The translations under genes and the position numbers were made by a program. A DNA stretch of 64,000 bases from Deltaproteobacteria bacterium (lineage in GTDB: Bacteria > UBA10199 > DSSB01 > JACPFA01): assembly GCA_016183235.1 (NCBI GenBank), contig JACPFA010000026.1:97284-161283 (forward strand), read 5' to 3'. Numbering within the stretch: the stretch's first letter is position 1; each line of letters opens with the position of its first letter. The notes under the pieces are model-generated. The model saw nothing but the letters and a program-made list of their open reading frames with translations, was not told the DNA's origin and ran no database searches. Shown piece after piece: positions 1 through 64,000 of this stretch.

Positions 1-1085
1 ACTTTAGTCTCCAGTGAGGCCTTTAGTTGGGTTGGTTCAACATAATCATATTCAACGGCGTATCCAGCTCGCATGATTTCGGCCTTTTCAAGGCCTGGGA
101 TGGTTCGAAGCATTTCTAATTGAATATCGATGGGGAGAGAAGTCGACAGCCCATTCACATAAATCTCTCGGGTGTTTAAGCCTTCAGGTTCTAAAAAAAG
201 TTGGTGCCGCTCTTTGTCGGTAAAACGATGTACTTTGTCTTCAATCGATGGGCAATAGCGTGGCCCCGTCCCTTCTATCTGCCCATTAAACAATGGGCTG
301 CGTGGAATACCCCTGCGAATGGCACCGTGGGTTCTTTCGTTGGTGTAGGTAATGTAACAAGGAACCTGTTTTTGTACGATTTGTGACGTCTTTGAAAAAC
401 TAAATCTTTGGGGTGGATTGTCACCAGGTTGCGACTCAAGGCTAGAAAAATCGATAGTCTTCCCATCCACCCTTGGGCAAGTCCCAGTTTTTAATCGACC
501 GATCTCTAATCCAAGATCTGTCAAGCTCCCGGATAGCTTCATGGCTACCATGTCACCAGCCCGCCCCCCCTGGGATCTGCTCTCCCCAGTGTGCATAAGC
601 CCTTTTAAAAAAGTCCCGGTGGTGAGAATAATCCCATGGGACAAAAATACCCAACCCAAGTGGGTGAGGACTCCAGTCACCTTACTATCTTTTGTAAGAA
701 TTTTTTCAACCAGCCCTTGTTTGATATCGAGGTTAGGGGTATTTTCCAAAACTTCCTTCATCCGCTGCTTGTACAAATTTTTGTCCGCTTGTGCCCGCGA
801 AGACCGTACTGCCGGGCCTTTGCTGGCATTGAGGATACGGAATTGAATGCCCGTAGCATCGATATTCTTCCCCATCTCCCCACCCAAGGCATCAATCTCT
901 TTTACCAAATGCCCCTTACCCAAACCACCCACGGCCGGGTTACAACTCATATGCGCAATCATGTCGAGGTTGCCGGTGAGCAGCAGGATAGTTGCCCCCA
1001 ACTTGGCAGCCGCTAGCGCCGCCTCACAACCCGCATGGCCAGCCCCCACCACAATCACATCATATCGCTTTTCAAATGCAAACAT
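1..1085 (-). CDS. mnmG: tRNA uridine-5-carboxymethylaminomethyl modification enzyme MnmG (GidA), N-terminal part
   Basis: The first 361 residues are present and the frame runs off the left edge; the family is about 620 residues long. MnmG is the FAD/NADH-dependent partner of MnmE and modifies U34 of the tRNA wobble position. The N-terminal dinucleotide-binding motif [10 protein letters not shown] (residues 14-23), the [13 protein letters not shown] stretch near residue 49 and the [15 protein letters not shown] block are diagnostic. The start codon is ATG at 1083-1085, just before the FAD fold; only a weak AAGGCGAAGAG ribosome site precedes it. It lies in the usual leftward oriC block but is separated from mnmE by three unrelated genes. 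Confidence 0.95.
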
Positions 1086-1438
1086 CTCTTCGCCTTTTTA
1101 TGACGCAAAATATTTATAATGATATTTTACTCTTAATAAACTCTTTATAACATCGATTCTAACTACATTTGCCGTCGGCTAACTTATAATCATTGAAATC
1201 TATGACGCATTTTTTGACGCGATTTCTAAATTTATTCCCATCGATAATGGCCATTGCAAGTAAAAAACTATTTGTTTTTTCGTTCAAAACGAAACTCTGC
1301 TATCCTGCAATGAAGTGTACTTGCATAATATAAAAGGTCCTTTCATTGCAAGATCGCTTAACCAGGCTTAAAAATACTTCTTTGCAAAATTCTTTTCCCA
1401 GTTTAGCACTTTATTTGATCTAACGACGATGAGGCCTT
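1086..1438. other. intergenic region between divergent mnmG and the lipoprotein esterase
   Basis: This 353-bp AT-rich gap must hold the promoters of both divergent genes. A TTGCATAATATAAAA stretch near 1321-1335 is the best -10-like candidate for the rightward gene. No RNA gene or dispersed repeat is seen. The short palindrome around GTTCAAAACGAAAC near 1281-1295 may be regulatory; this is a weak call. Confidence 0.3.
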
Positions 1439-2629
1439 ATGCGTCACGGCTTTAAATCATTTCTTTTGTTATGCGCTGTTATTTTTATCAGCAGTTGTGG
1501 CAATTCAGCACCTGAAACGGTTGGAACCCATTTTTTAGATGCTGAAAGCCTTGCAACTTTGTCAACGGCTGATCTGGCTGACTTCAGTGATCTTGCTCAA
1601 GTTGAATATGGCGTTTCGTTAAATACCGGCCATGCCATTCAAATTTATAAAATCCAATATCAAACCAAAGACCCTTTTGGGAATGACACCCTGGCTTCGG
1701 GGGCCTTGTTTATTCCTCAATCCTCTAACCCATTACCCTTGCTCAGCATTCAACATGGCACTGAATTTTTACGCAAAAACGTAGCTTCACAAACTGGCTT
1801 TGACGCCTTTGGTATTCTGGCCGCTAGCGAAGGGTATCTGACTTTAGTCCCTGATTATCTTGGCCTAGGCGATTCAACCTTATTACACCCTTATCATCAT
1901 GAAACTAGCACCGCTAACGCGGTGATCGATATGATCCGGGCCGTGCAAGAATTTGCAGCAGCACAAAAGCTCGCCTTAAATGGCCAATTGTTTCTGGCCG
2001 GTTATTCCGAGGGTGGTTATGCCACCATGGCAACCACAAAAGCCTTAGAAAAAACGCCCATTTCTAATCTAACCCTTACGGCTTCAGCACCGTTGGCCGG
2101 TGCCTACGCCTTGGAAGCAACGGCCATTCATATTTTGAAGGCCAAGACCTACCCCTATCCTGCTTTTTTGGCCTATCTACTGGCCGCCTATCATCAAATT
2201 TATGCCGATATTTCTTTAGAAGATAGTTTGTTGTCTCCTTATCCTCAGGAATTACCCAACTTTATTGATGGTACTCATGATGGCGATAGCATCAACGAAC
2301 AACTTTCAACCGATCTAACTCTAGTATTGAAAAGTGATTATCGAGCCGATTTTTTGCAAAATCCCCAACATCCTTTACGCATGCGTTTAAGGGAAAATCA
2401 GGTTTACGAATTTAAGCCCATGGCCCCCATGTTGTTGGTTCATTGTAAACAAGATACCGTTGTGCCTTTTCTTAATGCCCGGATCGCCATGGAACATTTT
2501 GCTATTGAGGGTTCCACGGCCGTAGAACTTGAGGCCATCCCCACGGGCGACCACAGCGAGTGTGCTATCCCCGCTATTTTGAAGGTTAAGGTTTGGTTTG
2601 CAGCCCTTTTGCAGCCAGGGTCTGCTTAA
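1439..2629 (+). CDS. lipoprotein alpha/beta hydrolase (secreted esterase/lipase-like)
   Basis: A 396-residue protein that begins with a lipoprotein signal peptide (lipobox ISSC, lipidated Cys20), so it should be anchored in the envelope. The alpha/beta-hydrolase core shows HGTEF near residue 106 (oxyanion region), the nucleophile elbow GYSEGG with Ser190, a plausible acid Asp339 in KQDTVVPF and a plausible base His372 in GDHSEC. The layout resembles secretory lipases and prolyl-peptidase-like esterases; the substrate cannot be told from sequence. The ATG at 1439 follows GATGAGG. Its 3' end overlaps the convergent gene at 2586-3065 by 44 bp. Confidence 0.8.
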   Translation: MRHGFKSFLLLCAVIFISSCGNSAPETVGTHFLDAESLATLSTADLADFSDLAQVEYGVSLNTGHAIQIYKIQYQTKDPFGNDTLASGALFIPQSSNPLPLLSIQHGTEFLRKNVASQTGFDAFGILAASEGYLTLVPDYLGLGDSTLLHPYHHETSTANAVIDMIRAVQEFAAAQKLALNGQLFLAGYSEGGYATMATTKALEKTPISNLTLTASAPLAGAYALEATAIHILKAKTYPYPAFLAYLLAAYHQIYADISLEDSLLSPYPQELPNFIDGTHDGDSINEQLSTDLTLVLKSDYRADFLQNPQHPLRMRLRENQVYEFKPMAPMLLVHCKQDTVVPFLNARIAMEHFAIEGSTAVELEAIPTGDHSECAIPAILKVKVWFAALLQPGSA

Positions 2630-3065
2630 ATGTCGTTTCCCACTCGGGCTTGTTCACACACACGATCAACAAACTTTGGCAGGTTTTAACATAGGCATCG
2701 TCGGGCTTGGCGGATTGAACAAAAGATCCCAATACCTCTTCAAGTTCTTTTTCTTTATGGCAGTGGGTCAAAAGGGGAAATTCAACGCCCTCGGCAATTT
2801 CTAATTCTGAAACTTTGACGGCAAAAAGGTCTCGCACCCTTTCACATTCTGGCCCCCACACTCCCAAATAGGCCAGGCCTTGTTGCAGTAAAAAATCCGC
2901 CAACTCGTTAATTTGGGTGTCTTCTAATTCTTGGGCATCACAAGCCAAAAGGCAGGCGAAATGAGGGCTGGCCAACTTCAACCGCTCGGGCAAATCCTCA
3001 AGACTGCTTAAAGATAATAAGGTTATTGATTTGGAAGACGGAGCTTGCAAATTAGATACTAACAT
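2586..3065 (-). CDS. conserved hypothetical protein, 159 aa
   Basis: I do not recognise the family with confidence. It is an acidic cytoplasmic protein without signal peptide or membrane segment. It has a beta-alpha-like pattern (ITLLSLSSLEDLP, FACLLACDA, GLAYLGVWGPECERVRDLF, LLIVCVN) that suggests a small Rossmann-like sensor or partner domain rather than an enzyme with an obvious active site. It lies 16 bp upstream of the L,D-transpeptidase stop codon on the same strand and may be co-transcribed downstream of it. The last 44 bp overlap the convergent esterase gene. Confidence 0.6.
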   Translation of the reverse strand: MLVSNLQAPSSKSITLLSLSSLEDLPERLKLASPHFACLLACDAQELEDTQINELADFLLQQGLAYLGVWGPECERVRDLFAVKVSELEIAEGVEFPLLTHCHKEKELEEVLGSFVQSAKPDDAYVKTCQSLLIVCVNKPEWETTFKQTLAAKGLQTKP

Positions 3066-3081
3066 AACTCAAAAATTAATT

Positions 3082-3915
3082 TTACAATGCCGAAACCATC
3101 GAAGCATAAACTAAATCAGACATCGGCATGATGACTTTACCTTTCTGTAGCAGTTTTTGAATATTTTTCAATTGTTCGTCTTTAATCTGAATATTTTCTT
3201 TGCCTTGCAAATGCAACAATTGTTCTATCTGTTGTTTTAAAGCACCTTTACGCCGATAAATATCAGGATGAATCACTAATTGTCCATCGGCCACTTCGAC
3301 CGTATCATAAGTAACTTCTACCGGCACCCCTTGATTTAAATTCACATAAAAAGATTGCCCCTTTTTCTTTTTATAAAAATCTTTTAACTGTGGATCGTTC
3401 TTGTCGGAATATTGACTTTGCAAGGTCCAAGCCAATTCTTCGGCCTGTTCTTTATACATCCGAATACAACCATGGCTAGCCGGCTGGCCAATGCTGCCTG
3501 GCTTATTGGTACCATGGATTAAAATGGCTTCCTGCATAATCATCTTAACAGGGCCCAAAGGATTATTAGGCCCGGGCGGGGTTTTGCTAGCCCCTGAAGC
3601 CCAATCACTATCGGGAGGGATCCACCAAGGGTTCCAAACAATCTGTTCAATCGTAAATTGTTTCACAGGGGTTGGATAACGCCCTTGACCCACAGCTATG
3701 GAATAATTTTTAACAACCTTGCCATCTTGTTTAAGATATAAAACTCGCTCGGGGATATTAACTCGAATACTGTAACCCGGCACACTGGGCGTTAATGTTT
3801 TGACCTGATCGGTCGCTGGAGTTGTTGGAGCTTTAGCCATATGGGCTGTTGGTTTTCCCGCACAAGCCGAAACCAAGCCCACCAACATCAATAGAATAAA
3901 GATACGTAACCGCAT
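3082..3915 (-). CDS. lipoprotein L,D-transpeptidase (YkuD/ErfK family)
   Basis: A YkuD-family transpeptidase that probably forms 3-3 peptidoglycan cross-links or attaches proteins to peptidoglycan in the periplasm. The catalytic signature is clear: His134 in HGTNKPG followed by SHGCIRM with Cys150 as nucleophile. The signal peptide ends in lipobox VSAC (Cys18). The frame stays open to 4092, but the first 59 codons there run into repeat DNA. The ATG at 3915 is preferred because an AAAGGGGGTG ribosome site lies just upstream and the signal peptide begins there. The protein is then 277 residues. The C-terminal region after the catalytic domain is helical and Gln/Lys-rich. Confidence 0.9.
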   Translation of the reverse strand: MRLRIFILLMLVGLVSACAGKPTAHMAKAPTTPATDQVKTLTPSVPGYSIRVNIPERVLYLKQDGKVVKNYSIAVGQGRYPTPVKQFTIEQIVWNPWWIPPDSDWASGASKTPPGPNNPLGPVKMIMQEAILIHGTNKPGSIGQPASHGCIRMYKEQAEELAWTLQSQYSDKNDPQLKDFYKKKKGQSFYVNLNQGVPVEVTYDTVEVADGQLVIHPDIYRRKGALKQQIEQLLHLQGKENIQIKDEQLKNIQKLLQKGKVIMPMSDLVYASMVSAL

Positions 3916-4018
3916 AACCCTTACACCCCCTTTAAATATCTTCCCTCCACTATTATAAGAATTCATATCCTTCTCGGCAACAATAAATATTTTTATCGCT
4001 TTTTGATATTTGTACAAA

Positions 4019-4095
4019 GTCTTGGCGAAGCGGGAAGAGGCTACCCGAAACCCCTTTGCTGGGGTTGAGGGAATCTCTGCCCGCTTCGCCAAGAC
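4019..4095. repeat. hairpin element, 'GTCTT' family, copy 1
   Basis: A 16-bp perfect inverted repeat, GTCTTGGCGAAGCGGG at 4019-4034 and its complement at 4080-4095, with a 45-bp loop. The same terminal pattern with different paired bases recurs at 19813-20044 and 36744-37075. The element reads through the 5' extension of the L,D-transpeptidase frame. Confidence 0.8.
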
Positions 4096-4175
4096 GTGAC
4101 TCTATTTGCAGATGAATTGGAAGATTCTTCGCCATCATGGGTCCCTGCCTTCGCAGGGATGACATTGTTCAGAAT
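4096..4175. repeat. flanking module of the GTCTT hairpin family
   Basis: On the minus strand this segment carries a short TCATCCCTGCGAAGGCAGGGA hairpin, then CCCATGATGGCGAAGAATCT, then ATTTGCAGATGAATT-like DNA. The same string of modules, in the same order relative to the GTCTT arm, is found at about 36650-36743. Confidence 0.7.
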
Positions 4176-4182
4176 AATCAAT

Positions 4183-4239
4183 TGTGAAACATTATAATAA
4201 CAACGTTTCACAGATGTCCACAGGCCTTCTTGTGGATAA
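4183..4239. promoter_or_regulatory. DnaA-box pair and inverted repeat upstream of the L,D-transpeptidase
   Basis: TGTGGATAA at 4231-4239 is an exact DnaA-box consensus on the minus strand, and TGTCCACAG at 4215-4223 is a near match in the opposite orientation. Just before them is a perfect 8-bp inverted repeat, TGTGAAAC at 4183-4190 and GTTTCACA at 4205-4212. The cluster sits between mnmE and the L,D-transpeptidase, 4.7 kb from the main origin gap. It may be a DnaA-titration or regulatory site. Confidence 0.5.
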
Positions 4240-4277
4240 AGCCCCTCATTTGTTTATAGCTCTGTTGATAAGTCGAA

Positions 4278-5660
4278 CTACTTGCCCACACAAAAATCTT
4301 GAAATATCCGGGTAAGCACCTCTTCGTTCGATATCCCTCCGGTTATTTGAGAGAGATGTGTCTCCGCTTGTTTCAGATCTTCGGCGACACATTCTAGGGG
4401 CATTTGCTGTTGGAGGGAAAGGCTGGCGTGGTTAAGAAATTCTAAAGACTTCTCAACACATTCCCGATGCCGTGTGTTGCTAATCCAGTTTTCTTGTTCT
4501 AAATTCAATAAGTTATCAATCCCTAAAAAATTTAAAATGCTGGTCTTCAGTTCTTGAATTCCCGTGCCCTTTAAGGCCGAGATGGGGTAGACGCCTTGAA
4601 AGCGCCCACTGGTTTGCAATTCCTGAATCAAACCTAGGTTGGGATTTAAATCGATTTTATTAACCACGGCTAGAGTCGGCGGTTTTAATTCATCATGCAT
4701 TTCAGTAGAGGGGGCTGTGGCATCTATCAATAATAAAGTTAGATCGGCGGTCGCCGCAGTCTTAAGGGTACGTCGGATGCCTTCTTGTTCCACGGGGTCG
4801 CCCGAGGCTCGAATCCCTGCGGTATCGAAAAATTGCATCCATATCCCACGGTGAATACAGCTACCCTCCACTACATCCCGAGTTGTCCCCGGCGCTTCAT
4901 GCACAATGGCTCGATCTTCCCCTAAAAATTGGTTGATAAGGCTAGATTTGCCTACATTAGGCGCGCCTAATAAAACCACTTTAATGCCTTCGCGGAGGCT
5001 TTTTCCCACGCAAAATTTTTCTAACCAATTTTGTTGCACTTGACGAATCTCGTCTAATTTTTCGTTAATTTCTCTTAACCCCAAAAATGAAATGTCTTCT
5101 TCAGGAAAGTCCAGAGCTGCTTCAACTCGGCTCATTAAAAATAAAATCTTTCCCCGCAATTTGCTGACTTGTTCTGCCAGCCGCCCTTGCAATTGACGAT
5201 TGGCCCCCTTCAGAGCCGCTTCTGAAGAGGCATGAATGACATCGGCCACCGCCTCGGCCTGGCTTAAATCCATCTTACCATTGAGATAGGCCCTCAAGGT
5301 ATATTCCCCCGGTTCAGCAAGCCTAGCCCCGCCCTCAAGAACGCATTGGAGCAATCGTTCCATCACTAACTTTCCGCCATGCCCATAAAGTTCCACCACA
5401 TCTTCGCCTGTATAAGAATGGGGACCGGGCATTTTACAAACTAAGCCAGTATCGATGGTGGTGTGAGAATGAGGATCCACAAAAGATGTAAAATAAAGTT
5501 TTCGCGTTTCCCACGTGAAACTTATATTAGGGCTTGATAACAAAGATTGAAGAATGGCGAAGGCCTTGGTCCCCGATAACCTAACCACACCAATCCCCCC
5601 ATTCCCGGTAGGGGTAGCAATAGCAGCAATCGTATCCTCACGCTTAGTCAACATCTTCAT
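4278..5660 (-). CDS. mnmE: tRNA modification GTPase MnmE (TrmE)
   Basis: A full-length 460-residue MnmE. It works with MnmG to install the 5-carboxymethylaminomethyl group on wobble uridine. The N-terminal tetrahydrofolate-binding domain begins DTIAAIATPTGNGGIGVVRLSG. The G domain has the P-loop GAPNVGKS (232-239), APGTTRD, DTAG and NKID. The C-terminus ends in the invariant CVGK, whose Cys takes part in the reaction. The start is ATG 5660 or, two codons on, ATG 5654. It follows the yidC block as in many bacteria, except that an unrelated exported protein occupies the interval where jag/khpB is often found. Confidence 0.97.
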   Translation of the reverse strand: MKMLTKREDTIAAIATPTGNGGIGVVRLSGTKAFAILQSLLSSPNISFTWETRKLYFTSFVDPHSHTTIDTGLVCKMPGPHSYTGEDVVELYGHGGKLVMERLLQCVLEGGARLAEPGEYTLRAYLNGKMDLSQAEAVADVIHASSEAALKGANRQLQGRLAEQVSKLRGKILFLMSRVEAALDFPEEDISFLGLREINEKLDEIRQVQQNWLEKFCVGKSLREGIKVVLLGAPNVGKSSLINQFLGEDRAIVHEAPGTTRDVVEGSCIHRGIWMQFFDTAGIRASGDPVEQEGIRRTLKTAATADLTLLLIDATAPSTEMHDELKPPTLAVVNKIDLNPNLGLIQELQTSGRFQGVYPISALKGTGIQELKTSILNFLGIDNLLNLEQENWISNTRHRECVEKSLEFLNHASLSLQQQMPLECVAEDLKQAETHLSQITGGISNEEVLTRIFQDFCVGK

Positions 5661-5713
5661 GCCAGACCTACTAGCAGTTTACAAAAAAAGATCCAGATGT
5701 CTTTATTAACTCC

Positions 5714-5826
5714 GTAATGCCTCAGTGTTAGGGGTTTAAGCTTTCCGAAATCCGCGCGGAATTTATCCTGAGGGCTGCCGAAGGGCCTCTGGGTTCAGAA
5801 TGACATCTATTTTACTGAGGCATTAC
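5714..5826. mobile_element. MITE-like hairpin element, 'GTAATGCCTCAG' family, copy 1
   Basis: Terminal inverted repeats GTAATGCCTCAGT (5714-5726) and its complement (5814-5826) enclose about 87 bp that include a CTGAGGGCTGCCGAAGGGCC hairpin module. Flanks are TTAACTCC (5706-5713) and TTAACTAC (5827-5834), matching at 7 of 8 bases, consistent with a decayed target duplication. The right end touches the stop codon of the leftward exported-protein gene. Confidence 0.7.
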
Positions 5827-6465
5827 TTAACTACATTTGAAAGATTTGACGATATGATCGACGTTCTCTTGCAGAGTCGAATAGTCTTTTTCGGCCCGCG
5901 ATTTGTAGTTGACCAGCACGTTCCAGCCCCCACAACGCAAGGTCACCACGCCTTCGTCCAAGACCGCCTTGGCCGGTTTAATGACAAAAGACTTGCCGCC
6001 TTTATAAGTATCGGGCGGGGTAATAGGGACAGCCGAAGTACCTTCGAAATTATATTGAGCGCGAATGGCCCATAATTTTTTGCCCTGCGTAGGGCCTACG
6101 CTCTTGGTGGGCATCATTTTAACCGCGCTTTTGCCATTGCCCATTTTAAGATACATGGCTTCTTCTTTTTGATTAAAAGAACCCTTGCGCCATTTTACAA
6201 TAATGGCACTGTTTGAAAAATCCCCAGCACTTCGCCAGTCATTAATATTAATCGATTGCCCGTCATAAGAGTGAACATGATACACTGAAGGGTAACTAAA
6301 AGAAAACTTAGGGGCTTTAATCTTTTTGACTTGGAGTTGTTTGGAACTATCAAATTCTACATAGGGAAGTGGGTCGCTCGCTCTCTTCTTTTTTTCTGCA
6401 AAGGTGTTAAAGGGGACCACGCTGACCATCAAAAAAATAACGGCTAAATGCCAACCCAATTTCAT
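5827..6465 (-). CDS. exported hypothetical protein, 212 aa
   Basis: The family is unknown to me. An N-terminal hydrophobic segment followed by FAEKKK indicates a cleaved Sec signal, so the mature protein should be periplasmic. The body is lysine-rich with beta-type patterns and two late Cys residues (LRCGGW and the terminal KCS). The start is placed at ATG 6465 because GAGGGAGATAG precedes it and the signal peptide begins there; the frame is open seven codons further up. It sits between mnmE and yidC, in the usual place of jag. The stop codon directly abuts a MITE-like element. Confidence 0.7.
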   Translation of the reverse strand: MKLGWHLAVIFLMVSVVPFNTFAEKKKRASDPLPYVEFDSSKQLQVKKIKAPKFSFSYPSVYHVHSYDGQSININDWRSAGDFSNSAIIVKWRKGSFNQKEEAMYLKMGNGKSAVKMMPTKSVGPTQGKKLWAIRAQYNFEGTSAVPITPPDTYKGGKSFVIKPAKAVLDEGVVTLRCGGWNVLVNYKSRAEKDYSTLQENVDHIVKSFKCS

Positions 6466-6574
6466 GTATCTATCTCCCTCAATCATCGAAAAAATTGCAT
6501 TGTTAATGCGCCTCTATTTTTATCGGACCTTATGGTGAGAAAGTTACCTACCATCACAATAGTCTAACGCAGTT

Positions 6575-8176
6575 TCAACTTTTCTTCAATAATTTCATAA
6601 AGCTGATATTCTTATTCATTTTATATTGTTGCGCTACTGCCATTACCGTGTTGATAAAAATATAGAGCACTAACCCGGCCGGCAGATTAAGCAGGAAAAA
6701 ACTAAATAATAAGGGCATGAGCATCATGGCTTTTTGCTGAGCAGGATCTACATTGGCCTGCGGGGTTAGCTTTTGCTGGAGGAACAAAAAGATGCCCAAT
6801 AAAATGGGTGAAATATAATAGGGATCGGGGGCGGCTAAATCTTTATAAAACAAAAAAGGCGTGTGGTAGAGATCGATCGAATTATAAAAGACATTATACA
6901 GCGCAATATAAATGGGCATTTGCAGAAGCATGGGCAAACATCCGCCCATGGGGTTTACTTTATGGGCCCTAAATAAATTCATGGTTTCAACATTTAATCG
7001 TTGTTTATCGGTTTTATATTTTTCGCGCAATTCTTGTAATTTAGGTTGTAACTCTTGCATGGCCTTCATGGCTTTGAGGGATTTTTTAGAAACGGGATGC
7101 AGTAATATTTTAACTAACAGGGTGAGCCCAATAATGGCCAATCCCCAACTGTTAAACAACAAGGTGTGGAGTTGTTTCAACAACCACAGCAATGGCTCAC
7201 CAATAATCCCAAACCAACCTAGGTTAACGGCCTTGGTTAGACTAGGCCCGCCGGCCTTGAGCAAATCCATGTCCTTGGGCCCTAAATAGGTCGTAAAGAT
7301 AAACTGTTTGCTTTGCCCTGGGGCCAAAGTTTGCTTGGGATAATTAAGATCAGCAAATAACACATCGCCTTGTTTGCCAAAATTGGTTTGGTTTTCCATC
7401 GAATCGGTGCGGGCTACAATGGCGCGTAAAAAATACCGACTTTCCAAACCCGTCCACAGAATGTTGCCCATAAAACCCTTCCAGCTTGGCAATTTGTCAA
7501 GGTTGGCAAGCCGTTCCACGGACTTGTCGATAAAATAGAGCGGGGTGTTAATATCCAAGGGTGCCTTGAAGATCCAAAAGCCTTTGGGCTTTTCATGAGG
7601 GTCATTGTAGGCCGCTAACCTTAAGCCTGGCACAAAACTCAATACCTCGCTGGAAGTATTGGTGATTTGAACCTGAACCTCTAAAAAATAATCGTGTGGG
7701 GTCGTGCGGATGATCTTTTGCACCGCTAATTGCGGGGTCTGAGTCTGATAAATAATCTCGTCGGTTTTGGCAGAAACCACGGTGTGAAACGAATTCACCA
7801 ATTTGGTATCGAGCAATAAAGCAAAGGGAAAGGCGTCGCTCGTATTTTGCAGCAGATCAAGGGGACTCGCTTGCCCATCGGTGGTCTTTTTGAAATTTAG
7901 GATTTCCCAACTTAAGGCTTGGCCTGCCTCTGTTGAAAACTGACTTACAAAAACTTTTGTTTCAAGCTTGCTCGTCTCATAGGTCACGGACTGTGGCCCT
8001 GACTCAGGTGTAAGTAAGAGAGGGGGGTTTGAGAGGGGCGCTTGGGTCTCGGTTTGAACAATGGGAGGATTTTGTGGAGGAGGCGTGGGTACCCGTTGGG
8101 GATTGGGAACCACCACAAAATAGATAATAAAGACTAATGCACTTAAGATAACCGCTAAGAAAGCATTTTTTTCCAT
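6575..8176 (-). CDS. yidC: membrane protein insertase YidC
   Basis: A 533-residue Gram-negative type YidC that inserts and folds inner-membrane proteins alone or with SecYEG. It has the N-terminal transmembrane anchor (FLAVILSALVFIIYFVV), a large periplasmic beta domain (about residues 50-330) and the conserved core of membrane segments with the cytoplasmic hairpin KKSLKAMKAMQELQPKLQEL. MNLFRAHKVNPMGGCLPMLL leads into the next core helix. It starts 11 bp after the yidD stop, so it belongs to the rpmH-rnpA-yidD-yidC operon. Confidence 0.97.
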   Translation of the reverse strand: MEKNAFLAVILSALVFIIYFVVVPNPQRVPTPPPQNPPIVQTETQAPLSNPPLLLTPESGPQSVTYETSKLETKVFVSQFSTEAGQALSWEILNFKKTTDGQASPLDLLQNTSDAFPFALLLDTKLVNSFHTVVSAKTDEIIYQTQTPQLAVQKIIRTTPHDYFLEVQVQITNTSSEVLSFVPGLRLAAYNDPHEKPKGFWIFKAPLDINTPLYFIDKSVERLANLDKLPSWKGFMGNILWTGLESRYFLRAIVARTDSMENQTNFGKQGDVLFADLNYPKQTLAPGQSKQFIFTTYLGPKDMDLLKAGGPSLTKAVNLGWFGIIGEPLLWLLKQLHTLLFNSWGLAIIGLTLLVKILLHPVSKKSLKAMKAMQELQPKLQELREKYKTDKQRLNVETMNLFRAHKVNPMGGCLPMLLQMPIYIALYNVFYNSIDLYHTPFLFYKDLAAPDPYYISPILLGIFLFLQQKLTPQANVDPAQQKAMMLMPLLFSFFLLNLPAGLVLYIFINTVMAVAQQYKMNKNISFMKLLKKS

Positions 8177-8187
8177 AAGTTAACGAC

Positions 8188-8208
8188 TTATCCACAATGT
8201 GTGGATAA
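8188..8208. promoter_or_regulatory. pair of exact DnaA boxes, head to head
   Basis: TTATCCACA at 8188-8196 and its complement TGTGGATAA at 8200-8208 are both perfect consensus DnaA boxes separated by 3 bp. They form a near-perfect 21-bp palindrome across the yidD stop, just upstream of yidC. This is the strongest DnaA-box pair in the window, though it is over 700 bp from the rpmH-dnaA gap. Confidence 0.7.
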
Positions 8209-8415
8209 CTCCACTGGGTCAAAACCGCCTGGATGAAAGGGGTGACATTTAGCAAGCCTGCCTAAAGTTTTGAAGATAGCCTTGCCTATTGAAAACCGTT
8301 CGAAGCACTCATAGGCATAAGTCGAACAAGTGGGATAAAAACGACACCCCTGACCCACCCAAGGAGATAAAATTTTTTGATAGATTCTTATAAAGAACAA
8401 AAAAAACTTTTTCAT
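8188..8415 (-). CDS. yidD: membrane protein insertion efficiency factor YidD
   Basis: A small 75-residue YidD/UPF0161 protein with the family signature IRIYQKILSPWVGQGCRFYPTCS and a conserved Cys trio (GCRFYPTCSTYAYEC), followed by HPFHPGGFDPV. It aids insertion by YidC at the membrane. The ATG overlaps the rnpA stop by 4 bp, which implies translational coupling. The final codons and stop overlap an exact DnaA box. Confidence 0.95.
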   Translation of the reverse strand: MKKFFLFFIRIYQKILSPWVGQGCRFYPTCSTYAYECFERFSIGKAIFKTLGRLAKCHPFHPGGFDPVELSTHCG

Positions 8416-8768
8416 AATGTCTTTAACTTCGTTTTTGCCTCAAGCAACCCAAAAATTTTCCTCATCGCTTCCCAAATTTCAGCTTTTTGAATTTGCTTTA
8501 AGCTTTTTTCCCGAACTCCTATGACCAAATCAAGTGGGCCTAAAAAATTTTTCCGCTCTCGAAAGACTTCTTTACCAATCCTTCTTATTTTATTTCGCAC
8601 CACCGCTCGGGGGACCTTAGAACTGGAAATGATAAAGATCAACCGAGAAATGGGTTGATCGTTTTTTAAGTACCAAAGTCGAAAAGGCGAAGCGTCGATC
8701 TTCTGTTGGCCTTTTAAAACTCTCTCCACAAGCTTGGATTGAAGTTTTTCAGGGTTAGTTGCCCGCAA
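8412..8768 (-). CDS. rnpA: ribonuclease P protein component
   Basis: The 118-residue protein subunit of RNase P, which aids the catalytic RNA in tRNA 5' maturation. The signature SSSKVPRAVVRNKIRRIGKEVFR contains the RNR-type arginine/lysine helix. The N-terminal part is divergent, but FRLWYLKN matches the usual strand around the substrate groove. The start is TTG at 8768, only 4 bp after the rpmH stop, which fits the conserved rpmH-rnpA coupling. It overlaps yidD by 4 bp. Confidence 0.9.
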   Translation of the reverse strand: MRATNPEKLQSKLVERVLKGQQKIDASPFRLWYLKNDQPISRLIFIISSSKVPRAVVRNKIRRIGKEVFRERKNFLGPLDLVIGVREKSLKQIQKAEIWEAMRKIFGLLEAKTKLKTL

Positions 8769-8772
8769 ATGC

Positions 8773-8922
8773 TTATTTCTTATAGGTTTGCTTAGCTAAG
8801 CGTTTTCTGCCTTTAGCACGACGCCGATTTAAAACATTTTTTCCCGACGTGGTACTCATCCTTTCACGGAAGCCATGTTTGCGTTTTGCCTTCAGTTTAC
8901 TAGGTTGGTAGGTTCGCTTCAT
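8773..8922 (-). CDS. rpmH: 50S ribosomal protein L34
   Basis: A 49-residue L34. The protein starts [20 protein letters not shown] and continues with [21 protein letters not shown], the textbook L34 sequence. Start ATG is at 8920-8922 and stop TAA at 8773-8775. It is the first gene of the leftward operon and marks the left border of the origin gap. Confidence 0.97.
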
Positions 8923-9428
8923 TGAAATCTAAACTCTTTAAATAAGATCTTCGTTACTGATTTAGAACTTGGGCTTCAAAAACATTTTTAAAATCCTTTG
9001 TCAACGCCAAAAAAAAATCGTTTCTAATTCTAGAGTTATAAAATAATCAAAAATAAATCTTGCCAAAAGGTGGTGCAAAAATTAACAATCATCGCCTTCG
9101 TAAAAATTCCGCGTGCTAACGATTCAAGTGAAGAAAATTTTTTATGGCTCTTTTTAAATTTAAAAATTCAATATAAAAAGTTTTTTAATTTTTGAATTTG
9201 AAAAAAGCATCCGGTGTAAAAGAGGTCCGGCGTAAAAGAGGGAGGCAAAGGTTTTTTCGTAGGGTAACGTCAACTTTAGTTCATTCCGCTGCAATAAATT
9301 AAATCGTTGGTTTTGAATAAGAATGCGCAGAGGTTTTAAATTAACCTTAGTGTGTTAAAGGGTGGTTTTTTTGCGTTTTTTTCTTTTAAGTTATTGAAAT
9401 TCTTTGTTTTCTTGAGTTTTCCACAGTT
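8923..9428. other. probable chromosomal replication origin (oriC) region
   Basis: A 506-bp, very AT-rich gap between divergent rpmH and dnaA, the classic site of bacterial oriC. Long A/T runs at about 8985-9060 and 9135-9210 could serve as the unwinding element. Only one good DnaA-box-like site (TTTTCCACA, 9417-9425) lies inside it, next to the dnaA start. The exact boxes at 8188-8208 lie outside. The gap must also hold the dnaA and rpmH promoters, which I cannot place precisely. Confidence 0.75.
9417..9425 (+). promoter_or_regulatory. DnaA-box-like site at the dnaA start
   Basis: TTTTCCACA differs from the TTATCCACA consensus by one base and lies 3 bp before the dnaA GTG start. DnaA bound here could block its own translation start region or transcription. 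A second site of the same type in the opposite direction, TGTGGAAAA, lies after dnaA at 10941-10949. Confidence 0.5.
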
Positions 9429-10814
9429 GTGAATAAGCCTGTGGCTAACCAAGATAAGGTTGTTCATGTGACTGAGGTCATTCAAAAGTTTCTTAATTCA
9501 CTTAAAACCAAAATTAGTGATCTCAATTACAACAATTGGATTAGACCGGTTACGTTTAGCATTGAGCCTGAGGGTTCGATGACAATCGAAGTCCCTAATA
9601 AATTTATCCGCGATTGGATTACTGACAACTATCTCAATCTCATCAAATATGAAATTTTCAAAATAACTAATGTTGAACACAAGGTTGATTTTCGTACCTC
9701 CCAAGCCCAAGAACGCTCCCCCGAGCTTACGACTCCTGAGCGACCCACGGTTACACCCGAACGAATGTTGATTGCAGGTCAACCCGATGCCTATTTGGGT
9801 AATCTGAATCCTAAATATCACTTTGATACTTTTGTGGTTGGAAACTCCAATCAATTTGCCCATGCCGCTTGTAAAGCGGTTGCTAATCTGCCGGCTCGAG
9901 CTTACAACCCGCTTTTTATCTATGGGGATGTGGGATTAGGTAAGACTCACCTCGTTAATGCCATTGGTCTTGAGATTAAACGCTCTCACCCGGTATTGAG
10001 GGTGCTTTATATCCATTCTGAACAATTCACCAACGAACTGATCAATTCGATTCGTTATGACAAGATGTTTGAGTTTCGCAAAAGGTTTCGCGAATCTTGT
10101 GATGTTTTACTCATCGATGATATTCAATTCATTGGCGGAAAAGAACGAACCCAAGAAGAATTCTTTCATACTTTTAATTTTCTTTACGAATCTAGAAAAC
10201 AAGTTGTTTTAACGAGCGATCGTTTCCCTAAAGATATCCCCCAACTTGAAGAACGGCTACGTTCTCGTTTTGGTTGGGGTTTGATTGCTGACATTCAACC
10301 GCCTGATTTAGAGACTCGCTTAGCCATCCTTCGCAAAAAGGCCGAGCAAGACAAAATCCCTCTTCCCGACGATGTCGCCTTATTCTTGGCCAACAATGTT
10401 CGCACTAACATTCGAGAACTAGAAGGTTCGCTCACTCGCATGAGCGCTTTTGCTTCTCTCACCCATGCCGAGATTACTTTAGACCTAACCAAAGAAGTTT
10501 TAAAACACACCATCAACGACAATTTTCGGATGTTGACCATTGAGGGGGTACAAAAATTGGTGGCCGAACATTTTAACATCAAATTATCTGATCTCAAAAG
10601 TGCTCGCCGTTTAAAATCTTTTGCCGTTCCTCGCCAAATCGCTATGTACTTATGTCGCAAACACGTCAAATCGAGTTACCCCGAGTTGGGCCAAAAATTC
10701 GGGGGCAAAGACCATTCAACGGTGGTTCATGCCGTACAAAAGATCGAAAAACAATTACAAGGCGACATGACGCTGCAACACGAAATTCACTCCATTGAAA
10801 AACATCTTGTTTGA
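9429..10814 (+). CDS. dnaA: chromosomal replication initiator protein DnaA
   Basis: A 461-residue DnaA with all four domains: N-terminal domain I (about 12-90, with NYNNWIRP), a short linker, the AAA+ core and the DNA-binding domain. The core has Walker A GDVGLGKT (166-173), Walker B LLIDDIQF and LEERLRSRFGWGL. The C-terminal helix-turn-helix signature is GGKDHSTVVHAVQKIE. The start is GTG at 9429; no clear ribosome site is visible because the upstream bases form a DnaA-box-like sequence. It heads dnaA-dnaN-recF-gyrB. Confidence 0.97.
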   Translation: MNKPVANQDKVVHVTEVIQKFLNSLKTKISDLNYNNWIRPVTFSIEPEGSMTIEVPNKFIRDWITDNYLNLIKYEIFKITNVEHKVDFRTSQAQERSPELTTPERPTVTPERMLIAGQPDAYLGNLNPKYHFDTFVVGNSNQFAHAACKAVANLPARAYNPLFIYGDVGLGKTHLVNAIGLEIKRSHPVLRVLYIHSEQFTNELINSIRYDKMFEFRKRFRESCDVLLIDDIQFIGGKERTQEEFFHTFNFLYESRKQVVLTSDRFPKDIPQLEERLRSRFGWGLIADIQPPDLETRLAILRKKAEQDKIPLPDDVALFLANNVRTNIRELEGSLTRMSAFASLTHAEITLDLTKEVLKHTINDNFRMLTIEGVQKLVAEHFNIKLSDLKSARRLKSFAVPRQIAMYLCRKHVKSSYPELGQKFGGKDHSTVVHAVQKIEKQLQGDMTLQHEIHSIEKHLV

Positions 10815-10820
10815 CACTGT

Positions 10821-10913
10821 TGTCATCCCTGCGAAGGCAGGGATCCAGTCTTAAATTAGATCCTCATGCAAATATCTGGATCCCTGCCTTCGCAGGGATG
10901 ACATTGAAGATTG
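10821..10913. repeat. TCATCCCTGCGAAGGCAGGGATCCAG palindromic repeat
   Basis: An inverted-repeat element of about 93 bp. TGTCATCCCTGCGAAGGCAG starts at 10821 and its complement ends at 10913, with a 35-bp loop. It lies 6 bp after the dnaA stop. The same family occurs at 52289-52380 and 53595-53727, with partial copies at 4138, 16618, 31998 and 36660. Confidence 0.85.
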
Positions 10914-10940
10914 ATAATCCCCTTGTCTTACGAAATAGAT

Positions 10941-11028
10941 TGTGGAAAAGGTTGGTTTATAAAAGTTGGTAAGTCGTGAATTTAATTTTAGGCCTACTTT
11001 TCCCCAATGGAGGTACATTCTGTCCACA
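10941..11028. promoter_or_regulatory. DnaA-box-like sites between dnaA and dnaN
   Basis: TGTGGAAAA (10941-10949) is the mirror of the TTTTCCACA site before dnaA, and CTGTCCACA (11020-11028) is one base from TTGTCCACA. The 10914-11156 gap otherwise has no gene. It could be the second half of a bipartite origin or only the dnaN promoter region. Confidence 0.4.
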
Positions 11029-11156
11029 AGCAGAGGGGAAGGTAAGCTCGTTGAAATATAAAGACAATATTCACTTACTCACTTAATCACGTTACTTATT
11101 ACTACGACTGTTTTTATATCTTATATCTGTATTTTAAGAAGACTCAGAGGATAACT

Positions 11157-12251
11157 ATGGATTTTAAAATTAAACGGAATGATCTTTTGCAAGGTTTGCA
11201 AACTATTCAAAGCATTGTTGACCGAAAAAGCACCATGCCTATTTTGTCGAATGCCTTGTTTCAATTAAGTCAAAGTGGTCTTAGGATTTCAGCCACCGAT
11301 TTAGAAGTGGGGATGATCGTTGAAATCCCGGTACAGTGCAATCTAGAGGGTAAGGCTGCCTTACCGGCTAAGAGCCTTTATGAAATAGCCAAAGAGTTGG
11401 GTGGGGAAGAGATTATTTTTCGCGCTAAAACAAGTGGTTGGGTGGAATTGGGCTGTGGTAAATCGCAGTTTAAAATTGTTCAGTTGCCGGCTGAAGAGTT
11501 TCCTTCGATGCCTGTGATCGATGTTAGTAAGTTGGTGAAGGTGAGTGGCGAAGATTTGGTTTATTTGATCGAAAAGACTTCTTATGCCGTTTCGCTCGAT
11601 GAAACAAAATATAATTTGAATGGGGTTTATCTTGAAAGGGTAGATAAAGAAAGCTTGCGAATGGTGGCAACTGATGGGCATAGGCTTTCTCATGTGGAGA
11701 GAAAGGTGGCGCTAGGTTTAGAAAAGGGAGTGATTATTCCCCGTAAGGGTGTGATGGAAATGAAACGTCTGTTGGCAAGCGGGGGGGAATATTTGTTTGG
11801 GGTAGAGGGGAGAAATGTAGTGTTAAAAACCGATCAGGCTTTATTGATCGTAAGATTGATCGAAGGGGATTTTCCGGATTATCAAAAAGTTATTCCCAAA
11901 GATTTAGAAAAGGTGGTCAGTGTGGGGCGTAATGAAATTTTGGGGGCCTTGCGAAGGGTTTCTTTGCTTAGCCAAGATAAAAATCGTGGGGTTAAAATGA
12001 TTTTTTCTTCGGGGAATTTAGAAATTCAAAGTAGTAACCCGGATATTGGAGAAGCCAGGGAGGAATTAGAGGTCGATTACAAAGGGGAGAGAGTTGAAGT
12101 GGGTTTTAACCCGCGTTATTTTTTAGATACCATTCATGCCCTTTCCGATGAAAAAATCATTTTGGAATTTAAAGATGAAATTAGCCCCTGCGTGATGCGC
12201 TCAGAATATGATCGTAGTTTCATTAATGTTATTATGCCGATGCGGTTGTGA
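11157..12251 (+). CDS. dnaN: DNA polymerase III beta sliding clamp
   Basis: A 364-residue clamp that tethers Pol III to DNA. The start MDFKIKRNDLLQGLQTIQSIV, ATDLEVGM, ATDGHRLSHVE, the internal three-domain repeat and the C-terminal YVIMPMRL-like ending (VIMPMRL) are typical. The ATG is preceded by GACTCAGAGGATAACT, a reasonable ribosome site. recF follows 13 bp later. Confidence 0.97.
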   Translation: MDFKIKRNDLLQGLQTIQSIVDRKSTMPILSNALFQLSQSGLRISATDLEVGMIVEIPVQCNLEGKAALPAKSLYEIAKELGGEEIIFRAKTSGWVELGCGKSQFKIVQLPAEEFPSMPVIDVSKLVKVSGEDLVYLIEKTSYAVSLDETKYNLNGVYLERVDKESLRMVATDGHRLSHVERKVALGLEKGVIIPRKGVMEMKRLLASGGEYLFGVEGRNVVLKTDQALLIVRLIEGDFPDYQKVIPKDLEKVVSVGRNEILGALRRVSLLSQDKNRGVKMIFSSGNLEIQSSNPDIGEAREELEVDYKGERVEVGFNPRYFLDTIHALSDEKIILEFKDEISPCVMRSEYDRSFINVIMPMRL

Positions 12252-12264
12252 GTAGGGTAGCTAC

Positions 12265-13338
12265 GTGTGGATTAAAACCTTACATATCCACCACTATCGC
12301 AATCTTACCCAAGTGGCCTTAACGGCCCACCCCCAATTAAACGTTATTTTTGGCAATAATGCCCAAGGCAAGACGAATTTGCTCGAAGCTATTTTTGCGT
12401 TAGCATGGGGCAAGGGTTTTCACGGGGTAGCTTATGACGCACAAATTGCTTGGGGGGCAGAACTTGCCTCTGTAACGGTTGAGTTTGTGCAAGATAAAGA
12501 TTTGACCAGCCGAATTCAGTTCTTATTACAAAAAAATGAGGGCAAAGAATGGGAGATTGATGGCAAAAAAAGCCGCCGAGCCAGCCTGGCAAGGCAATAT
12601 TTTCGCGTCCTCACTTTTACCCCAGATTTAACCGGGCTATTTCGAGGCACCCCCGGCTCGAGGCGGCGTTGTTTTGATTTTTGTTTAGGCAATCAAGACC
12701 CCTTTTATTTACAGTTATTACGAAAATATGAAAAGTGCTTGCAGCAACGCAATGCCTTGCTACGCGAGCATTGCTGCGACGAAACGCTTAGCTCTTATTC
12801 TGAGCAATTAGCAACGCTTGCTTGCCAAGTAGACCTTAAGCGCCGAGATTATTTAAAAGCACTGATGCCTTTTTTTCAAAAACGTTTTGAACAAGTGGGG
12901 CAATTTAAGGTGTTGTTAAATTTAACTTATACGGGGCAAAGAGAAAACTTAGGACCCTACCTAGAAAGTTTGACGCAAAATTTGACACAAGAATATGCGT
13001 TAGGTTTTACCATAACTGGTCCGCATCGCGAAGATTATTTGCTTACTTTAGCAGGCGAACCCGCTTGGGAACATGCCTCCCAAGGGCAGCATCGGGTGTT
13101 GGTAATCGCCTTGTTGTTGGCAGAGCTGGATTTACTAAAAACGCAGACAGGAATGAAACCCATTATTTTATTAGACGATCTGGGCTCTGAATTAGACAGC
13201 TTGCGTTTAAAATTTTTAATTCAAGAAATGCTGGGGGCGGGTTGTCAGTGTTTTCTGACCAGCGCTCGCGAAGATTTATTTCGTGAGTTTACGGGCAAAT
13301 TTTTTTCGATTCAGGAAGGAAAGTTATATCCAGCGTAA
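12265..13338 (+). CDS. recF: DNA replication and repair protein RecF
   Basis: A 357-residue SMC-like ATPase that loads RecA at gaps with RecO and RecR. It begins with RecF's usual MWIKTLHIHHYRNL, has Walker A FGNNAQGKTNLLEAI, the ABC signature region (ASQGQHRVLVIALLLAE) and Walker B PIILLDDLGSELD. The start is GTG at 12265, 13 bp after dnaN, so it is probably co-transcribed. Confidence 0.95.
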   Translation: MWIKTLHIHHYRNLTQVALTAHPQLNVIFGNNAQGKTNLLEAIFALAWGKGFHGVAYDAQIAWGAELASVTVEFVQDKDLTSRIQFLLQKNEGKEWEIDGKKSRRASLARQYFRVLTFTPDLTGLFRGTPGSRRRCFDFCLGNQDPFYLQLLRKYEKCLQQRNALLREHCCDETLSSYSEQLATLACQVDLKRRDYLKALMPFFQKRFEQVGQFKVLLNLTYTGQRENLGPYLESLTQNLTQEYALGFTITGPHREDYLLTLAGEPAWEHASQGQHRVLVIALLLAELDLLKTQTGMKPIILLDDLGSELDSLRLKFLIQEMLGAGCQCFLTSAREDLFREFTGKFFSIQEGKLYPA

Positions 13339-13386
13339 TGGGGTTTAATCGAACTTTACAATCGGTGAGGGGTATGATTAACTCGT

Positions 13387-15927
<2,541 letters not shown>

Positions 15928-15994
15928 ATTAGTTGCCCTCTTTCTGGGGTCGGGTATAATTATAAAAATTACTTTAAGTAAGATAGGAGTAACC

Positions 15995-16474
15995 ATGGGA
16001 CAGTTTTCAATGAATGGCTTAGAATTTGAATTTCCTGAAAATTGGCAAGACCAGGGGATGGTGACGTTAACCATTCCTAATCCTGATGAAAGCGTTCGCC
16101 CGAATATCATCATCACCAAAGAACGCCTGCTGGAACCCATGGATATTCAAACCTATTTTAAAAAAATCAAGGATGCGGTGCAGGCACGGGGTATTCAAAG
16201 TTTTGAAATTATTGATGAACGTGCGGTGGTGTTGGCGGGGGTGTCGGGGATGCAAATGGTTTGTCGTTGGGATTTGGCGGCGATGAAAAAAATTATGGGC
16301 CCCAATGCTGATGCCTTAAAGAACATCAAGCCGGGGCAAAAGGTACAACAAATTCAGGTGTCGTTGATTCACAATAATATTGCGATCAATATCACCGCTA
16401 GTTTTCCGGCCGATCAATTTGATATTTACACCCGGCCGTTTCAGAAATTCCTCAAATCCTTAAAAGTTGCTTAA
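15995..16474 (+). CDS. DcrB/DUF1795-like protein, 159 aa
   Basis: A small protein without signal peptide. It begins MGQFSMNGLEFEFPENWQDQ and ends in DQFDIYTRPFQKFLKSLKVA. This pattern (an FxFPxxW start, a middle beta sheet and a final helix with FxxxLxSLK) is that of the DcrB/DUF1795 fold, often found next to Rhs or type VI genes but also alone. I see no such partners here, so its role is unknown. An AGGAG site precedes the ATG (ATAGGAGTAACC). Confidence 0.6.
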   Translation: MGQFSMNGLEFEFPENWQDQGMVTLTIPNPDESVRPNIIITKERLLEPMDIQTYFKKIKDAVQARGIQSFEIIDERAVVLAGVSGMQMVCRWDLAAMKKIMGPNADALKNIKPGQKVQQIQVSLIHNNIAINITASFPADQFDIYTRPFQKFLKSLKVA

Positions 16475-16741
16475 ACAAGGTAGGCGTTTTGCGAGAGCAG
16501 CCAGCCTCATTTGCAAACGCGCACCGTTTGCCCTACTGTTCGTCATCTGTCATTGCGAACCCAGCAGGGTGAAGCAATCTCTTCTGCCTAAGCGATGGGA
16601 TTGCCACGCTCGCTATCATGGGTCCCCGCCTTCGCGGGGATGACACCGCTCGCAATGACAGCATTACAATAGCCTTCGTGCGGGCTTGCTCCTGGTAATG
16701 TTTGCCAACAAGGGTACCTCTGCCCGCAAAACGCTTATCTA
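16475..16741. repeat. composite hairpin element filling a convergent gene junction, copy 1
   Basis: The element lies exactly between the stops of two convergent genes. Outer arms (GGCGTTTTGCG near 16484 and CGCAAAACGC near 16725) are imperfect complements. Inside is a core shared with 18116-18377 and 36744-37075: CAAACGCGCACCG, a GTCATTGCGAAC palindrome (16547-16660) and CAGCATTACAATAGCCTTCG. A TCCCCGCCTTCGCGGGGATG hairpin is nested within the palindrome at about 16620. Confidence 0.75.
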
Positions 16742-17527
16742 TTATAAATCTTGTTCAATTATTTCGGGGTCGGGCTTTTCCTCTTCGGGGCGGTATTCGG
16801 CCTTTTCGCAGGTGGGGCTGCAGGTGATTTCAACCAATGAATCTTGGTTTGCGTTGTTAAAGCCAAAACGGGTGTAACCTTCGATCGTGTCAGCGGCGTA
16901 GGTCATGGACCCATTATTATCACTGAATTGGCGGGTGTAACTGCCGTCGGCCCATTGGGTGCGGGTGTAAGTGATGGGGCCCACGTGGGTTTGTTTGCGG
17001 TTCCAGCGCAAGTTTCCCCTTAGGTCAAAATAGGCCTCTTCGATTTCGCCCGGCCATTCCATTCGATAGGCGAAGGCCCCGTTGTTGTAGAGGGTTTTTT
17101 TGAAATTAATCCCTTGGGCAGAACCGGTTTCGACGGTTTTGACATCGGAATTTTCAACATGGATGGGGGCGCCGGCAATTTTTTCGCTGAGGGCTCGCCC
17201 TTTGATCACGCGTTTGTTTTGCAGGTAAATCTTGTTGGTTGGCAGGTTACCGCCTAGGTCGGTTTCTTCTACCCCTAGGCCTAAGGCTTGAGAGCCAGAA
17301 ACTTTTTTGGCTTTTTCTTTGAGGTTAACCGCAACGATGGTTTTGCCTTTGGCGTCTTTGACGGTTACGGTGCCAGCAGGCGACCATTCGGCTTGGCGGC
17401 CTTCTTCAAGGATAAACAAGTAGTTGCCACCTTTGTTAACAATGGAGCCGGGAAGCAAGCTAGGGCCGGCATAGCTGGGTAAAACTAACGTTAGGTAAAA
17501 AAATAATAGGGTTAAGTAAAAAATCAT
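16742..17527 (-). CDS. exported hypothetical protein, 261 aa
   Basis: I recognise no family. The N-terminal FYLTLLFFYLTLVLPSYAGP is a cleavable signal peptide. The middle contains YD/Rhs-like short strands (YRMEWPGEIEEAYFDLRGNLRWNR, YTRTQWADGSYTRQFSDNNG) that suggest a beta-rich repeat. The tail EEEKPDPEIIEQDL is acidic. Cys residues in CSPTCEKAEY may form a disulfide. It is convergent with the DcrB-like gene. Confidence 0.65.
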   Translation of the reverse strand: MIFYLTLLFFYLTLVLPSYAGPSLLPGSIVNKGGNYLFILEEGRQAEWSPAGTVTVKDAKGKTIVAVNLKEKAKKVSGSQALGLGVEETDLGGNLPTNKIYLQNKRVIKGRALSEKIAGAPIHVENSDVKTVETGSAQGINFKKTLYNNGAFAYRMEWPGEIEEAYFDLRGNLRWNRKQTHVGPITYTRTQWADGSYTRQFSDNNGSMTYAADTIEGYTRFGFNNANQDSLVEITCSPTCEKAEYRPEEEKPDPEIIEQDL

Positions 17528-17574
17528 ATCCTCTTTTACCAGAACGGCTAGGTAAAGGGGAAGGGTTTAGTAAG

Positions 17575-17797
17575 GTAATGCCTCAGTTTTGCAGGGAGAG
17601 CACTTGGGTTGTTGAGGAAGCCATTGCTTGGAGCGGCGGGGCCCCCATGCGGGCTAGCCGGCATGGAAAGCCGAGGCCCCCGCCTCTGGCGGGGGAACGC
17701 GGAAGGATTCCGTGCCGGCTAGCCCCATGAGGGTCGCCGCGGAAAGCACGGCTGACGAAACAACCCAAGTGCTCTCCCTGCAAAACTGAGGCATTAC
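17575..17797. mobile_element. MITE-like hairpin element, 'GTAATGCCTCAG' family, copy 2, with 9-bp target duplication
   Basis: Perfect 39-bp terminal inverted repeats (17575-17613 and 17759-17797) enclose a GC-rich interior that folds further around GGCTAGCCGGCA. The direct repeat TTTAGTAAG flanks it at 17566-17574 and 17798-17806, as left by a transposase. It encodes no protein. It sits one base past the acyP stop codon, so the CDS is intact. A second full copy is at 53747-53948. Confidence 0.9.
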
Positions 17798-17798
17798 T

Positions 17799-18083
17799 TT
17801 AGTAAGTTATGGAGAATTCACTAAACTCACCCAAGGATGGGCCCCATGTCGTTTCTACGTGGCGAACTTGGGCTGAAGGTGGGCCATGGCTTGCCCACTG
17901 TAAAAATTTTTCTAGGCCTTGCAGGGGCCCTTCAGCTAAAATTTCGACTTGGCCGGTGGGGAGGTTGCGCACCCAACCGGTTAGCTTTAAGCTGCGGGCC
18001 TCGCCTTGGGTGTAAGCCCGAAAGGCTACCCCTTGTACTCGGCCGGAAACAATGAGGTGAAGGCGCTTGAGTTCTTGAGACAT
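17799..18083 (-). CDS. acyP: acylphosphatase
   Basis: A 94-residue enzyme that hydrolyses acyl phosphates. The catalytic arginine is in GRVQGVAFRAYTQGEA and the catalytic asparagine in LTGWVRNLPTGQVEI, both in family positions. The C-terminus ends FSEFSITY. The stop codon lies inside the 9-bp direct repeat of the adjacent hairpin element. Its 5' side faces another large hairpin at 18116-18377. Confidence 0.95.
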   Translation of the reverse strand: MSQELKRLHLIVSGRVQGVAFRAYTQGEARSLKLTGWVRNLPTGQVEILAEGPLQGLEKFLQWASHGPPSAQVRHVETTWGPSLGEFSEFSITY

Positions 18084-18115
18084 GCAGCGTAATTAGCATT
18101 TCAGTTATGTAGATA

Positions 18116-18377
18116 TCAAAAATTATTTTAAGAGAAGCTCACGGCCCTTGTTTTCAAACGCGCACCGTTCGCTCTACTGTTCGCCATCTGTCATTGCGAG
18201 CCCAGCAGGGAGAAGCAATCTCTTCTGTTTAAGCGATGGGATTGCCACGCCCGTTGGGCTCGCAATGACAGCATTACAATAACCCTCCGGAGCCTGCCCT
18301 GAGGCTTTGCGAAGGGTGCTTGCTCCTGGCAATGTTTTCAAACAAGGGCCGTGAGCTTCTCTTAAAATAATTTTTGA
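18116..18377. repeat. composite hairpin element in a divergent promoter region, copy 2
   Basis: Perfect 38-bp arms (18116-18153 and 18340-18377) enclose the shared core: CAAACGCGCACCG, a GTCATTGCGAGC palindrome (18188-18271) and CAGCATTACAATAACCC. The arms have no resemblance to those of the copies at 16475 or 36744. It occupies almost the whole space between divergent acyP and ruvX and leaves only 17 bp to the ruvX ATG. Confidence 0.9.
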
Positions 18378-18379
18378 CC

Positions 18380-18385
18380 TATAAT
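18380..18385 (+). promoter_or_regulatory. candidate -10 element of ruvX
   Basis: TATAAT lies 10 bp before the ruvX ATG, just beyond the right hairpin arm. No good -35 is seen at the proper distance, which would fall inside the arm. If real, the transcript would have almost no leader. Confidence 0.3.
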
Positions 18386-18394
18386 TAATTTTTT

Positions 18395-18811
18395 ATGAAA
18401 AAATACTTGGCTTTAGATGTTAGTGATAAGCGGATTGGGGTGGCGTTGGGGGTGCAGGGGGTTTGTGTGCCGGTGGTTACTTATCAGCGCCGGGCCTTGG
18501 CGCAAGATCTTTTATTTTTGGCGGAGAAAATTCAAGAAGAGCATATTGCGTGTGTGGTGATGGGGCAGCCTATCAATATGGATGGGAGCGTGGGGCCCAC
18601 GGCTATGAAGGTGGCGCAATTTTTTGAGCAATTGCGGGAATTTTTGCAGCAAAAGGGTTTGCAGGTGGAGTTGGTGTTGTGGGATGAGCGGCTTTCGACC
18701 TTTGCAGCTAAAGCGGCCGTAGGGCATGTTAAAAAACAAAAGGGCGCCGTGGATTCTATGGCGGCTAAATTGATTTTAGAAGATTATTTATTGCATGGGT
18801 TAAAAAAATAA
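18395..18811 (+). CDS. ruvX: RuvX/YqgF Holliday junction resolvase-like nuclease
   Basis: A 138-residue RNase H-fold protein of the YqgF family, implicated in pre-16S rRNA 5' processing and Holliday junction resolution. The first metal-binding strand is LALDVSDKRIGVALG. VVMGQPINMDGSVGPTA and the C-terminal LWDERLSTFAAKAAV with VDSMAAKLILEDYL complete the family pattern. mltG follows 14 bp later, a common ruvX-mltG arrangement. Confidence 0.93.
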   Translation: MKKYLALDVSDKRIGVALGVQGVCVPVVTYQRRALAQDLLFLAEKIQEEHIACVVMGQPINMDGSVGPTAMKVAQFFEQLREFLQQKGLQVELVLWDERLSTFAAKAAVGHVKKQKGAVDSMAAKLILEDYLLHGLKK

Positions 18812-18825
18812 CCAGGGAGACTTTT

Positions 18826-19803
18826 GTGAAAAAGTGGGTTTGGATTAGCCTCATTTTGATTTTAGGCATTAGTCTGTGGGATTTTTATTATTTTTTGTGG
18901 GCGCCTTTTGGGCGAGGGGGGATTTTCTATGTTGAAAAGGGCATGGGGGTTTCGCAAATTGCAGCTCAATTAGAAAGCCAAGGGTTTATTCGCTCTGAGC
19001 TTGCCTTTAAGCTGTGGGCCAAGTTTGCCAAACCCAAAACCTTACATTTTGGTGAATATGAAATCCCGCCCATGACGCGAATTAAAGATATTTTGACGCA
19101 AATGGAAATGGGGCAAACGCGTCATTTTCCCTTGGCCATCCCAGAGGGCCTGACTTTCAGAGAAATAGGCGAGCGGGTAAAAAAGGCCGGTTTATTGGGC
19201 AGTGAGCAGTGGGACAAACTTTTTATCGACGAACAGCTTAAAGCAAAACTTGGGTTCGAGGCGGCTAATCTAGAAGGGTATTTGTTCCCATCGACTTATC
19301 AATACGATGGGCACACGACGGCGCGGCAATTGTTAGAACAGATGCTCGAAGAATTTAACCACGAGTTTGATCAAAGCTTGCGGGCCCAAAGCCAAGCCCT
19401 AGGTATGAGCATTCCCCAAGTGATGACCTTGGCTTCGATTATTGAAAAAGAAACCGGAGCGGCGGCAGAACGGCCGCTGATTGGCGGGGTTTTTCATAAT
19501 CGGCTCAAAAAAGGGATGCGGTTAGAAACTGACCCCACCGTGATTTATGGCATTCAGAATTTCGATGGTAATTTAACGCGGGCGCATTTGTTAGACCCTC
19601 ACCCTTACAACACTTATATTCACCCGGGTTTGCCCCCTGGGCCCATTGCCAACCCAGGACTGGCTAGCATTAAAGCGGCGTTGTATCCGGCGCAGCATGA
19701 ATATCTTTTTTTTGTGTCAAAGGGGGATGGGACGCATTATTTTTCTAAGACTTATGATGAACATCTGGCGGCGGTGCAGAAATACCAATTGGGGCAAAAA
19801 TAA
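18826..19803 (+). CDS. mltG: endolytic murein transglycosylase MltG
   Basis: A 325-residue inner-membrane enzyme that cleaves nascent glycan strands. One N-terminal transmembrane helix (VWISLILILGISLWDFYYFLW) precedes a LysM-like region and the YceG domain. The domain has LEGYLFPSTYQY, the catalytic glutamate in LASIIEKETG, NRLKKGMRLETDPTVIYG and YNTYIHPGLPPGPIANPG. Translation starts at GTG after an AGGGAG site. A large hairpin element follows the stop. Confidence 0.95.
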   Translation: MKKWVWISLILILGISLWDFYYFLWAPFGRGGIFYVEKGMGVSQIAAQLESQGFIRSELAFKLWAKFAKPKTLHFGEYEIPPMTRIKDILTQMEMGQTRHFPLAIPEGLTFREIGERVKKAGLLGSEQWDKLFIDEQLKAKLGFEAANLEGYLFPSTYQYDGHTTARQLLEQMLEEFNHEFDQSLRAQSQALGMSIPQVMTLASIIEKETGAAAERPLIGGVFHNRLKKGMRLETDPTVIYGIQNFDGNLTRAHLLDPHPYNTYIHPGLPPGPIANPGLASIKAALYPAQHEYLFFVSKGDGTHYFSKTYDEHLAAVQKYQLGQK

Positions 19804-19812
19804 CCTGGTCAC

Positions 19813-20044
19813 GTCTTGCCGAAGCGGGCTAAGGGCTACCTTAAGTGTGTTTCCTCAACCCGCGCTCCGCTCCTCGTATTCGCATCAAAAAAATGTTGGT
19901 TTGTTTAGAAGTTAGTGTATTCCCTCTGGTCATACCCTAACTTCTACAAACCATACATTTTTTTGATGCTCATGACTCGTCGCTCTCGCGCAAAGGGTTT
20001 CGGAAAACACACTTAAGGTAGCCCTTAGCCCGCTTCGGCAAGAC
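19813..20044. repeat. hairpin element, 'GTCTT' family, copy 2
   Basis: Perfect 40-bp arms (19813-19852 and 20005-20044), beginning GTCTTGCCGAAGCGGG. The interior has a second nested stem between about 19881 and 19977, built on GCATCAAAAAAATGT and its complement, so the whole 232 bp can form one long hairpin. It lies between convergent mltG and the Phd-like gene. Confidence 0.9.
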
Positions 20045-20083
20045 TTTGCTCAAATAATAAAGGGGTCCTCTAAAAATAATTTT

Positions 20084-20422
20084 TTAGGAATTGGTTTTGT
20101 TGGGGGTGGAACTGACCGAGCCGGCGACGGGGGACCATTGGCCGGATAATGGGCTATCGGAGGTGGAAGCTTCTTGAGAAGCCGTTTGAGCGGCCTCGAG
20201 GGTTTTGCCAAGGGAAACCTTATTTTCTTCGTTGGCGACTTGCGTGGAGTTTTTTAGGGTAAGGTAATCTTCGTAACTGACAAAAACTTTGTAGGGCACG
20301 CCGTGGCGAGTAACAACGATATTGCAATCGCCTTCTTTGAGGCAATCGGCAAAACGGGCACGCGCTTCACTCACGCTGATAAACTTCAGGGGCCCCAGCT
20401 TTTTATCCCTGAATTCGAACAT
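20084..20422 (-). CDS. Phd/YefM-like antitoxin domain protein
   Basis: A 112-residue protein whose residues 12-55 (LKFISVSEARARFADCLKEG, VVTRHGVPYKVFVSYEDYL) match the DNA-binding Phd/YefM antitoxin fold. The C-terminal half is a low-complexity Ser/Thr/Ala-rich tail, not a normal toxin-binding helix. No Doc, RelE or PIN toxin gene is adjacent, so it is an orphan and may act as a plain transcription regulator. The gene upstream on the same strand encodes a lipoprotein. Confidence 0.65.
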   Translation of the reverse strand: MFEFRDKKLGPLKFISVSEARARFADCLKEGDCNIVVTRHGVPYKVFVSYEDYLTLKNSTQVANEENKVSLGKTLEAAQTASQEASTSDSPLSGQWSPVAGSVSSTPNKTNS

Positions 20423-20471
20423 ATTTGACTCATACGGGGGCTAGCAAAAAAAGTCAAATAGTTTCTAGCGA

Positions 20472-21512
20472 TTAGCGCTGAATAACGGCATTGTCTTGAA
20501 AAGACCTGGCACCAATTAGGACAAAAGAAGGGAGGGTCTCGTCAAAACTTTGGGGGGAAATGTCGCTTAAAAGCAAGATTTGAATGGGGGCCAGGGCCGG
20601 AAACTGGCTGTCGGAGGTGCCGATACCTGTGGGCAGGGTGGTGGAATTGAGGCCGGAGAGGAGGTTTTGGTATTGGGTGGCCGTGGGGCTGTAATAGCCA
20701 AAGGCGCCGTCGGTGTTATCGGTTAGGCTATCATCAAAAATTTGGGCGGCGGTTAAGACGGTTTGATCGTAGGTGAGCATGCGGCTAGTGAAGGTTAATT
20801 GAGCGCGGTCAGCGGCCTGGGCATAGGCCGGGTAACTGGGGTCGTTGGGATTAACCGGCGAAAATTGATAGGTGGTTCCGTTGTTGGCGGTAATGACCAA
20901 GGTGTAACGCTCGGCTAAATTAGCTTGGGCAAAGGCAGCGGTGCTGACCACGAATAAATAAGGGGCCTGTTCTGCCTCCATAATGGCAATGCGATTGCGA
21001 ACCACGCTTAGCAGGGCTTGGGCGGTGGGGGATTGGCTGTCTTTTGCAACGCGACCCTCCGTGTCGGTGGTGACTTCTTGTGGGATGATGCTGCGGGCCT
21101 CGCCCATGACCACTTGAATCATGGCCTGAGGGGGGATGACCAGTTTGACAGTTTCGTTTTGCAGCACCCCGTTGATGCGGTAATTGATTTTGCCAATGCC
21201 GGCTTGATGAGGGGTGATTTGATAAGTGATGGCCGAGCCATCATCGACAATGGCTAGGCTGGAGGCGAGCGTGGCTGGTTCAATGAGGATGTCGACAAGG
21301 TCGGCGGGTTGAAGGCCATCGATTTGAATTTGGTCCCAGCCCGGCAATACCCCACCCAGGGCCAGCGGCATGTAAGTGTCATAGGTGAATTGCAGGGGTT
21401 CAGCAGCGGGTAAGGTGGTGGGGTCTTCTGGCTCAGGGGCGATATTTAGGCCACACCCCAAACTTAGGGATAATGAACAAACAATGGTTATTAAGCGAAA
21501 CGACGGTTTCAT
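20472..21512 (-). CDS. lipoprotein, possible SleB-like cell wall hydrolase region
   Basis: A 346-residue lipoprotein (signal ending SLSLGCG). After an Ig-like beta region (about 45-125) comes IQVVMGEARSI, then SPTAQALLSVVRNRI near residues 133-172. This recalls the SleB hydrolase pattern, in which a glutamate is followed by AxxxVVLNR. FGYYSPTATQYQ could be the later conserved segment. The resemblance is partial and I would not assign a reaction. The start codon overlaps the stop of the upstream nucleotidyltransferase gene by one base (21512), so they may be co-transcribed. Confidence 0.55.
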   Translation of the reverse strand: MKPSFRLITIVCSLSLSLGCGLNIAPEPEDPTTLPAAEPLQFTYDTYMPLALGGVLPGWDQIQIDGLQPADLVDILIEPATLASSLAIVDDGSAITYQITPHQAGIGKINYRINGVLQNETVKLVIPPQAMIQVVMGEARSIIPQEVTTDTEGRVAKDSQSPTAQALLSVVRNRIAIMEAEQAPYLFVVSTAAFAQANLAERYTLVITANNGTTYQFSPVNPNDPSYPAYAQAADRAQLTFTSRMLTYDQTVLTAAQIFDDSLTDNTDGAFGYYSPTATQYQNLLSGLNSTTLPTGIGTSDSQFPALAPIQILLLSDISPQSFDETLPSFVLIGARSFQDNAVIQR

Positions 21513-21970
21513 TATTGCTTGCGGCTATGTTCAAGGAGTTTTTGGATATCAAGGAGATCCTGTGGCCTACCCATTTTCTTTTTCGCTTTGATAAGATCTT
21601 TTATACCCATGAGGTAAACAGGAGTTTTTCCGAACAAGATCTTTTTTCTGTTCTTCCAGGCCATCTTAAAGTCGACGCCTTCAATATCCATTTTTATATC
21701 AACCCGAACAGGTGCAACGCCAATTTGATAAATTAGTTTTTTATTTTGAAAATCTTGCGGATTGATACCCGATAAAGGGGCCCCAAATTTTTTTAATGCA
21801 GCATAGACTTTTTGATGATCATTTAAATCTGGGAAAACCCATACATCGATATCTTTCGTATAGCGGGGCTCTGTATAATAAATAACTGCATAAGCTCCTA
21901 CGATAAGATATTTAATCTTGAAGCCATTCAATGTTTTGAACAGATCTTCGTAGTCGGAGCTTAGGTGCAT
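21512..21970 (-). CDS. nucleotidyltransferase-fold protein (DUF6036/AbiEii-like)
   Basis: A 152-residue minimal nucleotidyltransferase-like protein. Its signature is IKYLIVGAYAVIYYTEPRYT followed by KDIDVWV, in which the two aspartates of DID would bind metal. The C-terminal IKDLIKAKKKMGRPQDLLDI matches the usual end of this family (a lysine-rich helix, then a D-x-D/I helix). Such proteins are often toxin or defence components paired with a small upstream gene. Here it overlaps the small gene 21912-22148. AAGAGGAAAAA precedes the ATG. Confidence 0.75.
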   Translation of the reverse strand: MHLSSDYEDLFKTLNGFKIKYLIVGAYAVIYYTEPRYTKDIDVWVFPDLNDHQKVYAALKKFGAPLSGINPQDFQNKKLIYQIGVAPVRVDIKMDIEGVDFKMAWKNRKKILFGKTPVYLMGIKDLIKAKKKMGRPQDLLDIQKLLEHSRKQ

Positions 21971-22148
21971 TTTTTCCTCTTATTTTAAAAAAATCCCCAA
22001 TCATCCCCCATGCTGCCTCAAACCGAGCTTGAGGGCCGGCCTGCTTCCAAAACTCAATATCAAATTTTTTTGCTGCGCGCTGGGAATGGGTTTTATGTTC
22101 CCAAATCTTCAGGGGCCCTTTTTTAGTAATCTTAATTGTTTTTAACAT
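21912..22148 (-). CDS. small partner protein of the nucleotidyltransferase, 78 aa
   Basis: A small basic protein whose core FWKQAGPQARFEAAWGMIGD followed by an RRSVQ-type tail recurs, from memory of the family, beside DUF6036 nucleotidyltransferases. It probably acts as cognate antitoxin or partner; that role is inferred. ATG 22148 is chosen over a GTG three codons upstream. The last 59 bp overlap the start of the nucleotidyltransferase gene in another frame. Confidence 0.6.
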   Translation of the reverse strand: MLKTIKITKKGPLKIWEHKTHSQRAAKKFDIEFWKQAGPQARFEAAWGMIGDFFKIRGKNAPKLRLRRSVQNIEWLQD

Positions 22149-22273
22149 AAAAAACACTCAAATCCAGAACTCAAATAATATCGGTTAGCAGAAAAAAGAT
22201 CTATAAAATTATTGCGAGCAACAAAGGCATCTTTGAGGCGATTTAGAGCTATTGTTCAATCCTAGGGAGATGC

Positions 22274-24586
22274 ATGGTAAGTCCTATAAATCATTCACAA
22301 GATCCACAATTAGCGCAGGCCTTGCGGTTGCGAGGTGCTGAGCTGTTGCGCTTTGGCAATGAGCAGCAAAAGGGCGTTGGTGCATCGTTATTACAATGGG
22401 TCGAAGAACAAGGGGGATATGAAGGTGCATTAGCAGCCAGTGAATTATGTAAAGGAGGCGCTGAGAGCAAACACGGGTGTAGCAGTGTGGAGCGAGTGAT
22501 GGGCGGGGCCACGCAGGTGATGCAGAATCTAGACTTCGAGCATGTGGCCTTATTAGCCGGGGTAGGGTTGTTGGGGCAAGTGACCCGCAATGGGGTGATG
22601 GGATGGATGGGAAGGCGAGTTGAGAGTTGGTGGAATCGAGGCAGACCGGCGACAATATTGGCTAAAGGTGCGGGGGTTACGACCGAAGTAATGGGTATCA
22701 CCGGGATAGGGGTGGCGCATAAGGTAAAGGCGGGACAACCGGTTAATGTAGGGGAAGAGTTTTTTCACACTGGGATAGGGTGGTTGGGATTAAGGTTGGG
22801 GATGGAGGGATTGGGTGTTGTGCCCAAGGCGCTTCATCAATGGGGAAGGTATGAGGTGCCAAGGCTAGCCGGGGCCATGACGTTCAGCCGGGTGACGAGT
22901 GCCTTTGTGGGAGGCACGGTGGGAATGGTGGCGGTAGGACAAGATGTTTACCAAGCGACGACGACGCAAGCGCAATTTATGGTGGGGATGCGGGGTGTGC
23001 ATGAATTTATTCCAGCCTACGGGAGAGCCGCGACAAAGTTACACAACCAAGGTCGTTTTTTGGCTGCAAAACTTGACCTGACAAAATATCCAAAACTTTT
23101 AAAATCATTTCAATGGCCCAATTTCCCATCGGCTGGAATGAAGCCACTACTTGCTGGGGCTAATTCCGAAGGATCTCGTGCCAGTTTAAGTGTAAAGCTT
23201 CCTGAAGCAGATAAAGGTGGTTTTCGATCCTATTCTACAGGGGTTCCAGGGTCGGTTAGAAACATGCCGATTTCTGATCGACAAATTCATCAAACGTTGG
23301 ATTATGTAAACACACTTCCGCCTTTTAATGTAAGGCGCGGGGTTTCGAAAAGATCTCCTGTCGAGGGAGGGCAAGGGGCTGAGGCAGCTGTTCCTCTAAG
23401 TGATAGTGATTTAACTGGGAGTATACCCCATTTCAAAATAGACATTAAAAATCCCAATGAATTTTTTCGATCTATAGGAGAGGCGATTCGGGAGAAAGGA
23501 GATTTGTTTAATAACACCCTTGGTATTTACGAACAGAACTGGCCCATAGGATATCTCAAATTTAGTATCGTTACAGGAAGTAACGTTTATCAACTAGCGT
23601 TTATGGATGCATTTATTGACCCCACTGTTCGTGGAAGAGGGATTTATCGCCTTATTTCGAGTTATTTGGTGGGGGCTACCCTGTATGAAGCTGCGCGTTT
23701 TGAGAAGCCTCTAGAGGTCATTCACCACCAAGTAAGAAATTTTGATTTAAGACAATGGTACATGGAAGCCAGGATGGAAGAATTCCCCATTGTAGATGAA
23801 ACGGAGGCTCTGGCAGAATCTTTTTCTCCTTCTTATGGGGGAATGAGTTTAACCAACGATGGCAGGTTTATATCTGCCCCAGTGATTCCAAGTTTTCGAG
23901 TTACCCACGATAGCCACCCACTAAAGGTGCAACTTGATCCGTACAAAAGAGCAGATAAAGTCTTAAGATATGTAAAAACGCTCCCCCCCTTTAATATTGA
24001 GCCTACAGGTTTGCCCCGAAGACCCTCTTACTGTAGGCAGAGCGAGCATCAAGATTTAGATAGAAAACTGTCTTATATGGGGGCAAGTTATTATCCTTTT
24101 TACTTCGATCCCCAGGACCCAACCCCAACTTTTTTCGCCTTATTAACGTGGTTGGACCATAATCCAAGCGGTGGTCAAGGAATGGTTATCCCCCGACGCC
24201 CAAGTTCCATGTTACGAGGGGGGCTAATCCCCTTAGGGTATCGTTCCTTTGAAGTTCGCTCGACCCCCGCCGACTATGCGCTTACTTATTTTGACGTTTA
24301 TGTTCACCAAGCCTCCCGTGGCCAAGGGCTAAGGGATGCGATGGATGCAAATCTTTTAGGCGCACTTCTCTATAAGGCGGCCAGTGAAGGCAAAGGGGTT
24401 ACCGTGACTTATTGGAATGTGGGAAATCCTCTTAACAAGATGCGATATAAGGCGGCAGGCTTGGAGGAGGTATCCCCGGAGGTTTTTGGAAGTGATATAG
24501 AAGGATTGTTTACGACCCATTTCAGGATTCAACATGCCGGTCATTTACTAAAACAATTTTTACAAGATAGCGAGCAAAGTCAATAA
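22274..24586 (+). CDS. large protein with glycine-rich N-terminal half and two GNAT-like repeats
   Basis: A 770-residue protein I cannot assign to a known family. Residues 1-270 are Gly/Val-rich with several weakly hydrophobic stretches (HVALLAGVGLLGQV, AFVGGTVGMVAVG) and no signal peptide. Then come two related halves, each opening with YVNTLPPFN (344) or YVKTLPPFN (566). Each continues about 110 residues later with a GNAT-type acetyl-CoA loop: VRGRGIYR (451) and SRGQGLRD (681). Each is followed by an LxGAxLYxAA helix. This argues for a tandem duplication of an acetyltransferase-like domain. The ATG at 22274 follows CTAGGGAGATGC. It overlaps convergent glpK by 7 bp. Confidence 0.65.
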   Translation: MVSPINHSQDPQLAQALRLRGAELLRFGNEQQKGVGASLLQWVEEQGGYEGALAASELCKGGAESKHGCSSVERVMGGATQVMQNLDFEHVALLAGVGLLGQVTRNGVMGWMGRRVESWWNRGRPATILAKGAGVTTEVMGITGIGVAHKVKAGQPVNVGEEFFHTGIGWLGLRLGMEGLGVVPKALHQWGRYEVPRLAGAMTFSRVTSAFVGGTVGMVAVGQDVYQATTTQAQFMVGMRGVHEFIPAYGRAATKLHNQGRFLAAKLDLTKYPKLLKSFQWPNFPSAGMKPLLAGANSEGSRASLSVKLPEADKGGFRSYSTGVPGSVRNMPISDRQIHQTLDYVNTLPPFNVRRGVSKRSPVEGGQGAEAAVPLSDSDLTGSIPHFKIDIKNPNEFFRSIGEAIREKGDLFNNTLGIYEQNWPIGYLKFSIVTGSNVYQLAFMDAFIDPTVRGRGIYRLISSYLVGATLYEAARFEKPLEVIHHQVRNFDLRQWYMEARMEEFPIVDETEALAESFSPSYGGMSLTNDGRFISAPVIPSFRVTHDSHPLKVQLDPYKRADKVLRYVKTLPPFNIEPTGLPRRPSYCRQSEHQDLDRKLSYMGASYYPFYFDPQDPTPTFFALLTWLDHNPSGGQGMVIPRRPSSMLRGGLIPLGYRSFEVRSTPADYALTYFDVYVHQASRGQGLRDAMDANLLGALLYKAASEGKGVTVTYWNVGNPLNKMRYKAAGLEEVSPEVFGSDIEGLFTTHFRIQHAGHLLKQFLQDSEQSQ

Positions 24587-26061
24587 CTCCGCTTCACCGC
24601 GGCTTGCCAACGGGTGACGTGTTGATTGGCTTCGCGCTTATTCATTTTGGGATCGAAGATGCGATCGACTTTCCATGATTGAGTGATTTCGCTTTGATCT
24701 TTCCATAGACCCACGGCCAGGCCGGCCAAGAAGGCGGCGCCTAGCCCTGTGGTTTCGATCATTTGCGGGCGGAAGAGTTTGACGCCTAAAATATCGGCTT
24801 GGAATTGCATGAGTAAATTATTGGCCACGGCCCCACCATCGACTTTGAGGTTTTTAAGTTTTTTGCCCAAATCTTTGGTCATGGCTTGCAGGATGTCATA
24901 TTGAAAAAAGGCAATGCCTTCGAGGGTTGCCCTGGCAACGTGGGCGCGAGTGGTGGCGCGGGTAATGCCGGTGATAGTGCCGCGGGCCTCGGGCCGCCAA
25001 TGCGGTGCGCCCAAACCTACAAAGGCGGGCACAACCGTAACACCGCCTGAATCTGGCACACTCGCTGCTAGGGCTTCGATTTCGGAGGCTGAATTAATCA
25101 TTTTTAACCCGTCCCGTAACCATTGCACCGCAGCACCCGCGATAAAGGCGCTGCCTTCTAAGGCATAATTGACCTTGTTGCCGATCTTCCAGGCCACCGT
25201 GGTGAGCAATTTATTTTTAGAAGGCACAATTTTAGTGCCGGTGTTGAGTAAAATGAATGACCCGGTTCCATAGGTGCATTTAGCGCTGCCGACTTCAAAA
25301 CAGGCCTGCCCAAAAAGCGCGGCTTGTTGATCGCCCGCGATGCCGGCAATGGGAACGCCATCAGGGAGGCCGGGAACGCCTTGGGTGTGGCCGTAAACTT
25401 CGCTGCTCGAGCGGATTTCTGGCAGCAGGGCAGCCGGCACCCCTAAAATTTTCATAAGCTCTGCATCCCAGGCCAGGGTTGCAAGATTCATCAATAAGGT
25501 GCGCGAGGCATTACTGACATCGGTGACATGGGTTTGATGCCCCGTGAGTTTATAAATCAAAAAGGTATCGATGGTGCCAAAGGCCAACTCTCCGGTCTTG
25601 GCCCTGGCTTTGGCATGAGGGACATTGTCGAGCAGCCATTTAATTTTGGTCCCTGAAAAATAAGCGTCGAGCACCAACCCGGTCTTTTTTTTGAACTTAG
25701 CCTCATGCCCCGCCTTTTTGAGTTTGTTGCAAATATCGGCGGTACGGCGGCATTGCCATACAATAGCGTTGTGGATGGGTTTACCAGTGCTGCGTTCCCA
25801 AATGCCGGTGGTTTCACGTTGGTTGGTGATGCCGATGCCGGCGATGCGCCCCGCATCAACCCCAGTTTGCGTCAAAACGTCTTGAATGGTGCGGGTGGTG
25901 CACGCCCAAATTTCTTCTAAATTATGCTCGACCCAACCTTCTTGGGGGAAGTGCTGGGGGAATTCGTTATTTTTTTTGCCAACTAAATTTAAATCTTTGT
26001 CGATGAGTAAAACCGTGGTTCCGGTGGTGCCTTGGTCGATGGCGAGAATAAGATCTTTCAT
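24580..26061 (-). CDS. glpK: glycerol kinase
   Basis: A 493-residue FGGY kinase that makes glycerol 3-phosphate from glycerol and ATP. The N-terminus LAIDQGTTGTTVLLID is the phosphate-1 motif. GITNQRETTGIWERSTGKP, ASRTLLMNL, IAGDQQAALFGQACFEVG and PAFVGLGAPHWRPEARG are typical of GlpK. The start at 26061 follows AAGGAGTTTTCC; the frame is open 21 codons further upstream. No glpF or glpD is adjacent. Confidence 0.96.
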   Translation of the reverse strand: MKDLILAIDQGTTGTTVLLIDKDLNLVGKKNNEFPQHFPQEGWVEHNLEEIWACTTRTIQDVLTQTGVDAGRIAGIGITNQRETTGIWERSTGKPIHNAIVWQCRRTADICNKLKKAGHEAKFKKKTGLVLDAYFSGTKIKWLLDNVPHAKARAKTGELAFGTIDTFLIYKLTGHQTHVTDVSNASRTLLMNLATLAWDAELMKILGVPAALLPEIRSSSEVYGHTQGVPGLPDGVPIAGIAGDQQAALFGQACFEVGSAKCTYGTGSFILLNTGTKIVPSKNKLLTTVAWKIGNKVNYALEGSAFIAGAAVQWLRDGLKMINSASEIEALAASVPDSGGVTVVPAFVGLGAPHWRPEARGTITGITRATTRAHVARATLEGIAFFQYDILQAMTKDLGKKLKNLKVDGGAVANNLLMQFQADILGVKLFRPQMIETTGLGAAFLAGLAVGLWKDQSEITQSWKVDRIFDPKMNKREANQHVTRWQAAVKRSY

Positions 26062-26124
26062 GGAAAACTCCTTTTGTCGAATGGCAGTCGACGAACGACT
26101 AACGACTAATGGTAGGAGGGTCAA

Positions 26125-26904
26125 TTAAAAAGTTTTGCGTTTTTTTTGGTGGTTGAAGAATTTTAACAAGTGGTGAAAGAGTTTTTCGTGTTCGTAGTCG
26201 ACCGTGAGGATGTGATTGCTTTTGGATAAAGTAAGGGTTTCGACTTCAGGCGAACCAAGGGCCGCTCGAATATAATCCAAATTGCCGAAAGGAACGGTTT
26301 TATCGAGTTTAGAATGGGCGATAAAAGCGGGCTGGTGGATGTAGCGCAACTCCCCTCGCACCACCATTTGCAATTCCAACAATTCAGCCACACTACGCAC
26401 TGGGATTTTGGGATAGGTTTGGTAGCGACGCTTTGCCAAAGGCTCGTTAATGCCGGCATTGTACTTAGTCTGGTACCTATAAAGCCAACGTAAGGGTGTT
26501 TTCCACACGAAAGGAAAGACATGCCTCACCAAAAACCCATCTAAATAAAGCGGGGTCGCCATAAGGGCAATGGCTCGAACCGTTTGGGGATGGTTTTGGG
26601 CCAAGTGCAAGCTTAACAAGCCCCCCATGGAAAGCCCTGCCACAAAAACCCTTTCGCAATAACGGGCCAACCGTTTGAGTTCTGCCTCGCTGCTTTGGTA
26701 CCAATCTTCCCACCGGGTTTTTTCTAAATGAAGATGATGGGTGGCGTGGCCATCGATGATAGGCGCGCTGACCGTAAATTTGGCCTTGTGAAATCGAGCC
26801 GCAAACGCCTCCATGCATTGGGGGGTGCTGGTAAAGCCATGCAAGAGCAAAATCCCATGAGGGCCGCCTTTTAAAAACACCGGGCGAATGGTCTGGGTTA
26901 TCAT
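26125..26904 (-). CDS. alpha/beta hydrolase, carboxylesterase/monoacylglycerol lipase-like
   Basis: A cytoplasmic esterase of the EstA/Est30 type. HGILLLHGFTSTP forms the oxyanion site, VAGLSMGGLLSLHLA the nucleophile elbow, HSKLDKTVPF the acid and SNHILTVDYEHE the catalytic histidine. I start it at ATG 26904 where homology begins. A start at ATG 26931 is possible; the frame extends to 27003 without clear support. It is divergent from the polyprenyl synthase gene and upstream of glpK on the same strand with a 63-bp gap, so a lipid/glycerol link is possible but unproven. Confidence 0.85.
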   Translation of the reverse strand: MITQTIRPVFLKGGPHGILLLHGFTSTPQCMEAFAARFHKAKFTVSAPIIDGHATHHLHLEKTRWEDWYQSSEAELKRLARYCERVFVAGLSMGGLLSLHLAQNHPQTVRAIALMATPLYLDGFLVRHVFPFVWKTPLRWLYRYQTKYNAGINEPLAKRRYQTYPKIPVRSVAELLELQMVVRGELRYIHQPAFIAHSKLDKTVPFGNLDYIRAALGSPEVETLTLSKSNHILTVDYEHEKLFHHLLKFFNHQKKRKTF

Positions 26905-26968
26905 CCTCTTAATTATGACCCAACCTTGCATGCTTGACAAGCAAGCATCCGATCGGTAACGAGGCACC

Positions 26969-27973
26969 ATGGTCTTGCGTCTCGTTAAAGAAAATCTAGA
27001 CACCTACGATTTCGATAAGGTCTTGAGTGCCTATGCCCCGGCCATGGAGGCTTGTGAGCGGGCCATCAAAGAAAATCTTTTTTCCGATGTGCCCATGGTC
27101 ACCCAGGTGGCGGAGCATTTGGTGATGAGCGGCGGCAAGCGCTTGCGGCCTTTGTTGGTAGTTTTGGCCGCTGACCTTTGTGGCTATCAGGGGTTACGCA
27201 CCGCTACCTTTGGTACGGTTTTAGAATACATTCACACTGCAACCTTATTGCACGATGATGTCATTGACCATGCCCAACTCAGGCGGGGGCGCTCTTCTTG
27301 TAATGCAATTTGGGACAATAAAAGCTCGGTGTTGGTGGGCGATTTTTTATATTGCCGGGCTTCTTCTTTGATTGCCCAAGATGGCGATATTCAAGTGCTG
27401 GCGGCCATTACCCATGCCACCACTTATACCACCGAAGGCGAAATTTTAGAAGTTTTGAAATCGCGCGACTTGAGTTTGACGCAAGAAGAATACTTTAAAA
27501 TCATTGAATTCAAAACCGCCATTCTCATGTCTTGCGCCACCGAAGTGGGGGCAATTATTGGGCGGGCGAGCCGTAAAGAACAAGAGGCCCTGCGGCAATT
27601 TGGGCTTAACCTGGGGATCAGTTTTCAAGTGGCCGATGACGCGCTCGATTATAATAGTGAAGAATCGAAGTTTGGCAAAGCCAATGGGGTTGATCTTAAA
27701 GAAGGCAAGCTTACCTTGCCTATTTTGCTGGCCTTAAAACAGTGCGACGACAGAGAGCGCAAGGTCATCAAGGCTGGCCTCATGAGCAACCGTGACGGCC
27801 ACTTTGCCAAAGTGTTGGAGATTTTAAACAAGTATGGGGCCTTGCAAGAAACCCTGCAATTGGCGCAAACCAGGGCCGAGCTTGCCAAGGCGCAATTGGC
27901 CATCTTTCCCGATTCCAAACCTAAACAAATGCTCATGGCCCTCACCGACTATGTCGTGGCTAGAAATAAATAA
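26969..27973 (+). CDS. polyprenyl diphosphate synthase (IspB/HepT type)
   Basis: A 334-residue trans-isoprenyl diphosphate synthase that makes the side chain of respiratory quinones. The first Asp-rich motif is LLHDDVIDHAQLRRG and the second is VADDALDYN; GGKRLRPLLVVL is also conserved. The bulky residues before the first motif suggest a long-chain product, but chain length is not certain. GAGGCACC precedes the ATG. ychF follows 11 bp later. Confidence 0.93.
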   Translation: MVLRLVKENLDTYDFDKVLSAYAPAMEACERAIKENLFSDVPMVTQVAEHLVMSGGKRLRPLLVVLAADLCGYQGLRTATFGTVLEYIHTATLLHDDVIDHAQLRRGRSSCNAIWDNKSSVLVGDFLYCRASSLIAQDGDIQVLAAITHATTYTTEGEILEVLKSRDLSLTQEEYFKIIEFKTAILMSCATEVGAIIGRASRKEQEALRQFGLNLGISFQVADDALDYNSEESKFGKANGVDLKEGKLTLPILLALKQCDDRERKVIKAGLMSNRDGHFAKVLEILNKYGALQETLQLAQTRAELAKAQLAIFPDSKPKQMLMALTDYVVARNK

Positions 27974-27984
27974 GGAGAAGCAAC

Positions 27985-29079
27985 GTGGGATTTAATTGCG
28001 GCATTGTTGGGCTCCCCAATGTGGGGAAGTCGACCATTTTTAACGCGCTTACCCAGGCCAACGCCCAGGCCGCCAATTATCCTTTTTGCACCATTGATCC
28101 CAATGTGGGGGTGGTGCCCGTGCCCGATGAGCGTTTGCAAAAGCTAGCCGACATTTTTCAACCCGACAAACTAACCCCCACCACCGTAGAATTTGTTGAC
28201 ATTGCAGGGCTGGTCAAAGGTGCGTCAAAAGGGGAGGGCCTCGGCAACCAATTTTTGGGAAATATTAAAAATTGTGATGCGATTGTGCACATCTTGCGTT
28301 GTTTTGAAGATAGCGATGTGGTGCATGTAGAAGGCGAAGTGGATCCCATCCGTGATTTTGCAGTGGTAGAAACCGAATTGATGCTTAAAGACTTAGAGAG
28401 CGTCGATAAACGCATCCTCAGGGTAGAAAAAATTGCCAAAATGGGCGATAAGGCAGCAAAGCTAGAACTAGAAGCCCTTAGCAAGGCGAAGGCAACCCTG
28501 GATCAAGGCATCCCTTTGCGAAAAAGTTCACTTACCGAAGAAGAAAAATTACAATTGCACGACTTATATCTCATCACGATCAAGCCTATCATGATGGTGG
28601 CGAACACCAGCGAAGCAGATATTAAAAACCCTGGGCCCCATGTCAAACAAGTGGAAGCTCTTGCCCAAAAAGAGCAGGCCCCCTACGTGATTTTGTCAGG
28701 CAAGATGGAGGCAGAAATTGCGTCATTAGCTCCAGCCGACCAGCAAGAATTTTTGAAAGAATTGGGTTTGACGCATTCGGGATTAGGCCGGCTCGCCCAA
28801 GCTGGCTACCGGCTCCTCAACCTCGCCACCTTTTTTACCGCAGGCCCACAAGAAGTGCGCGCCTGGACCATCACCCAAGGCATGAAGGCGCCGCAGGCCG
28901 CTGGCAAAATCCACAACGATTTTGAAAAGGGCTTTATTAAGGCCGAGGTGTATCATTTTAATGATTTGATTAAGTGTGGAACCGAAGCCAAGGTTAAAGA
29001 GGCGGGGCTCTACCGCATTGAAGGCAAAGAGTATGTAGTGAAAGATGGGGACATTATGTTTTTTCGATTTAACGTGTGA
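27985..29079 (+). CDS. ychF: redox-regulated ATPase YchF (OLA1 family)
   Basis: A 364-residue P-loop protein of the Obg-HflX group that binds ribosomes and prefers ATP. P-loop GLPNVGKSTIFNALT, then NYPFCTIDPNVGVV, VDIAGLVKGASKGEGLGNQF and the C-terminal TGS-like domain (FFTAGPQEVRAWTI, AAGKIHNDFEKGFIKAEV). The start is GTG at 27985 after AAGGAGAAGC. It is full length. Confidence 0.97.
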   Translation: MGFNCGIVGLPNVGKSTIFNALTQANAQAANYPFCTIDPNVGVVPVPDERLQKLADIFQPDKLTPTTVEFVDIAGLVKGASKGEGLGNQFLGNIKNCDAIVHILRCFEDSDVVHVEGEVDPIRDFAVVETELMLKDLESVDKRILRVEKIAKMGDKAAKLELEALSKAKATLDQGIPLRKSSLTEEEKLQLHDLYLITIKPIMMVANTSEADIKNPGPHVKQVEALAQKEQAPYVILSGKMEAEIASLAPADQQEFLKELGLTHSGLGRLAQAGYRLLNLATFFTAGPQEVRAWTITQGMKAPQAAGKIHNDFEKGFIKAEVYHFNDLIKCGTEAKVKEAGLYRIEGKEYVVKDGDIMFFRFNV

Positions 29080-29090
29080 AGAAATTTAAA

Positions 29091-29103
29091 ACTGAGGCAT
29101 TAC
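29091..29103. repeat. solo end of the GTAATGCCTCAG hairpin family
   Basis: ACTGAGGCATTAC is identical to the right terminal repeat of the element at 5714-5826. No left end is found nearby, so this is a remnant in the short gap after ychF. Confidence 0.6.
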
Positions 29104-29157
29104 GCCGATTTTGTGGTAGAACTTGCAAATAAGTTTTATTTTATTTAGGGTTGCTCA

Positions 29158-29700
29158 ATGGAAAAGCAACAAATGAAGTTCATTGAAAGATGGTTTGGCC
29201 AGCTTAATAAAAAGGTCGATCAAAAATTCAATGAGGTCGATAAACGCAGCGAAAATCGATACACGGCATTACTGACCGTGTGTACCAATATCCGCAAGGA
29301 TATGGATAAGCGGTTTAATGCCGTGGACAAGCGTTTTGAAGGTATTGACAAACGTTTTGAATCGGTCGATCGTCGTTTTGACGATATTGACAAACGTTTT
29401 GCTGACATTGACAAGCGTTTCGAAGACATCGACAAGCGCTTCGCCGACATCGATAAGCGTTTCGAACAAATGGATGCGAAATTCGAAGGCAAGTTTTCCG
29501 ATTTAGAGAAAAAGATAGAGGCGTATCAAGCTGCCGTGATGGAAATCTTTGCTGATATTCGTGAAGAAATTGCAAGCCTCAAACATCGACTATCTGAGTC
29601 TGATGAGAAGTATGCAGAATATACAGCGAGGCTATTGGCGGTAGAACTTGCCTTAAAAGAACTCGAACGTCGATTTGAGGAAAAGTTTGTTCATTTATGA
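29158..29700 (+). CDS. coiled-coil protein with seven-residue DKRFxxI repeats
   Basis: A 180-residue protein dominated by a heptad array DKRFxxI/V at about residues 50-105, continued by KFSDLEKKIE and a second helix to the C-terminus. It is predicted to be one long trimeric or dimeric coiled coil. There is no signal peptide; a short N-terminal MEKQQMKFIERWFGQL may contact a partner. Similar heptad proteins are annotated DUF1640-like or as phage-tail-fibre-like, without a set function. It overlaps the zinc finger-rhomboid gene by 4 bp, so the two are probably translated together. Confidence 0.8.
   Translation: MEKQQMKFIERWFGQLNKKVDQKFNEVDKRSENRYTALLTVCTNIRKDMDKRFNAVDKRFEGIDKRFESVDRRFDDIDKRFADIDKRFEDIDKRFADIDKRFEQMDAKFEGKFSDLEKKIEAYQAAVMEIFADIREEIASLKHRLSESDEKYAEYTARLLAVELALKELERRFEEKFVHL
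29326..29470 (+). repeat. 21-bp tandem repeat coding for the DKRF heptads
   Basis: About seven units of GACAAGCGTTTTGAAGGTAT-type sequence, each encoding one heptad. Units differ mainly at third positions, so the protein repeat is kept by selection while the DNA has drifted. Confidence 0.8.
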
Positions 29701-30797
29701 GGCTTCCTAAAAAATGTCCCCGTTGTCGGCGACGAGGGATGGATTTGACTTGGCACCAAGGGATCGAGATTGATTTTTGTGTGCATTGTGGGGGCTTGTG
29801 GTTTGACCAGCGAGAGTTAGAAAAGATAATTCTTGCCCAAGACCCTAACTTCCCGGCCGACTATCAAATCGTCGAACATTTGGGCAAATTAACGCGCGTT
29901 ACCGAGTTGCCTTGCCCTAATTGCAAAATTCCTTATCTTGAAGAATATGCTTATTTACAGGGCAACCCCTTAAAAATCGAGGTGTGCCCCAAGTGCTTTG
30001 GTCTTTGGCTCGACGAAGGCGAGCTTGAGCATGCCAAGGTGGCGCATCACGTACAGCCTTGCGAATCCGCCATTGATCAAAAGACCCATTGGGGCCATTG
30101 GCTTTTCCAATTTTTTTTAGCGTTGCCAGTAGAATTCAATATTCGCCCCCGCAAAATCCCTTATGTTACGTTCACCCTGATTGCGTTAAATATTTTCGTC
30201 TACCTTGCCCAATTTATTTGGGGCACAGAAATGCTTGAGCGTCACCTTGCCATGGTAACCAACCAGTGGGGGCAGTCAAAATGGTTTTTGAATCTTTTGA
30301 CTTATCAATTTATTCACTATGGGTTTGTGCACATGGCGGGCAATCTATATTTTGTGTATATTTTAGGGGATAATATTGAAGATGCCATGAGTCGAATAGG
30401 TTTTTTGGCCTTTTATCTTTTTGTGGGGATCATGGGTGGGGTTACTCAGTCTTTGGTGCAAAAAGAAGAACTGGTGATGATTGCAGGGGCCAGTGGTTCG
30501 GTGGCAGGGCTCATGGCCGCCTATGCCTTTTGGTTTCGACGCGCTCGATTAACGTTTATGTTACTCATTTTTCAATTCAAACTTTCTTCGTTTTGGTATT
30601 TTGGCATCTGGATTTTGTTTAATGTCTTAGGGTTATTTTTTCAACCCAATGCACTGGCCTGGTGGGTGCATGTGGGTGGTTTTGGCTGGGGCTTGCTTGT
30701 GGCTTATTTATATTATCCCAATTTACTCAAACAATTTCCTTTGTTGTATTTGCTCAACCAAACGCACAGGCGATCAACACTTGCGAACGTTGTATGA
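29697..30797 (+). CDS. rhomboid intramembrane protease with two N-terminal TFIIB-type zinc ribbons
   Basis: A 366-residue fusion. Residues 7-37 (CPRCRRRGM, FCVHCGGLWFD) and 74-107 (CPNCKIPY, VCPKCFGLWLDEGEL) are two zf-TFIIB zinc ribbons. From about 150 there are six membrane segments with the rhomboid signature: HYGFVHMAGNLYFV, catalytic serine in GASGSVAGLMAAY and the catalytic histidine in WVHVGGFGWG. The zinc ribbons probably face the cytoplasm and may recognise substrates. The gene overlaps both neighbours by 4 bp. Confidence 0.9.
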   Translation: MRLPKKCPRCRRRGMDLTWHQGIEIDFCVHCGGLWFDQRELEKIILAQDPNFPADYQIVEHLGKLTRVTELPCPNCKIPYLEEYAYLQGNPLKIEVCPKCFGLWLDEGELEHAKVAHHVQPCESAIDQKTHWGHWLFQFFLALPVEFNIRPRKIPYVTFTLIALNIFVYLAQFIWGTEMLERHLAMVTNQWGQSKWFLNLLTYQFIHYGFVHMAGNLYFVYILGDNIEDAMSRIGFLAFYLFVGIMGGVTQSLVQKEELVMIAGASGSVAGLMAAYAFWFRRARLTFMLLIFQFKLSSFWYFGIWILFNVLGLFFQPNALAWWVHVGGFGWGLLVAYLYYPNLLKQFPLLYLLNQTHRRSTLANVV

Positions 30798-31561
30798 AAC
30801 TTATCACGTGGAACGTTAATGGAATTCGGGCCGCGGCCCGCAAGGGTTTTTTGGATTGGCTCATCCAAGAAGCCCCCGATGTTTTGTGTTTACAAGAAAC
30901 CAAGGCCTGCCCTTCCCAGCTAGACCAAGACTTACTTAAACCTGTGGGCTACACCGCAACCCATTGGGCATCGGCAGAAAAAAAAGGCTATAGCGGGGTG
31001 GCCTTTTTTGTAAAAGAATCCCCCCTCCAAGTGATTACTGGCTTAGGGATTCCAGAGTTTGATTGTGAAGGGCGAACGCTTACCGCCGAGTTTGCCGATT
31101 TTATTTTGCTCACTGGGTATTTCCCTAATGGGAAAGATGATTTGAGTCGCATCCCCTACAAATTGCGCTATAGCGAAGCGGCGAAAAATTTTGCGTTAAC
31201 TTTAAAACAACAAAAACAAAAACCGATGATTATATGTGGCGATATCAATACTGCTCATCAACCCATCGATATTGCCCGCCCGAAAGAAAATGAAGGCAAC
31301 ACAGGCTTTACCCCCGCAGAGCGAGCTTGGTTAACGCAGTTTTTACAAAGCGGGTTTGTCGATATTTTTCGAGAACGCGAACCCAGCCCCCATCATTATA
31401 CTTGGTGGTCTTACCGTGCCAATGCCCGGGCCAACAACGTGGGGTGGCGCATCGATTATTTTTTTGTAACGCCAGAATTATGCCCTCGGGTGCAAAGGGT
31501 TTATCATCAACCTCATGTGATGGGGTCAGACCATTGTCCGGTGGTGTTGGAGTTAACCTAA
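30794..31561 (+). CDS. xth: exodeoxyribonuclease III (AP endonuclease)
   Basis: A 255-residue enzyme of base-excision repair that cuts at abasic sites. MKLITWNVNGIRAAARKGF, LCLQETKA, GYSGVAFF, ICGDINTAH, WRIDYFFVT and GSDHCPVVLEL are the exonuclease III metal and catalytic motifs in order. The ATG at 30794 overlaps the rhomboid stop by 4 bp, which fixes the start; the frame is open upstream inside the rhomboid gene. Confidence 0.95.
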   Translation: MKLITWNVNGIRAAARKGFLDWLIQEAPDVLCLQETKACPSQLDQDLLKPVGYTATHWASAEKKGYSGVAFFVKESPLQVITGLGIPEFDCEGRTLTAEFADFILLTGYFPNGKDDLSRIPYKLRYSEAAKNFALTLKQQKQKPMIICGDINTAHQPIDIARPKENEGNTGFTPAERAWLTQFLQSGFVDIFREREPSPHHYTWWSYRANARANNVGWRIDYFFVTPELCPRVQRVYHQPHVMGSDHCPVVLELT

Positions 31562-31969
31562 ATGTTTCCAGTCTCGTTTGCCAAGCAACAAGCCCTATTG
31601 CAGGCCATGGCCAATTTAAAAATTAGAGAAGAAGATTTAGTCGAAGAATTTACCAAAGGTTCAGGCCCGGGCGGGCAAAAGATCAATAAAAGTTCGGTAA
31701 CGGTTTTGTTAACGCACGCCCCTTCGGGGCTCCAAGTGCGTTGTCAACAAACCCGCAGCCAAGCCCTCAATCGCTATTACGCCCGAAAAAGTTTGATAGA
31801 TAAGTTAGCCGAAAAAATACTTGGAGAAAAAAGCGCCAAGCAACAAGCCTTTGAAAAAATCCGTCGGCAAAAACGCAAACGCAGTAAACGGGCTAAAGAA
31901 AAAATGTTAGCGGCTAAAAAACACCAGGGGGCAAAAAAACAACTTCGCAAAATGCCTGAATTTGAGTAA
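31562..31969 (+). CDS. ArfB-like peptide chain release factor (GGQ domain only)
   Basis: A 135-residue protein with the peptidyl-tRNA hydrolysis motif GSGPGGQKINKSS and a long basic tail (RRQKRKRSKRAKEKMLAAKK) that would enter the mRNA channel of stalled ribosomes. This layout fits ArfB/YaeJ or the short C12orf65-type rescue factors. It starts one base after the xth stop with no room for its own promoter, so it is part of the 29158-31969 operon. A solo repeat half abuts its stop codon. Confidence 0.88.
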   Translation: MFPVSFAKQQALLQAMANLKIREEDLVEEFTKGSGPGGQKINKSSVTVLLTHAPSGLQVRCQQTRSQALNRYYARKSLIDKLAEKILGEKSAKQQAFEKIRRQKRKRSKRAKEKMLAAKKHQGAKKQLRKMPEFE

Positions 31970-32032
31970 TGTAGTGGTTCAACTTTTTGGTAGTATGTTT
32001 TCTGTCATCCTCGCGAAAGCGGGGATCCAGTA
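31970..32032. repeat. half copy of the TAGTATTTTAAC / TCATCC hairpin element
   Basis: GTAGTGGTTCAACTTTTTGG followed by ATGTTTTCTGTCATCCTCGC corresponds to the reverse complement of the right half of the full element at 53595-53727. It begins right after the ArfB-like stop codon. The other arm is absent. Confidence 0.7.
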
Positions 32033-32079
32033 GTGCATTTTTCGACATTCCCACTAGGTAATTAAAGGTAAACTTGCTT

Positions 32080-34308
32080 ATGAAGAAAAAGCCCTCGTTT
32101 TTTTTAATTCTTCTGTTTAGTTTAATCCTTACCCCGTCTGCCTTTGCACAAACCACCGTTGGTCAGCCTAAACAAGACATGCTGATTGTTCTCGATGTGT
32201 CGGGCAGCATGAATAGCCTGCTCGAGGGCCAACGCATGATAGATTTGGCCAAGCAAGCCATCAGCCAAGCCATGGCGGTCGTGCCTCCTCAAGCAGAAGT
32301 CGGTTTGCGGGTTTATGCCCATCGGGTTGACAAAAGTAACCGCGATGCCAGTTGTAAAGACACCGAATTGCTGGTTCCCATTGGCAAAGGGAATGGCCCC
32401 ACCATAGCGAGCATGGCGCAAATGCTTCAACCCAAAGGCTGGACCCCCATTGCCTATTCGCTCGAACAAGCCGCCGGCGATTTTGCCGGCAATAAAGAGA
32501 GCCTGCATACTATTGTTTTAGTGAGTGATGGTGAAGAAACCTGCGGGGGCGACCCCTTAGCGGCGGCCCGGTCTTTGACGCAACAAGGTTTTAAGGTGGT
32601 GATCAACACCATTGGGTTTAATGTCGAAGAAATCGCGCGCCAACAGCTTAAAAGTTTAGCCGAGCAATTTGGGGGCACTTATAGCGATGTGCGTAGTGGC
32701 GCTGGTTTGCAACTCGAGATTCAAAAGCTTGCCCAACAGACTTTTTTAATCGAGAAAAAACAAGACAAAAACCAGATTCGAGGTGGGGATAGCTTTGCTA
32801 CCGCCGTTCCAATCGAAATTGGCAAACGTTATAACTTAGATCATCACCAGCGCATGAACCAGTTTGATTATTTTGTATTTAATTTAAAACAGGGAGAGGC
32901 CATTGCGATCCGAGTTTTCCCAACCCCTACCTGCTTAGAAGTCGCGGGTATTCAAATTGAAGAGAAGCCAGGGAAAAAATGGTGTTACCCCGAGGGTTTT
33001 CGCTTTGTGTTGGCCGATGGTCAAAAAGAATTGCAACGATTGGCCGATGACGATGTTGATCATCAACATGAAAGTGAATATTTTACTTCCCAAGCCCCTG
33101 GTTCAACACCTCATTATTTAGTCGTTGGCAGCCCTTCAGCTGATATGCATAAAGACCATGAATTTGTGCTTGTGACCAAACAAGGGCAGGTGAACATTTC
33201 GGCCCAAGAAATAGGCGATGCTAATTCAGGCCGCGACGCTGGGGATAACACGAGCACCGCTATTCCCATTGCGCCGGGTTTGTATGAAGTCAACAGCGTC
33301 ACCGAGCCCGCTGATCTGATGGATCTATTTAAAATTGGGATACCAAGCGGTAATGCCGTAAAAATTGTATTGGGAGGCAAGAAGGGGAGTCGCGATTACC
33401 ATGACGTGGACATTGAAATTGTGGGGGACTTGGGAGAAATCTTAGCCAAGGGGCGTTTTGGCGAAGGCAAATCCCTTACTTATGAGGTGCCTGCGTCTTC
33501 AACCCCCAAAAATATTTATATTCGTGTGAAGCTCGATGAAAAAGATTGGGCCGATGACCAATCTTTAGATTACACGTTGGCTTATAATCTAACTCCTTCA
33601 CATGTTTCAGGCGAAGTGTCGCCTTCCCGAACCAATCACGACATTTCCCCTACGTCAGCTTTGGAAAAACCCCTTGGTTTTCAGTCGTGGATGATTTGGG
33701 CATTAGTGGCCTATGTGCTGTTTTTGGCGCTGGTTTTACTTTTCTTATGGCGTTGGGGCAAAAAACAAACCACCCCGGTTTCTATTTTTGGGAAAATCTT
33801 GGGTTTTTATGAATTGATTGCCAGTGTGGCTGGGGTGGGCGTTGGGTTTTACCTCCTTACCGAGCTTGCCAGTGTAGCCGTGCAGATTGTGCTGTTGACG
33901 GTTCTTCTCCTCGTGAGCGGGATGGGTTTGTTGGCCGGCGCAAAATTGCTGGCCACCAAGTCTTTGCGGTTGAGTTTTTGGTGGGCCTTGCTTCAATTGC
34001 CATGGCTTTCTTTGAACCTGCATTGGGCTGAATTTGGCTACCGCTGTGGCTTATTGTTGAGTGTTCCCATCAATTTTATCGTCGATTTTGCAGGCGCTGC
34101 CTGGTTTACCTTTGGGTTTCACCCCCGGCTAGGGCTCGACTTATATTTGAATAGCCAATTCTTTTACCCAGGCGCTGGGTTTTCCATTGGGGTGGGAATT
34201 AACTTAATGGCCGTTGTTTTTCTCATCTTACTTTGGTTTTATCAGCGTGGCCAAAAGAAAAAGCCAACCGTAACCCCAGTTAATCCTGAACCCTCCCCTA
34301 CGGTTTAG
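32080..34308 (+). CDS. exported VWA-domain membrane protein
   Basis: A 742-residue protein with signal peptide (SLILTPSAFAQ) and a von Willebrand A domain (about 28-225) whose metal site reads DVSGSMNS, followed by TPIAYSL and VSDGEETCGGD. Two beta-rich domains (about 230-500) follow, then one transmembrane helix near 550 and four or more further segments to 720, ending in a Pro-rich tail. It resembles the VWA proteins of envelope chaperone or transport complexes, but no MoxR ATPase is adjacent. ATG 32080 is chosen; a TTG six bases upstream is also possible. Confidence 0.85.
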   Translation: MKKKPSFFLILLFSLILTPSAFAQTTVGQPKQDMLIVLDVSGSMNSLLEGQRMIDLAKQAISQAMAVVPPQAEVGLRVYAHRVDKSNRDASCKDTELLVPIGKGNGPTIASMAQMLQPKGWTPIAYSLEQAAGDFAGNKESLHTIVLVSDGEETCGGDPLAAARSLTQQGFKVVINTIGFNVEEIARQQLKSLAEQFGGTYSDVRSGAGLQLEIQKLAQQTFLIEKKQDKNQIRGGDSFATAVPIEIGKRYNLDHHQRMNQFDYFVFNLKQGEAIAIRVFPTPTCLEVAGIQIEEKPGKKWCYPEGFRFVLADGQKELQRLADDDVDHQHESEYFTSQAPGSTPHYLVVGSPSADMHKDHEFVLVTKQGQVNISAQEIGDANSGRDAGDNTSTAIPIAPGLYEVNSVTEPADLMDLFKIGIPSGNAVKIVLGGKKGSRDYHDVDIEIVGDLGEILAKGRFGEGKSLTYEVPASSTPKNIYIRVKLDEKDWADDQSLDYTLAYNLTPSHVSGEVSPSRTNHDISPTSALEKPLGFQSWMIWALVAYVLFLALVLLFLWRWGKKQTTPVSIFGKILGFYELIASVAGVGVGFYLLTELASVAVQIVLLTVLLLVSGMGLLAGAKLLATKSLRLSFWWALLQLPWLSLNLHWAEFGYRCGLLLSVPINFIVDFAGAAWFTFGFHPRLGLDLYLNSQFFYPGAGFSIGVGINLMAVVFLILLWFYQRGQKKKPTVTPVNPEPSPTV

Positions 34309-34333
34309 AACTCTTGCAGCGTAGCCGTTAGGA

Positions 34334-34383
34334 AGAGGCCAATGGAGGGCCTGCGCCCGGGCGCAGGCCCTCCATTGGCCTCT
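34334..34383. repeat. perfect 50-bp palindrome
   Basis: AGAGGCCAATGGAGGGCCTG at 34334 is followed by CGCCC and the exact complement of all 25 bases, with no loop. Downstream, CTCGAAAAGACGTGGCCCGA (about 34391) and TTTGCGAATGAATT match the end of the GTCTT hairpin family, so this is probably a truncated or rearranged copy. It has no T-run and is not a classical terminator. Confidence 0.85.
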
Positions 34384-34462
34384 CCTTAACCTCGAAAAGA
34401 CGTGGCCCGATTTGCGAATGAATTGAATAATGGCAGCATTACAATGACATCTACTGTTATTT

Positions 34463-35275
34463 TTGCTAGAGTTGCTGGGCGTGCATCCTATCTTGTTCAA
34501 ACTAGGGGCCTTCCAAATTCATACCTATGGGGTGATGGCGGCCATTGGTTTTTTGGCGGCTCTCCTTTGGGTGCGATACGATTCTAAAAAAAGCGGGTTA
34601 CCCGTTGCCACCATGACCGATTTTGCCTTTGCCATGATTTTTTCAGGGGTGATTGGCACGCGGGTCTTTTATGTTTTGCAAAATTGGGAATTGTTTCGCG
34701 ATAATCCCATCGATGTCTTTAAGATTTGGCAGGGTGGTTTGGTTTGGTATGGCGGCTTATTGGTGGCAGGGCCAATCGCGGTTTACTATCTTCGTAAAAA
34801 ACACCTTTCGTTTTGGAAGGTGGGCGATATCATGGCCCCAGCGCTGTCGGTGGGCCATGCCTTTGGGCGTTTGGGTTGCTTTGCAGCGGGCTGTTGTTTT
34901 GGCAAGCCGGCTCAACCCCAGGCTTGGTATGCCGTCATTTTCCATCCCATTGAAGAAACCTTGGCTCCCACCGGGGTGCCGCTTTATCCCACCCAATTAA
35001 TGGAGTCGGCCGCGGAGTTTGCGCTTTTTCTTTTTTTAATTGGGGTCGTGCGTCGTTATAAAGCGTTTGACGGTATGGTCTTTCTAAGTTATCTAATCCT
35101 TTATTCCATCGTGCGATCTTTGATTGAAATACTTCGAGGCGACATTGAAAGAAAATTTGTGTTTGAAAATCTTTTTGGGCAGGTACTTAGCACTTCCCAA
35201 TTTATTAGCGGGATTTTATTTGTATTAGCCTTCGTGTTGATGGCGTTGTTATATCAAGCGCGCAAAACAAAATGA
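34463..35275 (+). CDS. lgt: prolipoprotein diacylglyceryl transferase
   Basis: A 270-residue polytopic membrane enzyme that transfers diacylglycerol from phosphatidylglycerol to the lipobox cysteine. HPILFKLGAFQIHTYGVM opens the protein. GVIGTRVFYVL, GGLVWYGGL and GHAFGRLGCFAAGCCFGKP are the Lgt signature. The start is uncertain: TTG 34463 gives the longest form; GTG 34481 would start at the conserved HPILF. It serves the many lipoproteins in this window. Confidence 0.95.
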   Translation: MLELLGVHPILFKLGAFQIHTYGVMAAIGFLAALLWVRYDSKKSGLPVATMTDFAFAMIFSGVIGTRVFYVLQNWELFRDNPIDVFKIWQGGLVWYGGLLVAGPIAVYYLRKKHLSFWKVGDIMAPALSVGHAFGRLGCFAAGCCFGKPAQPQAWYAVIFHPIEETLAPTGVPLYPTQLMESAAEFALFLFLIGVVRRYKAFDGMVFLSYLILYSIVRSLIEILRGDIERKFVFENLFGQVLSTSQFISGILFVLAFVLMALLYQARKTK

Positions 35276-35282
35276 GGTGGTT

Positions 35283-35756
35283 GTGAAACGAAAAAGTTGG
35301 TGGTTGTTGAGTGTGGTGTTGGTCATGGGTTTGGCTCATTGTAGCAAACCATTATTGTTTGATACCGTTCAAAACATGAAACCCTTGGTAAAATTTGTCG
35401 AGGCCGATCAAGCCCAAGTCGTCTCTGCGGCTAAACAAGCCTTAGAAAATAATGGCTATCGCATTCAAAATGAAACGGCTAACCAATTAGAAACGGGCTG
35501 GCAACCTACCACTGCCGATTCTCATTATGTGGCTTATTTCGAGCGTCAAGACCGAGGCACGGTGGGGGCCTATCACAAATTAGTTTTAAATTTTTCCTCG
35601 GAAGGTGGGAAGACCCGGGTCGAAATAGCCTCGATTGCAAAGAGCATCGTTTCTAATCTACAATCCACTCAAATCGAAGAAAACAAGGTTTTAAAAAGGA
35701 TTCAAGATTTTACGCGGCCGGCTAATGTGCAGGTCACCAATGTTGGTCTAAGATAG
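35283..35756 (+). CDS. lipoprotein of unknown function, 157 aa
   Basis: The N-terminal WWLLSVVLVMGLAHC is a lipobox signal, so the mature protein begins at Cys. The rest (AAKQALENNGYRIQNETANQ, LETGWQP, KLVLNFSSEGGKTRVEIAS) looks like a small BamC-type alpha/beta fold. It follows lgt by 7 bp in the same operon. GTG 35283 is preferred, because AGG lies at a proper distance; GTG 35277 is also open. Its stop abuts an inverted repeat element. Confidence 0.7.
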   Translation: MKRKSWWLLSVVLVMGLAHCSKPLLFDTVQNMKPLVKFVEADQAQVVSAAKQALENNGYRIQNETANQLETGWQPTTADSHYVAYFERQDRGTVGAYHKLVLNFSSEGGKTRVEIASIAKSIVSNLQSTQIEENKVLKRIQDFTRPANVQVTNVGLR

Positions 35757-35904
35757 GGGACCTCTAAAAAGGGCCCAGATGCAAGGCGCCCGCAAAGATG
35801 CGACCGGAGCGTATATGGAAATACGTGAGGATCGCAACTTTGCGGGCAATCCTTCGCTTACGCTCTGGACAGGCTCTGCAGATGGGTCGTTTTTGGAGGT
35901 CCCC
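35757..35904. repeat. hairpin element between convergent genes
   Basis: GGGGACCTCTAAAAA-type arms (35757 onward, complement ending at 35904) surround a second stem built on CCCGCAAAG and its complement CTTTGCGGG. It starts directly after the lipoprotein stop and ends 4 bp before the convergent gene's stop. The hairpin could terminate transcription in both directions. Confidence 0.75.
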
Positions 35905-35908
35905 ATAG

Positions 35909-36121
35909 TTAATTTTCGACAATTCCGAACGATTCAATGCGCTCAAGGTCGATGGTTGCTGATTCGTTTTGGTCAGCAATTTTTAGTGTGCCGCGTTCGT
36001 AATCCACATCTTCTAGAACACCCATATAAGAAATACCAAAGGCAATGATCTCCACCTTTTTGCCCAGCAGATAATCAAGCTTGGTAATCGATGTTTCTAA
36101 TTTTCGATCAATGGGGTACAT
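35909..36121 (-). CDS. small LSm/SH3-like protein, 70 aa
   Basis: A 70-residue cytoplasmic protein with the pattern LLGKKVEIIAFGISYMGVLE, then DVDYERGTLKIAD and DLERIESFGIV, as in LSm/SH3-like small barrels. No nucleic-acid-binding signature can be named, and Hfq's conserved YKHA motif is absent. The start is placed at ATG 36121, preceded by a strong GGCGGAGG site; the open frame extends 35 codons further up without support. It is divergent from the PilZ gene. Confidence 0.65.
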   Translation of the reverse strand: MYPIDRKLETSITKLDYLLGKKVEIIAFGISYMGVLEDVDYERGTLKIADQNESATIDLERIESFGIVEN

Positions 36122-36296
36122 AGCAAACCTCCGCCCCCTTACCTGGCCAATCTGCATATTATCGTATGATCCCGGGGGTTGGTCAATGGGTAATGGGGGC
36201 ATTGTTAATTTATATAACCGACGCAAGGCGTTATTTAAAATGATTGACAGTAGTTACACCACTCCCTATACCCAAAATTAGAGAAGGGGTTTTTTC

Positions 36297-36644
36297 ATGT
36301 CGAGTCGAGAATTTGGCAATTATATTGAGAAGCGTATCTTCAAAAGAATTGATTCTTCTTTGAAGGTGTCGCTGCTTTATGGTGGAAGAAAGATCCAGGC
36401 CAAATGCGCCAATATCAGTTGTGGTGGGATTTATCTTAACATTAAAAATATTAGGTCGAGAGTTGCTGAGCTTAAAAAAAGTTTAGAAGTGGCGATTCAT
36501 TTACCTAATCGCAAAACACCTGTTGTCATGGTTGCTGATGTGATTCGGCATGACCCCAAAGATGGGCTGGCGCTCAAATTTCAAGGCCTCTACAACGACA
36601 ACGTCCTCGAAATCGAAAAATACATCAAATCCAAATTACATTAA
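36297..36644 (+). CDS. PilZ-domain protein, 115 aa
   Basis: A single-domain PilZ protein, the c-di-GMP receptor fold. The binding signature is split as usual: basic EKRIFKRIDSSLKVSL, then CANISCGGIYLNI. The second motif normally reads D/NxSxxG and here is NISCGG, so binding is plausible. AGAGAAGGGG lies upstream of the ATG. No flagellar or cellulose genes are near, so the output is unknown. A repeat block follows the stop. Confidence 0.85.
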   Translation: MSSREFGNYIEKRIFKRIDSSLKVSLLYGGRKIQAKCANISCGGIYLNIKNIRSRVAELKKSLEVAIHLPNRKTPVVMVADVIRHDPKDGLALKFQGLYNDNVLEIEKYIKSKLH

Positions 36645-36649
36645 ATCTG

Positions 36650-36743
36650 TCATTCTGAACAATGTCATCCCTGCGGAGGCAGGGACCCATGATGGCGAAG
36701 AATCTTCCTTTTTATTCTTCATTTCATTTGCAAATTGGGTCAC
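36650..36743. repeat. flanking module of the GTCTT hairpin family, second copy
   Basis: TCATTCTGAACAATGTCATC, a GCGGAGGCAGGGACCC hairpin half, then CATGATGGCGAAGAATCTTC and CATTTGCAAATTGGGTCAC. Order and spacing parallel the reverse complement of 4096-4175. Confidence 0.7.
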
Positions 36744-37075
36744 GTCTTTTCGAAAAGTAGACGGGCCCTATCCTTGTTTGCAAACGCGCACCGTTCGCCC
36801 TACCGTTCGCCATCTGTCATTGCGAGCCCAGCAGGGCGAAGCAATCTCTTCTGTTTAAGCGATGGGATTGCCACGCTCGCCAACGGGGCTCGCAATGACA
36901 GCATTTGTATTGCCTTCGTGCGGACTCTCTCCTGGTGCCCTTAAACAAACTTAGGACGTGCGGTCAAAAAAGAAACCTCTTTTTGATCAAGGGGGATTTT
37001 TTTTCTTGACCGGCTTTTTCATAGATGCGCAATGTTTGCCAACAAGGATAGGGCCCGTCTACTTTTCGAAAAGAC
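36744..37075. repeat. composite hairpin element, copy 3, with GTCTT-family ends
   Basis: Perfect 35-bp arms (36744-36778 and 37041-37075) starting GTCTTTTCGAAAAGTAGACG. The core shared with 16475-16741 and 18116-18377 lies inside: CAAACGCGCACCG, the GTCATTGCGAGC palindrome (36814-36901) and TTGCCTTCGTGCGG. Between core and right arm is a further stem (GGTCAAAAAAGAAA with TTTTTTTTCTTGACC, about 36961-37010). It precedes nuoA and makes up most of the operon's upstream region. Confidence 0.85.
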
Positions 37076-37193
37076 TTTGAATAAATATTTTTAACCCGCC
37101 TCCGTTAATGTGATCAAAAATAATTTTGCGGGTGTCCTAAATCATATTGAATAGGCTTGTCTAATCGATAGGGGCTTGATAACTAAAGCCTCC

Positions 37194-37574
37194 ATGTGGG
37201 AACCTGTGCATCCTTACTTTCCGGTGTTGTTATTAATTGTCTTGGGCGTTGGCTTTTCGGGTGCCTTTGTCGTTTTGAGTTATTTAATAGGCAGGCCCAA
37301 GCGATCGCGCACTGATTTGAGCCCTTATGAATGTGGTGTGCCTTCCAAAGAAGGGGCTCGGGATCGGTTCTCCGTAAAGTTTTTCTTAGTGGCCTTGCTC
37401 TTTATTCTTTTTGATGTTGAAGCGGTTTTTTTATTTCCTTGGGCCATGTTATTTAAAGATTTTCAAGCCATGGGGATGGGGCTTTTCATCTTTGGTGAGA
37501 TGGTTCTATTTATTGGGGTGCTGGCGTTGGGTTTAGTTTATGTGTGGAAACGAGGCGCCCTAGAATGGAGTTAA
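37194..37574 (+). CDS. nuoA: NADH-quinone oxidoreductase subunit A
   Basis: A 126-residue membrane subunit of complex I with three transmembrane helices. [20 protein letters not shown], the loop [21 protein letters not shown] (conserved cysteine that switches accessibility) and [16 protein letters not shown] are diagnostic. ATG 37194 is preferred; TTG 37176 also opens the frame. It is the first gene of the nuo operon; a promoter is not obvious, as the upstream 450 bp is mostly hairpin repeat. Confidence 0.95.
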
Positions 37575-37575
37575 T

Positions 37576-38082
37576 ATGACATCCGTGGCAGAAAATAATG
37601 TCTTAACCACCAAACTCCAAGAAGTGGTGGCTTGGGGGCGTAAATATTCTCTGTGGCCTATGCCCTTTGGTACGGCCTGCTGTGCCATTGAATTCATGGG
37701 TGCGGTGTCGTCGGTGTTTGATATTTCACGTTTTGGCGCTGAATTGGTGCGATTTTCCCCACGGCAAAGCGACTTGATGTTAGTGCTAGGGACCATCAAT
37801 TACAAACAGGCCCCTATTTTGAAGAAAATTTATGCCCAAATGTGCGAACCCAAATGGGTGGTTGCGGTGGGGGCCTGTGCCTCCTGCGGTGGTTTCTATG
37901 ACAATTATGCGGTGGTGCAAGGCATCGACGAAATCATTCCGGTCGATGTTTTTGTGTCGGGTTGTCCACCGCGCCCCGAGCAAATTTTATTAGCGATCAT
38001 AAAAATTCAAGAAAAATTGGAAAAGCAGGCCCGTGGTGAGGTGGCTGTAGATAAGCCGAAAGCGCAGGTACATGCAGATTGA
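37576..38082 (+). CDS. nuoB: NADH-quinone oxidoreductase subunit B
   Basis: A 168-residue subunit that holds Fe-S cluster N2, the last before quinone. The ligand cysteines are in [23 protein letters not shown] and [12 protein letters not shown]. It begins 1 bp after nuoA and overlaps nuoC by 11 bp. Confidence 0.97.
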
Positions 38083-38557
38083 ATTAGAAAAAATAACGAA
38101 TCGGTTTGGAGACAAGGTTATTTCGTGTGGGATGCAACATAGTATTCCTTACGTTGTGGTAGAAGCCTCGGCCCTTTTAGATTTTCTGAAATTTTGTAAA
38201 GAAGATAAAGCCACCGACATGAGCATGCTGCTTGATATGGTAGCTGTAGATTATCACAACAAGCGCCCCGTTCGGTTTGAGGTGGTTTATGTATTATATT
38301 CGGTTCAAAAAAATCACCGTTTGTTAGTCAAAGTAGAGGTTCCTGAACAAAAACCCATGTTACCTACGGTAACCGATTTGTGGAAATCGGCGAATTGGGC
38401 CGAACGTGAGGTTTACGATATGATGGGGATCAAATTTTTAGGGCATCCCAACCTCAAGCGCATTTTGCTGTTCGAAAGTTTTGAAGGGCATCCGCTGCGT
38501 AAAGATTATCCGATTACCAGGCGTCAACCCATTCCGGAGGTAGTTGAAATACCATGA
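38072..38557 (+). CDS. nuoC: NADH-quinone oxidoreductase subunit C
   Basis: A 161-residue 30-kDa-type subunit of the hydrophilic arm. [41 protein letters not shown] and [20 protein letters not shown] are the family signature. It is a separate gene, not fused to nuoD as in E. coli. It overlaps nuoB by 11 bp and nuoD by 4 bp. Confidence 0.97.
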
Positions 38558-39747
38558 GCGAACCATCCGGTGGCGATTTAAATACCAAACCCATGCATCT
38601 CAATATTGGCCCTAATCATCCGGCCATGCATGGCACGCTGCGCCTTTATTGCGAGCTCGATGGCGAAACCATCATCAAGGCCATCCCCGAAATTGGTTAT
38701 TTGCATCGTGGTTTTGAAAAACATGCTGAAAATAGCGATTACACGCAGGTGATTCCCTACACCGATCGGCTCAATTACGTTTCACCCATGATGAATAATG
38801 TTGGGTTTTGTTTAGCGGTCGAAGAATTATTTCATGTGAGCATCCCCGAGCGTGCTCAGGTGTGTCGCGTGATTGCCTGTGAAATGAATCGCATCATGGA
38901 TCATTTGGTTTGTGTTGGCACCAATGCCGTTGATTTAGGGGCACTCACCAATTTTTGGTATTTCTTCAACGTACGAGAAAAAATGTATAACCTGATTGAA
39001 GGCATGTGTGGGGCTAGGCTTACCACCAATTATACCCGTATTGGTGGCGTAAGCCGTGATTTGCCAGAAAATTTTGAACCCACCCTCCGCAGTGTTTTAA
39101 AAGATTTACGCCAAAGTATCGACGATGTTTCTAGCCTGTTACAACGCAATAAGATTTTTTTAGATCGTACGGTTGACATCGGAGTGGTGAGTCAAGCCGA
39201 TGCGATATCTTATGGGTTTACCGGCCCTTGTTTGCGGGCCACCGGGGTGGCAAGAGATATTCGCAAAGACAAACCCTACTTAGGTTATGAACAATATGAT
39301 TTTGAAGTCGTGGTGGGTGAGCATGGGGATAGTTTTGATCGTCTTTTTGTACGCGTCGAAGAAATGAACCAAAGCATTCGCATTATCGAGCAAGCCTTGG
39401 CAAAACTCAAACCTGGCCCCATTGTGAGCGAGGATCATCGCGTTGCGCTGCCTCCCAAGGCCCAAGTTTACACAAGCATCGAAGCCCTTATGAATCATTT
39501 CAAATTAATTTACGAAGGGGTTCGCCCCCCACCCGGCGAGATTTATTCTTCGACTGAAGCGGCCAATGGGGAATTGGGTTTTTATATTGTCAGCGATGGC
39601 AGCAAAAACCCTTATCGCGTTAAGGTGCGGCCACCCTGTTTTGCCATTTATGCAGCGTTTCCGCAAATGATCACGGGGGGCATGATTGCCGATGCCATTG
39701 CAATTTTAGGTAACTTGAATGTTGTAGCAGGAGAACTGGATAGGTAG
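38554..39747 (+). CDS. nuoD: NADH-quinone oxidoreductase subunit D
   Basis: A 397-residue 49-kDa-type subunit forming the quinone site with Nuo[46 protein letters not shown] and the C-terminal FGEVDR-like ending (VVAGELDR) are in place. The stop codon is followed at once by dispersed repeats. Confidence 0.97.
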
Positions 39748-39830
39748 GGATTGCTTCCCCCGGATCAAGTCCGGGGTCGCAATGACAGGTACGTTGTCAT
39801 TGCGAGACCAGCAGGGCGAAGCAATCTCGA
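39748..39830. repeat. two partial GTCATTGCGAG repeats between nuoD and nuoE
   Basis: GGATTGCTTCCCCCGGATCA ending TCGCAATGACA (39748-39787) is a right-half copy with a CCCGGATCAAGTCCGGGG hairpin. TGTCATTGCGAGACCAGCAG (39794 onward) with GAAGCAATCTC is a left-half copy. Together they fill the nuoD-nuoE gap; the second ends about 10 bp before the nuoE ATG. Confidence 0.8.
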
Positions 39831-39839
39831 TTATAAACT

Positions 39840-40310
39840 ATGTTTGAATTTACCAGCGAAAATTTAGCCGAGTTTCAAAAGATTTTACAACGCTATTCCA
39901 TCAAGCGAGCGGCCCTGTTGCCGGCGCTCTGGCTTGTCCAAAAACAAACAGGCTTTATTAGCCGAGAAGCCATGCTTTATGTGGCAGGTCTGTTAGACGT
40001 GGCGCCTGCCAAGGTTTACGAAGTGGTGACCTTTTATACGATGTTTCATCAAAAACCAGTGGGGGAATATCATATTCAAGTTTGTCGCACCCTTTCTTGT
40101 CAGTTGTTAGGTAGCCCAAGTATTACCGAACATTTAAAAAAGCGATTGGGGATTGGTTTAGGGGAAATCACCACCGATGGGCGCTTTAGTTTAGTGGAGG
40201 TTGAATGCCTGGGTTCTTGTGGGACGGGGCCTATGTTTCAGGTTAATGATGAATATCATGAGAATTTAACGATAGAAAAGGTAGATAAGATTCTTGAGGA
40301 GTTGAAATAG
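39840..40310 (+). CDS. nuoE: NADH-quinone oxidoreductase subunit E
   Basis: A 156-residue 24-kDa-type thioredoxin-fold subunit carrying the 2Fe-2S cluster N1a. The four cysteines are in CRTLSC and ECLGSCGTGP. ALLPALWLVQKQTGFIS is the N-terminal helix pair. It stands between two repeat blocks; no clear ribosome site is seen within the repeat-derived leader. Confidence 0.96.
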   Translation: MFEFTSENLAEFQKILQRYSIKRAALLPALWLVQKQTGFISREAMLYVAGLLDVAPAKVYEVVTFYTMFHQKPVGEYHIQVCRTLSCQLLGSPSITEHLKKRLGIGLGEITTDGRFSLVEVECLGSCGTGPMFQVNDEYHENLTIEKVDKILEELK

Positions 40311-40322
40311 ATGTGAGGCCTT

Positions 40323-40460
40323 CTGTCATTGCGAGCCCAGCAGGGTGAAGCAATCTCTTCTGTTTAAGCGATGGGATTGCCACGCCCGTTGGGCTCGCAA
40401 TGACAGAGGGGCCATTCGGTCCCGCGATGACAGAGGGCCAGAAGGCCTCGTAATGACAGA
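40323..40460. repeat. GTCATTGCGAG palindromic repeat with two satellites between nuoE and nuoF
   Basis: A full copy at 40323-40405 (with CAATCTCTTCTGTTTAAGCG) is followed by two short degenerate hairpin units: GAGGGGCCATTCGGTCCCGC and GAGGGCCAGAAGGCCTCGTA, each ending ATGACAGA. The block ends 6 bp before the nuoF ATG. Confidence 0.85.
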
Positions 40461-40466
40461 AAAATT

Positions 40467-41717
40467 ATGGAACAACGTTTAACAAAAAATTTTAAAGTCA
40501 AAGATAGCCATCGCTTGGAGGTGAGTCGTGCCCAGGGGGGGTATCAAAGCCTGGCTAAACTTTTTCAAATGAAACCCGAAGAAGTTATCAACCAGGTTAA
40601 AGAGGCAGGGCTGCGGGGGCGTGGTGGGGCTGGGTTTGCGGCAGGGCTTAAGTGGAGTTTTATCCCAAAAAATTCTGGCAAGCCAGTTTATTTAACAGTG
40701 AATGCCGATGAAAGCGAACCTGGCACCTTTAAAGATCGCTACATCCTCGAGCTCGACCCTCACCTTTTAATCGAAGGTATCATTGCCGCTTGTTATGCCA
40801 TCGGGGCCCATGTGAGCTATGTGTATATTCGGGGCGAATTTTATTTTCCCATGCAACGCCTCCAGGCCGCTATTGAGGAGGCTTATCAGGCAGGGCTATT
40901 GGGGAAAAACATTTTGAACTCAGGCTTTGATTTAGAAGTTTATATCCATCGTGGGGCAGGGGCCTATATTTGCGGTGAAGAAACCGCACTCTTAGAATCC
41001 ATTGAAGGCAAACGGGGGCACCCGCGGCTTAAACCCCCTTATCCAGCAATCGTGGGTTTGTTTGGTTGCCCCACCATTATCAATAATGTTGAAACCATTG
41101 CGAGTGTTCCTTATATTATTCAAAATGGGGTGCAGGCCTACCGAGCCGTAGGCACGCAAAAAAGCCCTGGCACGAAGTTGTTTTGTGTTTCCGGGCATGT
41201 GGTTCGCCCAGGCAATTATGAACGCCCTTTGGGTTATCCACTTAAAAATTTAATTTTTGAAGATTGTGGTGGAATACGGGGTGGCAAAAAATTAAAGGCG
41301 GTGATCCCCGGTGGGTCTTCTACGCCGATCCTCGATGCCAACGATGTTGAAACCGTGCTGTTAGATTATGAATCCATGGAGGCCCATGGCAGCATGCTGG
41401 GTTCGGGTGGGGTGATTGTGTTGGATGACACCACCAATATGGTAGACGCCTTGGGCAACCTCGCCCGTTTTTATGCCCACGAATCCTGTGGGCAATGTTC
41501 GCCTTGTCGTGAGGGTACGGGTTGGGCAGCTAAAATTTTAGATCGCATGTTAAGTGGGGAGGGTAGACCCAAAGATTTAGAACTATTGCGTTCTATTGCC
41601 GATAATATGGCGGGTAAAACCATCTGTGTGCTGGCTGACTCTTTATCCATGCCTATTTGGAGTTATATGAAAAAATTTAGAGGAGAGTTTGAGGCCTATG
41701 CCAACCCTAACCATTGA
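40467..41717 (+). CDS. nuoF: NADH-quinone oxidoreductase subunit F
   Basis: A 416-residue 51-kDa-type subunit that binds NADH and FMN. LRGRGGAGFAAGLKW is the nucleotide loop, NADESEPGTFKDRYI the FMN site, GAGAYICGEETALLESIEG the NADH site. ESCGQCSPCREGTGW with the later cysteine in TICVLAD holds the 4Fe-4S cluster N3. It overlaps nuoG by 20 bp. Confidence 0.97.
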   Translation: MEQRLTKNFKVKDSHRLEVSRAQGGYQSLAKLFQMKPEEVINQVKEAGLRGRGGAGFAAGLKWSFIPKNSGKPVYLTVNADESEPGTFKDRYILELDPHLLIEGIIAACYAIGAHVSYVYIRGEFYFPMQRLQAAIEEAYQAGLLGKNILNSGFDLEVYIHRGAGAYICGEETALLESIEGKRGHPRLKPPYPAIVGLFGCPTIINNVETIASVPYIIQNGVQAYRAVGTQKSPGTKLFCVSGHVVRPGNYERPLGYPLKNLIFEDCGGIRGGKKLKAVIPGGSSTPILDANDVETVLLDYESMEAHGSMLGSGGVIVLDDTTNMVDALGNLARFYAHESCGQCSPCREGTGWAAKILDRMLSGEGRPKDLELLRSIADNMAGKTICVLADSLSMPIWSYMKKFRGEFEAYANPNH

Positions 41718-43158
41718 TGGCATTCAAGTTACTGTAGAACCGGGTACCACCTTGATCGAGGCTGCCAAGCAAGTTGGTAAAAGCGTTCCCCATTTTTGTT
41801 ATCATAAAAAACTTTCTATCGCAGGCAATTGCCGCATGTGTTTGGTCGAAGTTGAAAAGATGAACAAGCCCGTTGTTTCCTGCCAGGTAACAGCGGCAGA
41901 AGGCATGGTGGTTAAAACCGATAGTGAAAAAGTCAAAAATTTGCGTAAAAACGTTTTGGAATTTATTCTCATCAATCATCCCATCGATTGCCCGGTTTGC
42001 GATCAAGCCGGCGAGTGTAAATTACAAGAATATTACATGGATCATTCGATCGCCGATAGTCAGATGACGGAGGCCAAAGTGCATAAACCAAAGCGGGTCG
42101 ACTTAGGGCCATTGGTGGTTTTAGACGATGAACGTTGTGTGTTGTGCAGTCGCTGCATTCGTTTCTGCGACGAAATCACAAAAACCGGCGAGCTTTGTTT
42201 TGTCAATCGCGGGGATCATCAAACCTTAACCACCTTTCCGGGCATGAAGCTCGATAATCTTTATTCCCTCAACACCGTCGATATTTGCCCCGTGGGGGCT
42301 TTAACCAACAAAGATTTTCGTTTTGCCTGTCGGGTGTGGTTTTTAAAAGAGACCCCTTCCATTTGTACGGGTTGTGCAACGGGTTGCAATATTACAATCA
42401 ATCATTATGACGATAAGATTTATCGCTATCTTCCGCGAGAAAACGAAGCGGTCAATCAATGTTGGTTATGCGATGAGGGGAGGCTTTCCTATAAATTTGT
42501 CAACGACTCAAGTCGATTGCTGCGCCCCAAGGCCAAAACCAACGGCCAGGCTTCTTTTGTAGCCCCCACCGTGGCCATGGAAGTTTTGGTGTCTCAAGTA
42601 GAAAAAACCAAGCCACAAGATATTGTATTGGTGGGTTCGGCCCTCGAGTCCAACGAAAATAATTTGGCGCTTAAGAAATTGGCCGATCTTTTGGGAGTCA
42701 CGCATTTGTATTATTCGGCTCGAATTGTGCCTAATCCCTCGCACGATGATTTCTTAATCAAGGCCGATAAAAACCCCAACCGAGCGGGTGTAGAAAAATT
42801 AGGGTTTAAACCCCTGCTAGGGGCTGCTCCTATTCATAGTAAGGTTTGTATCATCTTGGGTGGTCTGTCTGAAGCAGAGCAAAAGGCTCTGCAACCAAAA
42901 GCTAGCGGCCATTGGGTGATGCTGGCTTCTAATGAAGGGCCAGATACCCAAGCCGCCGATCTAATATTCCCCACTGCAACCTTTGCCGAACAAGAGGGGA
43001 CCTTTACTAATTTTCAAGGTAGGGTGCAGCCCTTTGCCAAGGCCTTCGAGCCCAAGGGTGATACCAGACCCGCTTCGCAATGGATCGAAGAGTTGGCTGT
43101 GCGGTTGGGTTTCTGTCATTGCGAGGCAAGCCAGCTCCTTCGCTCAGGCTCAGGATAA
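41698..43158 (+). CDS. nuoG: NADH-quinone oxidoreductase subunit G, short form with repeat-derived C-terminus
   Basis: A 486-residue 75-kDa-type subunit; the family is often 650-900 residues. It has the 2Fe-2S ferredoxin domain (HFCYHKKLSIAGNCRMCLVE), the N5/N4 ligands (DCPVCDQAGECKLQ, CVLCSRCIRFC, DICPVGALT) and the extra N7-type set CTGCATGC plus NQCWLCDEGR. The molybdopterin-like domain is cut short. The last 15 residues (CHCEASQLLRSGSG) are read from a GTCATTGCGAG repeat that supplies the stop codon. ATG 41698 is chosen over TTG 41689. Confidence 0.95.
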   Translation: MPTLTIDGIQVTVEPGTTLIEAAKQVGKSVPHFCYHKKLSIAGNCRMCLVEVEKMNKPVVSCQVTAAEGMVVKTDSEKVKNLRKNVLEFILINHPIDCPVCDQAGECKLQEYYMDHSIADSQMTEAKVHKPKRVDLGPLVVLDDERCVLCSRCIRFCDEITKTGELCFVNRGDHQTLTTFPGMKLDNLYSLNTVDICPVGALTNKDFRFACRVWFLKETPSICTGCATGCNITINHYDDKIYRYLPRENEAVNQCWLCDEGRLSYKFVNDSSRLLRPKAKTNGQASFVAPTVAMEVLVSQVEKTKPQDIVLVGSALESNENNLALKKLADLLGVTHLYYSARIVPNPSHDDFLIKADKNPNRAGVEKLGFKPLLGAAPIHSKVCIILGGLSEAEQKALQPKASGHWVMLASNEGPDTQAADLIFPTATFAEQEGTFTNFQGRVQPFAKAFEPKGDTRPASQWIEELAVRLGFCHCEASQLLRSGSG

Positions 43159-43212
43159 ACTCCGCAATCTCATCCAACGACGAGATTGCTTCGCGGATGC
43201 TCGCAATGACAG
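43113..43212. repeat. GTCATTGCGAG repeat that ends nuoG and leads nuoH
   Basis: CTGTCATTGCGAGGCAAGCC at 43113 lies in frame at the end of nuoG; the right arm CTCGCAATGACAG ends at 43212. An inner GCAATCTCATCC / GAGATTGCTTC stem is kept. Ten bases separate it from the nuoH ATG. Confidence 0.9.
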
Positions 43213-43222
43213 AGAGAATAAT

Positions 43223-44473
43223 ATGTTATTAGCTATTATCAAAATTTTAGTTCCCTTTGCGGCGATCATGAACCTGCTCCCCTTTTTGATATGGCTCGAA
43301 CGTAAAGGTGCGGCTTATATTCAAGATCGTCGAGGCCCCAATCGGGCGAGCATTGCAGGGTTTCGATTAGGTGGCCTGATTCATAGTTTTGCAGATGTGG
43401 TTAAACTTCTCACCAAAGAAGATATTACCCCGGCGCACGTGAATCGCATTTTTTACACCATGGCACCCATGATTACGATGGCCGTAGCCTGCATGACCTT
43501 TGCGGTCATTCCCTTTGCCGATACCCTCCATGTCAATGGCCAGGCTTTTACCATGCAGGCCGCCGATTTAAATATTGGCCTTTTGTATATATTTGCCATT
43601 GGTTCGCTTTCTGTTTATGGCGTGATGCTGGCGGGGTGGGCGTCAAACAACAAATATGCCTTATTGGGGGGCTTACGTTCGTCGGCCCAAATGATTAGTT
43701 ACGAAATCTCGATGGGTCTTTCGGTGGTGAGCGTCGTCTTATTTTCCGGGACCTTTGAACTTTCCGGTATTATTGCCGAACAGGGGGTTAAACCTTGGCA
43801 TTGGAATATTATCCTTCAACCCATTGCGGCCCTTACCTTTATCACCGCAGTCTTTGCCGAAACCAGTCGCTTACCTTTTGACCTGCCCGAAGGCGAGGCC
43901 GAGATCGTAGCGGGTTTTCACGTCGAATATAGCTCGATGAAATTCGCCCTCTTTTTTATGGCCGAATATGCTCACATTGTGATTGGCAGCGCGATTATTG
44001 TGGCGCTATTTTTTGGTGGTTGGCAGATTCCTTTTGCTTCTACCACATGGTTGCGCATGCATGCGGGCTCGGTGTTGTATTTTGTGCTGTTAGCGACCGC
44101 GGTTGCTTTTATAGCCTTGGGTTGGCACCTTTACAAACGCCGCACCAAAATAAAATGGGGCGACTCCAGGGATCGCGAAAAGGCGCGCTTAGCTACTTTA
44201 TTGATTTTGTCAGGGATGGCCTTAGCTATTTTTGTAGTAACGCAAGCCCCCCTTGTTTTAAGCCAACTCCAGGCTCAAATCATGGTAGCGGCCCTGCAGT
44301 TCAGCACTTATTTTATTAAAATTTTAATTTTTTGTTGGATCTTTATTTGGGTTCGTTGGACCTTGCCGCGGTTTCGTTATGATCAAGTCATGCGTTTAGG
44401 TTGGAAACTCATGTTGCCAGCCGCCTTGGCCAATATTTTTGTTTATGCAGCGATAAAACTTTTACTGAGGTAA
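43223..44473 (+). CDS. nuoH: NADH-quinone oxidoreductase subunit H
   Basis: A 416-residue membrane subunit at the quinone chamber. LPFLIWLERKGAAYIQDRRG, GGLIHSFADVVKLLTKEDI, FAETSRLPFDLPEGEAEIVAG and FHVEYSSMKFALFFMAEY are conserved. The start is ATG 43223. The frame is open 80 codons upstream, but that stretch is repeat DNA and the out-of-frame end of nuoG. In most operons nuoI comes next; here nuoJ follows. Confidence 0.96.
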   Translation: MLLAIIKILVPFAAIMNLLPFLIWLERKGAAYIQDRRGPNRASIAGFRLGGLIHSFADVVKLLTKEDITPAHVNRIFYTMAPMITMAVACMTFAVIPFADTLHVNGQAFTMQAADLNIGLLYIFAIGSLSVYGVMLAGWASNNKYALLGGLRSSAQMISYEISMGLSVVSVVLFSGTFELSGIIAEQGVKPWHWNIILQPIAALTFITAVFAETSRLPFDLPEGEAEIVAGFHVEYSSMKFALFFMAEYAHIVIGSAIIVALFFGGWQIPFASTTWLRMHAGSVLYFVLLATAVAFIALGWHLYKRRTKIKWGDSRDREKARLATLLILSGMALAIFVVTQAPLVLSQLQAQIMVAALQFSTYFIKILIFCWIFIWVRWTLPRFRYDQVMRLGWKLMLPAALANIFVYAAIKLLLR

Positions 44474-44481
44474 GTTCAACA

Positions 44482-44511
44482 TGTCATCCCGGGCTAAGAC
44501 CTGAGGATCCA
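44482..44511. repeat. partial TCATCCCGGG repeat between nuoH and nuoJ
   Basis: TGTCATCCCGGGCTAAGACC followed by TGAGGATCCA is a degraded member of the TCATCC family. It occupies most of the 45-bp gap where nuoI would be expected. Confidence 0.6.
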
Positions 44512-44518
44512 CTATATT

Positions 44519-45016
44519 ATGCTAATTTTATTTTACTTTTTTTCAATTGTTTCAATTTTAGCCGCCTTATTAATTTTGTCGGCTAAAAATCCGGTTCATT
44601 GTGCCATTGCTTTGGTGTTGGCACTTTTCAATATTGCTGGGCTCTACATTATGCTCGATGCGCCTTTCCTGGCAGCGATTCAAGTGTTGGTCTATGCCGG
44701 GGCCATCATGGTTTTGTTTGTTTTTGTGATCATGTTGCTCAATCTAAAAGCCGAAGAATTAGTAGAGCAGGGGGTTACCGGGCCGTTTAAATTTTTGGTC
44801 GCCTTGTTGGTGATCAGCAGTTTCGCTTTAACGGCCTTGGTTTTAAAAGAGCCCACTCGGTTTCAAGGGCTTAATGTTTTAGAGTTTGGCACGATTAAAT
44901 TTGTAGGCAAGGCCTTGTTTACCGAATATTTAGTGGCCTTTGAATTAACCTCTATTTTGCTTACGGTCGCTATTTTAGGTGCCATCATTTTGGCCAAGAG
45001 GAGTTTAAAACCTTGA
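44519..45016 (+). CDS. nuoJ: NADH-quinone oxidoreductase subunit J
   Basis: A 165-residue membrane subunit (ND6-type) with five transmembrane helices. NPVHCAIALVLALFNIAGLY, LDAPFLAAIQVLVYAGAIMV and LFVFVIMLLNLK match the family, including the pi-bulge region. It overlaps nuoK by 4 bp. Confidence 0.95.
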   Translation: MLILFYFFSIVSILAALLILSAKNPVHCAIALVLALFNIAGLYIMLDAPFLAAIQVLVYAGAIMVLFVFVIMLLNLKAEELVEQGVTGPFKFLVALLVISSFALTALVLKEPTRFQGLNVLEFGTIKFVGKALFTEYLVAFELTSILLTVAILGAIILAKRSLKP

Positions 45017-45330
45017 TCACACTCAACCATTACCTCGTTTTGTCATTTATTCTTTTTATCTTGGGTTTTGCCGTTTTGAGCCTGCGGCGCAATTTGCTCA
45101 TTATGTTGATGGGGGTCGAGATCATGCTTAACGCGGTGAATATCGCCCTGGTGGCCTTTAGCCGTCTGCATCAGGGGGTTGAAGGGCAAATGGCTGCTTT
45201 TTTTGTCATTGTGTTGGCAGCAGCCGAGGCAGGCGTTGGCTTAGCCATTGTGATTGCTTTGTTTCGCAAACGTGCCTCGGTGCAAACCCATATGTTTATG
45301 GATTTGAGAGATAGGGTGACCCGCTCATAG
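45013..45330 (+). CDS. nuoK: NADH-quinone oxidoreductase subunit K
   Basis: A 105-residue ND4L-type membrane subunit with three helices. VEIMLNAVNIALVAFSR carries the conserved glutamate, and FFVIVLAAAEAGVGLAIVIA the second. The start is TTG at 45013, overlapping the nuoJ stop, as in TTGA coupling. Confidence 0.95.
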   Translation: MITLNHYLVLSFILFILGFAVLSLRRNLLIMLMGVEIMLNAVNIALVAFSRLHQGVEGQMAAFFVIVLAAAEAGVGLAIVIALFRKRASVQTHMFMDLRDRVTRS

Positions 45331-45382
45331 CGGGTCATCCCCCGACTTGATCCCCCGATCAAGTCGGGGGACGGGATCCAGT
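45331..45382. repeat. TCATCCCCCGACTTGATCC palindromic repeat between nuoK and nuoL
   Basis: CGGGTCATCCCCCGACTTGA and its complement TCAAGTCGGGGGACGGGATC form a tight hairpin directly after the nuoK stop. It may act as an mRNA stability or partial termination element. Confidence 0.8.
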
Positions 45383-45418
45383 ATTTGAAGGTAACTATAG
45401 AGTAATAGTGAGGAATAA

Positions 45419-47380
45419 GTGGATTTAGCAGTCATTTTATTATTGCCTCTCCTAGGATCGTTGTTGAACGGCGCCTTTGCCGTGAAGGCCTCCGTAACCA
45501 AACGCCCTTTGCCTGAGTTATTGATTGCTATAGTGGGGGTGCTTTTCCCATTTTTATCTTTTCTTATTGCCGTCAAGGCATCGTTACCATTTTTGTTGAA
45601 TGGTCAACTAGCACCCACCCAAGAACATCTTTTTGATTGGGTCGTATCCGGGCCTTTTTCAGTCAGTGCTAGTCTTTTGCTCGATCGGCTTTCCGTGGTT
45701 ATGGTGTTGGTGGTAACGGGCGTGGGCACGCTAATTCATTTTTATTCTCGGGGTTACATGCACGGGGATGCGGGTTTTGCTCGCTACTATTGTTATTTAA
45801 ACCTCTTTTTATTTTCCATGTTGGTGCTGGTGTTGGCCGATAATCTACTCTTTTTATTTGTAGGGTGGGAGGGGGTAGGGCTTTGTTCTTATTTATTGAT
45901 TGGGTTTTATTTTACCGATGCTGACAAAGCCGCGGCGGGTAAAAAGGCCTTTGTGGTGAATCGGATTGGCGACTTTGGTTTTCTCATCGGACTCTTTTTA
46001 ATTTTGGGGCAATTGGGAATGAGTGTGAGTGCCGGCGAAAATATTTTGAGTTTTAATTATCTGATGCAACATGTCGAGCAATTAGCCCCCGTGGCAGGCT
46101 GGGTCACTTTTTGTTTGTTCTTAGGCGCCACGGGAAAATCCGCCCAAATTCCCCTTTATGTTTGGTTGCCCGATGCCATGGCTGGTCCCACCCCGGTTTC
46201 AGCTCTCATTCATGCAGCTACCATGGTGACTGCTGGCGTTTACATGATGGTAAGGCTTTTTTTCTTATTCAATTACGACCTGGCACCTTATACCATGCAG
46301 CTCATTGCCACGGTGGGGGCCGCCACCGCCTTGTTTGCAGCGACCATCGGGTTAGTGCAAAACGATATTAAAAAAGTCTTGGCCTATTCAACGGTGAGTC
46401 AATTGGGTTACATGGTGTTGGGAGTAGGCGTGGGGGCCTATGGGGCCGCGATTTTTCATTTAATGACTCATGCTTTTTTTAAGGCCTGTCTCTTTTTGGG
46501 CGCGGGTGCAGTGATTCATGCCCTGCATCATGAACAAGATATTCAAAAGATGGGTGGCCTTAAATCGAAACTCCCCGTGGTTTTTGTTACGTTTACCATT
46601 GCCAGTTTAGCCATTGCAGGTATTCCACCGCTGGCTGGGTTTTTCTCTAAAGATGAGATCCTTTTTCAAACCTATGTTACCGGTCATCGTTATCTTTATA
46701 CCGTAGCCTTTATTGCCGCTGGGTTTACCGCTTTTTATATGTTTCGGCTGGTGGCCCTAACCTTTTTGGGTAAGTCTAGCCTCGAACATCACGGGCATCA
46801 TCATGCAGCTCACGTGCAAAAAGTCCCCTTTAGTATGCAAAGTGTTTTGGTGGTGTTGGCCTTGCTTTCAGTGGTTGGGGGCTGGGTAGGTATTCCCGAT
46901 GCCTTGGGTCATGGTTTGGGGCTGCATAATTATTGGCAAGCTTGGTTACCTTTTGGGGTTGGCGAAACCAGCCTCGAGGGGCACAATGTGCATAGCTTAG
47001 AAATCGAGCTGGCCTTCATCTCTGCCCTGTGGGGTGCTTTGTTTGTGGGTTTGGCGATTTATATCTATCTTAAAAAACCAGCTTGGCCACAAAACTGTGC
47101 ACAAAAACTCAAATGGGTGTATGCGTTGCTACGCGAAAAATATTTTATCGATGAAATTTATAATGCTTTGATTATCCAACCCATCAAAAGCGTCAGTCAG
47201 TATGTATTAGCAAAATTTTGTGACCAGGGCATCATCGACACCCTGTTTATTAAAGGGCTAGCGTTTTTTACCCAAGTAGGGGGCGGTTTGGTGAATCGTT
47301 TTCAAAACGGTTCGGTGAATGCTTATGTCCTTTACTTTTTTGTTGCCTTGATCGGGTTGTTAACTTGGGCATTGGTTTAA
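45419..47380 (+). CDS. nuoL: NADH-quinone oxidoreductase subunit L
   Basis: A 653-residue antiporter-like membrane subunit (ND5-type) with the long lateral helix near the C-terminus. FVGWEGVGLCSYLLIGFYF, GKSAQIPLYVWLPDAMAGPT, PVSALIHAATMVTAGVYMMV and LAYSTVSQLGYMVLGVG are conserved and hold the proton-path Glu, Lys and His residues. Start is GTG 45419. Confidence 0.97.
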   Translation: MDLAVILLLPLLGSLLNGAFAVKASVTKRPLPELLIAIVGVLFPFLSFLIAVKASLPFLLNGQLAPTQEHLFDWVVSGPFSVSASLLLDRLSVVMVLVVTGVGTLIHFYSRGYMHGDAGFARYYCYLNLFLFSMLVLVLADNLLFLFVGWEGVGLCSYLLIGFYFTDADKAAAGKKAFVVNRIGDFGFLIGLFLILGQLGMSVSAGENILSFNYLMQHVEQLAPVAGWVTFCLFLGATGKSAQIPLYVWLPDAMAGPTPVSALIHAATMVTAGVYMMVRLFFLFNYDLAPYTMQLIATVGAATALFAATIGLVQNDIKKVLAYSTVSQLGYMVLGVGVGAYGAAIFHLMTHAFFKACLFLGAGAVIHALHHEQDIQKMGGLKSKLPVVFVTFTIASLAIAGIPPLAGFFSKDEILFQTYVTGHRYLYTVAFIAAGFTAFYMFRLVALTFLGKSSLEHHGHHHAAHVQKVPFSMQSVLVVLALLSVVGGWVGIPDALGHGLGLHNYWQAWLPFGVGETSLEGHNVHSLEIELAFISALWGALFVGLAIYIYLKKPAWPQNCAQKLKWVYALLREKYFIDEIYNALIIQPIKSVSQYVLAKFCDQGIIDTLFIKGLAFFTQVGGGLVNRFQNGSVNAYVLYFFVALIGLLTWALV

Positions 47381-47395
47381 ATTGAGAGTAATTTT

Positions 47396-48991
47396 ATGTT
47401 GTGGTTCAATGAACATATTTTAACCGTGGTGGTTTTTTTACCGCTAGCTTTTGCAGCGCTTGGCCTCCTCCTCAAAGGTAGTTGGTCAAAATACATTGCC
47501 ACCCTCGGCACCTTGGTAACTTTTGTAGTGTCGCTGCACCTTTGGTACCATGATAGCGGCGCTGCAGGTTTTCGTTTTTCTGAAACCATGAGTTGGATCC
47601 CAAGCTTAGGTATTCAATATAAGCTGGGTGTTGATGGGTTTAGCCTTTGGCTTGTTCTTTTAACCACGATTTTAAGTTTTCTGTCGGTCGTTTTTTCTAC
47701 CGGTTCCATTCAGCAGCGCGAAAAAGAATATTATTTTTTCATGTTGGTTTTGGAGTGTGGCATGTTGGGGGCACTGGTGGCCCTTGATGTGTTTCTTTTT
47801 TATATTTTTTGGGAAGCCATGCTCATCCCCATGTATTTTCTCATTGGCATTTGGGGCGGCAAAGAAAAAATTTATGCGGCCATCAAGTTTTTTATTTTTA
47901 CCCTAGTGGGTAGTGTTTTGATGTTGGTGGCCATTTTATATCTTTATTTTAAAGCCGGCCAAACCTTTGAATTGAGCCAATGGTACAACCTCGAATTAAA
48001 TCTTACCGAACAACTGTGGCTTTTTGCCGCCTTTGCCCTTTCTTTTGCGATTAAGGTTCCCATGGTGCCCTTACATACCTGGCTCCCCGATGCCCATGTG
48101 CAGGCGCCAACGGCCGGAAGTGTTATCTTGGCTGGTATTTTACTAAAGATGGGGACCTATGGCTTTGTGCGCTTTGCCATGCCGCTCTTCCCCGAGGCCT
48201 TGCTTAAATCGCAATCCTTGCTGGCGCTGTTAGCCGTGATCGGTATTGTTTATGGTGCTTTGGTGGCCATGGTGCAAAAAGATATTAAAAAACTGGTGGC
48301 CTATTCTTCGGTGTCTCATTTGGGGTTTGTGATGTTGGGGTTGATGTCGCTTTCTCCTCACGCCATTAACGGTGCAGTTTATCAAATGCTCAACCATGGG
48401 ATTAGCACGGGGGCCTTGTTTTTGTTGGTAGGCATGATTTACGATCGAACTCATACCCGTGAAATCAAAGATTATGGTGGCATTGCCAAACAAGTACCCA
48501 TTTTTACCGTCATCTTTATGATCGTGACTTTTTCAAGCATCGCCTTGCCGGGCACCAATGGTTTTATCGGTGAATTTTTAATTTTGTCGGGGGCTTATGC
48601 TAGTTTGCCTTGGCTAACCATTGTGGGTTCTACTGGCGTGGTGCTCTCGGCGGTTTACATGTTATGGATGGTCGAGCGAGTGTTTTTTGGTGAAATGCGA
48701 AATCCCAAATTGGCAACGTTGACCGATTTGAAGTGGAAAGAAATTTTTGTCATGGCACCTTTGGTGGTTTTAATTTTTTGGATGGGAGTACAGCCTAAAT
48801 TTTTCCTCGATAAAGTCGACGTGGCTAGCCAAAGCTTGCTTTTACAAATGAAAACCTATCGAGGGGTGCAAGTTTCAAAAAAGGTGTCATTGCGAGGCAC
48901 TCTGTCATTGCGAGCCCAGCAGGGCGTGGCAATCTCCCCGGTTAAACAGAAGAGATTGCTTCACCCTGCTGGGTTCGCAATGACAGAGTAA
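47396..48991 (+). CDS. nuoM: NADH-quinone oxidoreductase subunit M with repeat-derived C-terminal tail
   Basis: A 531-residue antiporter-like subunit (ND4-type). FWEAMLIPMYFLIGIWGG, KVPMVPLHTWLPDAHVQAPT, AGSVILAGILLKMGTYGFVR and LVAYSSVSHLGFVMLG hold the proton-path residues. Family sequence ends near residue 496. The last 35 residues (beginning SLRGTLSLRAQQG) are translated from a GTCATTGCGAG palindrome that also contains the stop codon. Confidence 0.96.
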   Translation: MLWFNEHILTVVVFLPLAFAALGLLLKGSWSKYIATLGTLVTFVVSLHLWYHDSGAAGFRFSETMSWIPSLGIQYKLGVDGFSLWLVLLTTILSFLSVVFSTGSIQQREKEYYFFMLVLECGMLGALVALDVFLFYIFWEAMLIPMYFLIGIWGGKEKIYAAIKFFIFTLVGSVLMLVAILYLYFKAGQTFELSQWYNLELNLTEQLWLFAAFALSFAIKVPMVPLHTWLPDAHVQAPTAGSVILAGILLKMGTYGFVRFAMPLFPEALLKSQSLLALLAVIGIVYGALVAMVQKDIKKLVAYSSVSHLGFVMLGLMSLSPHAINGAVYQMLNHGISTGALFLLVGMIYDRTHTREIKDYGGIAKQVPIFTVIFMIVTFSSIALPGTNGFIGEFLILSGAYASLPWLTIVGSTGVVLSAVYMLWMVERVFFGEMRNPKLATLTDLKWKEIFVMAPLVVLIFWMGVQPKFFLDKVDVASQSLLLQMKTYRGVQVSKKVSLRGTLSLRAQQGVAISPVKQKRLLHPAGFAMTE

Positions 48992-49010
48992 ATACTGGGT
49001 TCGCAATGAC
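48885..49010. repeat. GTCATTGCGAG palindromic repeat spanning the nuoM-nuoN junction
   Basis: TGTCATTGCGAGGCAC and a full copy (CTGTCATTGCGAGCCCAGCA to TTCGCAATGACAG) lie in frame at the end of nuoM. A further TTCGCAATGAC unit ends at 49010. The frame of translation is the same as that used in the Rsm22-like gene at 62706-62893. Confidence 0.9.
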
Positions 49011-49026
49011 TTCAGTAAATAATTTT

Positions 49027-50514
49027 ATGTTAACTGAACATTATATCGATAATATACAAGTGTTAAGCATACTGAAGTCATTCTGGCCCGTGTGGTTGTT
49101 GGCCGCGGGGGGTCTTTTGATAATGTTTTTGGCCTTTCTCAAAGCCCTGATTCGCATTGAAGTTTGTGGTTATATTACCACCGCACTGTTTTTGGGCGCT
49201 TTGTTTGGTTTTGCTGGTCATTTAACGAATTTTACGCAAGCGAGCACCTCTTTTCTCATCGTCGATCCTTACGGGAGTTTTTTGGCCATCGTTATTTGTT
49301 TAGTGGGTGCGGTGATTAGCATGCTCGCCATTTCTTATTTTAAACGACAAGAAGAACGCATTGGCGAAATCTTTTCGCTACTTTTATTTTCAGCCGTGGG
49401 CATGTGCCTCATGGTGATGACCACTCATTTATTAACTTTGTTTATCGCCCTTGAGGTGATGAGTCTTTCGCTTTACGTGCTGGTGGGCGTGCAACGGCAG
49501 GCCTTTATTTCAAGTGAAGGGGCTTTAAAATATTTTGTCTTGGGGTCGGCCGCCAGTAGTTTTTTATTATTGGGGATCGCCCTGTTTTATGGGGCTACCA
49601 ATAGCCTTTCGGTGCAAGGTTCATTGGGCGTGACGTTAGTGAAGCCTTTTGATTTATATTTGAAATTGGGCATTGTGCTGTTGATCTTGGGCTTTGCTTT
49701 TAAAGTAGGGGCGGTGCCGTTCCATTTTTGGACCCCCGATGTTTACACCGGGGCGCCTTATCCCATCACCGGGTTTATGGCCACCGGGGTTAAGGTAGCG
49801 GCCTTTGGGGCCCTGCTTCGCGTCTTGCAATACACCTTCAATCTTTTTCCCGTTCCTTCGATTCGTTTGGTCACCCTCTTAAGCCTTGCCACCATGATTG
49901 TAGGTAACTTGGCGGCCTTACGCCAAACCAATCTCAAACGCATCTTGGCCTATTCTTCGATTGGCCATGCAGGTTATTTACTGTTAGGCGTGGTGGCCTA
50001 TTTAAGTCAATTGCAGGGGCAGGCGGCTGGAGATGTTGGCCCCATCCTTTTTTATCTCTTAACCTATTGCCTCATGACCTTGGGAACTTTTGCGATTTTA
50101 AGTACGCTCGCCAAAGGATCTGAAGAGGCCGTTGAGCTGAATGACTTAGCCGGCTTAGCAAGCCGCAAACCTTTTGTAGCTGGGCTTTTGGCGATTTTTC
50201 TTTTTTCGTTGGCCGGTCTGCCCCCCACCGTGGGTTTTGTGGGTAAATTTTATTTGTTCAAACAGGCGGTGATGATGGGCCATGTTTCGTTGGTGGTAGT
50301 GGCCGTTCTTACTAGCGCGATTTCTTTTTATTATTATGTGGCCCCCATTGTGGCCATGTATTTTAAAACTGGTGACAAGGTCACCATCACCTGGATAAAT
50401 CCCCTGGCTCTCACCTTAGTGGCTATGTTAGCCTTAAGCATATTGTATTTGGGAATAAAACCTTCCCAATATTTGGTGTTAACCAATATGGCTTTCATGG
50501 CAACTAACCTATGA
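49027..50514 (+). CDS. nuoN: NADH-quinone oxidoreductase subunit N
   Basis: A 495-residue antiporter-like subunit (ND2-type). ALEVMSLSLYVLVGVQ, GFAFKVGAVPFHFWTPDVYT, GAPYPITGFMATGVKVAAFG and LKRILAYSSIGHAGYLLLGV are conserved. ATG 49027 is preferred. The frame opens seven codons earlier at an ATG that belongs to the repeat end GCAATGAC. Neither has a good ribosome site. It overlaps the next gene by 4 bp. Confidence 0.95.
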   Translation: MLTEHYIDNIQVLSILKSFWPVWLLAAGGLLIMFLAFLKALIRIEVCGYITTALFLGALFGFAGHLTNFTQASTSFLIVDPYGSFLAIVICLVGAVISMLAISYFKRQEERIGEIFSLLLFSAVGMCLMVMTTHLLTLFIALEVMSLSLYVLVGVQRQAFISSEGALKYFVLGSAASSFLLLGIALFYGATNSLSVQGSLGVTLVKPFDLYLKLGIVLLILGFAFKVGAVPFHFWTPDVYTGAPYPITGFMATGVKVAAFGALLRVLQYTFNLFPVPSIRLVTLLSLATMIVGNLAALRQTNLKRILAYSSIGHAGYLLLGVVAYLSQLQGQAAGDVGPILFYLLTYCLMTLGTFAILSTLAKGSEEAVELNDLAGLASRKPFVAGLLAIFLFSLAGLPPTVGFVGKFYLFKQAVMMGHVSLVVVAVLTSAISFYYYVAPIVAMYFKTGDKVTITWINPLALTLVAMLALSILYLGIKPSQYLVLTNMAFMATNL

Positions 50515-51377
50515 TCAAAAATTTAGATGAATATTTGGAAATGCAGGCCAATCGCAACGAGGTGGTTGGCTCCTGGGGCTTCAGTTCTAATCTCAATTTT
50601 ACTCGCATGAAACCTGAAGAAACCAATATTTGGTTTTTTGAACAGGTGTTTAATTTTTTGCGGTCGTTTTTTGGGCTCGTGGTTCCTGATTCGATGGAAA
50701 TTATAACTTACAACGCGACCAAACAAGTCAAACGCCAAAACCTCGATCAACAAACTTTTTTAGACGAGCTCATGCTGGTGATGAAAGGCCTCAAACAGCA
50801 CCTATGGACCATTCGCCTTAATCTCAATATTGTGGGTTTTTTACGCACCAAGAATCGGCCCGACGATCCGGTGCGATTGCAAATCAAAGAGCCTTGCACA
50901 TTTATTGTTTGGGGTGGGCCCGATGAATCGGGCTTTCAATCATTCTCCATCACCTATAATTTGTTTTCCACCACCATCTTAGATGGCGAAGACCAAATGC
51001 TGTGGTCGATCAATCAACCGGTTTTAGAAAAGGCCCTGCGCAAATGGGAACAACAAACGGGCCAACGGATTAATGTGGTCGATAGCAATGCGGCCCATGT
51101 GCCGGTGAACCGCTATGGTTTTGGTGCCCCACGGCGCCCCACCCCACCCCCTCCACCGCCGCCATCTCAGACACGTGGCAAGGCCCCCGTTGCCTTTGAA
51201 ATGGCAGATGACGAAGCCTTCAAAGCCGAGCTTAAAAATCAAGACCTGCCTGAGCTAGAAGACGAGCTGCTAGAAGATTGGGAAGACATAAATGACGAAG
51301 CCCCCGAGCCTGGACCCGATGAACCCAACGAACCCGCTGATTCAACCAAGAAAAAAGACCCCTTTGATTTTAGTTAA
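50511..51377 (+). CDS. hypothetical protein translationally coupled to nuoN, 288 aa
   Basis: I do not recognise it. The ATG overlaps the nuoN stop (ATGA), so it is expressed with complex I. Residues 1-190 look globular, alpha/beta and soluble (INFLRSFFGLVVPDSM-type helix, WGGPDESGFQSFSITYNLFS). From about 205 follow a Pro-rich linker (RRPTPPPPPPPSQTRG) and an acidic C-terminus (ELEDELLEDWEDINDE). No signal peptide or membrane helix is seen. It may be an accessory or assembly factor for the complex, or a passenger gene. Confidence 0.65.
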   Translation: MIKNLDEYLEMQANRNEVVGSWGFSSNLNFTRMKPEETNIWFFEQVFNFLRSFFGLVVPDSMEIITYNATKQVKRQNLDQQTFLDELMLVMKGLKQHLWTIRLNLNIVGFLRTKNRPDDPVRLQIKEPCTFIVWGGPDESGFQSFSITYNLFSTTILDGEDQMLWSINQPVLEKALRKWEQQTGQRINVVDSNAAHVPVNRYGFGAPRRPTPPPPPPPSQTRGKAPVAFEMADDEAFKAELKNQDLPELEDELLEDWEDINDEAPEPGPDEPNEPADSTKKKDPFDFS

Positions 51378-52118
51378 TCATTGGCTGGTTGATCGATGGC
51401 GACGAGCAATGCGACGTTCAGGTTCTGTGGGGGGTGGCAAGTCATAGGGCAAAGGCGGCACACAGGTGATAACAGGTTCAGGCTCGTATTCTTCTTGAGA
51501 TTTAATAGGTTCCCCTTCCCATGCATCAAGCTTAACCAGTTCACAACCACAAGGTTGTTCTTTAAAATTTCCCTCTTCATCTGTTGTGCCGGTGCAGTCG
51601 AAGCCGACGGGGAAGGTAAGGCAACCACCGAGTACCAAGTTAGGCTCATCAACCTCGGGCGGGTTACTTAGGATACCTATCAATTGTAATGGAATTAGCT
51701 CTAGAGAACGAGTCTCTCCATCCTTCGGGTAAGTCTTGTAGCGACCTGCATGACAAACCCTAACGTCACTATATTCTTCGGTAGCACACAAAACAGTCAA
51801 CAATTTTGATTCTCTTGTAAGATAAAAACCTTTTATAACATTATCTTTATAGCCACCTTCTCCACCAAGGGGAGTCCCATTTCTAAAAATGGCCACAGTA
51901 CCATCTTGTCTTTTAACTCTAAACTCTGGAGCATCCCGTAATGGGACATATTCGCCCTCTTTTGTTTGGATAAAATATGAAAGATTGGTCCCAGGGGTCG
52001 GATCAAGTTCAAATTTAGGACCCACAACTAAATCTTTTAACCCATCTCCATTAATGTCAGTCATAACGTAGGATCGATTAAAACTTGCAGAATCAAAAAG
52101 ACTATCTAGCCATCCCAT
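51378..52118 (-). CDS. hypothetical protein with one FG-GAP/VCBS-like repeat, 246 aa
   Basis: A single calcium-type loop VMTDINGDGLKDLVVGPKFE near residue 18 matches FG-GAP/VCBS repeats, which normally come in several blades. There is no signal peptide in front, although such proteins are usually exported. Eight Cys residues lie in the second half (CLTFPVGFDC, CGCELV, CVPPLP). It may be the 3' remnant of a larger secreted protein. It is convergent with the gene after nuoN with no gap. Confidence 0.55.
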   Translation of the reverse strand: MGWLDSLFDSASFNRSYVMTDINGDGLKDLVVGPKFELDPTPGTNLSYFIQTKEGEYVPLRDAPEFRVKRQDGTVAIFRNGTPLGGEGGYKDNVIKGFYLTRESKLLTVLCATEEYSDVRVCHAGRYKTYPKDGETRSLELIPLQLIGILSNPPEVDEPNLVLGGCLTFPVGFDCTGTTDEEGNFKEQPCGCELVKLDAWEGEPIKSQEEYEPEPVITCVPPLPYDLPPPTEPERRIARRHRSTSQ

Positions 52119-52499
52119 AAAAAACTCCTTAAAGCGATTACCCCATTTGACAAAGAATTATCGGGCAATGGGCATTTTTGTTGCCTATTATATAAAAATT
52201 TTGGCTTTTATGAATAAAAATAGAACTAATATGCATATTTATATGTGATTTTTCCCGCATATGCACTTGACGCCGCGCGCTTTTTCTTGTCATCCCTGCC
52301 CCTGCCTACGCAGGAGTAAACTCCGGCAGGGATCCAGTCTTTTCAAACACCTCTGGATTCCCGCTTTCGCGGGAATGACAACGGTGGCGTTAAGTGCATG
52401 TGCAGGTGATTTTTAGTAGATGAAAATTTGTAGGGCCTTTTTAAACTTGTTCTGTTTTTAAATATTGACTATGCTTAGGGGGTAAGCATATGATGAGAT
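52119..52499. other. intergenic region with one palindromic repeat
   Basis: This 381-bp gap separates the divergent FG-GAP-like gene and the toxin/antitoxin-like pair. A TCATCCC repeat sits at 52289-52380 inside a larger inverted repeat (GCACTTGACGCC at 52263 and GGCGTTAAGTGC at 52386). The rest is AT-rich; promoters are expected but not identified. Confidence 0.5.
52289..52380. repeat. TCATCCCTGC palindromic repeat
   Basis: TGTCATCCCTGCCCCTGCCT at 52289 and CGGGAATGACA ending at 52380 form the two sides; GGGATCCAGTC and CTGGATTCCC are the inner arms. The left half carries a small insertion relative to the copy at 10821-10913. Confidence 0.8.
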
Positions 52500-52886
52500 A
52501 TGGCAAAGGTTTTTAAACCAACTAAGCTGATTTTTCAAAACTGGGGTAAACAAGGGGGAAAGATCCGAGCGCGTCAGCTTTCGGCTGAACGTCGTCGGGC
52601 CATTGCGGTGCAAGGGGCTCATGCCCGTTGGGGTAAAAAAGCTCACTTACTTCCACCTAGCGTTCGGCTTTCCAAACTTGAGTGGAATAACCCAGTTTAT
52701 CTTGAAGAGATACTTTCAGAAGGTTCCTTAGAGGCTTGGCGAGAGTTGTATCGTCAGTTATACGACCAACCTTTTGGGCCCGCGGCATTAGCCTTAAAAA
52801 AAGTTTTGGCCTCAACAAAAATTTACGGCATTACTCCCTTGTGGGAAGGGCTTTTAAAGCGAGTCCAAGGGGAAGTTTCTGTATGA
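52500..52886 (+). CDS. AbiE-type antitoxin-like partner, 128 aa
   Basis: The N-terminal half (QGGKIRARQLSAERRRAIAV followed by QGAHARWG) is the basic SxERRxxIAxxAAxARW-type helix pair seen in small proteins encoded before AbiEii-like nucleotidyltransferases. The C-terminal half (LEEILSEGSLEAWRELYRQL) is helical. By position it is the antitoxin or regulator. It overlaps the following gene by 4 bp. Confidence 0.6.
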   Translation: MAKVFKPTKLIFQNWGKQGGKIRARQLSAERRRAIAVQGAHARWGKKAHLLPPSVRLSKLEWNNPVYLEEILSEGSLEAWRELYRQLYDQPFGPAALALKKVLASTKIYGITPLWEGLLKRVQGEVSV

Positions 52887-53536
52887 ATAAAAAATCCAGT
52901 AAAAAGTCTCTAGCTAAACTTCCTGAATGGGAAAAGTTGCTTTCAGCGCAAATGATCTTTCAATCCCATTTCCCTGAATGTATTTTAGTGGGTGAGACGG
53001 CAGATGCCGATTATGTCGTTTCCGATTTGAAAAAACGGTTTGCAAACATTCTTCAAGCCGTAGAAAAAGAGGCAGGATGGCACACTAAAAGGTTAGAGCC
53101 GCCCGTGCTCATCCTTGGGCATTTTCAGGGAGTAAGAACAGGCTTAAGGCAACTCATTCGAGCAGCCCCCCTTGAGACAACCCTAGTGCGAGGGTTAAGA
53201 ATTCCGACGGTAGAAGAGATGCTTCGCATCAAGGCTTACTTGATTGTACGGCGTAATACCACCCGGGATTTCATCGATTTTTTAGCTCTTTTTGATCAAA
53301 TGGGCACCACCCAAGCCTTACAAGCTTTGGGTCCTTTAGATCGCCTCTATCCTCAAAAAGAGGGAAATTCCATCAGTCAACAGCTAGCTCTTCAATTAGC
53401 CGAACCCAAACCCTGGGATCTCTCCGCGACAAACTTAGGCCATTACAAAGCACTTAAAGCCCCTTATACCGATTGGAAGGAAGTCATTCGCCGCGCTTAT
53501 GCTATGGCCCAGGCCATCATGCTTCATCAATTGTAA
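52883..53536 (+). CDS. AbiEii-like nucleotidyltransferase, apparently lacking the catalytic segment
   Basis: A 217-residue protein whose body (DADYVVSDLKKRFANILQAV, PVLILGHFQGVRTGLRQLIR, IPTVEEMLRIKAYLIVRRN, TTRDFIDFLAL) resembles AbiEii/AbiGii-type toxins. In these proteins the N-terminus should read like GGTAxxLHxGHRxSxDxD. Here CILVGETADADYVV joins the two sides with about a dozen residues missing. The protein is therefore probably inactive as a nucleotidyltransferase. ATG 52883 overlaps the partner's stop; the frame also opens upstream at 52736. Confidence 0.65.
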   Translation: MNKKSSKKSLAKLPEWEKLLSAQMIFQSHFPECILVGETADADYVVSDLKKRFANILQAVEKEAGWHTKRLEPPVLILGHFQGVRTGLRQLIRAAPLETTLVRGLRIPTVEEMLRIKAYLIVRRNTTRDFIDFLALFDQMGTTQALQALGPLDRLYPQKEGNSISQQLALQLAEPKPWDLSATNLGHYKALKAPYTDWKEVIRRAYAMAQAIMLHQL

Positions 53537-53594
53537 TTAGCTAGTACTGTTTTTCGACGCAACCTATTTTTCATCCAGCCGAGCTAAAAGCGCT

Positions 53595-53727
53595 GTAGTG
53601 TTTTAACTTTTAAATAGGCTGTCATCCCCGCGAAGGCGGGGATCCAGCGCTTAACCCTACTTACAGAACTGGATCCCCGCTTTCGCGAGGATGACAGAAA
53701 ACATACTATTAAAAAGTTAAAATACTA
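53595..53727. repeat. TAGTATTTTAAC / TCATCCCCGCG palindromic element, full copy
   Basis: GTAGTGTTTTAACTTTTAAA and GTTAAAATACTATG are outer arms; TGTCATCCCCGCGAAGGCGG and GCTTTCGCGAGGATGACA are inner arms. A half copy is found at 31970-32032. Confidence 0.8.
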
Positions 53728-53746
53728 TGGCTTATTCCAATGATCT

Positions 53747-53948
53747 GTAATGCTTCAGTCTTGCAGGGAGAGCGCTTGGGTTGTTGAGGAAGCCATCGCG
53801 GAAGCGGCGGGGCCCCCATGCGGGCTAGCCGGCATGGAAAGCCGGTTATACCGGAAGGCTTCCGTGCCGGCTAGCCCCATGAGGGTCGCCGATGGAGCGC
53901 GGCTGACGAAATAACCCAAGCGCTCTCCCTGCAAGACTGAAGCATTAC
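53747..53948. mobile_element. MITE-like hairpin element, 'GTAATGCCTCAG' family, copy 3
   Basis: 39-bp terminal inverted repeats (53747-53785 and 53910-53948). The arms differ from copy 2 at three positions, and each change is matched by its partner; a fourth change gives a G-T pair. The interior keeps the GGCTAGCCGGCA stem but lacks a 20-bp G/C stretch of copy 2. Flanks AATGATCT and AATAACCT match only partly, so the target duplication is unclear. Confidence 0.85.
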
Positions 53949-53981
53949 AATAACCTTTAATTTAAAATGTCGGGGGGCATC

Positions 53982-55193
53982 ATGAAGGCAAAATGGTTGG
54001 TGATTTTTCTTTTACTCGTTGGTTGCGGTGGTGAAAATAATGTGCCGCTAGGGGATGAGACAATCCCTAAAGACGAAACTCCTAAAAAAACAACCGATAC
54101 AGCTACAACTTCTGGCGATACAGGCTCTGACACGGGTTTGCCAGACTGTGCCCCGGGGGTTTTTGTCAATTGCGTGCCTACGGCTACACCAACTCCAAGT
54201 ACTATACCCACATCGACACCGACGGTAACCCCAACCCCCACTCCACCGCCTGCGACCGCAACTCCCAAAATTTCTCCAACCCCCACACCTACGTCCACGG
54301 CTGTTCCTACTCCCACCCCAGTCGTGCCTCCTTCTGGGAATGGCTCATTGGTTGATTGGATTAAAAACTTTGATTTTAAAAATCCCCTGGGGGCCAAAAA
54401 TATCAAAGACCTTGGCCCGCTCATTCAACCTTGGGAATTGAAACCCCCACACTGGGACATTATCAATGACCTTATCAAGAACAGCCCCTCTTGGTGGCAG
54501 CCCAAACCTAAGACCACGTGGCATATTCAATTTCAAGGTGATTTGGATCTTGAGCGTCAAGTAGCCATGTATGACATTGATTTGTGGGATTATAAGACCG
54601 AAGAAATAGCCTATTTAAAAAATCGGGGGGTGAAGGTGATCTGCTATTTTAGTGCCGGTTCTTGGGAGGATTGGCGCCCGGATGCGGGGGACTTTCCCGA
54701 AAGTGTGAAGGGTTTGAGCAATGGTTGGGAAGGCGAACTCTATTTAGATATCAGTAAGCTCGATATTCTAGGCCCCATCATGAAAAAGCGCATGGATTTG
54801 GCCCTGCAAAAAGGCTGCGATGGTATTGATCCCGATAATGTGTCGGGCTACGATGACAGCACGGGCTTTGCACTGCATTACCAAGATCAAATCACTTACA
54901 ATAAGTTTTTAGCCGAAGAGGCCCACAAGCGAAATCTTGCGGTGGGGCTTAAAAACGATCTTGAGCAAATCAAAGATCTATTGCCCTATTTTGATTTTGC
55001 CATCAACGAGCAGTGCTTTGAATATCACGAGTGTGATGTTTTGTCTGATTTCATCGAGGCGAACAAGGCCGTGTTTGGGATCGAATACAATACTCCCAAC
55101 GAGCAATTCTGCCCTCAGGCTAACGCGATGAGTTTTAGCTTTACGAAAAAAGAATCGGGTACCATGGATGCTTGGAGCCAAGACTGTTTTTAG
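53982..55193 (+). CDS. lipoprotein with GH114-like (endo-alpha-1,4-polygalactosaminidase) domain
   Basis: A 403-residue lipoprotein (lipobox LLVGC). A Thr/Pro repeat linker (PTPTPPP type, about 65-115) leads to a TIM-barrel domain of the GH114/TM1410 type. It shows WHIQFQGDLD, YDIDLWDYKTEEIAYLK, VICYFSAGSWEDWRPD, ELYLDISKLD, GCDGIDPDNVSGY and FDFAINEQCFEYHEC; the aspartates and glutamates there are the likely active site. It probably cuts an exopolysaccharide. ATG 53982 follows CGGGGGG; a start five codons earlier is possible. It overlaps metG by 4 bp. Confidence 0.85.
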   Translation: MKAKWLVIFLLLVGCGGENNVPLGDETIPKDETPKKTTDTATTSGDTGSDTGLPDCAPGVFVNCVPTATPTPSTIPTSTPTVTPTPTPPPATATPKISPTPTPTSTAVPTPTPVVPPSGNGSLVDWIKNFDFKNPLGAKNIKDLGPLIQPWELKPPHWDIINDLIKNSPSWWQPKPKTTWHIQFQGDLDLERQVAMYDIDLWDYKTEEIAYLKNRGVKVICYFSAGSWEDWRPDAGDFPESVKGLSNGWEGELYLDISKLDILGPIMKKRMDLALQKGCDGIDPDNVSGYDDSTGFALHYQDQITYNKFLAEEAHKRNLAVGLKNDLEQIKDLLPYFDFAINEQCFEYHECDVLSDFIEANKAVFGIEYNTPNEQFCPQANAMSFSFTKKESGTMDAWSQDCF

Positions 55194-56740
55194 GTTTTGG
55201 CTTCGAGTTCAATCCGTGGAAATAAGGGTGAGGCCTCGCCCAGCTGGTGGGGGAGTTTGATGTTAGAAAAGGTTTCTACTTCCTCAAAGTTATGTGGGAC
55301 CGGGAATTTAAGTTGGGCAAAGATTTTATCGGAGGTGTGGGGTAAAAAGGGCCTTATATAGGTGGCAATCAGTCTTAGGGCTAGAACTAATGTAACCGTA
55401 AAGTCTTTTAGCCGTTCTGCTTTGCCCTGTTTTTTTAAACTCCAAGGTGCCATGTCATTAATATATTTGTCGCATTGCGAAATAAATTGCCAAAGACTAG
55501 CTAAGGCTTGGTGAAAATTTAAATCCCCATTTTGATAATCCATAAGTTCATGAATGCGTTTTCCCGCTTCTAGCCCATGACGGTGTAGTAAATCATAATC
55601 AAGGTTTTCGGTTTCAGCGCGACCATTTTCAATCAAGCCATCAAAATATTTTTTAGCCATGCCTAAGGTGCGATTGAGCAAATTCCCTAAATCGTTGGCT
55701 AGATCACTATTGTAACGTTTAATAAAACCTTCCCAGGTGAAATTGCTGTCTGCGCCAAAACTCGATTCACGCAATAAATAATAGCGCAAGGCATCGGGCC
55801 CATATTTTTCGACAATTTCCATAGGGCTAACGATGTTCCCTAAGGTTTTACTCATGCGCTCCCCTTTTAGGTAAACAAAGCCGTGCCCAAAAATAGTTTT
55901 AGGTAAAGGCAACCCTGCACTCATGAGCATGGCTGGCCAAATGATGCAGTGAAAACGCGTGATATCTTTGCCAATCACATGAATATCGGCTGGCCACAGG
56001 GTTTTAAAAAGGTGATCGTCTTTTTCGCCAAATTTAACGGCTGCTAAATAATTGACCAGGGCGTCAAACCACACATAAATGAATTGTTTTTCATCGCCGG
56101 GCACAGGCACGCCCCAATCACTGCCCGAGCGGCTAATCGAAATGTCTTCGACCCCTTGTTCAATAAAGGCAACAATTTCGTTACGGCGAATTTCGGGTAA
56201 AATAAAATGAGGGTGCGCCAAAATATGTTGCTTAATAGAATCGGCATAATGAGAAAGTTTGAAAAAATAATTATCTTCTTTAAGCCATTTTGGTTTGGCT
56301 TTGTGGGCAGGGCACAAGCCATCCACCAAATCTTTATCTAAATAAAAGGCCTCACAACCTTCACAATACCAACCTTCATACGAGCCTTTGTAAACATCGC
56401 CTTTTTTTTGCAACAGGGTAAAGAGTTTGAGGGTTGCAGTTTTATTGCGGGGTTCGGAGGTTTGAATGAAATCGTCAAAGCTAACCCCTAAATTTTTCCA
56501 GGTGGCAATAAACTTTTCTTTCATGCTGTCGCAATAGGCCTTGGGGTCTAGGTTTAATTCGAGGGCTGCTTTCTTGACCTTGACCGAATGCTCATCGTTT
56601 CCCATTTGAAAGTGAACCGAGTCACCCAACATGCGATGGTAACGAGCCAACACATCGGCCCCAATTTTTTCATAGGCCGTCCCCAAATGTGGCAGGCTAT
56701 TGGGGTAGTCAATGGCGGTGGTGATGTAAAATCTATTCAT
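55190..56740 (-). CDS. metG: methionyl-tRNA synthetase
   Basis: A 516-residue class I enzyme. The HIGH-type motif is PNSLPHLGTAYEKIGADV, a zinc knuckle is suggested by YCEGCEAFYLDKDLVDGLC, and the KMSKS-type motif is GERMSKTLGN. The C-terminal anticodon-binding helix bundle is present and the extra EMAP-like domain is not, as in short MetRS. It overlaps holB by 4 bp. Confidence 0.96.
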   Translation of the reverse strand: MNRFYITTAIDYPNSLPHLGTAYEKIGADVLARYHRMLGDSVHFQMGNDEHSVKVKKAALELNLDPKAYCDSMKEKFIATWKNLGVSFDDFIQTSEPRNKTATLKLFTLLQKKGDVYKGSYEGWYCEGCEAFYLDKDLVDGLCPAHKAKPKWLKEDNYFFKLSHYADSIKQHILAHPHFILPEIRRNEIVAFIEQGVEDISISRSGSDWGVPVPGDEKQFIYVWFDALVNYLAAVKFGEKDDHLFKTLWPADIHVIGKDITRFHCIIWPAMLMSAGLPLPKTIFGHGFVYLKGERMSKTLGNIVSPMEIVEKYGPDALRYYLLRESSFGADSNFTWEGFIKRYNSDLANDLGNLLNRTLGMAKKYFDGLIENGRAETENLDYDLLHRHGLEAGKRIHELMDYQNGDLNFHQALASLWQFISQCDKYINDMAPWSLKKQGKAERLKDFTVTLVLALRLIATYIRPFLPHTSDKIFAQLKFPVPHNFEEVETFSNIKLPHQLGEASPLFPRIELEAKT

Positions 56741-57633
56741 ACTTTTATCGACGATAACAAATATTCCATAGTGAGCATAGGATTTAAATTAACGCCTGCC
56801 AAGCGTTGCACGCGAGTGATCTTTTCAGAAAAATCCATCAAGGCAAAGCAGCGGCGTTCTTTTAAAATTTGGGATAAATTAAAAAGTAACCATTGGTAAA
56901 AACTTTGTGGGTGTTCACAACTTTTAAATAGGGTGCAAAAATCTATCAGTTCTTTCCACTTTATCGTTTCAGGATGATTAAAAAAATCTTTCCAAATAGG
57001 ATGTTGCAAAAATTTAGTATTGGCTAACCAGCTTAAAATAAGCCCCGGGCTCCCCAAGGCAAGCCATGATTTTGGAAACTTTGGCAGGGGTTCATTAGAA
57101 GTGGTTTGCGAAAAAATTTGTTCGATCTCTTGGGCGCTTAAAGGGGAAAAGTAAATTTTTTGGCAACGCGAGAGGATGGTCGTGGGTAAACGATGCGTGG
57201 CATGGGTGGTGAGGATAAAATAGTGATGGGCGGGTGGTTCTTCTAAAATTTTTAACAAAGCGTTAGCCGCCGATAAGTTCATGGCATGGGCATCGGGTAA
57301 AAAAAAGATTCGAGCCCTCCCTTCATAGGGGGAGAATTTTAAATGCGGCATCCACTGACGAATCGTATCGATTTTAATGAACTGGCCTTCCCGTTCGGCA
57401 GTAAAAAAATCGGGGTGTTGGTGCAGTTTAAATTTTTGACAGGCTGGGCAATGACTACAGGCCTCATTATTTTGCGGGCTATGGCAAAGTAACAATTGGG
57501 CTAAGCTTTTAGCGACCAATGATTTGCCAATGCCTTCGGGGCCAAGGAAAAGGCTGGCATTAGGATAGGTGCCCGCACGGATCCGCTCAGTGAGGTTTTG
57601 CCAAATTTTTGTATGTCCGAGAAACATAGGCAA
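56737..57633 (-). CDS. holB: DNA polymerase III delta prime subunit
   Basis: A 298-residue clamp-loader subunit. P-loop-like LGPEGIGKSLVAKSLAQLLL, a zinc module with cysteines in CHSPQNNEACSHCPACQKF, FLPDAHAMNLSAANALLKIL and EEPPAHHYFILTTH are typical of HolB. It lies in a tmk-holB-metG order, which is common. Confidence 0.93.
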   Translation of the reverse strand: MPMFLGHTKIWQNLTERIRAGTYPNASLFLGPEGIGKSLVAKSLAQLLLCHSPQNNEACSHCPACQKFKLHQHPDFFTAEREGQFIKIDTIRQWMPHLKFSPYEGRARIFFLPDAHAMNLSAANALLKILEEPPAHHYFILTTHATHRLPTTILSRCQKIYFSPLSAQEIEQIFSQTTSNEPLPKFPKSWLALGSPGLILSWLANTKFLQHPIWKDFFNHPETIKWKELIDFCTLFKSCEHPQSFYQWLLFNLSQILKERRCFALMDFSEKITRVQRLAGVNLNPMLTMEYLLSSIKV

Positions 57634-57651
57634 TCCGAAATAGCATCGTTT

Positions 57652-57736
57652 CTGTCATTGCGAACCCCTTGAGGGGTGAAGCAATCTCTTCTGTTTAACC
57701 GGTGAGATTGCCACGCCCGTTGGGCTCGCAATGACA
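57652..57736. repeat. GTCATTGCGAAC palindromic repeat between tmk and holB
   Basis: CTGTCATTGCGAACCCCTTG at 57652 and GGCTCGCAATGACA near 57736 form the arms, with GAAGCAATCTCTTC inside. It fills the space between the two genes. Confidence 0.85.
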
Positions 57737-57760
57737 AAATCACATGCCTCAGGATGACAG

Positions 57761-58399
57761 TTATTTTAATTTCGACATCACAACTTCTCGAATTTTCTTC
57801 GCAAGTTCTGCTTGGGGTTGTAACGCATCAAACACAATCACGCGAGTGGGTTCTTGTTTAGCAATTTTTAAAAACCCCTGGCGCACTTTTTCATGAAAGC
57901 CAAGCGCTTCTTTTTCAAAACGGTCTTCACGACTGTCTTGGCTAACATTGCGTTCTTGGGCACGGCTCAGGCCCTGATCAACCGGACAATCAAGCAGGAT
58001 AGTTAAATCAGGTTTGAGATCGCGGTGACTTAAGTGGGCCAATTGTTCAAGCTTGTTGAAAGCATGGCCTCGGGCATAACCTTGGTAGGCAATGGTCGAG
58101 TCGCTAAAACGGTCGCAGAGTACAATTTTACCGGCTTGCAATGCCGGCTCAATCACTTTTACCACATGCTCGCTGCGACAGGCCTCATAAAGTAAAAGCT
58201 CGGTCATGGGGTCGATTTGGTTATTGGGGTCAAGTAAGACATGGCGAATTTGATCGGCCACCGCTGTGCCGCCTGGTTCGCGGGTGCAAACGACTTCATG
58301 TTTTTGTTGGAGCAAAAATTTTTCGAGTAGATGAATTTGAGTCGTTTTGCCACAACCTTCAATGCCTTCAAAGGTGACGAAATAACCTCGCTGAGTCAT
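57761..58399 (-). CDS. tmk: thymidylate kinase
   Basis: A 212-residue enzyme phosphorylating dTMP to dTDP. GYFVTFEGIEGCGKTTQIHL is the P-loop, TREPGGT the dTMP site, CDRFSDSTIAYQGYARG the DRx/TYQ motif and LDCPVDQGLSRAQERN the lid. Full length. Confidence 0.96.
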   Translation of the reverse strand: MTQRGYFVTFEGIEGCGKTTQIHLLEKFLLQQKHEVVCTREPGGTAVADQIRHVLLDPNNQIDPMTELLLYEACRSEHVVKVIEPALQAGKIVLCDRFSDSTIAYQGYARGHAFNKLEQLAHLSHRDLKPDLTILLDCPVDQGLSRAQERNVSQDSREDRFEKEALGFHEKVRQGFLKIAKQEPTRVIVFDALQPQAELAKKIREVVMSKLK

Positions 58400-58439
58400 A
58401 GTCTAACCTATCGCAAATGAACATATTTGGACAAGCCTT

Positions 58440-58556
58440 CTGTTATGGGGAGAGATTGCTTCGGCATCATGGATCCCGGATCCCCGGATCAAGTCCGGGG
58501 CAGGCTCGTCCGGGATGACGGCATTGCGTCATCCCGGGCTTGACCCGGGATCCATA
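58440..58556. repeat. cluster of TCATCCCGGG and GGATTGCTTC repeat fragments
   Basis: GAGAGATTGCTTCGGCATCA is followed by nested palindromes TGGATCCCGGATCCCCGGAT, CAAGTCCGGGG and GTCATCCCGGGCTTGACCCG. It represents several partial insertions in the gap upstream of tmk. Confidence 0.7.
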
Positions 58557-58565
58557 TACGACAAA

Positions 58566-58602
58566 TAAAAAAGGCCGATGGTTTTGCCACCGGCCTTTTT
58601 TG
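58566..58602 (-). terminator. rho-independent terminator of the porin gene at 58650
   Basis: AAAAAAGGCCGATGG, a 7-base loop region and CCACCGGCCTTTTTT form a GC stem with T-runs on both strands. On the minus strand it follows the porin stop by about 45 bp and may terminate in both directions. Confidence 0.8.
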
Positions 58603-58610
58603 GAAGCTTA

Positions 58611-58643
58611 TTATGGATCCTCCGATCAAGTCGGAGGATGACA
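58611..58643. repeat. short GGATCCTCCGATCAAGTCGGAGGATGAC hairpin
   Basis: TGGATCCTCCGATCAAG followed by TCGGAGGATGACA is a small hairpin of the TCATCC family, placed between the porin stop and its terminator. Confidence 0.7.
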
Positions 58644-58649
58644 ATGAGC

Positions 58650-59765
58650 TTAGAAAGCGTAGGAGAAAGAACCCACGGCTGCATGGGTTAACGCATTACT
58701 TGCAGCACCAGCGGGCAATTGATAATCTAAACGATATTCAAGGCGGAACTTTGCACCATCGGTGATGTTGTAGCCAACTCCGACCGTGCCACTGTGAACC
58801 TGTTGATCGGCCCCCGTGTAGAATCCACCGGCCCCAGCCGCACTCAAGTTACCTTCCCAATCATGGATGTAACCATAGCTACCATAAACATCCCAGGAAT
58901 CATTGATGAGGTAGTCGAGGGTGAGGAAACCAGAATAGGCCTTGTTGTTTTTACCAGCCCCAACTTTGTTGTCTTGGCGATAAGCGCCTTCGGCCTGGAT
59001 TAAGAGTTGCTCAGTGACATACCAACTTAAATCAATGTCACCCATGAAGGTGAGGTGTTTCATCAAGGCGGGTAATTGACCACCGGCATAACCACTCAAA
59101 CCAACCGTACTTCGGTGATCTTCATCACCCCAGTTGTAACCCAAACGGAAACCACCAGAGGGAATTATCCCACCAAGTCCGCCGCCGGCTGCCGTGCTGA
59201 CGGTATCAGCGATGTTGTTAACCACATAGAGTTGCATGTCGAAAGAATCGTTGATGCCCCAGAACAATTTAACACCCGTTCCATTGGAGGGTAACAAACC
59301 AAACACCGTTGGGTAAGAAATGGTGACGTTGTTGATGCGGTCAACGGAATAAACACCGATGGGAACATTGAAACGCCCCACGATGATTTCGGCATCGAGG
59401 ATGTTAAAGCCAATATAACCTTGTTCGAGCACAAAGGCGGTAGCGGCTGCAAAGTCTGAAAAGTTGGAACCCAGGGCTGCCGAACCAAAGTCTAAATCGG
59501 CGCGAATTCGAACCTTATCGCCCCAAGATTTTTGTAAGTTGAGTTCAACTTCATCAAGATAAAAGTTGAAGGTGTCGCGATTGGCAGTCCCAACGCCGCG
59601 TTCAGGAATGGCACCAATGGTGGTTCCAAGGGCATTAGAATCGTTTTTCTGCCAACCAAAGAAGGTGGTTACATTACCACCGAGTTCAAGACCTTCTTCG
59701 GCTTGGGTAGTCGAGCTGACAAAACCCACGGCGAAAAGGGCCAATATAAGATATCTCCATTTCAT
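58650..59765 (-). CDS. outer-membrane porin-like beta-barrel protein, paralog 1
   Basis: A 371-residue protein with a signal peptide (LALFAVGFVSSTTQAEEG) and a C-terminal aromatic residue (GSFSYAF), the usual outer-membrane barrel ending. Alternating strands such as LNLQKSWGDKVRIRADLDF, LTFMGDIDLSWYVTEQLLIQ and AKFRLEYRLDYQLP fill the body, and GRFNVPIGVYSVDRINNV is a motif shared with the next gene. No amphipathic binding motif points to a specific solute. It is close in sequence to 60209-61393 but shorter. Confidence 0.85.
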   Translation of the reverse strand: MKWRYLILALFAVGFVSSTTQAEEGLELGGNVTTFFGWQKNDSNALGTTIGAIPERGVGTANRDTFNFYLDEVELNLQKSWGDKVRIRADLDFGSAALGSNFSDFAAATAFVLEQGYIGFNILDAEIIVGRFNVPIGVYSVDRINNVTISYPTVFGLLPSNGTGVKLFWGINDSFDMQLYVVNNIADTVSTAAGGGLGGIIPSGGFRLGYNWGDEDHRSTVGLSGYAGGQLPALMKHLTFMGDIDLSWYVTEQLLIQAEGAYRQDNKVGAGKNNKAYSGFLTLDYLINDSWDVYGSYGYIHDWEGNLSAAGAGGFYTGADQQVHSGTVGVGYNITDGAKFRLEYRLDYQLPAGAASNALTHAAVGSFSYAF

Positions 59766-59951
59766 TGTTCTCTCCTTTTTAATTATGAAGGGTGTGCACT
59801 AAAACCCGTGGCAAGGGTTGAGGCTAAGGGCACTGATAAACTTGAGCCGGAATATACTTGTTTAAAAAAAACATGCAAGCGAAAAACTGACCTAAATCAT
59901 ATAAATTAATATTTAAGAATCAATTGGTTAAGAAACCAGATAGCCTTTTAG

Positions 59952-60121
59952 AATTGCCTTTAATCAAGGCGGAAACAAAATTGCATCCGGAGGCGTACTC
60001 GCGTAATAGGCAAACTTCAGCCAGTGGCTGAAGGCAAACTATTTAAGCGTATAAGCTCTTGATCCAAGCTAGCTGTACGTCGAGGATGCAATTTTGTTTT
60101 CAACGCAGAGTAAAGGCAATT
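59952..60121. repeat. inverted-repeat element between the two porin genes
   Basis: Three nested stems: AATTGCCTTTA (59952-59962) with TAAAGGCAATT (60111-60121), a 16-bp perfect pair starting AAACAAAATTGCATCC (59973-59988 and 60084-60099), and the small hairpin CTTCAGCCAGTGGCTGAAG (60015-60033). No other copy is seen in the window. It could be a structured RNA in the leader of the first porin or another mobile hairpin. Confidence 0.65.
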
Positions 60122-60137
60122 ATGAAAGGCGATGTAA

Positions 60138-60176
60138 AGAAAAAGCCCGGGTGAATCTTTCGACTCAACCCGGGCC
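60138..60176 (-). terminator. rho-independent terminator of the porin gene at 60209
   Basis: On the minus strand the stem GCCCGGGT pairs with ACCCGGGC and is followed by TTTTTC. It lies about 35 bp after the stop of the second porin. Confidence 0.85.
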
Positions 60177-60208
60177 TCTTAGTGTTTCCGCTCGATTAAG
60201 CTAATAAA

Positions 60209-61393
60209 CTAGAAGTGATAAGCGAATTCAGCAGCAGCACCGTGTACCAAGCTGTTGGTGGCGGCACCAGCAAACAAGGACCAGTCACCGCGATATTCAA
60301 TCTTTAACTTGGCACTGTCAGCGATTTGGTAGCTGAAACCAGCCGACCAATCGATGATTTGTTGATCGGTACCGGTGTAAACCGCAGGTGGGTTAATATC
60401 ATGCAACCAACCACCGCGGACATATCCACCCCAAGCATCGCTGAAATTATAAGCAGCGAGTAGGGTCCCGGCCATGGCTTTGTGGTTTTTAGTACCCGCA
60501 AAACCGTCGGCAGGAAAGCGATTGTCTTGACGATAAATGAATTCGCCAGCCAAGGTGAAGCTATCGTTGATAGCCCAGGTTACATCTAAGTCACCCATAA
60601 ACGAGAAATGCTTGTTGTGGGTAGTGACTTCAGACGAACCAGCACCAGACAAACCAATGCTGCTTTCTTGGCCTTCTTCGCCCCAGTTAAAACCTAAACG
60701 AAGACCCGCACCGGGAAAGGCAGACTCAGTCCCTGCAGCGCTGGAAATCGTGTCTTTTAGGTTGTTAACCGCGTACACATGCAAATCGATCATGTCATTA
60801 AAGGCATAATAGAGTTTGGCACCTGTGACGTTGTGTGGCCTTAAGAAGCGATAGACGTTTGAGAAAGACACCGCGATGTTGTCTTGACGATCAACCGATT
60901 CAACACCCATGGGGATATTGAAACGACCCACCAATAATTCCAAGCCATTACCGACAGGAATGTTAGCGGTTACATAACCCTGTTCAAGGGCAAATGCCCC
61001 AGCCGAGCCAGCACCACCGGTCCCTGGGCCTTGGAAATCAAGGTCAGCACGGATGCGGATGTTTTCGCCAAAGGTCTTAGAAAGATCGACTTCGACCGTA
61101 TCGACGTAGAAGTTAAAGGTGTCACGACTCGCAGTAGCTACACCACGCAGGTCACCTAGTTGGCCCGTACCAGCCCCGGCATCGGCAGCTGAATTACAGG
61201 CTTGGCCTGCTGGGGTAGCAAACCCGTTAGGGCAGCTAAAATTGCCCGCTACATTGGCATCATCTTTCTGCCAACCGATCAAGGTGTCGATGGCACCGCT
61301 AATTTCAAGCCCACCTTCTTCAGCGAAGCTGGCACTTGGCGCAAGCGCTACAACGAGTGCAGCAAACAGTGCGACTTTCTTCATTTTCTTCAT
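60209..61393 (-). CDS. outer-membrane porin-like beta-barrel protein, paralog 2
   Basis: A 394-residue paralog of the previous gene. Signal peptide ends ASFAEEG. Matching strands include VEVDLSKTFGENIRIRADLD, GRFNIPMGVESVDRQDNIAV, FSFMGDLDVTWAINDSFTLA and a C-terminal EFAYHF. The N-terminal third has an extra loop with two Cys (NFSCPNGFATPAGQACNSAA) absent from paralog 1. The two genes stand in tandem with 443 bp between them, each with its own terminator. Confidence 0.85.
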   Translation of the reverse strand: MKKMKKVALFAALVVALAPSASFAEEGGLEISGAIDTLIGWQKDDANVAGNFSCPNGFATPAGQACNSAADAGAGTGQLGDLRGVATASRDTFNFYVDTVEVDLSKTFGENIRIRADLDFQGPGTGGAGSAGAFALEQGYVTANIPVGNGLELLVGRFNIPMGVESVDRQDNIAVSFSNVYRFLRPHNVTGAKLYYAFNDMIDLHVYAVNNLKDTISSAAGTESAFPGAGLRLGFNWGEEGQESSIGLSGAGSSEVTTHNKHFSFMGDLDVTWAINDSFTLAGEFIYRQDNRFPADGFAGTKNHKAMAGTLLAAYNFSDAWGGYVRGGWLHDINPPAVYTGTDQQIIDWSAGFSYQIADSAKLKIEYRGDWSLFAGAATNSLVHGAAAEFAYHF

Positions 61394-61837
61394 TGGGTTC
61401 TCTCCTTTATTAATGTAAGAAAGATTAAAAAACGACCTCCCAAACGAAGGTTGCGTTTAAAACTAAATTGTGGCTTTACGTTGCTTTAGGTCACCCCAGG
61501 TACAAGTAGGTCTACCAAAGCTGACGCCAGTGTAATTTAGCAAATCCACTTCGTCAAGCAAATGTTTTGTACAAAAACTATCAGTAAAACCTGGTACCTA
61601 CGGGTTGCCAAAGAGCTGGCAAAGGTCTATGTAATGCGGCGCGTTAAAGCAAGGAAAATTTTGAACGGTCTGTCATTGCGAACCCAGCAGGGACCCTCTG
61701 TCATTGCGAGGGCAACAGCCCGAAGCAATCTCACCGGTGAGGCAGAAGAGATTGCTTCACCCTGCTGGGTTCGCAATGACAGAGAGTCCCCGCTGGCCTC
61801 GCAATGGCAGGGTCGAAACAATGACAAGTCGATTTCT
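61394..61837. other. intergenic region upstream of porin 2 and the Rsm22-like gene
   Basis: The first 270 bp contain the porin promoter region (a ribosome site GGAGAGAACCC lies next to its ATG) and no recognisable RNA. The last 160 bp are repeat DNA (61670-61826). The reading frame of the Rsm22-like gene runs open through the repeat to 61562, but that part has no family similarity. Confidence 0.5.
61670..61826. repeat. GTCATTGCGAAC repeat cluster upstream of the Rsm22-like gene
   Basis: CTGTCATTGCGAACCCAGCA, CTCTGTCATTGCGAGGGCAA, GCAATCTCACCGG, its complement GAGATTGCTTCACC and TTCGCAATGACAGAG form a nested array that ends with GGCCTCGCAATGGCAG. It ends about 12 bp before the gene's ATG. Confidence 0.85.
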
Positions 61838-63145
61838 ATGAATCTATATTTTCCAGAAACATTGGAACCCCTTTTAAAATCGTACCTAAAAGAAACCTTT
61901 GGCAATAAATCCTTGGACTATTTTGCCAGTGGGGTGGGGCCGCTTTCCACTTGGTTTACGGAAGAGCGGGGGGACATACCGCATCATTATTATAACCAAC
62001 CTAAATTGCGTTCGGGGTATTTGCTTTATTTTTTGCCCATCAATTTTGCAAAAACGGCCTTTGTTTTGAACCAAATCCCTGCTGCAGAGGTGTTGCCCAA
62101 ACATTTAAAAGTTTTGGATTTAGGTTCGGGGCCGGGCAGTGCAGGATTGGCCGCACTCCACTGGGCCAGAAATTATGGATATACGATTGAAGATATAACC
62201 TGCGTGGATTGGTCGCCGCAAGCTCTGCAAGATGCAAGACAGCTGCTGCAGGGCTTGGCCAAGCCTGCGACCCCCACCCTTCACACCGTCCGTGGGAACT
62301 TGCAAGAAGTGCGGGTTAAGGGAAGGTTTCATTTAATTCTTTTGTCCCACGTGCTCAACGAATTCAAAACTCCAGCGCTTAAATTAAAATTTGTGCTTAG
62401 GGTATTAGAAGCTAATTTGGAAGAAAATGGTTTGTTGGTTTTGATTGAACCCGCCTTGCGCCAAACCACCCGAGATTTAATGCAAGTGCGGGATCAATTA
62501 TTAAAAGAGCATGGCTATGGCTGGCAGGCCTTGGCCCCTTGCCTGCATAACAAACCCTGCCCCATGTTGGCGGCCACCCGCGGAGATTGGTGCCATTTTT
62601 ACGTGCCATGGCAAGAACCGGCTTATTTAAAACAGGTGGATCGAATCGTGGGGAATGACAATCGGTTTTTGAAGGTGAGTTATCTTATCCTTGCGAACCA
62701 TCATCTGTCATTGCGAGGTCAGCAGAGGCCTTCTGTCATTGCGAGGTCCTCTGGCCCTCTGTCATTGCGAGCCCAGCAGGGCGCGGCAATCCCATCGCTT
62801 AAACAGAAGAGATTGCTTCACCCTGCTGGGTTCGCAATGACAGAGAATAAAAGGCTCGCAATGACAGAACGCCCCGACTTGCCTCGCAATGACACAGAAG
62901 CCTTGGTCGTTAGTAATCAAATGAAAACCCGCGGTAAAACGGAGGTATTGGTTTGCAACGCTGCGGGGTTGACTCGGGTGAGTAGGCTCGATAAAGACCA
63001 AAGTGAGGAAAATGAGGATTTAGGGCGTATTTATCGGGGGGATTGGGTTGAGGTGCCAGGTTTAAAAAATCAGCCCTACTGGGTGGATCAACTCTTGCGT
63101 TTGGGAAAAGATGGGGCCATAAGAAAAAAAACGAGGAGGACCTGA
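61838..63145 (+). CDS. Rsm22-like class I methyltransferase with an in-frame repeat insertion
   Basis: A 435-residue protein of the Rsm22 family (mitochondrial small-ribosome assembly; bacterial role uncertain). The SAM site is KVLDLGSGPGSAGLAALH (about residue 90), then SHVLNEF, GLLVLIEPALRQTT and an Fe-S type cluster motif APCLHNKPCPM with DWCHFYVPW (233-255). Family sequence breaks after YLILANHH and resumes at ALVVSNQMKTRGKTEVLVCN. The roughly 63 residues between (SLRGQQRPSVIARSSGPLSL and on) are encoded by GTCATTGCGAG repeats at 62706-62893. The frame is open throughout. ATG 61838 starts at family sequence. Confidence 0.85.
   Translation: MNLYFPETLEPLLKSYLKETFGNKSLDYFASGVGPLSTWFTEERGDIPHHYYNQPKLRSGYLLYFLPINFAKTAFVLNQIPAAEVLPKHLKVLDLGSGPGSAGLAALHWARNYGYTIEDITCVDWSPQALQDARQLLQGLAKPATPTLHTVRGNLQEVRVKGRFHLILLSHVLNEFKTPALKLKFVLRVLEANLEENGLLVLIEPALRQTTRDLMQVRDQLLKEHGYGWQALAPCLHNKPCPMLAATRGDWCHFYVPWQEPAYLKQVDRIVGNDNRFLKVSYLILANHHLSLRGQQRPSVIARSSGPLSLRAQQGAAIPSLKQKRLLHPAGFAMTENKRLAMTERPDLPRNDTEALVVSNQMKTRGKTEVLVCNAAGLTRVSRLDKDQSEENEDLGRIYRGDWVEVPGLKNQPYWVDQLLRLGKDGAIRKKTRRT
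62706..62893. repeat. GTCATTGCGAG repeat cluster inserted in frame within the Rsm22-like gene
   Basis: Three nested left units (CTGTCATTGCGAGGTCAGCA, TCTGTCATTGCGAGGTCCTC, CTGTCATTGCGAGCCCAGCA) and three right units (TTCGCAATGACAGAG, CTCGCAATGACAGAA, CTCGCAATGACACAG) surround GGCAATCCCATCGCTTAAAC. The length, about 188 bp, adds about 63 codons with no stop. The translated part SLRAQQG...KQKRLLHPAGFAMTE is the same as in the NuoM tail. Confidence 0.92.
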
Positions 63146-63146
63146 T

Positions 63147-63707
63147 ATGAAAAATATTATTCAATGGGTTACGTCCCACGGCTTGACCGGGGGATCAAGT
63201 CGGGTAATGACAGTTATGGTGTTGTTATTATTGGCCACTACGAGTTATGCCCTTGACCCCTATGCCCCCAAAGAAAATCGCAATTTGGGTTTTTTGAGTG
63301 TGACCACACCTCTGCCCGATTCCGATAAAATTACCGCAACCCATGTGGGCACTGGCAAACAATATTCTTTAAAGTCCGGCGAAGTGATGCATGTGCCGGT
63401 GGGAGACTATCAAATTCAAGTGCAGTTGCAGAACAACTCCGAGCAACGCAAGACCAAAGTACTTTCCACCGAACGTAGCGATGTGATCATTGTGGGCTAT
63501 GGTAATGTTAAAGTAAGTGCGATCGATGATGCCAAGGTGGAAATTTATCGGGCCAATGGAGGGGCGTCAGTTGGCCAATGCAAGCCTAATGCAGTTTGCA
63601 CGTTACCTTCGGGGACTTATGATGTGGAAGTGCGGGGGAAAAATTGGAAGGTCAAAGACACCGTGACGGTGGTGACCAATACCACGCGCGAAGTTGTCGT
63701 TAAGTAA
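63147..63707 (+). CDS. exported hypothetical protein with repeat-derived N-terminus, 186 aa
   Basis: No family is recognised. A strong AGGAGG site lies 8 bp before ATG 63147, one base after the Rsm22-like stop, so the two are co-transcribed. The hydrophobic signal (VMVLLLLATTSYA) begins only at residue 24. Residues 8-23 (VTSHGLTGGSSRVMTV region) are encoded by a GGGATCAAGTCGGG repeat inside the signal's N-region. The mature part has Ig-like or PEGA-like strands (MHVPVGDYQIQVQL, CTLPSGTYDVEVRGKNWKVK), typical of small cell-surface domains. Confidence 0.7.
   Translation: MKNIIQWVTSHGLTGGSSRVMTVMVLLLLATTSYALDPYAPKENRNLGFLSVTTPLPDSDKITATHVGTGKQYSLKSGEVMHVPVGDYQIQVQLQNNSEQRKTKVLSTERSDVIIVGYGNVKVSAIDDAKVEIYRANGGASVGQCKPNAVCTLPSGTYDVEVRGKNWKVKDTVTVVTNTTREVVVK
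63170..63213. repeat. TCATCC-family repeat inside a signal peptide coding region
   Basis: CGTCCCACGGCTTGACCGGG followed by GGATCAAGTCGGGTAATGAC is a degenerate hairpin (GGCTTGACC / GGATCAAGTC). It lies in frame and contributes an ATG at 63207. Confidence 0.75.
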
Positions 63708-63712
63708 TTTCA

Positions 63713-64000
63713 TGTCATTGCGAGCGAGCATCGTTTGCGAGCGTGGCAATCTTCCTTTTTATTCTGCCATTCATCTGCAATTAACGCCACGTCTTTTCAA
63801 GGTAGGGAGAGGCCAAGTGAGAGCCCGCGCCCGGTCGGCCTATGAGGTCCTCTGTCATTGCGAGGAGTTTGCGACGAAGCAATCTCCTCGGTTTAACCGG
63901 TGAGATTGCTTCGCCCGTTGGGCTCGCAATGACAGAGGCCCTCCGGAGCCTGTCCTGAGGCCTTGCGAAGGAGCCGACCTTTAGCGCTAAAAGGCTCTCC
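63713..64000. repeat. repeat block at the right edge of the window
   Basis: TGTCATTGCGAGCGAGCATC (63713), then TTCTGCCATTCATCTGCAAT and CCACGTCTTTTCAAGGTAGG (63791), the start of a GTCTT-family hairpin. A full GTCATTGCGAGG palindrome follows (63852-63935), then CCCTCCGGAGCCTGTCCTGA. The right arm of the outer hairpin lies beyond the window. No gene is seen. Confidence 0.75.

Follow-up and report, generated by a model that had tools for sequence, protein, structure and literature searches.

In-frame palindromic repeats in a predicted disordered loop of a deltaproteobacterial Rsm22-like protein

The protein-coding palindromes of Rickettsia, the Rickettsia palindromic elements (RPEs; Ogata et al., 2000, 2002; reviewed in PMC2229807), are the best known palindromic elements that insert in frame, and such insertions used to be regarded as a special trait of bacteria with an obligate intracellular life. 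REP sequences of the GTAG- and CGTC-tagged types are likewise present within genes of many bacteria, including those encoding UvrD-type helicases, and two Xanthomonas species carry different REPs at about the same site of recB (PMC3733652). Intragenic REPs have been suggested to be neutral because they are located in flexible linkers or loops (PMC3733652). Here we describe palindromic repeats inside an rsm22-like gene of an uncultured "deltaproteobacterial" lineage (UBA10199-like) that lies outside the Rickettsiales and is distant from Rickettsia. The gene lies in a stretch of DNA of 64,000 nt, the whole of which is designated as the window in the following. It is very probable that a non-autonomous palindromic element was inserted in frame into this gene and has been kept in a predicted disordered loop of the Rsm22 protein.

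The rsm22-like gene and its insert

The rsm22-like CDS (61838..63145, forward strand) encodes 435 amino acids. Besides the open frame and the structural match described below, a Pfam profile search identified the product as a member of PF09243 (Rsm22) with an E-value of 5.4e-18 and 65.8 bits compared to a gathering score of 23, which confirms the Rsm22-like methyltransferase that an earlier note on this DNA had proposed. By homology the CDS starts with the ATG at 61838, whereas the start in the ORF list, 61562, would add a second, upstream element to the translation. This nested copy (61669..61811) is located directly upstream of the rsm22 start. In a comparison of 30 sequences all 26 of the 26 invariant residues are present in Rsm22 of the window, among them four conserved cysteines, C235 (62540..62542), C241 (62558-62560), C252 (62591-62593) and, 3' of the insert, C373 (62954..62956), which are all encoded on the forward strand. 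For the Rsm22/METTL17 family an Fe4S4 site has been reported (PMC9892005), and C235, C241, C252, and C373 can be presumed to act as the cluster ligands, with C373 as the fourth one. The insert follows the third of these cysteines (C252) and precedes the fourth (C373) and the C-terminal domain, and neither a stop nor a frame break is present across the ORF, the insert included. Both the position between the Fe-S region and the C-terminal domain and the intact frame therefore are as the earlier note had claimed.

The borders of the insert emerge from the alignment with homologues. The stretch from the YLIL strand to the WRVVS motif comprises 77 residues in Rsm22 of the window, whereas 29 homologues from its class have 18-42 residues there, with a median of 23. 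None of the 29 exceeds 42 residues: the insert is absent from them all, and a region of similar length in homologues, which had been named earlier as the finding that would speak against an insertion, did not turn up in this class. The nearest distant case is L068 (Polyangiaceae) with 60 residues, the only one among 87 unique sequences; the alignment scan supplied 75 relatives, all from outside the family of the genome under study. The repeat block has 193 nt and thus accounts for about 64 codons, so that about 13 codons of the 77-residue stretch are non-repeat, and the net gain over the homologues is about 54 residues. Since 64 repeat codons stand against a net gain of about 54, about 10 residues of an older linker were also replaced. 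The previously counted 63 inserted residues correspond well to the repeat block, and the floppy loop added to Rsm22 comprises about 55 to 64 residues.

The AlphaFold model of the whole protein has a mean pLDDT of 84, whereas residues 295-349 remain below 50. The best structural matches of the model are the METTL17/RSM22 structures 8csr and 8d8k (E about 1e-14), which show METTL17 and yeast RSM22 in intermediates of mitoribosome assembly. The insert is accordingly predicted to be a disordered loop in an otherwise confident METTL17/Rsm22 fold, and the structural check suggested earlier places it in a loop. The plain reading of the insert is that of a tolerated disordered loop, which was one of two possibilities raised before and which is supported by the model and the kept invariant residues. 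The other possibility was that of a decaying gene, meaning a pseudogene that is still open by chance and whose insert reflects relaxed selection. Three element copies within 2.3 kb would fit with such a decay, as would the fact that Rsm22 of the window is more diverged than some of its relatives are from each other. However, the part behind the insert is no more diverged than elsewhere, as the ratio of C-terminal to N-terminal identity is 0.98 compared to a mean of 0.96 for the other sequences, and about 64 extra codons were taken up without loss of the frame. Decay of rsm22 is therefore very unlikely, because the invariant residues, the C-terminal conservation and the confident model are all retained.

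A tolerated loop also has to be weighed against a co-opted one, whose basic residues would serve, for example, in binding RNA or the ribosome. The insert is indeed rich in Arg, Lys, and Gln, its frame is preserved, and the small ribosomal subunit is a binding partner of Rsm22/METTL17 (PMC9892005). However, the sequence of the insert tracks the element rather than any conserved protein motif, the loop is predicted to be disordered, and relatives have unrelated sequences at the same site, which makes co-option a very improbable explanation.

Architecture of the repeats and their family in the genome

The repeat block (62704..62896, forward strand; residues ~290-353) is defined by repeats, inverted repeats, the RNA fold, and the gap in the homologues, and the palindromic repeats that had been noted at 62706-62893 agree with it within a few bases. 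It contains GTCATTGCGA(G/A) three times in forward and three times in reverse orientation, arranged as a nest, and six matches to GTCATTGCGAG with at most one mismatch are located within 62707-62893. One complete element of 87 nt (62758..62844; nhmmer 2.3e-25), a head-to-head dimer of the form TCTGTCATTGCGAG...CAATGACAGA coding for about LSLRAQQGAAIPSLKQKRLLHPAGFAMTE, is enclosed by two outer pairs of arms. The two outer 5' arms of 28 and 26 nt (62704..62731 and 62732..62757, forward strand), which are seen as repeat units and were left by nesting, pair with the two outer 3' arms (62845..62868 and 62869..62897, forward strand) according to repeats and RNA fold. RNA folding yields -61.2 kcal/mol (z -11.9) for the hairpin of the complete element and -126.6 kcal/mol (z -15.8) for the region 62700-62900, and such a very stable stem in the mRNA could hinder translation.

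Nested near-identical repeats are difficult for short-read assembly, and the number of nested arms in the block could be due to misassembly. It is nevertheless exceedingly unlikely that the elements as such were put into rsm22 by a repeat-induced misjoin, as the sequences on either side are from a single protein family and follow each other as in relatives of the same order. A misjoin at a dispersed repeat would rarely reconnect the halves of a single gene in the correct frame, and comparable in-frame copies are present in PcrA, PrmC, and other genomes.

Upstream of the block, ATCCTTGCGAACC (62686..62698, forward strand) is possibly a degenerate further 5' end of an element with 11 of 13 matches, whereas no 43-nt stretch in the upstream part of rsm22 yields more than 9. 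It covers codons of the conserved strand YLILAN. The element in the Rsm22 loop of genome G009 (L020) begins exactly at those conserved-strand codons (GTC ATT GCG AGC), so that element-like 5' ends are located on the same codons in two families of the class. The coincidence may reflect shared history, microhomology or chance.

In the window GTCATTGCGAG occurs 34 times with at most one mismatch compared to 0.66 expected occurrences, and the exact 10-nt core GTCATTGCGA has 468 sites genome-wide compared to none for the reversed control. The element is a head-to-head pair of REP-like units, starting with TGTCATTGC and ending with GCAATCTC, and complete copies are mostly 80-90 nt long with a modal length of 86-87 nt. 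Three complete copies were folded and gave -51 to -61 kcal/mol (z -8.6 to -11.9), including the third complete copy near rsm22, downstream of the next gene (63851..63936; hairpin -51.5 kcal/mol, z -8.6). Coding insertions in the own genome were counted in a sample of stretches of 427 kb, which contains 60 elements, the majority of them outside long ORFs or at ORF ends. Complete in-frame copies are present within PcrA (L159:10677-10763) and PrmC (L151:12426-12511), element fragments were found inside NamZ and AguA, and an HpnN-like protein contains a match to the core site. With 2.17 of 6 open frames per element compared to 1.86 in shuffles, there is little enrichment of open frames. No Rfam match reached the gathering score in the window, the element had no match in 72,556 plasmids and 50,697 phages, and in the literature the repeat sequence and its peptide gave chance primers or nothing.

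Further repeats were observed elsewhere in the window. At 16549-16659 an element copy harbours a second palindrome, GGGTCCCCGCCTTCGCGGGGATGACACC, similar to REPs of the CGTC type, so that two families are nested there. A 536-codon ORF at 47381-48988 derives its C-terminal end from an in-frame element (TLSLRAQQG...AMTE), and a NuoH-like ORF runs upstream through an element at 42965-43213. The real start of the latter is probably located behind the element, which poses a risk of mis-annotation. A different interspersed repeat of ~150 nt at 35764-35910 has ~20 further copies, mostly with 73-98% identity at the protein level, and the PcrA ORF likewise ends in this repeat (residues 747-795 of PcrA in L159, its C-terminal tail).

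The best, albeit weak, candidate for a mobiliser of the element is a REP-associated transposase of the Y1 or RAYT type. In the own genome one short Y1_Tnp/RAYT-type gene encoding 166 aa (L163:4275-4772) is flanked by element ends at distances of 53 nt on the upstream and 41 nt on the downstream side. This bracket (L163:4222-4824, corresponding to G000:C16:12222-12824) resembles a REPtron and consists of half elements in the same orientation, GAGATTGC...GCAATGACA. Among other element-bearing genomes 0 of 20 Y1_Tnp loci are bracketed by the element, and a RAYT as proven mobiliser is thus unsupported beyond the own genome. In genome G035, which contains 201 element sites, no Y1_Tnp was detected. 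Across 46 genomes the counts of Y1_Tnp and of the element correlate weakly (Spearman 0.40, p 0.006, without correction for the tree).

Repeats in the same loops of relatives

The distribution of the element across the class is patchy. The 11-mer element site occurs 367 times in the own genome and 220, 201, 122, and 75 times in four others, and its number is near zero in genomes of the same order. The insertion site in Rsm22 is not private to this genome. In G009, which belongs to another family, a short GTCATTGCGAG copy (YLVIASNKVAKQSLCNDTWRVV) makes up the Rsm22 loop. In its congener G020 (L055) a different palindrome of ~40 nt, CGCCACAAGGAGCCAGGAGTATACTCCTGGCTCCTTGTGGCG, fills the whole loop; it is present as a single copy and was therefore rejected as a dispersed repeat, and it originated perhaps by template switching. 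The loop of G018 contains a GTAGGGGCG palindrome, whose GTAGGGGCGAAC end occurs eight times in the G018 genome, and those of G039 and G045 contain CCCTCTCCC palindromes, for which the tested 12-mer has three copies in G039. Further Rsm22 loops of relatives consist of tandem repeats.

PcrA and PrmC were selected solely by the presence of the element in the own genome, before any look at the relatives. In the PcrA linker, G009, G035, and G045 have GTCATTGCGAG elements, and G043 and G014 have GTAGGGGCG palindromes. In the PrmC loop, GTAGGGGCG palindromes are present in G045 as well as in G029, and further genomes have repeats of other kinds there. Against a length-matched control from the same genes, 17 of the 79 loops contain repeats at p<=0.05 (Rsm22 5/29, PcrA 8/29, PrmC 4/21) compared to about 4 expected, with shared ancestry uncorrected. 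A score of at least 10 was reached by 7 of 35 Rsm22 loops compared to 0.69% of 4625 coding windows from the same loci, likewise uncorrected for shared ancestry and with a score that overlooks dimers with interrupted stems.

Insertion of mobile elements does not account for all loop repeats, since some are tandem repeats, which may have arisen by slippage, and the G020 palindrome is a single copy. One could therefore assume that slippage and template switching on site, rather than mobile insertion, mainly feed the loops, and tandem repeats in the loops L007, L060, L062, L235, L237, and L241 as well as the single-copy palindrome of G020 would be in accordance with this. However, the inserts of the window, G009, G018, and G035 derive from repeat families with copies scattered over the respective genome, and for the insert of the window slippage is excluded by the copy number, which renders slippage unlikely as the main source.

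Proposed mechanism and comparison with known systems

Broad insertion and retention where frame and a disordered loop permit is the likeliest explanation. The non-autonomous palindromic element of ~86-87 nt is present in hundreds of copies, most of them intergenic, and the nests would have arisen by insertion of elements into one another. Copies would then have entered the loop that joins the methyltransferase core of Rsm22 to the C-terminal domain. As the frame is unaffected by the net change in length and the element has one frame that is free of stops, ribosomes would read through the insert, and the product, which can be assumed to be translated, folded, and active, would have a disordered loop between the third and the fourth cysteine. 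Targeting to rsm22 would not be needed for this, as most coding copies were presumably purged by selection, whereas in-frame copies in disordered inter-domain loops would survive. Such survival would account for the observed pattern of different repeats in the same loops of different lineages. Old loop repeats would be eroded or replaced, while the loop length is near 20-30 residues in most Rsm22 homologues.

We tentatively extend this, with somewhat less than even confidence, to the assumption that, in this bacterial class, a fixed set of disordered loops in Rsm22, PcrA, PrmC, and probably more housekeeping proteins forms a standing reservoir, where palindromic and tandem repeats of unrelated origin take each other's place over time. 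If this is true, the loop sequence of core proteins at any moment would be mostly recycled repeat DNA. Certain protein loops may be long-lived landing sites for repeat DNA, and whether such insertions are random accidents or mark lasting permissive sites in proteins has now become a countable question. Repeat insertion in loops is a natural source of new protein sequence. It also cautions that repeat DNA is often what lies behind loop "hypervariability" and ORF starts in genomes of this kind.

Similar to RPEs, the element is a short palindrome of high copy number that is found in frame in conserved protein genes, where its peptide is tolerated, and that also has intergenic copies; in the own genome an in-frame palindrome in conserved genes, the criterion of the RPE type, was found for Rsm22, PcrA, and PrmC. 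It differs from RPEs in its length of 86-87 nt compared to 105-146 nt (PMC2229807) and in its lineage, as the homologous records are mostly deltaproteobacterial MAGs, whereas RPEs are defined as elements of Rickettsia. Furthermore, and unlike in RPEs, different repeat families recur here in one loop of one protein across genera. The likeness to the Rickettsia elements drawn in the earlier note thus holds for the in-frame, high-copy, and palindromic nature, but not for RPE membership: the element is RPE-like and no RPE proper, from which length and lineage set it apart. The palindromic repeats of Wolbachia and the fusions with MITE and ERIC sequences (PMC2229807) are comparable by their description as in-frame repeat-derived peptides, the host lineage of the Wolbachia repeats being unrelated. 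With the Rsm22/METTL17 family of ribosome assembly factors the product shares the methyltransferase fold, the four conserved cysteines, and the C-terminal domain, and it differs from them as a bacterial member with a repeat-encoded, predicted disordered loop between the third and the fourth cysteine. Like CGTC/TGTC REPs (PMC3733652), the element has a TGTC end, a stem starting with AT (TCTGTCATTGC... in complete copies), head-to-head dimers, and intragenic copies, among them those in UvrD-type helicases. However, its stem is longer and interrupted and its tail is CTC, whereas CGTC-tagged REPs have a stem of 8-9 bp, a loop of 4-5, and a CCA tail. The GTAGGGGCG palindromes of the relatives end in GTAG as do the GTAG-tagged REPs (PMC3733652). 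In contrast to the REPs of that study, where such a pattern is undescribed, repeats recur class-wide at defined loops of three proteins. As far as the literature compared here shows, it is new that defined loops of three core proteins are hit again and again across a class and that the element families are exchanged between genera.
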